This document shows positions 1 through 38,802 of a stretch of DNA of 38,802 nucleotides, one piece after another. The position numbers and the translations under genes were made by a program. The number at the start of each line of letters is the position of its first letter. Position 1 is the stretch's first letter. Source of the stretch: Thermotogota bacterium (GTDB taxonomy: Bacteria > Thermotogota > Thermotogae > Thermotogales > Fervidobacteriaceae); contig JAUQPP010000009.1 in the NCBI GenBank assembly GCA_030550315.1, positions 1-38,802 on the forward strand, written 5' to 3'. The notes under the pieces are model-generated. The model worked only from the letters and a program-made list of their open reading frames with translations, made no database searches and had not been told where the DNA came from.

Positions 1-90
1 GGAAGTGCGTTTCTTGAGCCCGGGAGAGAATTTGTAACATTGTGGTATATTCGAGTTGGATTGCAACAAGTTGGACAGATAGGGGGTTGA
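1..90 (+). CDS. C-terminal fragment of an unidentified protein (5' end outside window)
   Basis: An open frame enters from the left edge and reads 29 codons to a TGA at 88-90. The residues end in ...LQQVGQIGG. The stop lies 9 bases before the next start, and the codons look like the neighbouring coding sequence, so this is probably the 3' end of an upstream gene in the same operon as the DUF342 gene. There is too little sequence to assign a family, and I do not name a function. Confidence 0.5.
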   Translation, partial: GSAFLEPGREFVTLWYIRVGLQQVGQIGG

Positions 91-99
91 GGTATTCCA

Positions 100-1482
100 A
101 TGGAAATAACCGTGACCACGTCGCCGGATGAAATGGAGGCTTATCTAAAGATAACAAACAAGTTACCTGAAGAAACGGTTGATCTGGAAAAGTTGATGGA
201 GACTATACGAAAAGCGAAGATTGTTCACGGCATAGATTACGACGCGTTAAGGCAATTTTGCAAGGAACCAGTTGAAAACGTCCCGATTTTGATAGCCAAA
301 GGGGACCCTCCAAAAGACGGTGAACCGGGCAAAATTGTTTTTGAGATAACCACCACTTCCTCAAGAGAGTACATCACAAAAGATAAGATTGATTTCAGGG
401 AGTTTCCCGTACAGAGAAGAATCCTTGTAAAAAGAGGGCAGAAGATCGCAACTATTCTCCCGCCAACGGAAGGTGTTCCTGGTAAGAACGTTTACGGTGA
501 GACCGTACCAGCCAAACGCGGTGAAGAAGCTAAGGTGGTTCTCGGAAAAAATGTTGCACTTGATGAGGAAGGGAGATACATAGTGTCAACGGCGGAAGGC
601 TTACTCAAAGTCGACGCGGAAAAGAACTTTATAGAGGTGAGCGAATATTTAGAAATTGACGGAGATGTTGACTATACCACTGGTAACATAGACTTTCCCG
701 GCTCTGTACTTGTGAAAGGTGATGTGAAACCTGGTTTTGTTGTCAGAGCAAAGGGAGACATCGAAATCCAGGGCGTAGTCGAGGCGGCAACGATTATCTC
801 ACTCGAGGGAAGTGTAAAGCTTTCGGGCGTCAAGGGAAAGGATAAGGGGCTTGTTAAGGCAAAAAAGGATATTCACGTGAAATACGCCGAAGCCGTGACA
901 ATAGAGGCCGATAATCTGTATTTTGAAACTAACCTGCTCGGATGTATCGTCCGGGTTACGGGCTCGATAATCGGTACGGGAAAGGCGTCTTCTATCATCG
1001 GTGGTGAGTACGTGGCAGCATTAAAAATTGAAGCGGACGAGATAGGTTCCGAGTTTGGTACGAACACGTATCTTGAGGTAGGCATTAACCCGTACCTTAG
1101 GGAGGAAGTTAAAGTACTTAAAGCCCAAATTGAGATCGACAAAACTAGTATTCAGAAACTGCTCACAATTGTAAAACAGTATAAGGATCTTAAAGACAAG
1201 GGAACACCCATACCTCCGGAACGTGAAGAACAGTTTGCAAAGGCCACTCGAACACTTATCAACTTACGTGCGGAGCTGGAGAAAAACATTCGCAAGCTCG
1301 AAGAACTCCAGCAAAAAATGGGGAAGATGAGGTTTAGTGCCGAAATAATTGCTCGAAAAGTGCTCTACCCGGGCGTTGAGGTGGTAATTCACGATGCCCG
1401 GTACTACTCTGAACAACAATTACCTAAGGTTGTCCTGAGATACGAGGATGGTAAGATCTTTGTGGGAGGTTACGCAGGTTAG
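100..1482 (+). CDS. FapA/DUF342 family protein (polymer-forming, beta-solenoid type)
   Basis: The 460-residue protein has the layout of the FapA/DUF342 family. An N-terminal region to about residue 175 carries the PGK-x-V-x-GE motif (near residues 127-133). A glycine- and valine-rich section at about 175-310 has short repeating strands (GDVDYTTGNIDFPGSV, VKGDVKPGF), as expected of a right-handed beta-solenoid. A charged coiled coil occupies about 330-410, and a small C-terminal beta domain follows. There is no signal peptide, so it is probably cytoplasmic. The family has been linked to flagellar assembly and cell-surface polarity in some bacteria, but its biochemical role is unsettled. The start is the ATG at 100, behind a GGGGG-type ribosome binding site. 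The manA start follows 19 bases after its stop, suggesting an operon. Confidence 0.85.
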   Translation: MEITVTTSPDEMEAYLKITNKLPEETVDLEKLMETIRKAKIVHGIDYDALRQFCKEPVENVPILIAKGDPPKDGEPGKIVFEITTTSSREYITKDKIDFREFPVQRRILVKRGQKIATILPPTEGVPGKNVYGETVPAKRGEEAKVVLGKNVALDEEGRYIVSTAEGLLKVDAEKNFIEVSEYLEIDGDVDYTTGNIDFPGSVLVKGDVKPGFVVRAKGDIEIQGVVEAATIISLEGSVKLSGVKGKDKGLVKAKKDIHVKYAEAVTIEADNLYFETNLLGCIVRVTGSIIGTGKASSIIGGEYVAALKIEADEIGSEFGTNTYLEVGINPYLREEVKVLKAQIEIDKTSIQKLLTIVKQYKDLKDKGTPIPPEREEQFAKATRTLINLRAELEKNIRKLEELQQKMGKMRFSAEIIARKVLYPGVEVVIHDARYYSEQQLPKVVLRYEDGKIFVGGYAG

Positions 1483-1501
1483 CATAGGGAAGGGAGTTTG
1501 G

Positions 1502-2389
1502 ATGATGTTACTCAAGGTATTACCAAGGTTCAGACCAATGGTTTGGGGAAATCCTGAGCTGAATGAGATCTTTGGACTGGAAACGGAAAATCCCATTGGA
1601 GAACTCTGGTTACTCTCCGGACATCCACTTTACGAAACACCGCTTGAAGGTGTCGATTCGAGTTTAAACGATTTCACTCTCGAGATGTTCCAGTTCCGTT
1701 ATCCACGTTTTCCATTACTCATAAAATTGGTTTCCACAAAACAGTGGCTCAGTGTTCAGGTACATCCCGACGATGAGTTCGCCAAAGTGGTTGAAGGTGA
1801 ACCGTGGGGGAAAAACGAAGCGTGGTACTTTGTCACCGACGGCGAGTTCGCGATTTGCGAGGATACCGACCTGATGAAAGAACTTGTTGAAGACGGGCGA
1901 ATCGATGAGATGAAGAATATCCTCACGTTTGTTAAGGTGAAGAGAGGTACAATTGTCAACATCCCGGCTGGCACCGTGCATGCACTTGGACCGAACAGTA
2001 CCGTTGTGGAGGTTCAGCAGTCCTCGGATCTAACGTACAGAATATACGATTGGGGAAGGCCGAGGGAGACGCATTTAGAAAAGGCGTTGAAAGTTTCAAG
2101 GAATGTGAAGGTTACCGATATAGTCTTCCAGAATGCGAATGAGTTGAAGACGGATTACTTCACCATGAACATCTTTTCGAATATCTTCACCGAAGCAAAA
2201 GTCCTCAAAGATAATTTTTATATTCTTGTTCCGCTAGAGCTGACAAAGGAATTTTCGGCTTTTCTCTGCGTTTCGGAGGCGTATGCCGCACGATACGACC
2301 TTTCCGTCCAAGAAAAATGTTCAGTCACTAATTTCCGCGCGATAGTCGTTACATTGGGACCGAGATACAATCCGTTCTTTGAAAAATGA
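1502..2389 (+). CDS. manA: Mannose-6-phosphate isomerase, class I (short form)
   Basis: This enzyme interconverts mannose 6-phosphate and fructose 6-phosphate in the cytoplasm and feeds GDP-mannose or mannose catabolism. Family marks are the metal-binding QVHPDDEFA motif, the KNEAWY segment with its conserved glutamate, the GTVHALG motif with the later zinc-ligand histidine, and the YRIYDWGR segment near the active-site arginine. At 295 residues it matches the short bacterial form of the B. subtilis type. The open frame extends upstream to 1448 inside the preceding gene, but the ATG at 1502 (or ATG 1505) follows AGGGAAGGGAG and starts at the usual family N-terminus (LPRFRPMVWG). The last 69 bases overlap the convergent YgiQ gene. 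Confidence 0.92.
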   Translation: MMLLKVLPRFRPMVWGNPELNEIFGLETENPIGELWLLSGHPLYETPLEGVDSSLNDFTLEMFQFRYPRFPLLIKLVSTKQWLSVQVHPDDEFAKVVEGEPWGKNEAWYFVTDGEFAICEDTDLMKELVEDGRIDEMKNILTFVKVKRGTIVNIPAGTVHALGPNSTVVEVQQSSDLTYRIYDWGRPRETHLEKALKVSRNVKVTDIVFQNANELKTDYFTMNIFSNIFTEAKVLKDNFYILVPLELTKEFSAFLCVSEAYAARYDLSVQEKCSVTNFRAIVVTLGPRYNPFFEK

Positions 2390-4075
2390 TCGAATTTTTT
2401 CGCTCTTTACAACCTCGACCTCCTCGTTTGTGAAAGGGTCAATTCCCGTATAGTACATCGTTGTGCTTGCCGTTCCTGGAGTGGGTGTGAATATCTGAAC
2501 CTGTTGAGGAACGTAGTTTAGATGTTTTATTATGAAATTCTTCAAGTAAGCGTTTTCCTCATCGCCCTCTCCAGGGTGCCCAACGATGAAATATCCTATA
2601 ACGTATCTTTTCCGGCCTTTGTGCTTCGAAAATTCTTCAAATCTTCTTTTGAACTCGAGGAATTTCTCAACAGGAGGTTTTCTCATCAATTTCAGCACAC
2701 GAGGATGTGCATGTTCAGGTGCCAGTTTTAGCTGTCCAGACGTAAAATCCACCAGAGCATTAATAACGTAGTCTGCGTTCGGGGAGTCCAGAATTAGATC
2801 ATGCCTTATACCAGATCCCACAAAGACGTGTTTAACTCCTTCAACGGATTTAATTCTCCTGAGCAAATCAATAAACTGTACACCTCCGTCTTGCTGCAAG
2901 TTTTTACACACTGCTGGATACACGCAGTTTTTATAGCATTGGCCGTATGAACTTCTGACAATGCAGTTCGTAGACCACATGTTAGCTGTGGGACCGCCGA
3001 CGTCGACAATTGTACCACGAAAATCCGGGTGTTTAGTGAGAATTTTTACTTCTTCCAAGATTGAGTCCACTGTTCTGGAGATAACGTGCGTTGTTTGATG
3101 GAGGGCAAGAGCACAAAAGCTACAGCCACCAAAGCAGCCGCGCACGGCTGTGATGGAGAACTTCACCACTTCAAGAGCCCTGACCTTACCGAGTCGTTCG
3201 TAGAACGGATGTACTTTTCTCGTGTACGGAAACAAGTATAACTCGTCGAACTCTTGCTGAGTTAGAGGGGGGGCAGGAGGGTACTGGATAACGTAACGCG
3301 TATCCTGCTTTTGTACCAGTGCGACGTCCTTATGAGGGTCTGTTAGTCGGATAATATCCCTGAACATCCTATTATACGCGTTCTTGTCGGAGGAGACTTC
3401 CTCATGGGAAGGAAGATAATGAACAGTCAATCTGGCGAACAGTTCATCAGAGATGGAACTCTTCCAAATCACCGTTCCACGGATACCATCGAGGTTTTTA
3501 CCTAACTCGAGTCGCTTTGCAATTTCTAGAACAGCCCTTTCTCCCATGCCGTACACGAGGATGTCTGCCTTCGAGTCCAACAATATCGACTTTCTAATCT
3601 TATCACTCCACCAATCGTAGTGAGAGAACCGTCTGAGACTTGCCTCAATACCTCCGATAACGACTGGGACGTCCTTGAAAACCTGTTTAATCATATTTAC
3701 ATACCGGATTACTGCGCGGTCAGGTCTGCGGTTGTTCAGGCCACCAGGTGTGTAATCATCAGTTTTTCTCTTTTTCCTCGATGCCGTGTAATTGGCTACC
3801 ATTGAGTCCAAGCTTCCGGCGGTAACACCAAAGAAAAGGTTCGGCTTTCCGAGTCTTGATATATCTTCTGGACTGAGCGGTTGCGCAATTATACCAACTC
3901 TGTAACCGTGTGCCTCCAAAAGCCTACCAAGGAGTGCAACACCAAAGGACGGGTGATCGACGTACGCGTCACCCGTCACTAAGATGATGTCCAGCGAACT
4001 CCAGTTTCTCAGCTTGAGTTCCTCAAGAGTGGTTGGTAAAAAATTCTTAATATTCATATCGTCAAATATTTTCAT
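2321..4075 (-). CDS. YgiQ-family (UPF0313) radical SAM protein
   Basis: A large cytoplasmic radical S-adenosylmethionine protein of 584 residues. The N-terminal half resembles the B12-binding-like domain of YgiQ (LPTTLEELKLRNWSSLDIILVTGDAYVD...). A central radical SAM core carries the CFGGCSFC motif (C-x3-C-x2-C), which holds the [4Fe-4S] cluster, followed by GGPTANMW and the cysteine-rich CIVRSSYGQCYKNCVYPAVC stretch typical of this family. The reaction catalysed is not established. The start is ATG 4075 or ATG 4057; neither has a strong ribosome binding site. The gene begins inside the last codons of glnA (14-base overlap), so it is probably co-transcribed with it and translationally coupled. 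Its 3' end runs 69 bases into manA on the other strand. Confidence 0.88.
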   Translation of the reverse strand: MKIFDDMNIKNFLPTTLEELKLRNWSSLDIILVTGDAYVDHPSFGVALLGRLLEAHGYRVGIIAQPLSPEDISRLGKPNLFFGVTAGSLDSMVANYTASRKKRKTDDYTPGGLNNRRPDRAVIRYVNMIKQVFKDVPVVIGGIEASLRRFSHYDWWSDKIRKSILLDSKADILVYGMGERAVLEIAKRLELGKNLDGIRGTVIWKSSISDELFARLTVHYLPSHEEVSSDKNAYNRMFRDIIRLTDPHKDVALVQKQDTRYVIQYPPAPPLTQQEFDELYLFPYTRKVHPFYERLGKVRALEVVKFSITAVRGCFGGCSFCALALHQTTHVISRTVDSILEEVKILTKHPDFRGTIVDVGGPTANMWSTNCIVRSSYGQCYKNCVYPAVCKNLQQDGGVQFIDLLRRIKSVEGVKHVFVGSGIRHDLILDSPNADYVINALVDFTSGQLKLAPEHAHPRVLKLMRKPPVEKFLEFKRRFEEFSKHKGRKRYVIGYFIVGHPGEGDEENAYLKNFIIKHLNYVPQQVQIFTPTPGTASTTMYYTGIDPFTNEEVEVVKSEKIRSFFKERIVSRSQCNDYRAEISD

Positions 4076-5381
4076 ACTTTGTTCGTTCCCACTCGGAGAT
4101 CTGTGTTGAATACTCCCACCATTCACGTTCTTTCAAAGCCATGAATTTTTCAAAAATGTGTTCCCCAAGCACACTTCTTACAAGTTCGCTCTTCTCAGCT
4201 TCGTTGAGCGCTTCCTTCAAGCTGGCCGGTAACCTGTTGATACCACGTTTTTGTTTCTCTGCGTCGGACATTTTGTATATGTTCTCTTCGACTGGTAGCG
4301 GTGGTTCGATACGCTTTTCAATTCCATCCAGTCCAGCAGCGAACATCACCGCGAGTGCTAAGTACGGGTTGCACGAGGGATCAGGTGCTCTGTACTCAAG
4401 TCGTGTGGCATTTCCACGTACTTTCGGGACACGAATGAGGGCGGTTCTATTTCCTTTACTCCATGCGATGTTCACAGGTGCTTCGTAACCGGGAACCAGC
4501 CTCTTGTAACTGTTTACCGTCGGATTTGTGATGACCGTGATCTCTCTTGCGTGGGTTATGAGACCACCGATAAAATATCTCATCGTTTGGGAAATTCCAT
4601 CGGGTGCATCGGGATCGTAGAATGCGTTGCGCCCATCGAGTGTGAAGAGACTCATATGCACGTGCATACCGCTACCGTTAACGCCGAAGAATGGTTTCGG
4701 CATGAAGGTGGCAAAAAGATTATTCCTAATAGCAAGCGTCTTAATGACAAGCTTAACGGTTTGAACGTTGTCAGCAGCGATTACGGGCTCGGCGTAGCGG
4801 AAATCAACTTCGTGTTGGGACGGTGCAACCTCATGATGCGTTGTTTCAACATCGAGGCCCATTTCTTCTAAATAAACCGAAACTTCCGTTCGAATGTGTT
4901 CAGCAATGTCAACTGGCAACAGATCAAAATAGCTTCCGCTATCGAGAAACTCGAAGACCGGTTTTCCTTCTTTTCGAGGAAGTATGAAGAACTCGACTTC
5001 CGGACCAGCGTAAGGTATGAATCCCATACTTTTTGCCTTTTCCTGAATGAGTTTCAACCTGTAGCGCGGATCACCTTCAAATGGCGTGTTTGGATCCTCG
5101 TAAACATCGCATATAATTCTGGCACTTCTGTGACCATCGAACGTCCAAGGTAGCATTGCAACAGTTCTGAGGTCCGGCTTGAGGTACATATCCGATTCGT
5201 GAACGCGTGCGAATCCTTGGACTGAAGAGCCGTCAAACATGATTCCTGAATCCAACAAACCCTCAACCTCGTCCGAAGGAATCTCAACGTTTTTCATCGT
5301 ACCGTTGATGTCCGTGAATTGGAGCCTTAAAAAACGAACACGGTTTCTGTCGATGAACTCGAACAGCTTTTCTCGATCCAC
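4062..5381 (-). CDS. glnA: Glutamine synthetase, type I
   Basis: This enzyme makes glutamine from glutamate, ammonia and ATP, and is the main ammonium assimilation step. The 439-residue product has the beta-grasp N-terminus (RVRFLRLQFTDINGTMKNVEIP), the MFDGSSVQGF segment, the metal-ligand PEVEFF motif, the NGSGMHVHMS motif, the ATP-binding stretch KGNRTALIRVP and the REYRAP-like LEYRAPD. The NLY adenylylation loop is replaced by NIYKMSDAEK, so control by adenylylation is unlikely, which fits the GSI-alpha group that relies on feedback control. The open frame reaches 5423, but GTG 5381 follows the strong GGGGGGA ribosome binding site and gives the usual N-terminus. A promoter is visible upstream, and the YgiQ gene follows. 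Confidence 0.96.
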   Translation of the reverse strand: MDREKLFEFIDRNRVRFLRLQFTDINGTMKNVEIPSDEVEGLLDSGIMFDGSSVQGFARVHESDMYLKPDLRTVAMLPWTFDGHRSARIICDVYEDPNTPFEGDPRYRLKLIQEKAKSMGFIPYAGPEVEFFILPRKEGKPVFEFLDSGSYFDLLPVDIAEHIRTEVSVYLEEMGLDVETTHHEVAPSQHEVDFRYAEPVIAADNVQTVKLVIKTLAIRNNLFATFMPKPFFGVNGSGMHVHMSLFTLDGRNAFYDPDAPDGISQTMRYFIGGLITHAREITVITNPTVNSYKRLVPGYEAPVNIAWSKGNRTALIRVPKVRGNATRLEYRAPDPSCNPYLALAVMFAAGLDGIEKRIEPPLPVEENIYKMSDAEKQKRGINRLPASLKEALNEAEKSELVRSVLGEHIFEKFMALKEREWWEYSTQISEWERTKYENI

Positions 5382-5443
5382 GGTAATCCCCCCACGTTGT
5401 AAATCATTTTTAAACCGGCACAATCCTCCCGGCCTTTAAACCT

Positions 5444-5472
5444 ACTATACCACTCCCAAGTTTAACATTCAA
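5444..5472 (-). promoter_or_regulatory. Probable sigma-A type promoter of glnA
   Basis: On the minus strand, TTGAAT (5472-5467) and TATAGT (5449-5444) are separated by 17 bases, which is the ideal spacing for a housekeeping promoter. Transcription would start near 5437, leaving a leader of roughly 55 bases before the GTG at 5381. It points away from the feo promoter in a shared divergent region. Confidence 0.65.
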
Positions 5473-5509
5473 TCATTAACCGTTTAATTGAACGTTAAAG
5501 CACTATTAC

Positions 5510-5538
5510 TTGACTCGCATTCCAAAGTATCTTATAAT
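5510..5538 (+). promoter_or_regulatory. Probable sigma-A type promoter of feoAB
   Basis: TTGACT (5510-5515) and a perfect TATAAT (5533-5538) are 17 bases apart. Transcription would start at about 5545, about 70 bases before the feoA start. It is divergent to the glnA promoter, with roughly 40 bases between the two -35 elements. Confidence 0.75.
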
Positions 5539-5549
5539 TTTAGTGAGCT

Positions 5550-5568
5550 ATTGAGATTGTGTCTCAAT
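5550..5568 (+). promoter_or_regulatory. Inverted repeat at feo transcript start, candidate operator
   Basis: ATTGAGA (5550-5556) and TCTCAAT (5562-5568) form a perfect 7-base inverted repeat with a 5-base spacer, starting about 5 bases after the predicted transcription start. That is a classic position for a repressor site, and iron control of feo is usual. The sequence does not match a Fur or DtxR box that I can recognise, and a short RNA hairpin is an alternative. Confidence 0.4.
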
Positions 5569-5615
5569 TGCAATAGGTAAGATGTTTTAAAGTGGCACAT
5601 GGAGAGGTGGTTTGT

Positions 5616-6062
5616 GTGGAAACATTGAAACTTTCGGACGTTCCAGAAAATGTAACTGTCGAAGTGACTGGTTTAGAGGAGAGTGAGATTACACCTCGCC
5701 TTCGTGCCATTGGAATATTACCAGGTGTGCGTTTGGAGGTACTAAAAGCCGCACCACTTGGTGATCCGCGCATGTACCGTGTCTTCAACAAAGTTATCTC
5801 GTTGAGGAACTCCGAAGCTAGCTTGGTACGCGTAAAGATTTCCGATGATTCCCCGTTACCTCTGCTGAATGTACCTCCAGGAGACTACGTTGTAGTGAGA
5901 ATAGATGGTGGATGGATGCTCAGGAACCGCTTAGCGATGGTCGGTATTGTCGAAGAAAGTACAATCACGCTTTTACCAGATGGTAGGGTAAAGACAACAG
6001 CCGGTGAATTTGATTTGGGTTTGGGACGTATGGCAAAAGTCTTTGTCAGGAAGGTGAAATGA
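5616..6062 (+). CDS. feoA: FeoA-type ferrous iron transport protein with two tandem FeoA domains
   Basis: FeoA proteins are small cytoplasmic SH3-like partners of the FeoB ferrous iron transporter. The usual size is near 75-85 residues. Here 148 residues hold two copies. The first (about 1-75) has LRAIGILPGVRLEVL, the family's hallmark R-x-x-x-x-G-x-x-PG turn. The second (about 84-148) has NRLAMVGIVEESTITLL and a G-x-F-x-L-G-x-x-x-A-K-x-FV ending, a more diverged copy with the PG turn lost. The open frame extends to a GTG at 5592, but GTG 5616 lies 5 bases after GGAGAGGTGG, so I prefer it. FeoB starts 3 bases after the stop. Confidence 0.88.
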   Translation: METLKLSDVPENVTVEVTGLEESEITPRLRAIGILPGVRLEVLKAAPLGDPRMYRVFNKVISLRNSEASLVRVKISDDSPLPLLNVPPGDYVVVRIDGGWMLRNRLAMVGIVEESTITLLPDGRVKTTAGEFDLGLGRMAKVFVRKVK

Positions 6063-6065
6063 ACC

Positions 6066-7973
6066 ATGACAATAACTGTTGGTCTTGTCGGAAATCCAAA
6101 CGTCGGAAAAACTAGTCTCTTCAACAAACTTGTGGGGGCAAGGCAGTACGTTGCAAACTGGCCAGGTGTGACTGTTTCGCGAACTGAGGGTGCCACAGTT
6201 CGTAAAGGTTACACGTTACACTTTGTTGATCTACCTGGTGTTTATACACTTTCGGCAACCTCGATCGACGAAAAGGTTACGAGAGATTATCTCTTCTTCA
6301 GTCCCCCAAATGTGGTTGTCGTCGTCATCGACTCAATGAGTCCGGAACAGGGAATTTATCTATTGCTCGAAGCACTGGAGTTGAACTTGAACGTTATCGC
6401 GGTTTTCAACGCTGTAGATGAGCTTAGAAAATCAGGTACTGTGGTTGATAGATCCGTGCTGGAAACATTCCTCGGAATTCCGGTTGTTTTAACCTCGGCA
6501 CATACTGGTGAGGGAATTGAGGAACTGATGGATAAGATAATTCAGGTTTTCAAGGGGGGGGATAGACCTAAGGTTTTCCCCTATCCTGAACACGTTGAGG
6601 AGGAGCTAAAGAGGATAGAGCCTTTGGTTCCCAAGGAACTTGCTCAACGGTTCTGCGCGCTGAAAATTATCGAAGGTGACAAGTTCATAAGGGAATTGGT
6701 GGGGAATGTAGGTTTAAGTTTTAACAAGGAAATCTATTCGGCCTTGGCAACGGATATAGCAAGAGCGCGGTATAACTTTGCAACGGACCTCATCTCCAAG
6801 GCGTACAGGAGCTCTGGTCGGTTGTTGACACTCAACGAGGCCATGGATCACGTTTTTACGCATAAGTTCATCGGAATACCAATTTTCTTGAGTGTAATGT
6901 ACTTGGCGTTTAACTTTACGTTCAAAGCGTCGGAACCACTCGTAAAGGTTATTGAAACGCTTTTTGAGAAACTTTCCACACTCATAGGTGAAGAGAACAT
7001 TATCGTTTCGCTAATTTCGCAGGGTTTTATTGGTGGTGTTGGAAGTGTGTTAGCTTTTGTTCCTAGTATTTTCGCCCTCTTTATGGCTCTTGGCATAATG
7101 GAAGAGAGTGGTTATTTACCAAGAATCGCGTTTCTGGTGGATAGGTTGATGTACAGGTTGAGACTCACTGGCCGTTCTTTTATGACGCTACTACTTGGAT
7201 TTGGCTGCAACGTAAGCACGGTGATGGCTGCGCGAGGGCTGGCCGATGAACGAGAAAGGCTGACGACCATCTTGGTTTCACCTTTTATAAGCTGTAGTGC
7301 CCGCTTACCCGTTTATTTGATGATCACGGCTATAGCGTTCCCTAAGTACCGTGCTGAAGCGTTTTTCGCAATATACGCAATGAGTATTCTTTTAACAGCA
7401 TTCTCCTCAAGAGTAGTTAACCGGGTGATTTTGGAAGGACAATCCGTTCCTCTGATTATGGAAGTTCCAAGATACAGGCTTCCGAAAATCTCAAATGTCC
7501 TTACCTACACTTGGAACAGGGGAAAACATTTTTTGGAAAAAGCTTCCACAATCATACTTACCGCGAGCGTTGTCATCTGGGTTTTGAGTTACTTTCCAGG
7601 TGGTGGAGACGTTGAAAAGAGTTTTGTTGCCATGCTTGGTAGGCTTCTCGAACCACTCTTTAAACCTCTTGGCTATTCCTGGCAAATTGTTACAGCACTA
7701 ATTTTCGGTGGGGTTGCAAAAGAGGTTGTCGTCTCAACGTTCTCGCAACTTTACGGAACGCTTGAAGGAATAAAAATGGACCCGGTTGTGGGTGCTTCAC
7801 TTATGATCTTCGTACTCGCATACGTTCCGTGTCTTGCCACGATAGCCGCTGTTAGGAGTGAAACGGGTAGCTGGAAATACGCATTATTTTCGGTCTTCTA
7901 TAGTTTTGCTTTAGCGTATATCTTGGCGCTTTTTGTAAGACTCTTTGGTGGATTTATCTTGAGTGTATGTTGA
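6066..7973 (+). CDS. feoB: Ferrous iron transport protein B
   Basis: FeoB is the inner-membrane Fe2+ transporter with a cytoplasmic G-protein domain. The N-terminal GTPase shows G1 GNPNVGKTS (residues 9-17), a Thr-containing switch (WPGVTVSRTEG), G3 DLPG and, where the G4 NxxD is expected, NAVD. A helical spacer follows, and then the membrane region starts near residue 270, with the Gate-type motifs GFGCNVSTVMAARG and FISCSARLPVY, whose cysteines are conserved in the family. At 635 residues it is on the short side for FeoB and lacks a long cysteine-rich tail. It is the second gene of the feo operon. The next gene starts either in its last codons or about 29 bases downstream. Confidence 0.96.
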   Translation: MTITVGLVGNPNVGKTSLFNKLVGARQYVANWPGVTVSRTEGATVRKGYTLHFVDLPGVYTLSATSIDEKVTRDYLFFSPPNVVVVVIDSMSPEQGIYLLLEALELNLNVIAVFNAVDELRKSGTVVDRSVLETFLGIPVVLTSAHTGEGIEELMDKIIQVFKGGDRPKVFPYPEHVEEELKRIEPLVPKELAQRFCALKIIEGDKFIRELVGNVGLSFNKEIYSALATDIARARYNFATDLISKAYRSSGRLLTLNEAMDHVFTHKFIGIPIFLSVMYLAFNFTFKASEPLVKVIETLFEKLSTLIGEENIIVSLISQGFIGGVGSVLAFVPSIFALFMALGIMEESGYLPRIAFLVDRLMYRLRLTGRSFMTLLLGFGCNVSTVMAARGLADERERLTTILVSPFISCSARLPVYLMITAIAFPKYRAEAFFAIYAMSILLTAFSSRVVNRVILEGQSVPLIMEVPRYRLPKISNVLTYTWNRGKHFLEKASTIILTASVVIWVLSYFPGGGDVEKSFVAMLGRLLEPLFKPLGYSWQIVTALIFGGVAKEVVVSTFSQLYGTLEGIKMDPVVGASLMIFVLAYVPCLATIAAVRSETGSWKYALFSVFYSFALAYILALFVRLFGGFILSVC

Positions 7974-8001
7974 AGGAATAAGAAACTGGAAGGTGACAAC
8001 C

Positions 8002-8379
8002 GTGAGATCGGTTGCAGTTAAACAATCACTCATGATGTTCTTGGGTTTTATAACCTCGATTGCTTATATTAACGACGGCGAGTTCACCTTTGGATTAGTT
8101 TTAGTAGTGTTCTCTTCTGTCTTCTTACTCGGGATATTTGAACGGAAGACCATGTCGTTTTCGTACAAGATAGCACACCTTTACGTTGGCAGCATTCTGA
8201 TGATGATAGCGACTGGTTACTTAATTTTGACTTTTGCGTTCTCGCATTTCAACCTTCTTGTCGGTGAACCCTCACTTAGATTGAGTATACCCGACTTTTT
8301 ACTAATACTGACGGGAATCATGTCCCTTTTCAACGTAATTTCCTTGAAAAAAGCCGTTACTCGGGAAAAAACACCTTGA
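8002..8379 (+). CDS. Small membrane protein of unknown function
   Basis: A 125-residue protein with about four hydrophobic segments (near residues 10-25, 32-48, 60-85 and 95-112) separated by short charged turns. I do not recognise the family. The open frame goes back to ATG 7963 inside feoB, but GTG 8002 has GGAAGGTG 7 bases upstream and gives a shorter leader before the first membrane segment. Because it follows feoB closely without a visible terminator it is probably co-transcribed with the iron transporter. Whether it acts with FeoB cannot be told from the sequence. Confidence 0.6.
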   Translation: MRSVAVKQSLMMFLGFITSIAYINDGEFTFGLVLVVFSSVFLLGIFERKTMSFSYKIAHLYVGSILMMIATGYLILTFAFSHFNLLVGEPSLRLSIPDFLLILTGIMSLFNVISLKKAVTREKTP

Positions 8380-8408
8380 AAACCGACCTTCATTGTTTTA
8401 AAATTAAC

Positions 8409-8437
8409 TTGTAAAGTGCTACAAAAATATGCATAAT
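8409..8437 (+). promoter_or_regulatory. Possible promoter of the riboswitch-btuFC transcript
   Basis: TTGTAA (8409-8414) and CATAAT (8432-8437) are 17 bases apart. Transcription would start near 8444, which would cut a few bases from the outer part of the riboswitch P1 helix but leave most of it. The -10 match is imperfect, so the start could lie elsewhere, or the transcript could come from feoB. Confidence 0.45.
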
Positions 8438-8439
8438 AT

Positions 8440-8640
8440 CCTCCCTCCGCAAGTGTGTGGGAAGTCCGGTGGAAATCCGGCGCGGGGCCGCCACCGTGAG
8501 TGGGGACGAAACCCACAGATTGCCACTGGCTGGTAAGCTGGGAAGGCGTGGGGAGTAGGACGATCCACAAGCCGGGAGACCCTACTTGCTGGAGGAAGGA
8601 TGCCATCCTCCACGGTCCCTGGGGATGGCCATCAATTTTT
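8440..8640 (+). promoter_or_regulatory. Cobalamin (adenosylcobalamin-type) riboswitch with expression platform
   Basis: The aptamer has the conserved core marks: GGGAAGTCCGGTGGAAATCC, GCGGGGCCGCCACCGTGAG, and the 3' B12 box AAGCCGGGAGACC just before ACTTGC. The outer P1 helix can be read directly: 8440-8454 (CCTCCCTCCGCAAGT) pairs with 8584-8599 (ACTTGC, a bulged T, GGAGGAAGG) with one A-C mismatch. The expression platform at 8591-8640 holds competing hairpins described separately. It lies directly upstream of a binding protein and permease, which fits repression of B12 uptake when cobalamin is plentiful. The leader ends 24 bases before the btuF ATG. Confidence 0.93.
8599..8640 (+). terminator. 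Intrinsic terminator of the cobalamin riboswitch
   Basis: GATGCCATCC (8599-8608) pairs with GGATGGCCATC (8623-8633), leaving one bulged C, and is followed by AATTTTT (8634-8640). The 5' arm overlaps TCCTCC (8606-8611), which can instead pair with GGAGGA (8591-8596) to form an antiterminator. The latter strand is consumed by P1 when ligand is bound, giving an OFF switch. Confidence 0.7.
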
Positions 8641-8663
8641 GCAAAGAGGAGGAGGAAAGAGGT

Positions 8664-9560
8664 ATGTTTTGGAGAGGTTCAAGGTGGTTAACCACAGTAG
8701 TACTTTTGATTGCCACTTCTTTAGCCCTTGCGATTGCGGTTGTCGACGATGCCGGAAGGATAGTCAACATTCCAGCACCACCGAGAAGGGTTGTTAGTGC
8801 TGCTCCAAGCGCAACAAGATATTTGATTGCACTCGGACTTGAAAATAGGATAGTTGGAGTAACAGCGTGGGATTCTTACAAAAAGGCGGAAAACATAGGT
8901 AACATGGTGCCACTAAACATCGAGAAGATTTATTCTCTGAAACCGGAGCTTGTAATAACATTCGGTGGCTTTCAATTTCCAGAAGTTGAAAAGCTCGAGA
9001 AAGCTGGTCTGACCGCGTACGTGTTGAACGCGAATACGCTGACGGATATAATAAAAGCTGTTGGACAACTTGGTGCGGTGTTCAACGTAAAGTCGAAAGC
9101 GGATTTGCTTGTGAAGCAACTGAGGGACAAGATGACGGAAATGGGTATTAAAACGTCAAAGATACCTCTGGAGAAGCGACCTCGCGTGTTCTTCACAATC
9201 ACCGTTCCCGACAAGAACACGAAAGAATTGTGGACAGCAGGAACAGGATCGTACGCGAACGAGCTTATTGTCATCGCTGGTGGAAGGAACATCGCAGCTC
9301 CATACACGGGTAACAACGGTTGGCTTTCCGTTAGTTGGGAGTGGCTTGTTCAGGAGGATCCGGACATAATCGTCGTTGCCGCTTACGGGGATAGAAACGC
9401 GGCACTTCAGGCGATTAAAGAACACGCGATAATGAAGAACCTTAAGGCAGTTAAGAATAATAAGGTACTTGTTGTCGACGGTGATGATTTGAGCCAGGCA
9501 GCACCGCACATTTTTGATTACCTCGAAGTCTTTCACAACTTCTTCTACGGAGGCAAATGA
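8664..9560 (+). CDS. btuF: Periplasmic binding protein of a B12 ABC transporter (BtuF-like)
   Basis: A 298-residue secreted solute-binding protein of the class III (FecB/BtuF) fold. It starts with a signal peptide (charged start, hydrophobic core about residues 10-25). The mature part begins with VVDDAGRIVNIPAPPRRVVSAAPSATRYLIALGLENRIVGVT, pattern typical of the family, with the second lobe carrying IIVIAGGRNIA-type residues (ELIVIAGGRNIAAP) and the closing DPDIIVV segment. The start at ATG 8664 follows GGAGGAGG. A longer frame from 8586 runs through the riboswitch and is rejected. Substrate is inferred from the cobalamin riboswitch upstream; the fold alone would also fit a siderophore or heme. 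It overlaps btuC by 4 bases. Confidence 0.88.
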   Translation: MFWRGSRWLTTVVLLIATSLALAIAVVDDAGRIVNIPAPPRRVVSAAPSATRYLIALGLENRIVGVTAWDSYKKAENIGNMVPLNIEKIYSLKPELVITFGGFQFPEVEKLEKAGLTAYVLNANTLTDIIKAVGQLGAVFNVKSKADLLVKQLRDKMTEMGIKTSKIPLEKRPRVFFTITVPDKNTKELWTAGTGSYANELIVIAGGRNIAAPYTGNNGWLSVSWEWLVQEDPDIIVVAAYGDRNAALQAIKEHAIMKNLKAVKNNKVLVVDGDDLSQAAPHIFDYLEVFHNFFYGGK

Positions 9561-10579
9561 CCTTGGGACAAAATGCGCACGGTGCAGGAGGCTTAAAGAG
9601 AACGGGGAGACGTCTGCTCCCCGTTTTTCTGGTTTTCACGTTTTTTCTAGCCTTTCTCGTTAACCTGTCGTTGGGTTCGGTAAATTTCACACCCGTGAAG
9701 ATCCTTCGTTCACTCACAGAAGATGGCTCCGATAGTTACCTTATCTGGTCGATCAGGTTTCCACGCGTGGTGATGGCGACGCTCACCGGTATGGCCCTTG
9801 GACTTGTGGGGAATGTATTTCAATCGATTATGAAAAACCCGCTTGTGGATCCTTACTTGATAGGTACCTCTGCGGGAGCGTTGTTTGGTGCGTTGCTTGG
9901 AATATACTTTATCGTCAACTCGATTGCGTTTGTGAGTATTCCTCTGATGAGTTTCATATTCTCCATAGTAGCTTCGATGATAACAATTCTGATCGCAAGA
10001 AAGGGAACAATTATACCGGTTGTGCACTTGGTTCTCAGCGGTGTCTTGGTGAGCACACTTTTCTCAGCTGGGAGTATGTTGTTGCTCAATATAGCTAACA
10101 GAACGCTGGTGGGCGGCCACATCTGGCTCTACGGAACGTTTTCTGGGATGACGATGCGGGATATACCTCTGCCGTTAGTTTCGTTCATTGCTTTATTTAT
10201 TTCCACATTGGTGCTCTCCAGACAACTTGACGCAATGTCACTTGGTGAGCGCGAAGCAAAAGGGCTGGGAGTTAATACGGAGTTTGTCAAATGGTATTTC
10301 TACCTACTCGGATCGTTCACAACGGCAACGTTTGTTTCCAAAACCGGCATTATTGGTTTTGTCGGTTTGGTCGTTCCACATATGGCGCGTATGATTGTTG
10401 GACCAAAACATTTCAGAAATGTTTGGACTACCATTTTGATAGGAGGCACATTGTTGCCGGTGTGTGATACCGTTGCGCGCACGATTCTTAATCCTGTTGA
10501 GATACCGGTTGGTATAATAACGGCATTCATAGGCGCACCGTTTATGTTCGTGCTACTCAAGTTGAAAAATGGTTCTTAA
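9557..10579 (+). CDS. btuC: B12 ABC transporter permease (FecCD/BtuC family)
   Basis: A 340-residue inner-membrane permease with about ten predicted helices. Family marks include the early SIRFPRVVMATLTGMALGLVG segment, MKNPLVDPYLIGTSAGALFGA, and the GFVGLVVPHMARMIVGPKH motif that contacts the ATPase. The start ATG overlaps the btuF stop (ATGA) behind GGAGG, so translation is coupled. The first 45 bases encode a hydrophilic tail, and a strong terminator-like hairpin lies at 9601-9628 inside the coding sequence. No ATPase gene follows: the next gene is convergent and starts overlapping at the shared TTAA. The ATPase must be encoded elsewhere or be shared. Confidence 0.92.
   Translation: MTLGQNAHGAGGLKRTGRRLLPVFLVFTFFLAFLVNLSLGSVNFTPVKILRSLTEDGSDSYLIWSIRFPRVVMATLTGMALGLVGNVFQSIMKNPLVDPYLIGTSAGALFGALLGIYFIVNSIAFVSIPLMSFIFSIVASMITILIARKGTIIPVVHLVLSGVLVSTLFSAGSMLLLNIANRTLVGGHIWLYGTFSGMTMRDIPLPLVSFIALFISTLVLSRQLDAMSLGEREAKGLGVNTEFVKWYFYLLGSFTTATFVSKTGIIGFVGLVVPHMARMIVGPKHFRNVWTTILIGGTLLPVCDTVARTILNPVEIPVGIITAFIGAPFMFVLLKLKNGS
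9601..9628 (+). terminator. Terminator-like hairpin inside the 5' end of btuC
   Basis: AACGGGGAG (9601-9609) and CTCCCCGTT (9617-9625) form a perfect 9-base stem with a 7-base loop, and the T-run at 9624-9628 follows directly. By form this is a strong intrinsic terminator, although it lies in codons 15-24 of btuC. Translating ribosomes could suppress it. Confidence 0.5.
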
Positions 10580-11787
10580 TCCTCAGTTGCTTGATGTATC
10601 TGATCCTGTATGGATGATTCCGATGATTCTGATAGCTCCAACGCTTCCGATGTAAGAACATAGTACCTTTCCCTACTCGCTGATACACTCGAAACAACAT
10701 CTCTCATCTTTTGATTCTGGAAATCCGCAAACGAGAAAAGTACAATTTCGTCTGGCTTTAATTCCAAGATGGTTTCCATCATCCTTTTTAGTAACCCGTG
10801 GTCGCCTTTCAGTGTGTGCACTCCAAGCCCTATCCTCACTTTCGAAAGACTTCCAACGCGCCGTTCTGCTGAGGTCGAAATCTTGACTACATCACTGATG
10901 TAGGGACTGTAGACCATCAGACATGCGTAATCAAGGAATCCATCCCTAAGCCAAGTTACCCAGTCTTGGAATCTGTTGGGTAACCCATCGGATGCGTAAT
11001 TACCAAAAACCGCGGCCGATAAGTTCTTACCGTACTTTTTCACACGTCTGTAGATTTCTTCCACGGTCAAATTTACCTGAAGAGTTCTGAATCTGTTGAA
11101 CTCCTCCTCCGTTGGTGTTATCTCTTTCCCAATTTCCGACGAGTACGTTTCCAGCCAGCGTTGAAAATTTTCAAGCGCAATAGGGTTATAACCAAAGTGT
11201 CTGTAAGGGTATCTGATAAAGTCAAGGTGAATCTCATCAACATCGTAACTTGCTGCTATCTCCTCGGCGATACTTGCAACATAGTCTCGCACTCCAGGTA
11301 CACCAGGGTCAAGAAAGATGCCTTCGACAAAGCCATTTGCTTTAGTATAAGTAAGTAGTGAAACTCCGGAAGCGTCGTATGTGACCCATTCTGGAAACTT
11401 ATTAACTACGTGATTCGGATCCTTCGGTCGCGAAGTAAATGGCCAAGCGTAGAATGTGTTCATCCAAGCGGAAATCTTGATCTTGTGTGGTTTTGCAAGT
11501 TCTATTATCATCTCCAGCGGATCAAAAGTTTCAGATTGTTTCTCCAAGGCTTCAGCCCGTGGTAGAATGCTCGAATTATAGTACGCATCCATTCTTCCGA
11601 CGACCTGGATATAGAGTCGATTGATACCCATTTCCACTGCAAGGTCAACTACTTGCCGTACCTTGTCCGGTGATGTAATCTGATCCCTTACCACCCAGAT
11701 TGACAAACCAGTTGCGTTTACATGATTTCCAAGTCCAAAGGAAAAGAAAAGTAACAAGAGGAGAACTGGTGGTACAAAATCCCGCAC
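10576..11787 (-). CDS. Secreted glycoside-hydrolase-like protein (GHL10/DUF187 type)
   Basis: A 403-residue exported protein with a strongly hydrophobic signal peptide (residues about 7-22). The mature part resembles the GHL10/DUF187 family of TIM-barrel, glycoside-hydrolase-like proteins: an opening WVVRDQITSPDKVRQVVDLAVEMG strand-helix, an acidic/aromatic KIKISAWMNTFYAWPF segment, VDEIHLDFIRYPY with its acidic pair, and a late LDYACLMVYSPY strand. The substrate is unknown; cell-wall or polysaccharide processing is a guess. The TTG at 11796 abuts GGAGG too closely; GTG 11787 is 9 bases from it and is preferred. A terminator hairpin lies only about 30 bases upstream, and the 3' end overlaps btuC by the TTAA shared by both stops. 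Confidence 0.72.
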   Translation of the reverse strand: MRDFVPPVLLLLLFFSFGLGNHVNATGLSIWVVRDQITSPDKVRQVVDLAVEMGINRLYIQVVGRMDAYYNSSILPRAEALEKQSETFDPLEMIIELAKPHKIKISAWMNTFYAWPFTSRPKDPNHVVNKFPEWVTYDASGVSLLTYTKANGFVEGIFLDPGVPGVRDYVASIAEEIAASYDVDEIHLDFIRYPYRHFGYNPIALENFQRWLETYSSEIGKEITPTEEEFNRFRTLQVNLTVEEIYRRVKKYGKNLSAAVFGNYASDGLPNRFQDWVTWLRDGFLDYACLMVYSPYISDVVKISTSAERRVGSLSKVRIGLGVHTLKGDHGLLKRMMETILELKPDEIVLFSFADFQNQKMRDVVSSVSASRERYYVLTSEALELSESSESSIQDQIHQATED

Positions 11788-11815
11788 TCTCAGCAACCTC
11801 CAAAAAGTTTAAAAA

Positions 11816-11845
11816 AGCCGCCAACGGAAGCCGTTGGCGCTTTTT
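11816..11845 (-). terminator. Bidirectional intrinsic terminator after fliE
   Basis: CGCCAACGG (11819-11827) and CCGTTGGCG (11831-11839) form a perfect 9-base stem with a 3-base loop. On the minus strand it is followed by a run of six T (TTTTTT then AAAC), ending the flgB-flgC-fliE transcript. On the plus strand five T follow, so it could also stop transcripts coming from btuFC. It lies in the gap directly upstream of the GHL10-like gene. Confidence 0.85.
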
Positions 11846-11904
11846 CGAAAATTTCACCAACACATCTTTCCATTTTGGGTTAACAACGGGAGAGAAAAAT
11901 ATTA

Positions 11905-12195
11905 TCAGAACTGCATCCTCATTATTTCCCTATAGGCATCAACGATCTTGTTTCGAACCTCGACCGTTAACCTAAGAGAAATGGAGGCCTTTTCAGCCTC
12001 TACAATGAGTTCGTGAATGTTGCTAATTCTACCAGTTGCAAAATCATCCGTCATTTTTTCCACCTTTTTTTGCTGTTCGTTTACGGATTTTAAGGCATCG
12101 GAAAGTATCTTCCCAAATTCGCTCTCAAACCTAGCTAATTCGTTCTTTTGTTGAACCCCGCCAAAAGTTTTATTACTCCCAACTCGTTCAATCAT
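11905..12195 (-). CDS. fliE: Flagellar hook-basal body protein FliE
   Basis: FliE joins the MS-ring to the proximal rod of the flagellum. The 96-residue product has the characteristic C-terminal half: an alpha-helical region with [34 protein letters not shown], the family's signature ending. The open frame starts at a TTG (12213), but the ATG at 12195 sits 7 bases after GGAGG and is the better start. It is the last gene of the flgB-flgC-fliE cluster, 33 bases after flgC, and a terminator follows. The usual fliF does not follow, so the cluster is split from the other basal-body genes. Confidence 0.95.
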
Positions 12196-12228
12196 CGCAT
12201 CACCTCCTCGCAAGGAGACTGAAAGAGG

Positions 12229-12645
12229 CTATCTACCTATTTGCAACGCTGCCGTAATCATTGCCTTTGTAGTGTTGATGGCCATTGCGTTGGCTTCATA
12301 TGCCCTTTGTGCGTTGATCATGTCAACCATTTCACGAATGATATTCACGTTCGGAAGCCTTACGTAACCGTTTTCGTCTGCGTCTGGATGTGTTGGATCG
12401 TACACAATTCGGAACTCCGAAGGGTCTTCGTGAATATGTTTAACAATGACACCACCGTTTTCCAGGCGTCCTCCGAAGTTTCTAACCAATTCTTGAAAAA
12501 CCGGAATTTTTCTTCTGTAAGGTTCACCGCGTTCTGTGCGTGTTGTTTCCGAGTTCGCGATGTTCGTGGAGATTATCTCTATTCTTAACCTCTGTGCCGT
12601 CAAACCAGTTGCGGAGATACCGAAAATGTTAAACTCACTCTGCAT
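12229..12645 (-). CDS. flgC: Flagellar basal-body rod protein FlgC
   Basis: FlgC is a proximal rod protein exported by the flagellar type III system. The 138-residue product has the N-terminal rod-protein motif (GISATGLTAQRLRIEIISTNIANSET, with the ANSET core), the central GGVIVKHIHEDPSEFRIVYDPTHPDAD strand region and the C-terminal helix MINAQRAYEANAMAINTTKAMITAALQIGR. Length is typical. The start ATG follows a GGAGG-containing stretch (TCGGAGGTTTGG). It is 35 bases after flgB in the same operon. Confidence 0.96.
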   Translation of the reverse strand: MQSEFNIFGISATGLTAQRLRIEIISTNIANSETTRTERGEPYRRKIPVFQELVRNFGGRLENGGVIVKHIHEDPSEFRIVYDPTHPDADENGYVRLPNVNIIREMVDMINAQRAYEANAMAINTTKAMITAALQIGR

Positions 12646-12680
12646 GGTTCTCCAAACCTCCGAGAAGATTCATGTTAAAC

Positions 12681-13073
12681 TTATCTGATGTTTCTCACTA
12701 CGGTGTTGTATCTATCGATGTTTGCGCTCATCAACCTTGCCAAAGTCTGATATCTGAGCGCGTCTCTGACCATCTCAGTAATCTCCATATCTATGTCCAC
12801 GTTATTTTTATCGTTCGTTATAGAGGTACTCTTTTGTGTCACTTGCTTTGCCGTAACAATTTTTGTGGCCGGTGGTAGGTGTTTTTCATGCGTTGTAAAG
12901 AGCTTCAGCTTCATTTTGGATTCCTGGAGGTACTCTTCGAAGGCGACATACTTTCTTTTGTATCCTGGTGTTTCGGCGTTGGCAATGTTTTGCGCGTGTA
13001 ATTCTTGCCTTTTAAGTTGAACATCCAACGCAGTTTTAAGTGTATCAAAGTTCGAGTTGAAGATTGAATTCAA
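12681..13073 (-). CDS. flgB: Flagellar basal-body rod protein FlgB
   Basis: FlgB is the cell-proximal rod protein of the flagellum. The 130-residue product has the rod N-terminus (LDVQLKRQELHAQNIANAETPGYKRKYVAFEEYL) and the closing helix EMVRDALRYQTLARLMSANIDRYNTVVRNIR. The open frame extends to 13214 and would add 47 hydrophobic or unrelated residues; TTG 13073 lies 7 bases after GGAGG and gives the normal FlgB length, so I choose it. It is the first gene of the flgB-flgC-fliE operon, with a promoter just upstream. Confidence 0.94.
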   Translation of the reverse strand: MNSIFNSNFDTLKTALDVQLKRQELHAQNIANAETPGYKRKYVAFEEYLQESKMKLKLFTTHEKHLPPATKIVTAKQVTQKSTSITNDKNNVDIDMEITEMVRDALRYQTLARLMSANIDRYNTVVRNIR

Positions 13074-13096
13074 ATTACCACCTCCACACTTGATAT

Positions 13097-13126
13097 ATTC
13101 TACCACAAACAAGAAAAATCCTACAA
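13097..13126 (-). promoter_or_regulatory. Possible sigma-A type promoter of flgB
   Basis: On the minus strand, TTGTAG (13126-13121) and TAGAAT (13102-13097) are separated by 18 bases. This would start transcription near 13090, about 17 bases before the TTG start, leaving just room for the ribosome binding site. The region is shared with the divergent lipoprotein gene, whose own promoter I cannot assign with confidence (a TATAAT lies at 13137-13142 without a clear -35). Confidence 0.5.
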
Positions 13127-13190
13127 GAACAGTTTTTATAATTTTGTGGTCTAATATATAGTGAGCTTGTTCATGGAGGTGATTTAGCGT

Positions 13191-15722
13191 ATGACGATTT
13201 TGAAGGGAAGACACTTAGCTTGCGTAATCCTCTTTTCCATCTTGAGTCTTCTTTCATTACTTATTTCTTCGTGCGGTGTCAAAATTCCCAGCGGAACACC
13301 GGAAAAAGTCACGGTCAATTACGAAAAGTATCTCGAGTTCCCGTTGACGAATCTACGGTTCTCAGTGAAAGATTCTCTAGTCGAGTTTGAAAACGCCCTT
13401 CGAGAAGCGGGCTTAAATTTGGAGAAAAGCGATCCTATTATCTTATCCTTTGCAACGGAGGTTTCACTCTCACCATCAACGTTTCTTGAGAACTTTAAAC
13501 GTCAACTTGATGAGATGTTAGGCGAGTTTACCGAAGGTTTGAGTTTTCAGCTGGACGTAAACGGACTTACGTCCTCGCTTTCTGGAAGCTTCACGTTACC
13601 GGAGCTTCCAGGAGTCCAGCAATTCAGTGTTAGTGTTTCTGACGTGCCGGTTGATAATCTGATACTGGTGCAGGATGTAGCAGTTTTAGTCGGTCCAAAC
13701 GGTTCTGTGCTACTTTCTCCACTGCTCACGACACTTCCGTTCGAAGAAGCCATTTTTGCGCAAACGTATTTGAAGGTGACATTCATACCTACATCTGGAG
13801 GCTTGCTGAACCTGTCCCTTGAGCTTGACGGTGCTGAAATTCCCATGAATCAAACAATTCAGAACTTAACAATTCGGAGAAGTTCGACTTTGATACTGAA
13901 AAACAAAATAAGCGATGTTGTCAGCGGTAAGCTCACGATAGAGTTGCAAAACAACAGGCTGAGTTATTTCAAAAATCTTGATCTTTCCCGGGTGACCGAA
14001 AATGGTAAGATTCGCGTGGATATACCAGATCGAACGATCGGTCTTGTAGACGAGGACTGGCAGTTGAAACTTTCTGGTAGTTTTGACGGAGAGGTTGGCA
14101 TTCCGGGCTTCTCCGGGAACCTTCTCCAATCAATTTCTTTGAGGAGTGGCACTGTAAACCTCGGAAGTGGAACGGGTAGCGGTACAAGAGTGACGGTCAA
14201 CGTGTTGGAAAATTACTTCAAAATTGGTGATGGAATCAAGATATCCGGTTATTTGGAATTCTCTGGAACAGTATCGGCGGATTTGAGACAGCCGCTGAAC
14301 TATAAGATAACACCGAATATATCCATCAAAGCCGTGAAAGATTACAGAATTAGCATCACCGTTGAGAAGCCCGGTTTGGTAAGCTACCTAAAGTTTACAA
14401 ACGATAGTGGCTACCTTGTTATGAATTTTTCGGGCATCACGGTGAGAAATGCTACAACAACCTTTGGAGAGATGTTAACTGCACCTGAAGTGAGGATAAG
14501 TTTCAAAGGTGTTGAGCTTCCAAAAGAGCTGAATGTGGTACTCGAAGCGGATGTAACTTCGCGCAACGTTTCTTATAGCGTAGCGTTGCCAAGTGGCCAA
14601 GACATCAAGATAGAGCGCGCGATAATCGACCCAAGTGTCGTTTCTGGGCAGGTTTTGGATGTGAGTTACCAAATTCCGCAGTTCTTAACGCATACTGTTA
14701 ACTCCCTTGACTTAGATGTTGAACTCCTTGTTGAGTACAAAAGCAGAGGTATCAGCATCAGTTTAGATCTTACTTCGAACTTCTTTGATCATAAGCGTTT
14801 GAATTTTGCTGACACAGGTGGGATGAGTCGGCAAGAAATTATATCAAAGAAAAGGACTATCGATCTTTCCACGTTCACCGAATTCAAGATCAAAATTGAA
14901 CCATCTATAAGCGCTGCCGTTGAGATAACTAACGTATCACTGCGAGATGGCGCGTACCTTGTTTTAAATCCGAAGGTTTCGAAACTCGAAGTTGATAACG
15001 TTTCCCTTAAGAACGTTTCCTACGATTTTGGTAAGATTGCGTCAGTCGATTTTGGAACGATACTGAGTGATGAAATAGCTTTCCTGAGAGAGCTTGATTA
15101 TCAAGTTAATGCGATTGGTGAGATAGAGGTTAGGAATGCTACGATAGCTCCTGTCATAAAGCTGAACCTTTCGGGCACTGAATACGTTATCACGAAAGAT
15201 AACCCTCAGAACGTTGGTCCAAGGATTGCAGAGCTTTTTAAAAACGGTCAAAGGATGGACGTATCTCTCAGATTTGACCTTTCGGGTGGGATGATTAATA
15301 AAGACAGTGAGCTAAAGTTTATTTTGCGCATTAAATTCCCGTTGCAGATGAAAACTTCGACCACGGATGTAAAGGTCTTCTCCAGTGAACTTTCAGGAGA
15401 TTTTTCAGGTTTACGCGCAGTTTTGGATCACGCTTCGAACGCAAAATTGAGGTTCAAGACCTGGAGGAATACAACGGGCTTGCTCGTCAAAGTTGTTATT
15501 AAAAAGGGAATGGACGTGATAATAGAGAAGGAACTTTCAACAAGTGCACCGGAAATCAGCTTAAGTTCTGAGGAGTTACGAAAGCTATCGGAAGGTGGGC
15601 TGACGTGCGAAATCCTGATACCGGCTAACAATACAGTCCAGTTGAACTACAGTGGAGAATTATTTGCATCACCATACGTAGCTGTGAAAATAAATGCGAA
15701 CGTCGAACAGAAATTGAAGTGA
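13191..15722 (+). CDS. Large lipoprotein of unknown function
   Basis: An 843-residue protein with an N-terminal lipoprotein signal peptide: hydrophobic core (about residues 9-26) and lipobox LISSC, so it is probably anchored by Cys28. The rest is rich in alternating hydrophobic and polar residues, with many short GTV/NVS/ISV-type strands and few helices, suggesting a long, mostly beta, extracytoplasmic protein. No catalytic motif is visible and I do not recognise the family. Loose internal similarity (LSGSFTLPEL, LSGSFDGEVGIPG, LSGDFSG) suggests repeated beta units. The start ATG follows GGAGGTGATT. The next gene begins about 10 bases downstream and also encodes an exported protein, so the two may form one envelope structure. 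Confidence 0.7.
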   Translation: MTILKGRHLACVILFSILSLLSLLISSCGVKIPSGTPEKVTVNYEKYLEFPLTNLRFSVKDSLVEFENALREAGLNLEKSDPIILSFATEVSLSPSTFLENFKRQLDEMLGEFTEGLSFQLDVNGLTSSLSGSFTLPELPGVQQFSVSVSDVPVDNLILVQDVAVLVGPNGSVLLSPLLTTLPFEEAIFAQTYLKVTFIPTSGGLLNLSLELDGAEIPMNQTIQNLTIRRSSTLILKNKISDVVSGKLTIELQNNRLSYFKNLDLSRVTENGKIRVDIPDRTIGLVDEDWQLKLSGSFDGEVGIPGFSGNLLQSISLRSGTVNLGSGTGSGTRVTVNVLENYFKIGDGIKISGYLEFSGTVSADLRQPLNYKITPNISIKAVKDYRISITVEKPGLVSYLKFTNDSGYLVMNFSGITVRNATTTFGEMLTAPEVRISFKGVELPKELNVVLEADVTSRNVSYSVALPSGQDIKIERAIIDPSVVSGQVLDVSYQIPQFLTHTVNSLDLDVELLVEYKSRGISISLDLTSNFFDHKRLNFADTGGMSRQEIISKKRTIDLSTFTEFKIKIEPSISAAVEITNVSLRDGAYLVLNPKVSKLEVDNVSLKNVSYDFGKIASVDFGTILSDEIAFLRELDYQVNAIGEIEVRNATIAPVIKLNLSGTEYVITKDNPQNVGPRIAELFKNGQRMDVSLRFDLSGGMINKDSELKFILRIKFPLQMKTSTTDVKVFSSELSGDFSGLRAVLDHASNAKLRFKTWRNTTGLLVKVVIKKGMDVIIEKELSTSAPEISLSSEELRKLSEGGLTCEILIPANNTVQLNYSGELFASPYVAVKINANVEQKLK

Positions 15723-15732
15723 GGTGGGGAAA

Positions 15733-16956
15733 ATGATTAGATGCAAGCAAAACTTTGTTCTTTTGTTTGCGTTCTTGTTTATGTTTGGAATTTCAATCGT
15801 TCTTGCATCGCCGATAACGTATTACGGCTTTGACGGTAATCCACTCTTGCTACGTGAAGATGGTACAGGATTACTCAGGTTTTCCCTCATTTTTGACGCG
15901 GGTTTGTTCCAAAATTTGTTAACGCTGTCAAATCTCAACGCCCTTTTGAATGAAGAAGTAGTTAAGATTAACAAGGAAACTATGTCCGCAGCTTTGGGAA
16001 ACGGCATCTCGCTGACCGTTCCAGTTGGGGCTGCTATCTACGGTAACCTTAGGATTTCCCAGTTCAACCTCGTACCTTACGTAGCACTTGAAGGTGGATT
16101 GTCAGTTCGGCTCCCCAAAGAACTCTCCGAATTGCTCTTTGGTGATACTTTGGTTGAAACAAACCTGGAAAAAACTATGACGAACTCTTCTATTGGCGAC
16201 CTTAAATTATCTGCGGGCTTTAACGCAATATTCGAGAATTTTTTGGTTGGTTTAAACTTCTTTGTACCGTTACTTTACAGCTACTCCGAAGGTACTTATG
16301 TAAAAGTCAAATACCACTCTTCCGCAGAACCTTCGAGTGCATCGCTAGAATTAAGTACACGCTTGAGTTACCTCTCCGCGATCGATTTACGCAACTTTCA
16401 GGAAACTCCCATCGAACGTTTAATTAATCTAAACAACGCAGGTTTGAATCTCACACTTGGTTATGGTACCAACAGGTTTGGAATCGTCTTGAAGGACCTG
16501 ACGGTGAAGCCGGCAACCGCGGGATATGGCTTTACTACGGGGGTAGATGTTAAATTTGAGTACTCGGCAACGGGTGTGGAGCTCAACACTACAGGGGATA
16601 CAAGAGTTATCGATCCCGTCTTTTTCCAAACAACTGGTGTGGCGATTTCGGATGTTCCGAAACTGAGTGCGTATTACAAAGAAGACGGATTCTTTAGCTG
16701 GGGGGTTAACGGTACACTTGCGCTCGATGGAAGATGGAGCGTAGGAACCTACGCGGGACTCGATTTGAGTATCATCAAGCCATATTATAAGCTCTCCATT
16801 CAAAATGGGTTCTTTGCGCACACGCTCGGTCTGGATTTGAACTTAATGTTGTTTATCATGAATCTGAGTTTTACGTTAACTGCGGATTCCCTCATTCCAG
16901 CCGAAAACTCCACTCCAGGTTTCAAATTATCAATGGACTTTGCTGCGGGTTTTTAA
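15733..16956 (+). CDS. Exported probable beta-barrel outer-membrane protein
   Basis: A 407-residue protein with a signal peptide (MIRCKQNF then a hydrophobic core, cleaved about LASPITYYGF). Mature sequence alternates hydrophobic and polar or aromatic residues with repeated strand-turn patterns, and it ends in a C-terminal phenylalanine (MDFAAGF), as many outer-membrane beta barrels do. I therefore infer an outer-membrane or toga-associated barrel; its function is unknown. The open frame has an upstream GTG at 15724, but ATG 15733 follows TGAGGTGGGG. It lies 10 bases downstream of the lipoprotein gene, and a terminator follows, so the two form a simple two-gene operon. Confidence 0.6.
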   Translation: MIRCKQNFVLLFAFLFMFGISIVLASPITYYGFDGNPLLLREDGTGLLRFSLIFDAGLFQNLLTLSNLNALLNEEVVKINKETMSAALGNGISLTVPVGAAIYGNLRISQFNLVPYVALEGGLSVRLPKELSELLFGDTLVETNLEKTMTNSSIGDLKLSAGFNAIFENFLVGLNFFVPLLYSYSEGTYVKVKYHSSAEPSSASLELSTRLSYLSAIDLRNFQETPIERLINLNNAGLNLTLGYGTNRFGIVLKDLTVKPATAGYGFTTGVDVKFEYSATGVELNTTGDTRVIDPVFFQTTGVAISDVPKLSAYYKEDGFFSWGVNGTLALDGRWSVGTYAGLDLSIIKPYYKLSIQNGFFAHTLGLDLNLMLFIMNLSFTLTADSLIPAENSTPGFKLSMDFAAGF

Positions 16957-16985
16957 AGATTGACGTGGACAGTTTTGAAGAGAGA

Positions 16986-17013
16986 GGGCCCCGTCAACGA
17001 CGGGCCCGTTTTA
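16986..17013 (+). terminator. Intrinsic terminator after the lipoprotein/barrel operon
   Basis: GGGCCCCGTC (16986-16995) pairs with GACGGGCCC (16999-17007) over 9 base pairs with one bulged C and a 3-base AAC loop, followed by GTTTTATT. It lies 30 bases after the stop at 16956. Confidence 0.88.
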
Positions 17014-17039
17014 TTACTCAGTGACTTAAGGTGTATAAT
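17011..17039 (+). promoter_or_regulatory. Probable promoter of mutL
   Basis: A perfect TATAAT (17034-17039) lies 17 bases after a weak -35 (TTATTA, 17011-17016) that overlaps the T-run of the preceding terminator. The predicted transcript would start near 17046, about 60 bases before the mutL start. Confidence 0.55.
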
Positions 17040-17105
17040 TATTTTAGCTAGTTAAGCACAAACCTGAGAAAAACAGGCAGGTTGATGAAAGGTAGCGTGG
17101 TGCAC

Positions 17106-18902
17106 ATGGGAAAAACGAGAATAAAAAGATTACCAGACGAGGTAATATCCAAAATAGCCGCGGGTGAAGTGGTGACAAATCCTGCATCGGTAGTTAAGGA
17201 GCTTGTCGAGAACTCTGTCGATGCTGGAGCTTCCAGGGTTGAAATTCAAATCCGAAACGGTGGAAAATCCTATATCAAAGTTTCGGATAACGGGATTGGA
17301 ATGCCCAAAGAAGAGCTCGCACTTGCGGTGCAAAGATACACCACAAGCAAGATAGAAACCTTGGAGGATATCTACAAAATCACATCTTACGGTTTTAGGG
17401 GAGAGGCACTTGCTTCTATTGCAGAGGTAAGCAGACTTGTCATAACGTCGTCGAATGGGGATGAATCAGCAAGGCTTGAGGTTGTTGGGGGTAAAGTGGT
17501 CAAGTTGAGCGATTTCTTCAGAGAGCGAGGGACAACTGTTGAGGTGTACGACCTTTTCTTCAACGTTCCAGCTCGCAGAAGGTTTCTATCTTCCGAAAAA
17601 GTGGAGACGCGGATGGTCACCGAAATGGTCGAAAGATTCCTCGTCGCCCTTCCATCAGTGGAACTTCTTTACAAAGTTGAGGATGAGGTTGTGTACTTTT
17701 CAGGACCTTCCGGACTTTCGGAGAGGTTCACAACTGTTTTTCCAGAGGTTCGCGAGCTCAGGGAATTTGAAGAAGAAACAGTTTTTGGTAAGGTGAGAGG
17801 GGTTATCTCATCACCTCAGTACTTTAGGAAAAACCGGACAGGTCAGATGTTTTTTGTGAACGGTAGGTTTGTTCTCGACTCACTCCTGAACAGTGCACTT
17901 GAGCGTGGATATGGTGAATCAATTGCCCACGGCGGAAAACCTTACGCGGTACTCTTTTTGGAAATCTCCCCTGACAGAGTTGACGTGAATATCCATCCTC
18001 AGAAGTTACAGGTCAAGTTCTCCGATGCACAGGGTGTTTACAACGAGGTCATTCGGGTTGTGCGGGATCAAGTTCGAAGATTCACTGGTTTCACGATGTT
18101 CGTGGAACGTTCAGCATCGGACTCAAGTTCTGCGGGGGGGCAAATTACTCGCGTTGAGTATGAAGATAGATTCTCAAGCGGTATTAACACAACTGTGAAA
18201 GAAAGTACTAGATTGATAACGGAGAAAGCACCTGATTCCGAGTATTCAAATTTAGATAGTTCGTGGAACATGGATTCGCATATTCGCGAAAATTTAGGTT
18301 CAAAAACCCGTCAGTTTGCGGTGCAACTACCATATCTTTTTGCAGATGAATTCACCAATATCCCGTCGAACTACTTGATTGTCAAGGAACGCTACGTTAT
18401 TTTTGAAGATGCGGATGGACTGGCGATCATGGACTTCCACGCGGCACATGAAAGGTTACTCTTTGAGAAATTCAAAAATCGTGAGTTTTCAACGCAACGT
18501 CTTCTGATTCCTGTGGAACTAAAATTGTCCAAGAGCATGCTCGATACTTTAGTTACTTTAGAAGGTCAACTAAAGGACTTGGGGTTTGACTTCTCGATCA
18601 ACGGTGATGAGGTAAAGGTTATCCAAATCCCGTCTTTGTTGAAAGTTACGGAAATTACAGATGTCCTCATAGAGTTAATCGATGAATATCGCTTACCCTT
18701 CCAAAGGCCGACGAGTATGTTGCACACACTCGCCTCAAAGGCTTGCAAGTCCGCTGTAAAAACCGGCGATAAACTGACCGTGGAAGAAATTAAACAACTA
18801 CTCAAAGAAGTTAAATCCAGAGGCTCTCTCACATGTCCGCACGGAAGACCGATAATCATGAAAATAAAGTTCTCGGAACTAGATAGTTTCTTTGGAAGAT
18901 AA
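17106..18902 (+). CDS. mutL: DNA mismatch repair protein MutL
   Basis: MutL is the ATP-dependent linker and nicking nuclease of mismatch repair. The N-terminal GHKL ATPase shows VISKIAAGEVV, ELVENSVDAGA with the catalytic Glu and Asn, DNGIGM, and TSK-x-(x)n-YGFRGEALASI. The C-terminal half carries the endonuclease site DFHAAHERLLFE (from about residue 443; D-x-HA-x2-E-x4-E with F where most have Q), the ACKSAVKTGD motif and CPHGRP, so it should be a nicking MutL. About 598 residues is normal. ATG 17106 gives the usual family N-terminus, but GTG 17097/17100 or ATG 17085 are possible since the ribosome binding site (AAAGG) is weak and upstream. No mutS is in the window. Confidence 0.95.
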   Translation: MGKTRIKRLPDEVISKIAAGEVVTNPASVVKELVENSVDAGASRVEIQIRNGGKSYIKVSDNGIGMPKEELALAVQRYTTSKIETLEDIYKITSYGFRGEALASIAEVSRLVITSSNGDESARLEVVGGKVVKLSDFFRERGTTVEVYDLFFNVPARRRFLSSEKVETRMVTEMVERFLVALPSVELLYKVEDEVVYFSGPSGLSERFTTVFPEVRELREFEEETVFGKVRGVISSPQYFRKNRTGQMFFVNGRFVLDSLLNSALERGYGESIAHGGKPYAVLFLEISPDRVDVNIHPQKLQVKFSDAQGVYNEVIRVVRDQVRRFTGFTMFVERSASDSSSAGGQITRVEYEDRFSSGINTTVKESTRLITEKAPDSEYSNLDSSWNMDSHIRENLGSKTRQFAVQLPYLFADEFTNIPSNYLIVKERYVIFEDADGLAIMDFHAAHERLLFEKFKNREFSTQRLLIPVELKLSKSMLDTLVTLEGQLKDLGFDFSINGDEVKVIQIPSLLKVTEITDVLIELIDEYRLPFQRPTSMLHTLASKACKSAVKTGDKLTVEEIKQLLKEVKSRGSLTCPHGRPIIMKIKFSELDSFFGR

Positions 18903-18929
18903 CTGAAGATGGAAAAGTACAGCTTGCGT

Positions 18930-18959
18930 TTGACATGGAAGGCTTGTTTTTGGTAGAAT
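18930..18959 (+). promoter_or_regulatory. Probable sigma-A type promoter of tldD
   Basis: A perfect TTGACA (18930-18935) and TAGAAT (18954-18959) are separated by 18 bases. Transcription would start near 18966, with a leader of about 75 bases before the tldD ATG at 19042. Confidence 0.7.
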
Positions 18960-19041
18960 AGTTAGGTAAGCGAATAAATTTCGAACGTGGTTGGTGATGC
19001 GTTGAGCAACTTAATTTGTCAGGAACGGAGGAGGTTTGAGT

Positions 19042-20439
19042 ATGATTGAAAAATTTGACAAGGGGTTAGTTGAGGAACTCCTTGGTACGGTCCTCAGATA
19101 CGGGGGAGATTTTGCCGAAATTTTTGTTGAGGACAGGTACTCGACGGAAATTGAGCTTAGGAATGGTAATGTGGAACAAGCGCGCACAGGTCGGATGTTT
19201 GGTGTTGGAATCAGAGGATTTTTGAGAGATAAGGCGATCTACGCTTACACGAATGACTTGTCGCGCGAGAATCTGCTGCAGGTTGCCAGGAGGGTTGGTG
19301 AAGCACTTGGTGAAGTAAAATTGAAAGATTTCGTTCTGAACTTCGATGTTGCTGAGCTAAAAAACAGACACGTTGCCCTCCTGAAGCCTGAGCAAGTCAG
19401 AAAAGATGTGAAAGTAGGGTACATGAAACGAACCTACGAAGCAGCAAAAAAGTACTCGCCGACCATTGTCCAGGTTCAAGTGAGGTACTGGGATTACGAC
19501 CAAAAAGTTTTGATAGCCAACTCGGAAGGAGTTTACGTAACCGATAACAGAGTGAGAACGCGATTAATGATAACGGCCGTTGCTGCTAAAGATGGTCAGA
19601 TGGAAACAGGGTTTTACGGTCCCGGAGCGGGTATGGGACCAGAGTTTCTCGAACGAATCGATGTTGAGCAGGCAGGTGCAAGGGCGGCACGTATAGCGGT
19701 TAGGATGGTGGATGCCGAACCAGCACCGGCTGGTCGGATGACCGTGGTAATTTCAAACGAATTCGGTGGAGTAATTTTTCATGAAGCGGTAGGTCATGCT
19801 CTCGAAGCAAGTTCTGTGGCACGTGGAATGTCCGTTTTTGCCGGAAAACTTGGACAGCAGATCGCAGCACCGTGCGTGAGTGCTGTTGATGATGCCACTA
19901 TTCCAAACGGCTGGGGTAGTGCGAACGTGGATGATGAAGGTACACCAACGCAGAGAACGTTGCTCATAGAGAATGGGATTCTTAAAGGTTATTTGATAGA
20001 CAAGCTCGGTTCAAGACGCATGGGTATGCCGTCGACAGGTAGTGGGAGACGTCAGGATTACACTTTTGCTCCAACCTCAAGGATGAGTAACACGTTCATA
20101 CTTCCAGGAGATTACCATCCCGAAGAAATAATCGCATCTGTGGAGTACGGACTTTACGCAAAAACGATGGGTGGCGGTTCGGTTAACCCAGCCACCGGCG
20201 AATTTAACTTCGCGGTAAACGAGGGTTATCTAATTGAGGGAGGCAGGATTACGAAACCTGTTAAAGGAGCAACACTCATCGGAAAGGGATTTGAGGTGAT
20301 CCAGAACATCGAGATGGTGGGAAACGATGTGGCAAGAGGACAGGGTATGTGTGGTTCTTACAGTGGAACGATTCCGGCGGATGTGGGACAGCCCACAATA
20401 AAAGTTAGGGATATACTCGTTGGTGGAAGGAATAAGTAG
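19042..20439 (+). CDS. tldD: TldD-type metallopeptidase
   Basis: TldD is the metal-bearing subunit of the TldD/TldE heterodimeric protease, which in other bacteria matures modified peptides (microcin, some RiPPs) and degrades unfolded peptides. The 465-residue product has the central HExxxH zinc motif HEAVGH (residues 247-252) followed by a conserved Glu. It also has the surrounding TldD marks MTVVISNEFGGVIFHEAVGHALEASS and the late GGGSVNPATGEFNFAV strand. The start ATG 19042 lies 7 bases after GGAGGAGG; a TTG at 19036 is rejected. TldE follows 25 bases downstream. I see no precursor peptide or RiPP-modifying gene nearby, so a housekeeping role is more likely. Confidence 0.95.
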   Translation: MIEKFDKGLVEELLGTVLRYGGDFAEIFVEDRYSTEIELRNGNVEQARTGRMFGVGIRGFLRDKAIYAYTNDLSRENLLQVARRVGEALGEVKLKDFVLNFDVAELKNRHVALLKPEQVRKDVKVGYMKRTYEAAKKYSPTIVQVQVRYWDYDQKVLIANSEGVYVTDNRVRTRLMITAVAAKDGQMETGFYGPGAGMGPEFLERIDVEQAGARAARIAVRMVDAEPAPAGRMTVVISNEFGGVIFHEAVGHALEASSVARGMSVFAGKLGQQIAAPCVSAVDDATIPNGWGSANVDDEGTPTQRTLLIENGILKGYLIDKLGSRRMGMPSTGSGRRQDYTFAPTSRMSNTFILPGDYHPEEIIASVEYGLYAKTMGGGSVNPATGEFNFAVNEGYLIEGGRITKPVKGATLIGKGFEVIQNIEMVGNDVARGQGMCGSYSGTIPADVGQPTIKVRDILVGGRNK

Positions 20440-20464
20440 AGATCCTTTATGGGGGTGCCGAAAG

Positions 20465-21793
20465 ATGACAAGGGAATTCGAGATTTTTAAGGATAAAATA
20501 TTCGCTCTTGGTAATGAACGAAAAGTTGATGTGCAAATCATTTGCTTAGCGGAACGCGAGTTCCAGGTCAGGTACCAAAACGGCCAACAGGATCAATACA
20601 CCGATGCAGGTAAATTCAGGGTGCAAGTCCAGGTTCTAAAGGACGGTAAGCTGGGGACTTCCTACACCGAGACGCTGGAAGATCCCGAAAAGGTGTTTAT
20701 GGATGCTCTTGAGAACATATCGATAGTGGATACGGAGGACGTAGAGTACTTCTACGATGGAAGTGGCGACTACCCAGCTATACTGCCTTACGACGGAGCA
20801 TTTGAGAACCTCTCAGTAAAGCAAAGGATTGGATTTATCGAGGAATCCGAGAAAGTAATGAGAAAAGATGAACGTATCATCGGAGATTGGGCGGTTTACG
20901 GTGATAGAAAACGTGAATGGCGTATTACCAACTCTCTCGGACTTGACGTTTCATTTGTAAGTGGTGGCGGGTTTATGTACGCGGTGGCAATTGCAAAAGA
21001 TGTATCTCCTAGGTCTGGCTCTGAGTTCATCTTGGGTAAAAAACCTGAAGATATAGATCCCGTTTTCGTGGGCGAAGGTGCACGTGAATGGGCAGTTAAA
21101 CTCATCGGCTCGAAGTCAGTGAAAAGTGGGAAATATAGGGTAATCCTTTTAAACGAGGTGTTCTCCGATATCCTTGGAATGCTCGTTTCGATGATAAGTG
21201 CTGAAAACGCGCACAAAAATATGTCTCCGTTGAAGGGGAAGATAGGTGAGAAAGTTGCATCTGAAAAACTAACGATAAAAGACCTACCATATCATCCGCT
21301 CAGTATAAGCAACTTGCCGTTTGATACACAGGGTGTGCCAACGAGGGAGAAAATTATCATCGAGAATGGGGTTTTCAAAATGTTCCTCCACAATTTAAAA
21401 ACGGCGAAGAAGGATGGTGTAGAACCGACAGGTAACGCATACGGAACGGCCATCTTACCGATAAATCTCGTGGTTGAACCTGGTGAAAAAACGTTTGAGC
21501 AACTTTTAAAACAACTTGGAGATGGTATCGTTATTATAAACGTTGAGGGATTGCATTCCGGTGCAAATCCAATATCCGGAAATTTCTCTCTGAGTGCTAA
21601 AGGTCTTAGAGTGGAAAATGGAGAGATAACGCACGGTGTAGAGCAGATAACAATATCTGGAAACTTCTTGGAGTTGTTGAAAAACATAGAAGAACTCGGT
21701 ACGGATGTGAGAGCTACAATGGGGATGGCCAGTATCGTTACTCCGTCCGTATTGGTGAGCGAGTTGGATATTGCTGGTGCAATTAAGGAATGA
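20465..21793 (+). CDS. tldE: TldE/PmbA-type protease subunit
   Basis: The partner of TldD, structurally related but without the HExxxH zinc site. The 442-residue product has the PmbA/TldE fold marks: the N-terminal QVRYQNGQQDQ segment, AVAIAKD, a region LNEVFSDILGMLVSMISAENAHK in place of the metal motif, DTQGVPTREKIIIENG, and the C-terminal GIVIINVEGLHSGANPISGNFSLSAKG, typical of the family. The start is ATG 20465, behind GGGGGTG; the open frame reaches 20420 inside tldD but lacks a good site. It forms an operon with tldD and ends 110 bases before the hairpin at 21903. Confidence 0.93.
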   Translation: MTREFEIFKDKIFALGNERKVDVQIICLAEREFQVRYQNGQQDQYTDAGKFRVQVQVLKDGKLGTSYTETLEDPEKVFMDALENISIVDTEDVEYFYDGSGDYPAILPYDGAFENLSVKQRIGFIEESEKVMRKDERIIGDWAVYGDRKREWRITNSLGLDVSFVSGGGFMYAVAIAKDVSPRSGSEFILGKKPEDIDPVFVGEGAREWAVKLIGSKSVKSGKYRVILLNEVFSDILGMLVSMISAENAHKNMSPLKGKIGEKVASEKLTIKDLPYHPLSISNLPFDTQGVPTREKIIIENGVFKMFLHNLKTAKKDGVEPTGNAYGTAILPINLVVEPGEKTFEQLLKQLGDGIVIINVEGLHSGANPISGNFSLSAKGLRVENGEITHGVEQITISGNFLELLKNIEELGTDVRATMGMASIVTPSVLVSELDIAGAIKE

Positions 21794-21861
21794 TAAAAGG
21801 TCGTTTACCACAGATTCTCTTCCTTTACCAGGATTTGGAGTAGCTTAAATAGAATTTGTTG

Positions 21862-21890
21862 TTGAATTCTGATAAGTTAAGTGCTATAAT
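21862..21890 (+). promoter_or_regulatory. Promoter directly upstream of a terminator hairpin, vanZ leader
   Basis: TTGAAT (21862-21867) and a perfect TATAAT (21885-21890) are 17 bases apart. Transcription would start near 21897, and the very strong hairpin begins at 21903, so the transcript would start almost directly with a terminator. The VanZ start lies at 21962. Confidence 0.6.
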
Positions 21891-21902
21891 TTCAAAGTAA
21901 AA

Positions 21903-21934
21903 AAGCCTGTGGCTTGTCCACAGGCTTTATTTTG
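21903..21934. terminator. Strong bidirectional terminator hairpin between tldE and the VanZ gene
   Basis: AAAGCCTGTGG (21903-21913) and CCACAGGCTTT (21919-21929) form a perfect 11-base stem with a CTTGT loop. On the plus strand ATTTT follows. On the minus strand the stem is followed by a run of six T ending in TTTTTTAC, so it is at least as strong in that direction. It can end the tldDE transcript and could also stop minus-strand readthrough from the hydS operon. Confidence 0.85.
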
Positions 21935-21961
21935 AGTCTTGTAATCTAAAACAGGAGGATA

Positions 21962-22522
21962 ATGCCTTTGAGAGACTTTCGAAAAGGCGTTTTGATTTTT
22001 ACACTACTTTTGTTCTTAGCCCTTTGGATAGGTGTTATTTTCTACTTCTCATCCGAGACACCGGAGTGTTCGGCACAACGTTCCGTGTACGTTTACACAA
22101 TTTTGAAGAAGTTGGATACCATTTTGGACTTTTCGAAAACGGAAGCGTTTACAAAACTTGTTTCACTCTTTAGGAAATTGCTGGGTGCTACATCCGAAGT
22201 ATCTACCGTCGAACTTATTCGAAGTAGTGCACATTTCGGATTTTACGCAATTCTCGGGTTCGTCACATCACTACTTTCCTGGTTGTGGAAACGTGATTTT
22301 TTGGTATCGCTACTTGTCGGTACTTCGCTACCGGCGGTTGTGGCTATCTTAGATGAGTTTAACCAAGCATTTCACCGTAGGCAATCAACTGTTGTTGATG
22401 CCTTTGTGGATCTGATGGGGGCGATGTTTGGAACCGTTTTGGCAAACCTAATGATAGCACTAATCGTCCTTCTTGAGTACTTGAAGAGTAAAAGAGGACG
22501 CTTCAAAAATATTCGACCATAA
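21962..22522 (+). CDS. VanZ-family membrane protein
   Basis: A 186-residue inner-membrane protein with about four to five hydrophobic segments (near residues 9-28, 84-100, 108-125, 143-165). The conserved part resembles VanZ-like proteins: SAHFGFYAILGFVTSLL with its histidine, followed by LDEFNQAFHRRQSTVVDAFVDLMGAMFG, in which the acidic and DEFxQ-x-F-x-x-R-x-x-x-x-DAFxD residues are the signature of the family. The role of most VanZ-like proteins is unknown; some affect teicoplanin susceptibility. The start ATG lies just after AGGAGG. It converges on the SpoIIE-type gene, overlapping it by 20 bases. Confidence 0.82.
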   Translation: MPLRDFRKGVLIFTLLLFLALWIGVIFYFSSETPECSAQRSVYVYTILKKLDTILDFSKTEAFTKLVSLFRKLLGATSEVSTVELIRSSAHFGFYAILGFVTSLLSWLWKRDFLVSLLVGTSLPAVVAILDEFNQAFHRRQSTVVDAFVDLMGAMFGTVLANLMIALIVLLEYLKSKRGRFKNIRP

Positions 22523-23648
22523 CAATTTTTCCACGTTCTTCGAGGATCTTTGCAATATCGCGAATAAGTCTGAATTTTAGGGAAATATCGTGTGCAAACA
22601 ACGGGTTTTGATGGGCAGGATTTATGGCCCTACCAACCAAGAAGTGAACAACATCAGCCTCCGTGAGCATATCCACGAGCTTTTGTGCACCCACTCCAAG
22701 TTCTGTTGATTGTCCTTCTAAGTACCTGAACACCTGTGTGAGCGTGATTATACCTTCGGTTACCAAATCAACTCCGTCCATGTAACCAATCGGTGGAGAA
22801 ATTTCAGAAATACTGGAGAAATCAATTTCCACTCTCTTTCCCGTTATCCTTTCCACTATTTGACTCGTCGTTCCTCCACATATAACTCTCTTACCAGGAC
22901 TATTGAAGAGTTTTTCGACAACTATTGTGTCGTCCCCCTTTCGCTCGGGTGGTCCCACCATAACAGTGAGGAACCTTTGTTTCCTGACCTTTATGGCGCA
23001 GAATGTGGCGTCGTCACCTTTGGTACCGTGGTCAAGTAGCGTAGCAAGTCTTACAAGATGGTTCACGATGCTTGGAAGATCCACCTTATTGATGAGCAGG
23101 TTAAGCAGTTCTTTTCTAACGTTTTCCTCACCAAATCCAAATGGAAAACGTTTTGTCCCCATACCGGCTTGAACTATACCGTCTGTCATCATGAAGATTA
23201 CGTCCTCTTCGCGTACTTCGAATCTCGTTTCGAAAATCTTCCTGCCCTCAACGATATCCAAAGTTTTTGGGAGTTCTAAGAACCTGCCTTCCCTGTAGAT
23301 AAGAACTTGCGGAGTGTCATACTCGTATATTACGCATTCTCTTGATAAGTGGTTGACGTAACATGTGGAAAGTGTAGCATAGCTGATACCACGTACCCTG
23401 CAAGTTGGTAAGGTAGAAATAACGGAGCGGAACACCTCGGAGATTGGTATTCCATCAAAAACCATACGTGTGGCAATTGAAGCTGTTAAGGTACTTAAAA
23501 TACTCGCCTTTATCCCACTTCCAAGGCCATCCGAGACACTTACAACGGTTTTTTCCTGACTTCTTTTGAATTTAACCGTATCACCACAAACGTTTTCGCC
23601 AGGCTTATTTTTCTGCGCTAGATGAATTTCACACGTTAGCACTTTCAT
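22503..23648 (-). CDS. SpoIIE-type protein phosphatase (PP2C fold) of the hydS operon
   Basis: A 381-residue cytoplasmic serine/threonine phosphatase. The PP2C-type catalytic metal ligands are visible: GDTV with Asp23, VSDGLGSG with Asp40, MMTDGI and GDDATF. The phosphatase domain spans about residues 1-235. A C-terminal part of roughly 140 residues (RVICGGTTSQIVERI..., IGYMDGVDLVTEGII..., IMVEYF) is a separate, unfamiliar domain with a glycine-rich opening that might bind a ligand. The start ATG 23648 is used here; TTG 23654 and GTG 23651 are possible. It overlaps the end of the hydS-like gene by 20 bases, indicating tight coupling. A role as signalling output of the hydrogenase-like sensor is inferred from context. 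Confidence 0.85.
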   Translation of the reverse strand: MKVLTCEIHLAQKNKPGENVCGDTVKFKRSQEKTVVSVSDGLGSGIKASILSTLTASIATRMVFDGIPISEVFRSVISTLPTCRVRGISYATLSTCYVNHLSRECVIYEYDTPQVLIYREGRFLELPKTLDIVEGRKIFETRFEVREEDVIFMMTDGIVQAGMGTKRFPFGFGEENVRKELLNLLINKVDLPSIVNHLVRLATLLDHGTKGDDATFCAIKVRKQRFLTVMVGPPERKGDDTIVVEKLFNSPGKRVICGGTTSQIVERITGKRVEIDFSSISEISPPIGYMDGVDLVTEGIITLTQVFRYLEGQSTELGVGAQKLVDMLTEADVVHFLVGRAINPAHQNPLFAHDISLKFRLIRDIAKILEERGKIVMVEYF

Positions 23649-25338
23649 CACCAATCATGTATTTTTTGAATTCCATAAAGTGTGCCTTCGTTTCAGCAAT
23701 AGATTCACCCAGCAGACTTGCAATATCTTGAGCGAGTTTCATTTGGTTGTTGAGCACCTCTTCGATCTTCTCCACTGTCTTGCGCTTTAATTCGTTCATT
23801 TGTTCTCTTTGAACGACGATGTCTGTGACATCGACAAATAGTAAGACGCTACCACCGTCTTCGGGGAGGTCAAAGAGTTTTGGGTAAAAGTAATACCTTT
23901 GCCCGTTAATGAACAGTTCGTGTATTCTATACGGTTCGTTACTCACCCTTTTGCAAATATCGTAAACCATGCTCTCTCTATAGTTCTCAAACAGTTTCTT
24001 TGCCGCTGGGTTAAGGTATAAAACCTTCTCCTCATCAAAAATAACTATGGCGTTCGGTGTTTCGTCGACAACCTTGTTGCCGAAGGAGGATACCTTTTCA
24101 ACAAGGTAAGCAAAACACATGTCTTTCTCGGCTTTACGGAGCGCAACAGCCTTTGCTTTATCACGACAGGTTTCATAGCCACACGCGGTGCAGTTCAATT
24201 CTTTACTCAGGTCACCTTTTCCCATCTCTTGTAAAATCTTCAGTGTGATTTCACTCGGTACTTCTTTTCGAGAACTTCTATCGACGAAATTGCGCTTAAG
24301 TGTGAGTTTGTAATGGTCTGGATTAATCAAACGAGAACTATTCACGTTCAAGGTGTGGAGAAGGTTATTCCATTTCTTTAAAAGCTCTTTCCTTGCTAAG
24401 ATGTTCAGGTCCTTTCTCATCGCTGGACCGTTCAGGCATCCCCCGATGCAAGCGGATGCTTCGACCAAAATGACACCTTGGATGACATTCAATGATAAAT
24501 CAAGGCTACTGAGAAATTCTATTAAGTTGTTGACGCCCTCGATGCTCATGTGTGAGAAATGTTCTTTTTCCAGTGTGTGGATTATTCCTCCAGTTGTTGG
24601 GAAACACCGGGCCCTGTTTGGGTATGGAGGATCCGGGAAAAATTGCGGGTTTGGGTCGACCTTCTGATTTTCATCAACCGTTAGGTATTCATACTCGGTA
24701 AGTTTGCCGTAGTGTTTGGATATGAATTCGTCAAGTTCCCAAAAGGTAAGTACAACATCGTAATGAGCTTTCAGCTCTTCCTTCTTCGCAATACACGGAC
24801 TTACAAAGACTCTGGGAAGGCTACCAAACCTATACTCGAGGAACTTCGCATGAGCTATTGCGGGCGAAACTACAGGAATTAGGTACTCTAAGTACTTGGG
24901 AAAGTACTGTTCGACGAGATTAACGACAACGGGACACGATGTTGTCAGTAGAATTTTCTTGTTTGAGTTCAAGTAATTTTTGTATTCAACGCTTACAAAC
25001 TCGGCGCCTACGGCCGTTTCTGAAACAGCAACGCATCCAGCACGCTTCATCAGCGAAATTACCAACGCTGGGTTATCGTAGTTGGCGAAAAATGATGGTG
25101 CAATGGATAGGACAAATGGACTCCCAACAAGTTGCTCAAATTCTTTTAAGTTCTTCCTGTAAGTTTTTGCATGCTGCGGGCAAACGTTTACGCAAGTACC
25201 ACACGCTATGCATTCTTCTTCAACGACAAAAGAGTGTTGTCCGTTGAACGCGATTGCTTTAACTGGACAGTTTCTCAAACACTTGTAGCAATATCTGCAA
25301 TTTGCCGGCACGGAGAGTATAAGCTCACTTTCCTTCAT
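23629..25338 (-). CDS. Sensory [FeFe]-hydrogenase-like protein with PAS domain (HydS type)
   Basis: A 569-residue cytoplasmic protein. In order it has two ferredoxin-like [4Fe-4S] sites (CRYCYKC...C from Cys14; CIACGTC...C from Cys43), the H-cluster domain, an extra cysteine-rich site (CTACGYETC then a later Cys), a PAS domain (about 415-515) and a C-terminal helical/coiled tail. The four H-cluster cysteines are present: TTSCP (Cys135), SPC (Cys182) and ACIGGC (Cys297, Cys301). Ser precedes Cys135 where catalytic enzymes have the proton-relay Cys, and Ser replaces the Met of MPC. These changes and the PAS domain match the sensory group (HydS) rather than a bulk H2-producing enzyme. ATG 25338 follows GGGGGT and overlaps the previous gene by 14 bases. 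Confidence 0.88.
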   Translation of the reverse strand: MKESELILSVPANCRYCYKCLRNCPVKAIAFNGQHSFVVEEECIACGTCVNVCPQHAKTYRKNLKEFEQLVGSPFVLSIAPSFFANYDNPALVISLMKRAGCVAVSETAVGAEFVSVEYKNYLNSNKKILLTTSCPVVVNLVEQYFPKYLEYLIPVVSPAIAHAKFLEYRFGSLPRVFVSPCIAKKEELKAHYDVVLTFWELDEFISKHYGKLTEYEYLTVDENQKVDPNPQFFPDPPYPNRARCFPTTGGIIHTLEKEHFSHMSIEGVNNLIEFLSSLDLSLNVIQGVILVEASACIGGCLNGPAMRKDLNILARKELLKKWNNLLHTLNVNSSRLINPDHYKLTLKRNFVDRSSRKEVPSEITLKILQEMGKGDLSKELNCTACGYETCRDKAKAVALRKAEKDMCFAYLVEKVSSFGNKVVDETPNAIVIFDEEKVLYLNPAAKKLFENYRESMVYDICKRVSNEPYRIHELFINGQRYYFYPKLFDLPEDGGSVLLFVDVTDIVVQREQMNELKRKTVEKIEEVLNNQMKLAQDIASLLGESIAETKAHFMEFKKYMIGDESANV

Positions 25339-25639
25339 CGGTTCTACCCCCAGGGGTTTTGTGCTTTTCACATTTGATTTTCCTGATTTCCCTTAGAACC
25401 ACTTCGGCTGCATTTTCGGGTGTTAACTTCGATACGATCTTGCCGTTTATTTCGGCGTTGATACCCTTTGAGCAATTGTTCATGCAAAGTGAACCGAGTA
25501 ACTCAACATCATCGTTACCTTCGAAAACTTCCCGAAGCTTTTTAACGACTTCGAACGAACCTTTAAGATGACAAGAACTCCCCATGCAAATCCTTATATG
25601 CAACCTTCCATCGGGTTTTCTGTGATCTGGTAAGTCCAC
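25325..25639 (-). CDS. Thioredoxin-like [2Fe-2S] ferredoxin (NuoE-like)
   Basis: A 104-residue protein of the thioredoxin-like [2Fe-2S] family related to the C-terminal domain of NuoE/HydC. The four cluster ligands are visible as CMGSSC (C-x4-C) and, 30-35 residues later, CMNNC (C-x3-C). It probably passes electrons to or from the HydS-like protein. It is the first gene of the operon, behind a near-consensus promoter. The start is either GTG 25648 (too close to GGTGG) or GTG 25639, which lies 5 to 9 bases after GGTGGGTGG; I prefer 25639. Confidence 0.88.
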   Translation of the reverse strand: MDLPDHRKPDGRLHIRICMGSSCHLKGSFEVVKKLREVFEGNDDVELLGSLCMNNCSKGINAEINGKIVSKLTPENAAEVVLREIRKIKCEKHKTPGGRTDEGK

Positions 25640-25695
25640 GAAAACCACCCACCATCTTGTTTATGCTGTCCGCTACCATACGCTTTATAAAGATA

Positions 25696-25713
25696 TTGTG
25701 ACAATTTTCACGA
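25696..25713 (-). promoter_or_regulatory. Operator-like palindrome at the start of the hydS operon transcript
   Basis: On the plus strand TTGTGA (25696-25701), six bases, TCACGA (25708-25713): an imperfect inverted repeat with one mismatch. It covers about +4 to +21 of the predicted transcript, a typical repressor position. The TTGTGA-N6-TCACAA form resembles sites for Rex or CRP/FNR-like regulators. Rex, which senses NADH, is a plausible regulator since it controls hydrogenase genes in Thermotogales, but that is inference. Confidence 0.5.
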
Positions 25714-25722
25714 TTCAATTAT

Positions 25723-25751
25723 ATAATACATCTTTCAGATAAAGCTGTCAA
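25723..25751 (-). promoter_or_regulatory. Near-consensus promoter of the hydS operon
   Basis: On the minus strand, a perfect TTGACA (25751-25746) and TATTAT (25728-25723) are separated by exactly 17 bases. Transcription would start near 25716, about 77 bases before the GTG at 25639. It is the best -35 element in the window. Confidence 0.82.
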
Positions 25752-25788
25752 CTGAGGAAAATTCGGTGCACAGTTCTTAGATTTTGAT

Positions 25789-25816
25789 AAAAATACGGTG
25801 CCCATGTTGGGCACCG
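25789..25816 (-). terminator. Intrinsic terminator after hpf
   Basis: CGGTGCCC (25796-25803) and GGGCACCG (25809-25816) form a perfect 8-base stem with a 5-base loop. On the minus strand it is followed by TATTTTTAT, so it ends the long block that runs from the ATP synthase genes through hpf (stop at 25856). Confidence 0.88.
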
Positions 25817-25855
25817 CGATACAACTAGTTTATTTTGATTTTCTAATCGATCAGC

Positions 25856-26413
25856 TTATTCTTCGAACTCGATTAATCCGTATTTACCATTCTTTCGATA
25901 AAGCATGTTTAGTTCTCCAGTTTCCGCGTTCCTAAAAACGAAGAACGCGTGATTCATTACTTCCATCTGCTCGAGTGCCTCTTCTAGGGAAACGGTTCGC
26001 AGGAATACCCTCTTAACACTGTCGATTTGTTCGTACTCTTCATCTTCAATGGAATACTTTGGTGTTAACTCTTCTGCCATTGCTTCAATTGTGCCTTTCA
26101 TGTTTGCTTTGTGATGCGATTTGTAGTACTCTCTCTCCTTTTTGATAGCCTTTTCAAAGCTGTCTGATGCCGCATCAATCACACCGTAAACGTCGTTGGC
26201 CCTTTCTTGGACTACGATATCTTTTCCGTTGAAATGCATTTGCAGCCTCAACGTATAGTAAGGTCCATCCTTATCAAACCGCGCTTCTATGTACATTCCT
26301 TCACGTGTGGCGTAGTCTTTAAGAGCTCTCCTCACCTTCTCAAGCTTTTCATCAAGGTAACTTTCAACCGCTTCCGATATTTCGAAACCTCGTGCGAACG
26401 TTCTCAGCTCCAT
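25856..26413 (-). CDS. hpf: Ribosome hibernation promoting factor, long form
   Basis: This protein pairs idle 70S ribosomes into inactive 100S dimers. The 185-residue product has the N-terminal YfiA/HPF domain (about 1-100: ELRTFARGFEISEAVESYLDEKLEKVRRAL, later AASDSFEKAIKKEREY) and a C-terminal dimerisation domain (about 127-185: VKRVFLRTVSLEEALEQMEVMNHAFFVFRNAETGELNMLYRKNGKYGLI), which defines the long form. The start ATG follows a perfect GGAGGTGA. It is the last gene of a block led by the ATP synthase operon, 4 bases after the membrane protein gene, and a terminator follows. Confidence 0.95.
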   Translation of the reverse strand: MELRTFARGFEISEAVESYLDEKLEKVRRALKDYATREGMYIEARFDKDGPYYTLRLQMHFNGKDIVVQERANDVYGVIDAASDSFEKAIKKEREYYKSHHKANMKGTIEAMAEELTPKYSIEDEEYEQIDSVKRVFLRTVSLEEALEQMEVMNHAFFVFRNAETGELNMLYRKNGKYGLIEFEE

Positions 26414-26417
26414 AGGC

Positions 26418-26900
26418 TCACCTCCGTGAGATTTCTTCGTTTAGCTCAGTCACAAGCTCCATTGTGTAGAATGACAGAGTGATGAGGAAATAGCTGACGA
26501 TCTTCTTTATCTCAACTGCCTTATCTTCCAATATGAAATGCCTGGCTGTTATTGTAAGCGCAATTAAAAGTGCTGTGGTGATCAGGAATAGAAAAGGAAC
26601 GAAATAACTTAAGAAAGCAAAAATTAAAGTAAAAACCATGTAGAGGTTCGCAAGTGCGTATAACTTTTCATCGCTTTGTTTGAACCATTTTGATATGACT
26701 ATAACAAGCCCTGCAACGCCGATAAAGAAAACTGTATTTGCAACACCTCCAAATACCTTCACCGTGACATGGTCAACAAAAAAGAAGGCATTCGAGACAA
26801 TCGACATAATAAAACCGAGGGAGAACAGAATCGAACTGAAAACAATGAAGTCCTTCGATGCACGCTCTTCACTCAGTGAGTTGAGGTAATCCCTTATCAT
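26418..26900 (-). CDS. Membrane protein of unknown function next to hpf
   Basis: A 160-residue protein with about four hydrophobic helices (near residues 18-42, 50-70, 84-118 in two parts, and a C-terminal one at about 133-150). The N-terminus (MIRDYLNSLSEERASKD) and the turn after helix two (KWFKQSDEKLY) are charged and probably cytoplasmic. No family is recognised. It lies 3 bases after a degV gene and 4 bases before hpf, so co-transcription and perhaps translational coupling are likely. Its start ATG follows a G-rich stretch (GGGGG) at the degV stop. Confidence 0.65.
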   Translation of the reverse strand: MIRDYLNSLSEERASKDFIVFSSILFSLGFIMSIVSNAFFFVDHVTVKVFGGVANTVFFIGVAGLVIVISKWFKQSDEKLYALANLYMVFTLIFAFLSYFVPFLFLITTALLIALTITARHFILEDKAVEIKKIVSYFLITLSFYTMELVTELNEEISRR

Positions 26901-26903
26901 CAG

Positions 26904-27734
26904 TTAGAACCCCCTTCCGATGGCGACCCCGAAGACTTCGGGACCTACGTGTGCCGTGATTGCCGAACCGATACGCACCATCGAGTGAATCTTGAAGCCC
27001 TCGATGAGCTTTTGAAGGTACGATTTCATACTCTCAACACCGTATCCTGCTATTACTACGGGATTCGCAACTTTCTCCGTGAAAGTGTAAATGAGCTTTC
27101 TCATCTTTTCTATACAATTTTCCATCGTCCTGGCCGTATCAACTGAAACTGTGTAACCTTCTTCATCGGTGGAAAGTATTGGCTTGATCTTCAGGAGCTT
27201 TCCAAGCAGAGCCTTTGCTTTCCCGATTCGACCACCTCTTTCGAGATACTCAAGACTCGAAACAGTGAAGATTAGCAAGCTTTCCTTAATGAACGTGTCC
27301 ACCATTTCTTGGTTAACAACTTTTCCATTCTCTGCTTCGTGGATTGTCCGATAAAGGACGTACGTGGTTTTTGCACTGGCACTCTTGGAGTCCAGCACAT
27401 GTACGTTCTTCAGTTTATGGTTTTTCACGCAATTTCTTACCGAGTCGTATGTACCACTTAGCTTGCTCGAAATTGTCACAACGTAAACAGTTTCGTAATC
27501 TTTTGAGTATTTCAGCAATTTCCCTTCTATATCATTTTGTGCTGGTTGACTCGTTCTCAATTTTGCTCCTGATTGGCAATAAGAATAGAATTCATCGTTA
27601 GTTATGTCCACTTTGTCCTTGTATTCCTTGTCGTTGATGTACACACGTAGCGGGAGCACGTCCACTGGGGCACCAAAACCAACCCTCTCATCAAAATCTG
27701 CCGAACTATCGAAAAGATAAATTCTTTTGTTCAT
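26904..27734 (-). CDS. DegV family fatty-acid-binding protein (second copy)
   Basis: A 276-residue cytoplasmic lipid-binding protein of the DegV/FakB family. In Gram-positive bacteria FakB proteins present fatty acids to the kinase FakA. Family marks are the N-terminal DSSADFD (normally DS-T/S-x-D), VLPLRVYIND, the lipid-contact TSQPAQND segment, VVTISSKLSGTYDSVRN and the C-terminal GSAITAHVGPEVFGVAIGRGF. It is a tandem paralogue of the gene at 27763. Its C-terminus GPEVFGVAIG is close to the usual family ending. The start ATG follows AGGTTG. No fakA is in the window, so the phospholipid role is inference. Confidence 0.93.
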   Translation of the reverse strand: MNKRIYLFDSSADFDERVGFGAPVDVLPLRVYINDKEYKDKVDITNDEFYSYCQSGAKLRTSQPAQNDIEGKLLKYSKDYETVYVVTISSKLSGTYDSVRNCVKNHKLKNVHVLDSKSASAKTTYVLYRTIHEAENGKVVNQEMVDTFIKESLLIFTVSSLEYLERGGRIGKAKALLGKLLKIKPILSTDEEGYTVSVDTARTMENCIEKMRKLIYTFTEKVANPVVIAGYGVESMKSYLQKLIEGFKIHSMVRIGSAITAHVGPEVFGVAIGRGF

Positions 27735-27762
27735 CCGCTCAACCTACTTTCTAAACCGTGGA

Positions 27763-28602
27763 TTATTGCCTGTTAAGCTTCCGCTTTCCAACTACAAATC
27801 CAAATCCGTCGAATCCTACATGTGCCAGTACTGCAGAACCTATTGGAAAGAACAACGGTTTTATATCTAGGAATTTTCCAATTTCAAAGATGAACTCCTT
27901 GTACGCATCGGTTCCAACCGCGGCGTAAAGTATTACATCATTTACTTCACCTTTGAGGAACTCTTCAATCTTCTCAAATATGATTTCTGAAATTTTCGTT
28001 TTTCCCAGAGCTTTACCCACGAGTTCAACCTCGCCAGTTCTGGCAATCGAGAGTATAGGCTTTACGTGGAGTATTTTTCCAATAATCGAGATCAGCTTTC
28101 CAATGCGACCACTTTTTTCGAGTCTTGACAGGCTGAAAACAGTTATTAGGAAGAGAGAATCATCTCTGTATGATATTATATCATTTTCCTCCAGCACTTT
28201 ACCAGCTTTGATGTTTTCGACCATTCGTTCCAGGATATAGGTGTTTTGGATGCTGATCGTTTTAGAATCAAAAACGACAATGTTCTCGTACTTGCTCGCT
28301 ATTGTACTGAAAAGGTTATAGGTCCCGCTCAGGTGGGATGAAACGGAAAGAACGTAAACTTTATCGTACTCGTTTGAAAGTTTTTCGAGAAGTTCCTCCA
28401 CATCGTTGGGCGAAGGGAGGGATGTTTCTATGTTCCTATCCTCATTTATCGCCTGGATGATCTTATCTTGAATTTCCAGACAGTCTTTATACTCTTGACC
28501 GTCTATGTATACCCTTACAGGCACGGAAAACACCGGAACTGATTCATCCAGCCAACTCGGTATCGGTGTTGTACTGTCAACAACTATGGCACTTTTTTTC
28601 AA
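27763..28602 (-). CDS. DegV family fatty-acid-binding protein (first copy)
   Basis: A 279-residue paralogue of the following gene. It has the DegV marks DSTTPIPSWL (the D-S-T/S motif), VPVRVYIDGQEYKD, ETSLPSPND with the lipid-contact serine, VLSVSSHLSGTYN, SRLEKSGRIGK, and the ending GSAVLAHVGFDGFGFVVGKRK. The two copies share these motifs but differ clearly elsewhere, so the duplication is old or they bind different lipids. The start is TTG 28602, behind GGGGTGAGACG. It lies 25 bases after atpC with no terminator between, so it probably belongs to the ATP synthase transcript. Confidence 0.93.
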   Translation of the reverse strand: MKKSAIVVDSTTPIPSWLDESVPVFSVPVRVYIDGQEYKDCLEIQDKIIQAINEDRNIETSLPSPNDVEELLEKLSNEYDKVYVLSVSSHLSGTYNLFSTIASKYENIVVFDSKTISIQNTYILERMVENIKAGKVLEENDIISYRDDSLFLITVFSLSRLEKSGRIGKLISIIGKILHVKPILSIARTGEVELVGKALGKTKISEIIFEKIEEFLKGEVNDVILYAAVGTDAYKEFIFEIGKFLDIKPLFFPIGSAVLAHVGFDGFGFVVGKRKLNRQ

Positions 28603-28627
28603 AACGTCTCACCCCAGTGCTTTTAAC

Positions 28628-28921
28628 TTACTGAGCCATGTTTCCAAGGTACTTGTGCGGATCAAAATCCTCGGGTTTTCCCACTTCCTCGGTTAGAATC
28701 ACAACATTGCTTTTTCCATCGCAGTGCAGGAAGCCATCAACGACCCTGTAAGATTCTTCGAAATTCTCCAACTTCAGCTTTACGTCGGCTACCGCCAACT
28801 TTGCAATTATGGGAGCCCGCCTGTCCAGGACCCCCATCTCACCGTCAAGAGTTCTAAATACGATGAATTTGACGTCTCTGAATTCCATTATTTTCGTCGG
28901 AGTCACAATCTTCACTCTCAT
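28628..28921 (-). CDS. atpC: ATP synthase epsilon subunit, short form
   Basis: The epsilon subunit sits on the central stalk and joins gamma to the c ring. Only 97 residues are present, covering the N-terminal beta-sandwich domain (MRVKIVTPTKIMEFRD..., GEMGVLDRRAPIIAKL..., NVVILTEEV). The C-terminal helical hairpin, which in longer forms (about 130-140 residues) inhibits ATP hydrolysis, is missing. The sequence ends naturally at a stop and is followed by the degV gene. Inhibition of hydrolysis by the usual epsilon hairpin therefore seems impossible. Start ATG follows GTAGAGGTG. Confidence 0.93.
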   Translation of the reverse strand: MRVKIVTPTKIMEFRDVKFIVFRTLDGEMGVLDRRAPIIAKLAVADVKLKLENFEESYRVVDGFLHCDGKSNVVILTEEVGKPEDFDPHKYLGNMAQ

Positions 28922-28944
28922 TAATATGCACCTCTACACCTACG

Positions 28945-30375
<1,431 letters not shown>

Positions 30376-30396
30376 TCAGGTATCGGGCAAACATTT

Positions 30397-31221
30397 TCAT
30401 TCGCTCTTGAGAGCATCGGCTCCCGTGACGATTTCTATCAGTTCTTGTGTTATGGATGCTTGACGCGCCTTGTTGAAAGCTATGGTTAGCTGGCGCACAA
30501 CTTCTTCGGCATTTTCCGTTGCATTTCTCATTGCATTCTGTCTTGCGTACAGCTCACTTATCTTTGTTTCGAATGCTAGCGCATAGAAGACACTTGCCGC
30601 GTAGAACTCCAATAGTTTTATTTGGAAAGCCTCGTCATTCGGTTCGTATTCGTAACGATCTCCCACCAATCCTTCACGACGTTGGATGGGCGCCAAAGTA
30701 TGGATATCGGGCACTTGGGCAAGTTTGTTTTTAAATTTTCCGTAAACTACTTTTACACGCCCTGCGTTTGCGGAGACTAGATCCGATATGACTGTTCTTG
30801 AGAATTCGAACGTAGGAACGTCGAACTCGTGCTCATAAATTCGCTCAACCTTCGGATTTCTTCTGAACACAGGAGCTAGCTTAGCTCCCACAACAAGGAC
30901 GAGATCAAAATTCTCCTTTTTATCAAGCTCGAGTGCTTTCTTAGCCAGTTCCGAGGGAAACGCACCACACAGTCCCATATCCGTTCCAATGACTACAAGT
31001 GCACTCTTTCCTTCACCTGTGACGAAGGGATGTTTAACCTCAAAGTGCACCTGAGAAATCATTTCTGAAGTTTCCTTCAGGAACTCGCGGGCCATCAAGA
31101 GTCTCTTTTCAACTTTTTTGATTTGTGCAGTGGAGACCATTTCCATGGCCTTCGTAATCTTCTTAAGCGATTGTGTTGCATTTATCCGCTTTTTTATCTG
31201 TAGTAATTTACCTCGACTCAC
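30397..31221 (-). CDS. atpG: ATP synthase gamma subunit
   Basis: The rotating central shaft of F1. The 274-residue product has the two long helices at its ends: N-terminal QIKKRINATQSLKKITKAMEMVSTAQIKKVEKR, and C-terminal RQNAMRNATENAEEVVRQLTIAFNKARQASITQELIEIVTGADAL, which is the family's most conserved part. Between them is a Rossmann-like domain (GTDMGLCGAFPSEL). The gene starts at GTG 31221, behind GGGAAGTG, 6 bases after the atpA stop, so translation is coupled. Confidence 0.97.
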   Translation of the reverse strand: MSRGKLLQIKKRINATQSLKKITKAMEMVSTAQIKKVEKRLLMAREFLKETSEMISQVHFEVKHPFVTGEGKSALVVIGTDMGLCGAFPSELAKKALELDKKENFDLVLVVGAKLAPVFRRNPKVERIYEHEFDVPTFEFSRTVISDLVSANAGRVKVVYGKFKNKLAQVPDIHTLAPIQRREGLVGDRYEYEPNDEAFQIKLLEFYAASVFYALAFETKISELYARQNAMRNATENAEEVVRQLTIAFNKARQASITQELIEIVTGADALKSE

Positions 31222-31227
31222 GGTCTA

Positions 31228-32751
31228 TCACTTCCCGTGAACACGGACAAATTCTTCCTTGAATTCCTTTATAGCTTTATGCATCCTCTCCTCTAATTCC
31301 TTGGTCAGCTGTTTTTTCGTTCTTATCTCGGATAGTATATCGTCGTATTTTTCTTTAACGAATTTCAGTAAACCTTCCTCGAATGGTTTTACCGCGCTCA
31401 GCGGTAGGTCGTCGAGGTATCCGTTCACCCCGGCAAAAAGAACGACAATTTGGTCTTCAACTTCCATAGGGCTGTATTGTGGTTGTTTCATCAGTTCCAT
31501 TAATCGTTGACCACGCGTGATCTGAGCCTGTGTGGTTGGGTCGAGCTCGGTTGCAAATTGTGCGAATGTCTCAAGTTCCTGATACTGTGCAATGTCAAGT
31601 TTCAAGGAACCGGCTACTTGTTTCATTGCTTTAATCTGCGCTGCACCACCAACCCTGGAAACTGACAAACCGATGTTGACGGCTGGTCTCTGGCCAGCGT
31701 AAAAGAGGCCCGGTTCGAGGTATATCTGACCGTCGGTGATGGAAATCACGTTCGTTGGAATGTAAGCGGAAATATCGTTTGCTTGCGTTTCGATAATTGG
31801 TAAGGCCGTTAATGACCCGCCACCAAAATTCTCGTTCAACCTTGCAGCTCTCTCAAGAAGCCTTGAGTGGAGGTAAAAGACATCTCCAGGGTACGCTTCC
31901 CTTCCCGGTGGTCTTCTGAGTAGCAACGAGATTTGCCTGTAGGCAACCGCGTGTTTGGAGAGATCGTCGTACACAACAAGTGCGTCCTTACCTTTGAACA
32001 TGAAATACTCTCCCATCGCGCATCCTGCGTACGGTGCAAGGTACTGTAACGTTGCGGGATCCGAGGAAGTTGCTACGACAACGGTTGTGTACTCCATTGC
32101 GCCAAACTGCTTCAATTTTTCTACAATTCTTGCAACTGCAGATGCCTTCTGACCGATGGCAACGTAGATACAGTAAACACCTTTACCTTTTTGGTTGATT
32201 ATCGTATCGATTGCAATTGCGGTTTTTCCTGTTTGCCTGTCGCCGATGATTAGCTCTCTCTGGCCCCTGCCGATGGGGATGAGCGAGTCTATAACCTTAA
32301 TACCGGTTTGTAGCGGTGTGTCGACCGGTTTTCGTGCAATGACACCGGGGGCTTTGAACTCCACGGGCCGTGTTTCTTTGTATTCGATAGGTCCAAGGCC
32401 ATCGACCGGTTCGCCAAGTGGGTTCACAACGCGACCCAGAAGTCCTTCCCCAACGGGTACTTCCATTATCTTTTTCAAACGCTTAACTGTGTGTCCTTCT
32501 TTAAGTCCCTTGTAATCGCCGAGGATGATCACACCAACGTTGTCCTCCTCCAGGTTGAACGCTAGCCCTTTGATACCGGTTTCGACAAATTCTACCATTT
32601 CATTGGCCATAACGTTGTTAAGACCGTAGACGCGTGCGATTCCATCCCCAACTTGGATGACTTTACCGACATCTTCCAAGTTTATTTCCTCTTTGTACTC
32701 GGCAATTTTACTTTCGAGTACCCTTACTATTTCTCCAGGGTTGAGTCTCAA
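31228..32751 (-). CDS. atpA: ATP synthase alpha subunit
   Basis: The non-catalytic nucleotide-binding subunit of F1. The 507-residue product has Walker [10 protein letters not shown] (about residues 169-177), GQKASAVA, the [38 protein letters not shown] stretch, and [14 protein letters not shown] followed by [17 protein letters not shown] with the conserved arginine. The start is TTG 32751, behind AAGGGGTG. The family C-terminal helices are present to the end. Standard position between atpH and atpG. Confidence 0.98.
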
Positions 32752-32794
32752 GGTTTCACCCCTTTCAAACTAACACATTCACTTAACCTACAAT

Positions 32795-33331
32795 TCAACG
32801 AGTTATTTCTCTTGCAATACGCTCGAGGCGTCCCTTTATCGACGCGTCGAGTTTCTTGCCAGCGAATTCAATCACTACACCAGCAATGAGATTTTCGTCG
32901 ATCTTTACTTGGAACACGGGTTTTCTATTTGTGTACTTTGTAACGAAACGCGATAAGACTTCCAACTCTTCTGCACTAAGCGGCAGTGCGGAGGTTACGT
33001 CGACTGGTACGAGCCCGTTGTTTTCCAAGATCGAATAATCGTAGTATGAAGCTATATGTTTTACATACTTGATTCTCTTGTTTACAATTAGGAGGTGGAC
33101 AAATCTTTTAAATGGCTCGTCCACCTCCAAGTTTAACGAGCGTAGTATTTCAACGACCAGGGTGGTTCTGATTTCCGGCTTGAGTGCCTGGTTGTTTAGT
33201 ACCGTTGCCAAACTGTCATAAATCTGCGAAGTAACTTTTAGTAACTCACCGTATTGTTCGGTTGTCCCCAGTTTCTTAGAAACGTTCAGAAGCGCCAGAG
33301 CATACCTACTTGCGACACTCGAGTAAATCAT
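32795..33331 (-). CDS. atpH: ATP synthase delta subunit
   Basis: The peripheral-stalk subunit that holds the top of F1 to subunit b. The 178-residue product has the N-terminal helical domain (YSSVASRYALALLNVSKKLG...), a middle LLIVNKRIKYVKHIASYYD helix, and a C-terminal beta-type end VKIDENLIAGVVIEFAGKKLDASIKGRLERIAREI typical of delta. The start ATG overlaps the atpF stop as ATGA, giving translational coupling. Sequence conservation in this subunit is normally low, but the operon position settles the call. Confidence 0.94.
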   Translation of the reverse strand: MIYSSVASRYALALLNVSKKLGTTEQYGELLKVTSQIYDSLATVLNNQALKPEIRTTLVVEILRSLNLEVDEPFKRFVHLLIVNKRIKYVKHIASYYDYSILENNGLVPVDVTSALPLSAEELEVLSRFVTKYTNRKPVFQVKIDENLIAGVVIEFAGKKLDASIKGRLERIAREITR

Positions 33332-33813
33332 CGCTCATGCTCCCTTAAGAATTTTAAGAGGTACTCCCTCTTAGCCTTTTCATCAAGCGTGCCTTTGAGA
33401 ATTTTCATAGCCATGCTAACGGCCAATTCGGTGGCAACGCTTTGAATCTGTTGGAAAACTTCTTGTTTCTGCCTTTCAACATCCATTGCGGCTTCTTGCT
33501 TTATCTTCTCCGCCTCTATCCGCGCTTTCTGTTTTGCGGATTCAACAATTTGTTCAGCTTCAGCTTCGGCTTTGGATATAATGCTTTGCGCTCGTTGATT
33601 TGCCTCAGCAAGGAGTTTTTCCGCTTCCTTTCGCATTTTTTCCGCTTCTCTCCTGATTTGCTCCGCCTCGGCAAGTTCGCCTTCGATCTTTTGACGACGT
33701 TTCTCAATCATCGAGAAAAAGGGATCGTACAGTAATCTTTTAAGCATCCAAAGTAGAAAGAGAAAGCTCATCAGCTGAATGACCGCGGTTAAGTTAATTT
33801 CGAAAAGGTCCAT
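33328..33813 (-). CDS. atpF: ATP synthase b subunit
   Basis: The peripheral-stalk subunit b, with one N-terminal membrane helix (about residues 8-27, VIQLMSFLFLLWMLKRLL) and a long charged coiled coil rich in Glu, Lys, Ala (IEGELAEAEQIRREAEKMRKEAEKLLAEANQRAQSII...). The open frame starts at 33828, but ATG 33813 (MDLFEINLTAV) follows GCGAGG and begins at the usual position. The 161-residue length is normal. Overlaps atpH by the ATGA junction. Confidence 0.95.
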   Translation of the reverse strand: MDLFEINLTAVIQLMSFLFLLWMLKRLLYDPFFSMIEKRRQKIEGELAEAEQIRREAEKMRKEAEKLLAEANQRAQSIISKAEAEAEQIVESAKQKARIEAEKIKQEAAMDVERQKQEVFQQIQSVATELAVSMAMKILKGTLDEKAKREYLLKFLREHER

Positions 33814-33876
33814 AGTATCGCCTCGCATTCTTCTCAGCAGACTCCTACTCGGAAACTCAAAGCCTCCCTATTTTCT

Positions 33877-34140
33877 TTACAAAGCGAAGAGTATAAGGAA
33901 CGTGATAACGAGCGAGTAAATACCAGTGGTTTCGGCGATAGCATCTGCGAGTAACATACGTGTTGTGATGACGTTTGTGAGTTCCGGTTGTCTTGCAATA
34001 GCTTCCATGGCACCTTGACCAACGTGTCCTTCACCGACACCGGGACCAATTGCACCAAGTCCCATACACAATCCAGCACCGATCGCCTTACCAGCGGTGA
34101 TGATAGCCTCCGCGAGGATTTTCACACTTTCCTGATCCAT
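33877..34140 (-). CDS. atpE: ATP synthase c subunit (ion-binding ring), Na+-type
   Basis: The membrane rotor subunit. The 87-residue hairpin has helix 1 (to about residue 50, GLGAIGPGVGEGHVGQGAMEAIARQPE) and helix 2 (about 58-86). The polar loop is the usual ARQPE. The ion-binding site reads Glu37 in helix 1 (PGVGEG, where Na+-type rings often have Gln), and Glu70-Thr71 followed by Tyr75 in helix 2 (AIAETTGIYS). That is a Na+-type pattern, and the two carboxylates resemble the motif reported for the Fusobacterium nucleatum c ring. The open frame reaches upstream to 34266, but ATG 34140 follows GGGGAGGG and starts at the normal place. Confidence 0.96.
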   Translation of the reverse strand: MDQESVKILAEAIITAGKAIGAGLCMGLGAIGPGVGEGHVGQGAMEAIARQPELTNVITTRMLLADAIAETTGIYSLVITFLILFAL

Positions 34141-34175
34141 AACACAGCCCTCCCCTGTTGTAGTATCACCCGTTT

Positions 34176-35054
34176 TTAGCTTACTTGTGAAGCGATGTAC
34201 GCAATTGCTAGTGTGGAGAAGACGAACGCTTGAATCAGTCCGGAGAAGATACCAAAGTACGCCCAAAGGAACGGTGGTAAGAACATGTACTTAACAAAAT
34301 AACTGAGCGCAAGGACGAGGATACCTCCACCAGTTATGTTTCCAAACAAACGTAGTGAGTGGGATACAGGTTTCGCTAATTCGCCTATGATGTTCATCGG
34401 AAGCATAATTGGAATTGGCTCCAAAAAACCCTTGAGCCACGCTTTGATCCCCTTTGCCTTAATACCGAAATACTGGCTAATCAAGAATACCATTACTGCA
34501 TAGGTGAGGTTTGTGTTGAGATCGGATGTTGGGGCTGGGAAGGTGTCGTTAAAAAGAACAAATTTTACATGCCTAACTACTTGCCCGCTTTCATTGATCA
34601 CCTTCGAAACTTCGACGGAAATCCCAGGAATGAACCCGCTGATGAGGTTCGACACCGCAATGTACAAAAACAAAGTCATTGCTATCACAAAAGTTGGTCG
34701 AGCGTATTTCTCATCCGGGATACTACTCTGAACGATATCGTAAACGAATTCCATTAATGACTCTGCAAAAGCTTGTTTTCGTGTAGGGATCAGTGAGAAC
34801 TCCTTGTAAACCAAGCGGGCAAACCATATGAGGATGGCAATGACAACGAAAGACATCACGACTGTTGCGGGATTAATTCTCAAGTACCAAACACCTTCTG
34901 GACCAACGATCCACCGATTCGCCACGTTACCAATTACCTCACGAGGATCCTTAGGAAGGTAGCGCGCGTTTATTAACCCCACGGTAATGTAAATAGCTAG
35001 AAAGATCAAAAATTGCACTTTTACTTTCTTCGCAATCTTGGTATTTTTGCTCAC
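34176..35054 (-). CDS. atpB: ATP synthase a subunit
   Basis: The stator channel subunit. The 292-residue product has about five to six membrane helices, and the hallmark helix near the end of the protein with SHSLRLFGNITGGGILVLAL, where the essential Arg of the LRLFGN motif faces the c ring. It also has the conserved AESLMEFVYDIVQSSI and GELAKPVSHSLRL segments. GTG 35054 follows GGAGG and overlaps the upstream gene as GTGA; a TTG at 35069 is rejected. Confidence 0.97.
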   Translation of the reverse strand: MSKNTKIAKKVKVQFLIFLAIYITVGLINARYLPKDPREVIGNVANRWIVGPEGVWYLRINPATVVMSFVVIAILIWFARLVYKEFSLIPTRKQAFAESLMEFVYDIVQSSIPDEKYARPTFVIAMTLFLYIAVSNLISGFIPGISVEVSKVINESGQVVRHVKFVLFNDTFPAPTSDLNTNLTYAVMVFLISQYFGIKAKGIKAWLKGFLEPIPIMLPMNIIGELAKPVSHSLRLFGNITGGGILVLALSYFVKYMFLPPFLWAYFGIFSGLIQAFVFSTLAIAYIASQVS

Positions 35055-35527
35055 CGCCTCCACCTCCAACCGAAGGAGAAAATGACAATTTTAAAGTTCA
35101 GCATTCCAAGAAATGTACCAAGGATACCCCACAGTTTCTCATCCGAAACGAGCGCTGAGCTCAAAAACGTAGCAGCGTAAAATGCGTATCTTAGAAAATA
35201 CATACGTGGTATTTTCAGTTTTCCAAAGGATATTATACCATAATTCTCATAGCTCAAAGCGATGGATACAATACCAATCGTCATAGCCAGCGTGCCAAGC
35301 AAAAGTCCGATAATCGCATCAAATTTTTCGAAATACGCAAAGGCTACAAATTCGGAAACAATAAACAGAACGTTGTATTTCAATATTTTCGAAACAAGAT
35401 CCAGTGCTATCTTGATGAGTTCAATTCTACGGTTATTCCTGTAGCCTTGCCTTGATGACTTATTAATGATGCGTTTCTTTAATCTTGCGCTCATCTTCGA
35501 TCGGGATTTCCTAAATTTTTCCGTCAT
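35051..35527 (-). CDS. atpI: AtpI-like membrane protein of the ATP synthase operon
   Basis: A small protein with about four membrane helices (VSKILKYNVLFIVSEFVAFAYF; IIGLLLGTLAMTIGIVSIAL; YFLRYAFYAATFLSSAL; WGILGTFLGMLNFKIVIFSF), which is the layout of AtpI (ATP synthase I), thought to help c-ring assembly. The first 35 residues are extremely basic, with many Lys and Arg. The start is uncertain: ATG 35527 is used, but ATG 35578, 35539 and 35494 are in the same frame and none has a strong ribosome binding site. It ends as GTGA overlapping the atpB start. Identity to AtpI is inferred from topology and position. Confidence 0.7.
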   Translation of the reverse strand: MTEKFRKSRSKMSARLKKRIINKSSRQGYRNNRRIELIKIALDLVSKILKYNVLFIVSEFVAFAYFEKFDAIIGLLLGTLAMTIGIVSIALSYENYGIISFGKLKIPRMYFLRYAFYAATFLSSALVSDEKLWGILGTFLGMLNFKIVIFSFGWRWRR

Positions 35528-35792
35528 TTCGGCTCTCATCTTCGTCCCTGGTTTCGTTAGGTTTTTGAGCCTTTTCATCAGTCTCGATTTTCTTTATCTC
35601 CGACAACAGGTACCTGAAGCCGTTGTAAATTCCTGAGGCAACCCCCAACATTAAAAAAATTACCAAGAGAATCCTCTTGGTATCAAAAATGCTATCCAGG
35701 AAAGCACCAATTATTATTCCAATAAGTACGTTGGAAATTATTATAAACCCAAAGCTGGAGAACGTACCAAGCTTAAACAAGTCTTTGGTCAT
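35511..35792 (-). CDS. AtpZ-type membrane protein of the ATP synthase operon
   Basis: A 93-residue protein with two membrane helices (FGFIIISNVLIGIIIGAFLDSIF and ILLVIFLMLGVASGIYNGFRYLL), separated by a short DTKR loop. This matches the AtpZ/AtpI (PF09527-like) family, found at the start of atp operons, which may form a Mg2+/Ca2+ channel with AtpI; that role is inference. The C-terminus is hydrophilic and acidic (KAQKPNETRDEDESRNDG). The start is ATG 35792, behind AAAAAGG; a TTG at 35813 overlapping the previous stop is possible. Confidence 0.72.
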   Translation of the reverse strand: MTKDLFKLGTFSSFGFIIISNVLIGIIIGAFLDSIFDTKRILLVIFLMLGVASGIYNGFRYLLSEIKKIETDEKAQKPNETRDEDESRNDGKI

Positions 35793-35809
35793 GTTAACCT
35801 TTTTAGGAC

Positions 35810-36892
35810 TCAAAGGATGATCAGCCCTCTTTCCAGGGTGGTGAGTATCTCACATCTGTCTTCTTTAACCACAACGTCTTCCTCGATCCTTATTCCAAAT
35901 TCACCTTCCAAGTAGATACCAGGTTCGACAGTGACGACATTCCCAACTTCAAGTGGCTTGTCGTTTCGAAAACTCAGACTCGGGTTCTCGTGGACTTCCA
36001 GTCCCAATCCGTGGCCAAGGCCGTGTCCGAAATATTCACCGTAACCGGCTTCGCTGATGTGATTTCGCGCGATTTCATCTATCTCTCTTCCCGTTTTCCC
36101 AGCTCGGATGCTCTCAAGGGCCTTTTGCTGTGCTTCGTGAACGATTTTATGTATGTGTTTAACACGTTCGTTAGGCTCACCTATGCAAAGCACTCTTGTA
36201 ATATCGCTGTTGTAACCTTTATACCTTGCTCCCCAATCCACCACGACGGGCTCGCCTTTTTCAATGAGCTTTTCGGATGCTCTGCCGTGTGGCAACGCAC
36301 TACGTGGGCCTGATGCCACGATGGATTCGAATGCAACGTCTTCTGCTCCAAGAAGCTTCATTTGGTACTCTAAGTAAGCGGCAAGCTGACTTTCCTTCAT
36401 ACCTGGTCTTACGATTTCGAGCATCTTTTTGAAGGCTTCTTCAGCAATTTCAACAGCCACTTTTATATTCTCAATTTCCTCATCTGACTTCTTTGAACGC
36501 ACCTCCGATATTACGCCCGTTATATCTTCGATTTCACAATTTACCTTTGAAATGAGTGCTTCGTAGTGAGATAGTGAAATCTTATCTTTCTCAAGCCCAA
36601 GTTTTTTAACCTCAAGATTTGCCAGGATTTCTGCAACGCTGTCCAGAAACGTTTTCGGTGGCATATATTTCACAAGCTCGAAGCTGCTCTCATTTTTAAC
36701 CTGCGTCCAGTACCTGGAATCGGTCAGAATGATATGCCTTTTGGGTGTTATGATCAAGGCGGCCAAGCTTCCGGTAAAGCCCGAAAGGTACCTCGTCGTA
36801 ACAACGTTTGAACTTTCAATATTCAGGACCAAAATGGCGTCGATTTCACTCTGAAAGATCCTATCTTTGATCTCCTGAAGGTGGTGATTCAT
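35810..36892 (-). CDS. Xaa-Pro aminopeptidase/dipeptidase, M24 family
   Basis: A 360-residue cytoplasmic M24 metallopeptidase that removes residues before proline or splits X-Pro dipeptides. The N-terminal creatinase-like domain runs to about residue 130. The C-terminal pita-bread domain has the five metal ligands: VVDWGARYKGYNSD (two Asp), GHGLGHGLGLEVHE (His), EPGIYL (Glu) and GIRIEED (Glu). The start ATG follows GAGGAGG. It lies about 70 bases after the tRNA-Arg gene and directly before the ATP synthase operon, with the stop overlapping or abutting the first atp gene. Confidence 0.94.
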   Translation of the reverse strand: MNHHLQEIKDRIFQSEIDAILVLNIESSNVVTTRYLSGFTGSLAALIITPKRHIILTDSRYWTQVKNESSFELVKYMPPKTFLDSVAEILANLEVKKLGLEKDKISLSHYEALISKVNCEIEDITGVISEVRSKKSDEEIENIKVAVEIAEEAFKKMLEIVRPGMKESQLAAYLEYQMKLLGAEDVAFESIVASGPRSALPHGRASEKLIEKGEPVVVDWGARYKGYNSDITRVLCIGEPNERVKHIHKIVHEAQQKALESIRAGKTGREIDEIARNHISEAGYGEYFGHGLGHGLGLEVHENPSLSFRNDKPLEVGNVVTVEPGIYLEGEFGIRIEEDVVVKEDRCEILTTLERGLIIL

Positions 36893-36965
36893 TTCCCTGC
36901 CTCCTCTTTAATCTTTAACTATTGCCAACATTTTGGGACCTAAACTTAGCGAACCTTAACGTTTC

Positions 36966-37041
36966 TGGCGTGCTCGGCGGGACTCGAACCCGCACACTCG
37001 GATCCGGAGTCCGATGCTCTATCCATTTGAGCTACGAGCAC
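36966..37041 (-). tRNA. tRNA-Arg (anticodon CCG)
   Basis: The minus strand folds as a tRNA: acceptor GTGCTCG pairs with CGAGCAC, D arm GCTC/GAGC, anticodon stem TCGGA/TCCGA with loop CTCCGGA, so anticodon CCG decoding CGG, and T arm GCGGG/CCCGC with loop TTCGAGT. The discriminator is G and CCA is encoded (bases 36968-36966 on the minus strand). The first 10 bases overlap the upstream RuvX-like reading frame, whose TAG stop is formed by tRNA bases 8-10 (GTGCTCGTAG). The tRNA is probably cut out of a longer co-transcript. Confidence 0.96.
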
Positions 37042-37763
37042 GCATTTTGGACTTTACAAAAGATCATGAAAAACCCATTACCCTCTTGCGAAAGTAAGGC
37101 CAGAATGTTTGACAAGAGATGTCTGAAATCAATATTAATTATAATACAGAACCGGTTACTTTCAATCTTCTTTTTTTCCAACCAATCCGCGAAATCATCC
37201 CACACCCTGAAGACGAAAAGCCCGTTCTTAAACATCGTGTAAGCGGTGTAGGGGTCCCTCGAAAAACCAACAGACGTTCCATGTTGTGAACCGATGTTGA
37301 ATACGGCGTTTAATTTCTCATCAAGTGGTACTTCAAAAGCAATGAGTGTTTGATAGTTTCCAAGGCTGCAAATTTGCGTCATTGATTTGCATTCAGCCGA
37401 TTTCTTTGAAAGCTTAATGCCGGTTGCCGGGTTCTGGATGTAGGTAAGAAGAAGCTGTTCGGCGCTGAAACGATCGTCGTCGGTTTTACCGTAAGACTTT
37501 GCCATCTTTGTGGTCAATCTTTCATCGACCAGGTAAACTTCTTTGCCCATATTGAGTAGCTTCAGTCCAAATTCTAGCACTTCGAAGGTCTGAGAAGAAT
37601 AATTTCCACTCATTGAGAGGGGTAAACCAAGAATCACTCTGTCATGTTTCTTTATTTTATCAAATAATTCTCTCTTATTCACGGTTCCACTCTCAGCCAC
37701 AAAGAGTGTACCTATTGCGTAACCATATTTAGTTTTTCCGTAATCAACGGCAATTATACACAA
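37032..37763 (-). CDS. RuvX/YqgF-like protein with unexplained C-terminal extension
   Basis: Residues 1 to about 115 match the RuvX/YqgF (RNase H-like) family, which acts in 16S rRNA maturation or Holliday-junction-type cleavage: AVDYGKTKYGYAIG with the first Asp, VILGLPLSMSGN, VDERLTT and DDDRFSAEQLLLTYI with the last Asp. Family members are usually about 140 residues; this one has 243. The extra about 125 residues (ending FMIFCKVQNACS) have no motif I recognise and might be a separate domain. The stop codon lies inside the tRNA-Arg gene. The start is odd: GGAGGGG is directly followed by TTG 37763, with no ATG or GTG near, and an ATA or ATT three or four codons later would be better spaced. 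Confidence 0.7.
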   Translation of the reverse strand: MCIIAVDYGKTKYGYAIGTLFVAESGTVNKRELFDKIKKHDRVILGLPLSMSGNYSSQTFEVLEFGLKLLNMGKEVYLVDERLTTKMAKSYGKTDDDRFSAEQLLLTYIQNPATGIKLSKKSAECKSMTQICSLGNYQTLIAFEVPLDEKLNAVFNIGSQHGTSVGFSRDPYTAYTMFKNGLFVFRVWDDFADWLEKKKIESNRFCIIINIDFRHLLSNILALLSQEGNGFFMIFCKVQNACS

Positions 37764-37798
37764 CCCCTCCGTTTAGGTTACCTGTTTTAGCTTTTTCC

Positions 37799-37857
37799 AA
37801 AAGGTTCGGACCACTGCTTGCTCTTAAGATACTTCAAGAGATATCGAGAACCTTTTT
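37799..37857. other. Long inverted repeat downstream of the RecJ-like gene
   Basis: AAAAGGTTC (37799-37807) and GAACCTTTT (37848-37856) can form a 9-base stem around a 40-base interior, which itself holds CTCTT/AAGAG (37821-37840). On the minus strand GAACC then TTTTGG follows, so it might act as a weak terminator for the RecJ-like gene, about 64 bases after its stop. The rest of the 157-base gap shows nothing I can support. Confidence 0.3.
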
Positions 37858-37920
37858 ATAGACTTGAAGCAAAATAAAAAGGGGAGCCATATCCTGGTTC
37901 CATTCCTTAATAGCACCGCT

Positions 37921-38802
37921 CTAAATCTCCACACCGTACATGTACCGTTCATCGATCAACTTGTAAACGTCCCTGACGCTGAGAGATTCAAGCTGCATGG
38001 TATACCGCTCAAAATAACCCAATTCGATGTCCCTTTCACTCAGCCTAACCACGCGTTCTGGTGAAAAATCGACCGGGTGTACAATGTTGCCCTGAAGTCC
38101 TCCAAGGTCAAGGTATATGCTCCGCACTACGCCCTTAGGTATTTGGAGGTTCGATACTAACGTTTCGAATTCTTGAAGATTCATCGGTAGGTACGTGTTG
38201 AGCTCGTCGATTAGTTTTTCGATTTCGTCTTGCGATGGGAATAGTTTTCTGAGCATCTCACGCTTCTTGACGATATCTTGCGACGAATAATTGAGTTGAA
38301 GAAGCACAGTACCGTCACCACTAACCGCGTCGATTATTTCGCTGAAAGTATACGGAAAGTCAAAAAGCCTAACTTCGGCCTTTCCGAATAACGAAGGTAT
38401 GGAGTCGTTGTTGGTCGATGAAATAAGTTTCTTCACCTTGTGCTTGCGCACCAAATTGGAGATTATCAAACGCTGAAACGGTGCAAGTTGTGGAGAATAA
38501 AACACCACATCCCTAGAGGAAACTTTCTTCACGTAATGGTTAAAGAACGCTTCAACTGAGGAGTGCGATGAAAACATGTAGACTAAGTGTGCATTGCCGT
38601 TGTTCAGCGACTTTGGTTGATTTCTTTTGTCCTCGATTGAGAAATCAAGTTTTGAATCTATTTCATAATAGGGGAGTGTGGTTTCGAAGGAGTAAACCGT
38701 AGTGAAGAAAGCTTTCTTTCCGAATTTCGTCACTATTCTATCGTAAAGGTTTGGGTCGATATTCTTGAGAAACTGAATCTCGTTCAAAATGACAAAGTCG
38801 AA
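37921..38802 (-). CDS. C-terminal part of a probable RecJ-type ssDNA exonuclease (5' end outside window)
   Basis: The frame is open to the right edge, giving the last 293 codons. At the edge it reads FDFVILNEIQFLKN, similar to a helicase-type or degenerate Walker B strand. The final about 110 residues (LFPSQDEIEKLIDELN..., IPKGVVRSIYLDLGGL..., YTMQLESLSVRDVYKLIDERYMYG) resemble the C-terminal domain of Firmicutes-type RecJ, with the helix-turn pattern, a late hydrophobic VF-x-EL-like YLDLGGL stretch and the final YKLIDERY ending. RecJ degrades ssDNA 5' to 3' in repair; the catalytic DHH half would lie outside. A helicase C-terminus is the main alternative. Confidence 0.4.
   Translation of the reverse strand, partial: FDFVILNEIQFLKNIDPNLYDRIVTKFGKKAFFTTVYSFETTLPYYEIDSKLDFSIEDKRNQPKSLNNGNAHLVYMFSSHSSVEAFFNHYVKKVSSRDVVFYSPQLAPFQRLIISNLVRKHKVKKLISSTNNDSIPSLFGKAEVRLFDFPYTFSEIIDAVSGDGTVLLQLNYSSQDIVKKREMLRKLFPSQDEIEKLIDELNTYLPMNLQEFETLVSNLQIPKGVVRSIYLDLGGLQGNIVHPVDFSPERVVRLSERDIELGYFERYTMQLESLSVRDVYKLIDERYMYGVEI

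Follow-up and report, generated by a model that had tools for sequence, protein, structure and literature searches.

The locus considered here raises the question of how H2 or redox state might be passed on to protein dephosphorylation in a heat-loving fermenting bacterium. Sensory [FeFe] hydrogenases were recognized years ago, and in the window (the whole stretch of Thermotogota DNA that was analyzed, 38,802 nucleotides) a gene of this type is flanked by two others on the minus strand, adjacent and co-directional, in the order [2Fe-2S] protein, HydS-PAS protein and SpoIIE/PP2C phosphatase. An earlier note had placed such a three-gene module at 22503-25751. Three minus-strand ORFs were indeed found there, and position 25751 is the first base of a promoter-like site. 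The features of the region are as follows, with HydS residues numbered from its GTG codon.

25795..25817, minus strand: terminator-like hairpin after hpf, upstream of the module (10-pair stem followed by a T-rich tail; consensus scan)
25723..25751, minus strand: sigma-70-type promoter-like site, TTGACA-17-TATTAT (11 of 12 consensus bases)
25696..25713, minus strand: Rex-like operator TCGTGAAAATTGTCACAA, shortly after the -10 element (consensus match)
25325..25648, minus strand: thioredoxin-like [2Fe-2S] protein, gene in the HfsA position (PF01257, 4.2e-10)
23629..25371, minus strand: HydS/HfsB, sensory group C-type [FeFe] hydrogenase with PAS domain (Pfam, alignment)
25168..25311, minus strand: N-terminal ferredoxin-like domain of HydS, residues 21-68, with two CxxCxxCxxxC motifs (Pfam, alignment)
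24424..25116, minus strand: H-cluster domain of HydS, PF02906 (Pfam, alignment)
24115..24198, minus strand: C-terminal [4Fe-4S] motif of HydS, Cx2Cx4Cx16C (PF04060; C394, C397, C402 and C419), between H-domain and PAS domain
23806..24072, minus strand: HydS PAS domain, approximately residues 434-522, the right-hand limit being an estimate
23686..23745, minus strand: output motif QM..AQ.IA.LLGE..AETK, HydS residues 543-562, after the PAS domain
22503..23654, minus strand: SpoIIE/PP2C (PPM) phosphatase, gene in the HfsC position (PF07228, 1.4e-16; likely start ATG 23648)
22503..22991, minus strand: C-terminal alpha/beta domain of the phosphatase, residues 222-383 (about 160 residues), conserved in 29 of 29 homologues

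The Pfam matches of all three proteins exceed the cut-offs of their families; for HydS these comprise PF02906 (3.3e-30), Fer4, PF04060 and PAS_8. The start codon of the [2Fe-2S] gene is uncertain (GTG 25648 or GTG 25639), and that of hydS may be GTG 25371 or, more likely, ATG 25338. The 20-base overlap described previously is that between the phosphatase ATG (23648) and the end of the hydS stop codon (23629).

The residues of HydS were analyzed by alignment with group A and group B hydrogenases. All four H-cluster cysteines (C146, C193, C308 and C312) are in place, as the earlier note had stated; its Cys135 is C146 here, since numbering from the ATG gives values lower by 11. The cysteines of the other FeS clusters are likewise intact. 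Serine occupies the positions equivalent to CpI C299 (S145), M353 (S192) and M497 (S306). The replacement of the proton-relay Cys and of an active-site Met by Ser, noted earlier, is therefore borne out, except that a single Met had been named and both Met positions carry Ser. HydS combines the H-cluster cysteines and PF02906 with three altered CpI positions and a Cx2Cx4Cx16C motif followed by a PAS domain, the pattern of the group C enzymes. TmHydS of Thermotoga maritima (group C / M2f) also contains a PAS domain and is altered at the C299, M353 and M497 positions, but by Ala131, Gly177 and Ser267 rather than by Ser at all three (PMC10055695). It binds an H-cluster and has low activity, and its gene is described as part of an operon that includes a further hydrogenase gene, while in the present genome hydCBA lies on another contig (PMC10055695 for TmHydS).

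Related gene sets are a known kind and have been described in other bacteria (hfsABC of Thermoanaerobacterium: PMC11837493, PMC5707799; group C HydS and phosphatase in Ruminococcus). In T. saccharolyticum and T. thermosaccharolyticum, hfsABC(D) comprises a small first gene, the PAS-bearing [FeFe] hydrogenase HfsB and the serine-phosphatase homologue HfsC (PMC11837493), a likeness drawn from gene descriptions and order; the operon examined here lacks an hfsD-type hydrogenase. The first gene is equated with HfsA by position only, since HfsA has been likened to part of a hydrogenase large subunit (PMC11837493). Deletion of hfsB raises the ethanol yield, and deletions of hfsC and/or hfsD give the wild-type yield (PMC5707799). 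In Ruminococcus albus 7, the group C hydrogenase contains a PAS domain and is accompanied by a putative Ser/Thr phosphatase; a role in sensing H2 has been proposed for it, and the cluster with this gene set was 111-fold lower when H2 was drawn off (PMC6776011). That cluster is plasmid-borne with HydA2 (PMC10838669) and includes an alcohol dehydrogenase, whereas the module described here stands alone.

The third gene product is a SpoIIE/PP2C (PPM) phosphatase according to PF07228, its fold and its metal-binding Asp residues, with putative activity on a phosphoprotein. D25, D42, D158 and D214/D215 align with the SpoIIE motifs GD, DG, DG and DD and are invariant in 29 homologues, in agreement with the earlier claim that all catalytic Asp residues are present. 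The AlphaFold2 model of the phosphatase domain is of high confidence (pLDDT 90), and the closest structures in the PDB are those of SpoIIE and other PPM phosphatases, with E-values down to 1.6e-15. The C-terminal domain gave chance-level matches only in the Pfam search and no significant match in a viral fold library; Foldseek returned methylglyoxal synthases and UbiX-like proteins, none below an E-value of 0.001. A GGTT..I..R..G segment resembles the phosphate loop of methylglyoxal synthase, but homology to MgsA was rejected, because profile comparison with six MgsA sequences from Thermotogota gave a probability of only 0.1.

On balance, we favor the reading that this HfsABC-like, group C HydS module sets phosphatase activity in response to H2 or redox state and is controlled by Rex together with hydCBA. 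Signalling from H2 to a phosphatase is plausible and has been proposed before. The earlier suggestion of a HydS-type sensor coupled to the phosphatase accords with the domain content, the residue pattern, the translational overlap and the conserved gene order. In such a scheme, the modified, low-turnover H-cluster that we infer to be bound by HydS would sense H2 or a low redox potential and exchange electrons with the FeS clusters of HydS and probably with the small [2Fe-2S] protein. The PAS domain and the conserved helix following it would then relay the change to the phosphatase, presumably by direct contact and in that direction, setting its activity toward a putative protein that is phosphorylated on Ser/Thr and governs hydrogen and redox metabolism. 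The C-terminal [4Fe-4S] cluster of the related group D TamHydS is not reduced by H2 (PMC13104023), which disfavors a simple electron relay through that cluster.

Variant loci bear on what the sensor reads. In these, the gene surroundings are unchanged, with the phosphatase and [2Fe-2S] genes still present, but the sensor protein consists of a PAS domain alone, without an H-domain; the output motif is retained, common to HydS and its PAS-only counterparts. An H-cluster protein is therefore not always required to drive the phosphatase. Together with the several FeS sites of HydS, its dedicated [2Fe-2S] partner and the low catalytic activity of TmHydS (PMC10055695), these loci are compatible with HydS reading general redox state rather than H2, namely reduced ferredoxin via the ferredoxin domain and the [2Fe-2S] protein, with the H-cluster only equilibrating electrons. 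We regard this as possible but doubtful, in that the H-cluster cysteines are kept while the proton-relay and Met positions vary, as expected of a low-turnover gas sensor.

Among 103 Thermotogota genomes, 47 contain the phosphatase, and all 29 copies examined adjoin a PAS protein, which excludes a chance arrangement. The order [2Fe-2S] protein, HydS, phosphatase is conserved, and in 16 of 20 such loci hydC (of hydCBA) comes directly after it. A neighboring catalytic hydrogenase (hfsD or hydCBA) is absent beside the module here and at loci L051 and L055; the hydCBA operon of this genome is on contig C96. An adjacent catalytic hydrogenase is taken as the usual neighbor of the HydS-phosphatase operon and not as a defining part. 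The frequent linkage to hydCBA, and an operator common to both operons where they are unlinked, could also mean that HydS functions chiefly as a catalytic hydrogenase of weak activity, or serves HydABC as an accessory subunit, with the phosphatase acting on HydABC or its assembly. This seems improbable: HydS lacks the proton-relay Cys and both Met positions, the activity of TmHydS is low (PMC10055695), the PAS domain and output helix are conserved, and in other lineages the partner of the phosphatase is a different hydrogenase, of HfsD-like type.

Regulation of the module was examined at its promoter. The promoter-like site was judged by position and score, since the region has no more sites of this kind than shuffled sequences do. 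Rex is a sensor of NADH/NAD+, and we infer that it binds the candidate operator, from which it probably represses transcription of the module. TCGTGAAAATTGTCACAA fits the published Rex consensus TTGTGAANNNNTTCACAA (PMC6391272) at 12 of 14 defined bases. A Rex-like motif precedes the module in 20 of 20 related loci, against 8 background matches in 339 kb, although the count was made on the very upstream regions used to refine the pattern, and the loci share common descent. With a looser pattern, a genome-wide scan gave 17 sites versus 14 for the control, i.e., no enrichment. Paired Rex-like motifs also precede the unlinked hydCBA operon, which ends in a second rex gene, and a motif of this kind precedes rex itself in two relatives. 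An operator close to TTGTGAANNNNTTCACAA at the promoter, with a rex gene in the genome, points to the Rex regulon; a report on T. maritima places 12 operons under Rex, genes for hydrogen production among them (PMC8836258). Rex would thus repress the module, and since the hydCBA-rex operon carries the same type of site, sensor and bifurcating hydrogenase would be made together. The earlier note mentioned neither this operator (partly within its coordinates) nor the phosphatase C-terminal domain or the hydCBA link.

The remaining question is that of the target. The Bacillus phosphatases RsbP, RsbU and SpoIIE share the PPM fold and catalytic Asp residues, and RsbP the logic of a PAS-controlled phosphatase (PMC3183031); here, in contrast, sensor and phosphatase are separate chains, a domain of about 160 residues has been added and a STAS substrate is not universal. 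By analogy, the phosphatase might dephosphorylate a STAS anti-anti-sigma factor held by an RsbW-like kinase, linking H2 to a sigma factor and transcription. The SpoIIE-class fold and catalytic residues would suit this role, and this genome has genes for one RsbW-like kinase and for three STAS proteins in which the expected motif contains Ser, but these genes adjoin neither the module nor each other. Moreover, two genomes of the same family (G082 and G084, 98% complete) retain the whole module, with intact catalytic residues, yet Pfam searches of both found no STAS protein, RsbW-sized HATPase or Hanks kinase, and neither has a relative of this RsbW-like kinase. The textbook SpoIIE/RsbP target is therefore not universal, and we consider it unlikely here. 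Two other genomes of the genus of G082 and G084 lack both the module and the RsbW-like kinase, so some dependence on the kinase may remain; across the phylum, the co-occurrence of kinase and phosphatase gives no positive evidence, because the pattern follows phylogeny. A Hanks kinase as universal partner was rejected (absent in 6 of 10 genomes checked). More tentatively than the signalling scheme itself, we suggest a non-STAS target for a redox-governed phosphatase, whose C-terminal domain might select or sense its own substrate or ligand in cells without a recognizable STAS- or Hanks-type Ser/Thr kinase, with Rex controlling both this module and the bifurcating hydrogenase.

The comparison makes for a more focused search for the target, which is not necessarily a STAS protein, and singles out a specific output helix and a phosphatase C-terminal domain without known family, while the candidate operator ties the sensor module to the hydCBA operon. 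If the proposed signalling is true, the module would link H2 or redox state directly to the dephosphorylation of proteins in fermenting bacteria, and would be relevant to their choice between hydrogen, acetate and ethanol.

The three-gene set proposed in the earlier note, namely a [2Fe-2S] protein, a HydS protein with a PAS domain and a SpoIIE phosphatase, is present as consecutive genes on the minus strand, with domains assigned by Pfam. The module is real and the first reading was correct; systems of this kind are already known.

25817-25795, minus strand: terminator-like hairpin after hpf, upstream of the module (consensus match only)
25751-25723, minus strand: promoter-like TTGACA-17-TATTAT, upstream of the module (consensus match only)
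25696-25713: Rex-like operator TCGTGAAAATTGTCACAA, shortly after the -10 element (agrees with the Rex consensus at 12 of its 14 defined positions)
25325-25648, minus strand: small [2Fe-2S] protein, thioredoxin-like [2Fe-2S] ferredoxin (Pfam)
23629-25371, minus strand: HydS-type protein (Pfam: iron hydrogenase H-domain, N-terminal ferredoxin motifs, PF04060 FeS motif, PAS)
22503-23654, minus strand: SpoIIE-type phosphatase (Pfam SpoIIE domain)
Phosphatase residues 222-383: C-terminal domain, predicted alpha/beta (pLDDT 91)

Given the hairpin after hpf and the promoter-like site, the three genes look like a transcription unit of their own. The 20-base overlap of hydS and the phosphatase gene was borne out, with the phosphatase ATG at 23648 taken as its start and the last base of the hydS stop codon as its end, and suggests coupled translation. 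The phosphatase gene also overlaps a convergent VanZ-like gene (21962-22522, plus strand) tail to tail by 20 bases (22503-22522). The hpf gene is separated from the ATP synthase operon by two adjacent DegV-like genes (26904-28602), an order shared by loci L051 and L055.

The positions of CpI C299, M353 and M497 tune catalysis in [FeFe] hydrogenases. Alignment with catalytic group A and HfsD-like hydrogenases placed S145, S192 and S306 of HydS at these positions, and all four H-cluster cysteines (C146, C193, C308 and C312) were kept, as had been claimed together with the replacement of the proton-relay Cys and Met by Ser. The window protein, with serine at all three sites, differs from the characterised TmHydS of Thermotoga maritima, which has Ala131, Gly177 and Ser267 (PMC10055695).

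The phosphatase was found in 47 of the 103 Thermotogota genomes searched, beside a PAS protein in all 29 copies whose loci were read. In one arrangement, the genes run [2Fe-2S]-HydS-phosphatase, usually with hydC (16 of 20 tabulated loci) and the remaining genes of the bifurcating hydrogenase after them; the module lacks hydCBA in the window, in its sister G076 (L051) and in L055. Genome G084 (L060) also has a HydS-type module, together with a second module of the PAS-only type, with an HfsD-like hydrogenase, ~2.5 kb away on the opposite strand (both within 5142-14490 of contig C8); a rex gene (15118-15759) is close by. The other arrangement, seen in L033-L036, L038, L039 and the second L060 module, has no more than a PAS protein of ~168 residues, almost without cysteines, as its sensor; next to it lies an HfsD-like hydrogenase that comes with a [2Fe-2S] gene of its own, not detected in L039. 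In L037 (G095, contig C1, 5040-8378), HydS is split into a PAS protein and an H-domain protein lacking PAS, both ending in the motif QM..AQ.IA.LLGE..AETK. This motif, which follows PAS (HydS residues 543-562), is common to HydS and PAS-only proteins, with Q548, L554, G555 and A559 unchanged across 33 sequences; judging from its position and conservation, it may form the contact to the phosphatase.

The catalytic aspartates of the phosphatase, all of them expected from the first inspection, are indeed kept (D25, D42, D158 and D214/D215), in register with SpoIIE structures and invariant among 29 homologues. For the AlphaFold2 model (pLDDT 90), PDB matches were SpoIIE and phosphatases related to it. 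Conservation in residues 222-383 equals that of the catalytic part, with invariant GPP, GGTT-like and EG motifs; this stretch matched no Pfam family, no PDB sequence and no PDB fold at E < 0.001. A suspected relationship of this domain to methylglyoxal synthase was tested and found unsupported.

The usual substrates of SpoIIE-class phosphatases are STAS proteins. A partner switch is possible in the window genome, which encodes an RsbW-like kinase, three STAS proteins, four SpoIIE-domain ORFs and one Hanks-type kinase match. Two genomes in the same family, G082 and G084 (each 98% complete), retain the module and its intact catalytic residues. Profile searches of both for STAS proteins and for RsbW-like and Hanks kinases, which diverged proteins of any of these kinds may escape, matched no STAS protein, no RsbW-sized HATPase and no Hanks kinase. 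If these absences are real, the conserved target would not be a STAS protein.

The candidate operator resembles the published consensus of Rex, an NADH/NAD+ sensor, TTGTGAANNNNTTCACAA (PMC6391272). All 20 related loci had a refined pattern between -150 and +30 relative to their first gene, against 8 other matches in 339 kb; these loci share descent and were also the ones used to refine it, so the binomial figure cannot be taken as a true probability. Read backwards, the refined pattern was never found. A looser pattern showed no genome-wide enrichment (17 sites versus 14 in the control). Support for the predicted operator comes from sites outside this set: two overlapping ones before hydC in the window genome's hydCBA operon (contig C96), those before hydC in Fervidobacteriaceae relatives, and those preceding rex itself in L054 and L139. 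The C96 operon is closed by a second Rex paralogue (L046, 3552-4235) directly after hydA and overlapping its end; another rex lies on contig C7. Rex-like motifs were also seen next to sensor-phosphatase modules: in L034 (11446), 71 bases before an alcohol dehydrogenase-resembling ORF, and in L040 (11298), 129 bases before a short-chain dehydrogenase-like ORF that adjoins an iron-containing alcohol dehydrogenase. In T. maritima, Rex reportedly binds the operators of 12 operons, hydrogen production genes included (PMC8836258), so Rex control of this regulon is no novelty in itself; the addition is the common predicted site on unlinked loci, the module and hydCBA.

In the proposed mechanism, HydS would read H2 or redox state and its signal would pass through PAS and the output helix to set the phosphatase, while Rex would set the amounts made of the module and HydABC. 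This mechanism is favoured by the higher ethanol yield after hfsB deletion in several thermophiles, deletions of hfsC and/or hfsD giving wild-type yield (PMC5707799), and by the 111-fold response of the Ruminococcus albus cluster to H2 removal (PMC6776011). A simple electron relay is disfavoured, as the C-terminal cluster of TamHydS (group D) is not reduced by H2 (PMC13104023). None of the publications found reports a measurement of the phosphatase. The value of the HydS-phosphatase system lies in the phosphatase target, the output helix, the C-terminal domain and the putative operator common to the module and hydCBA.
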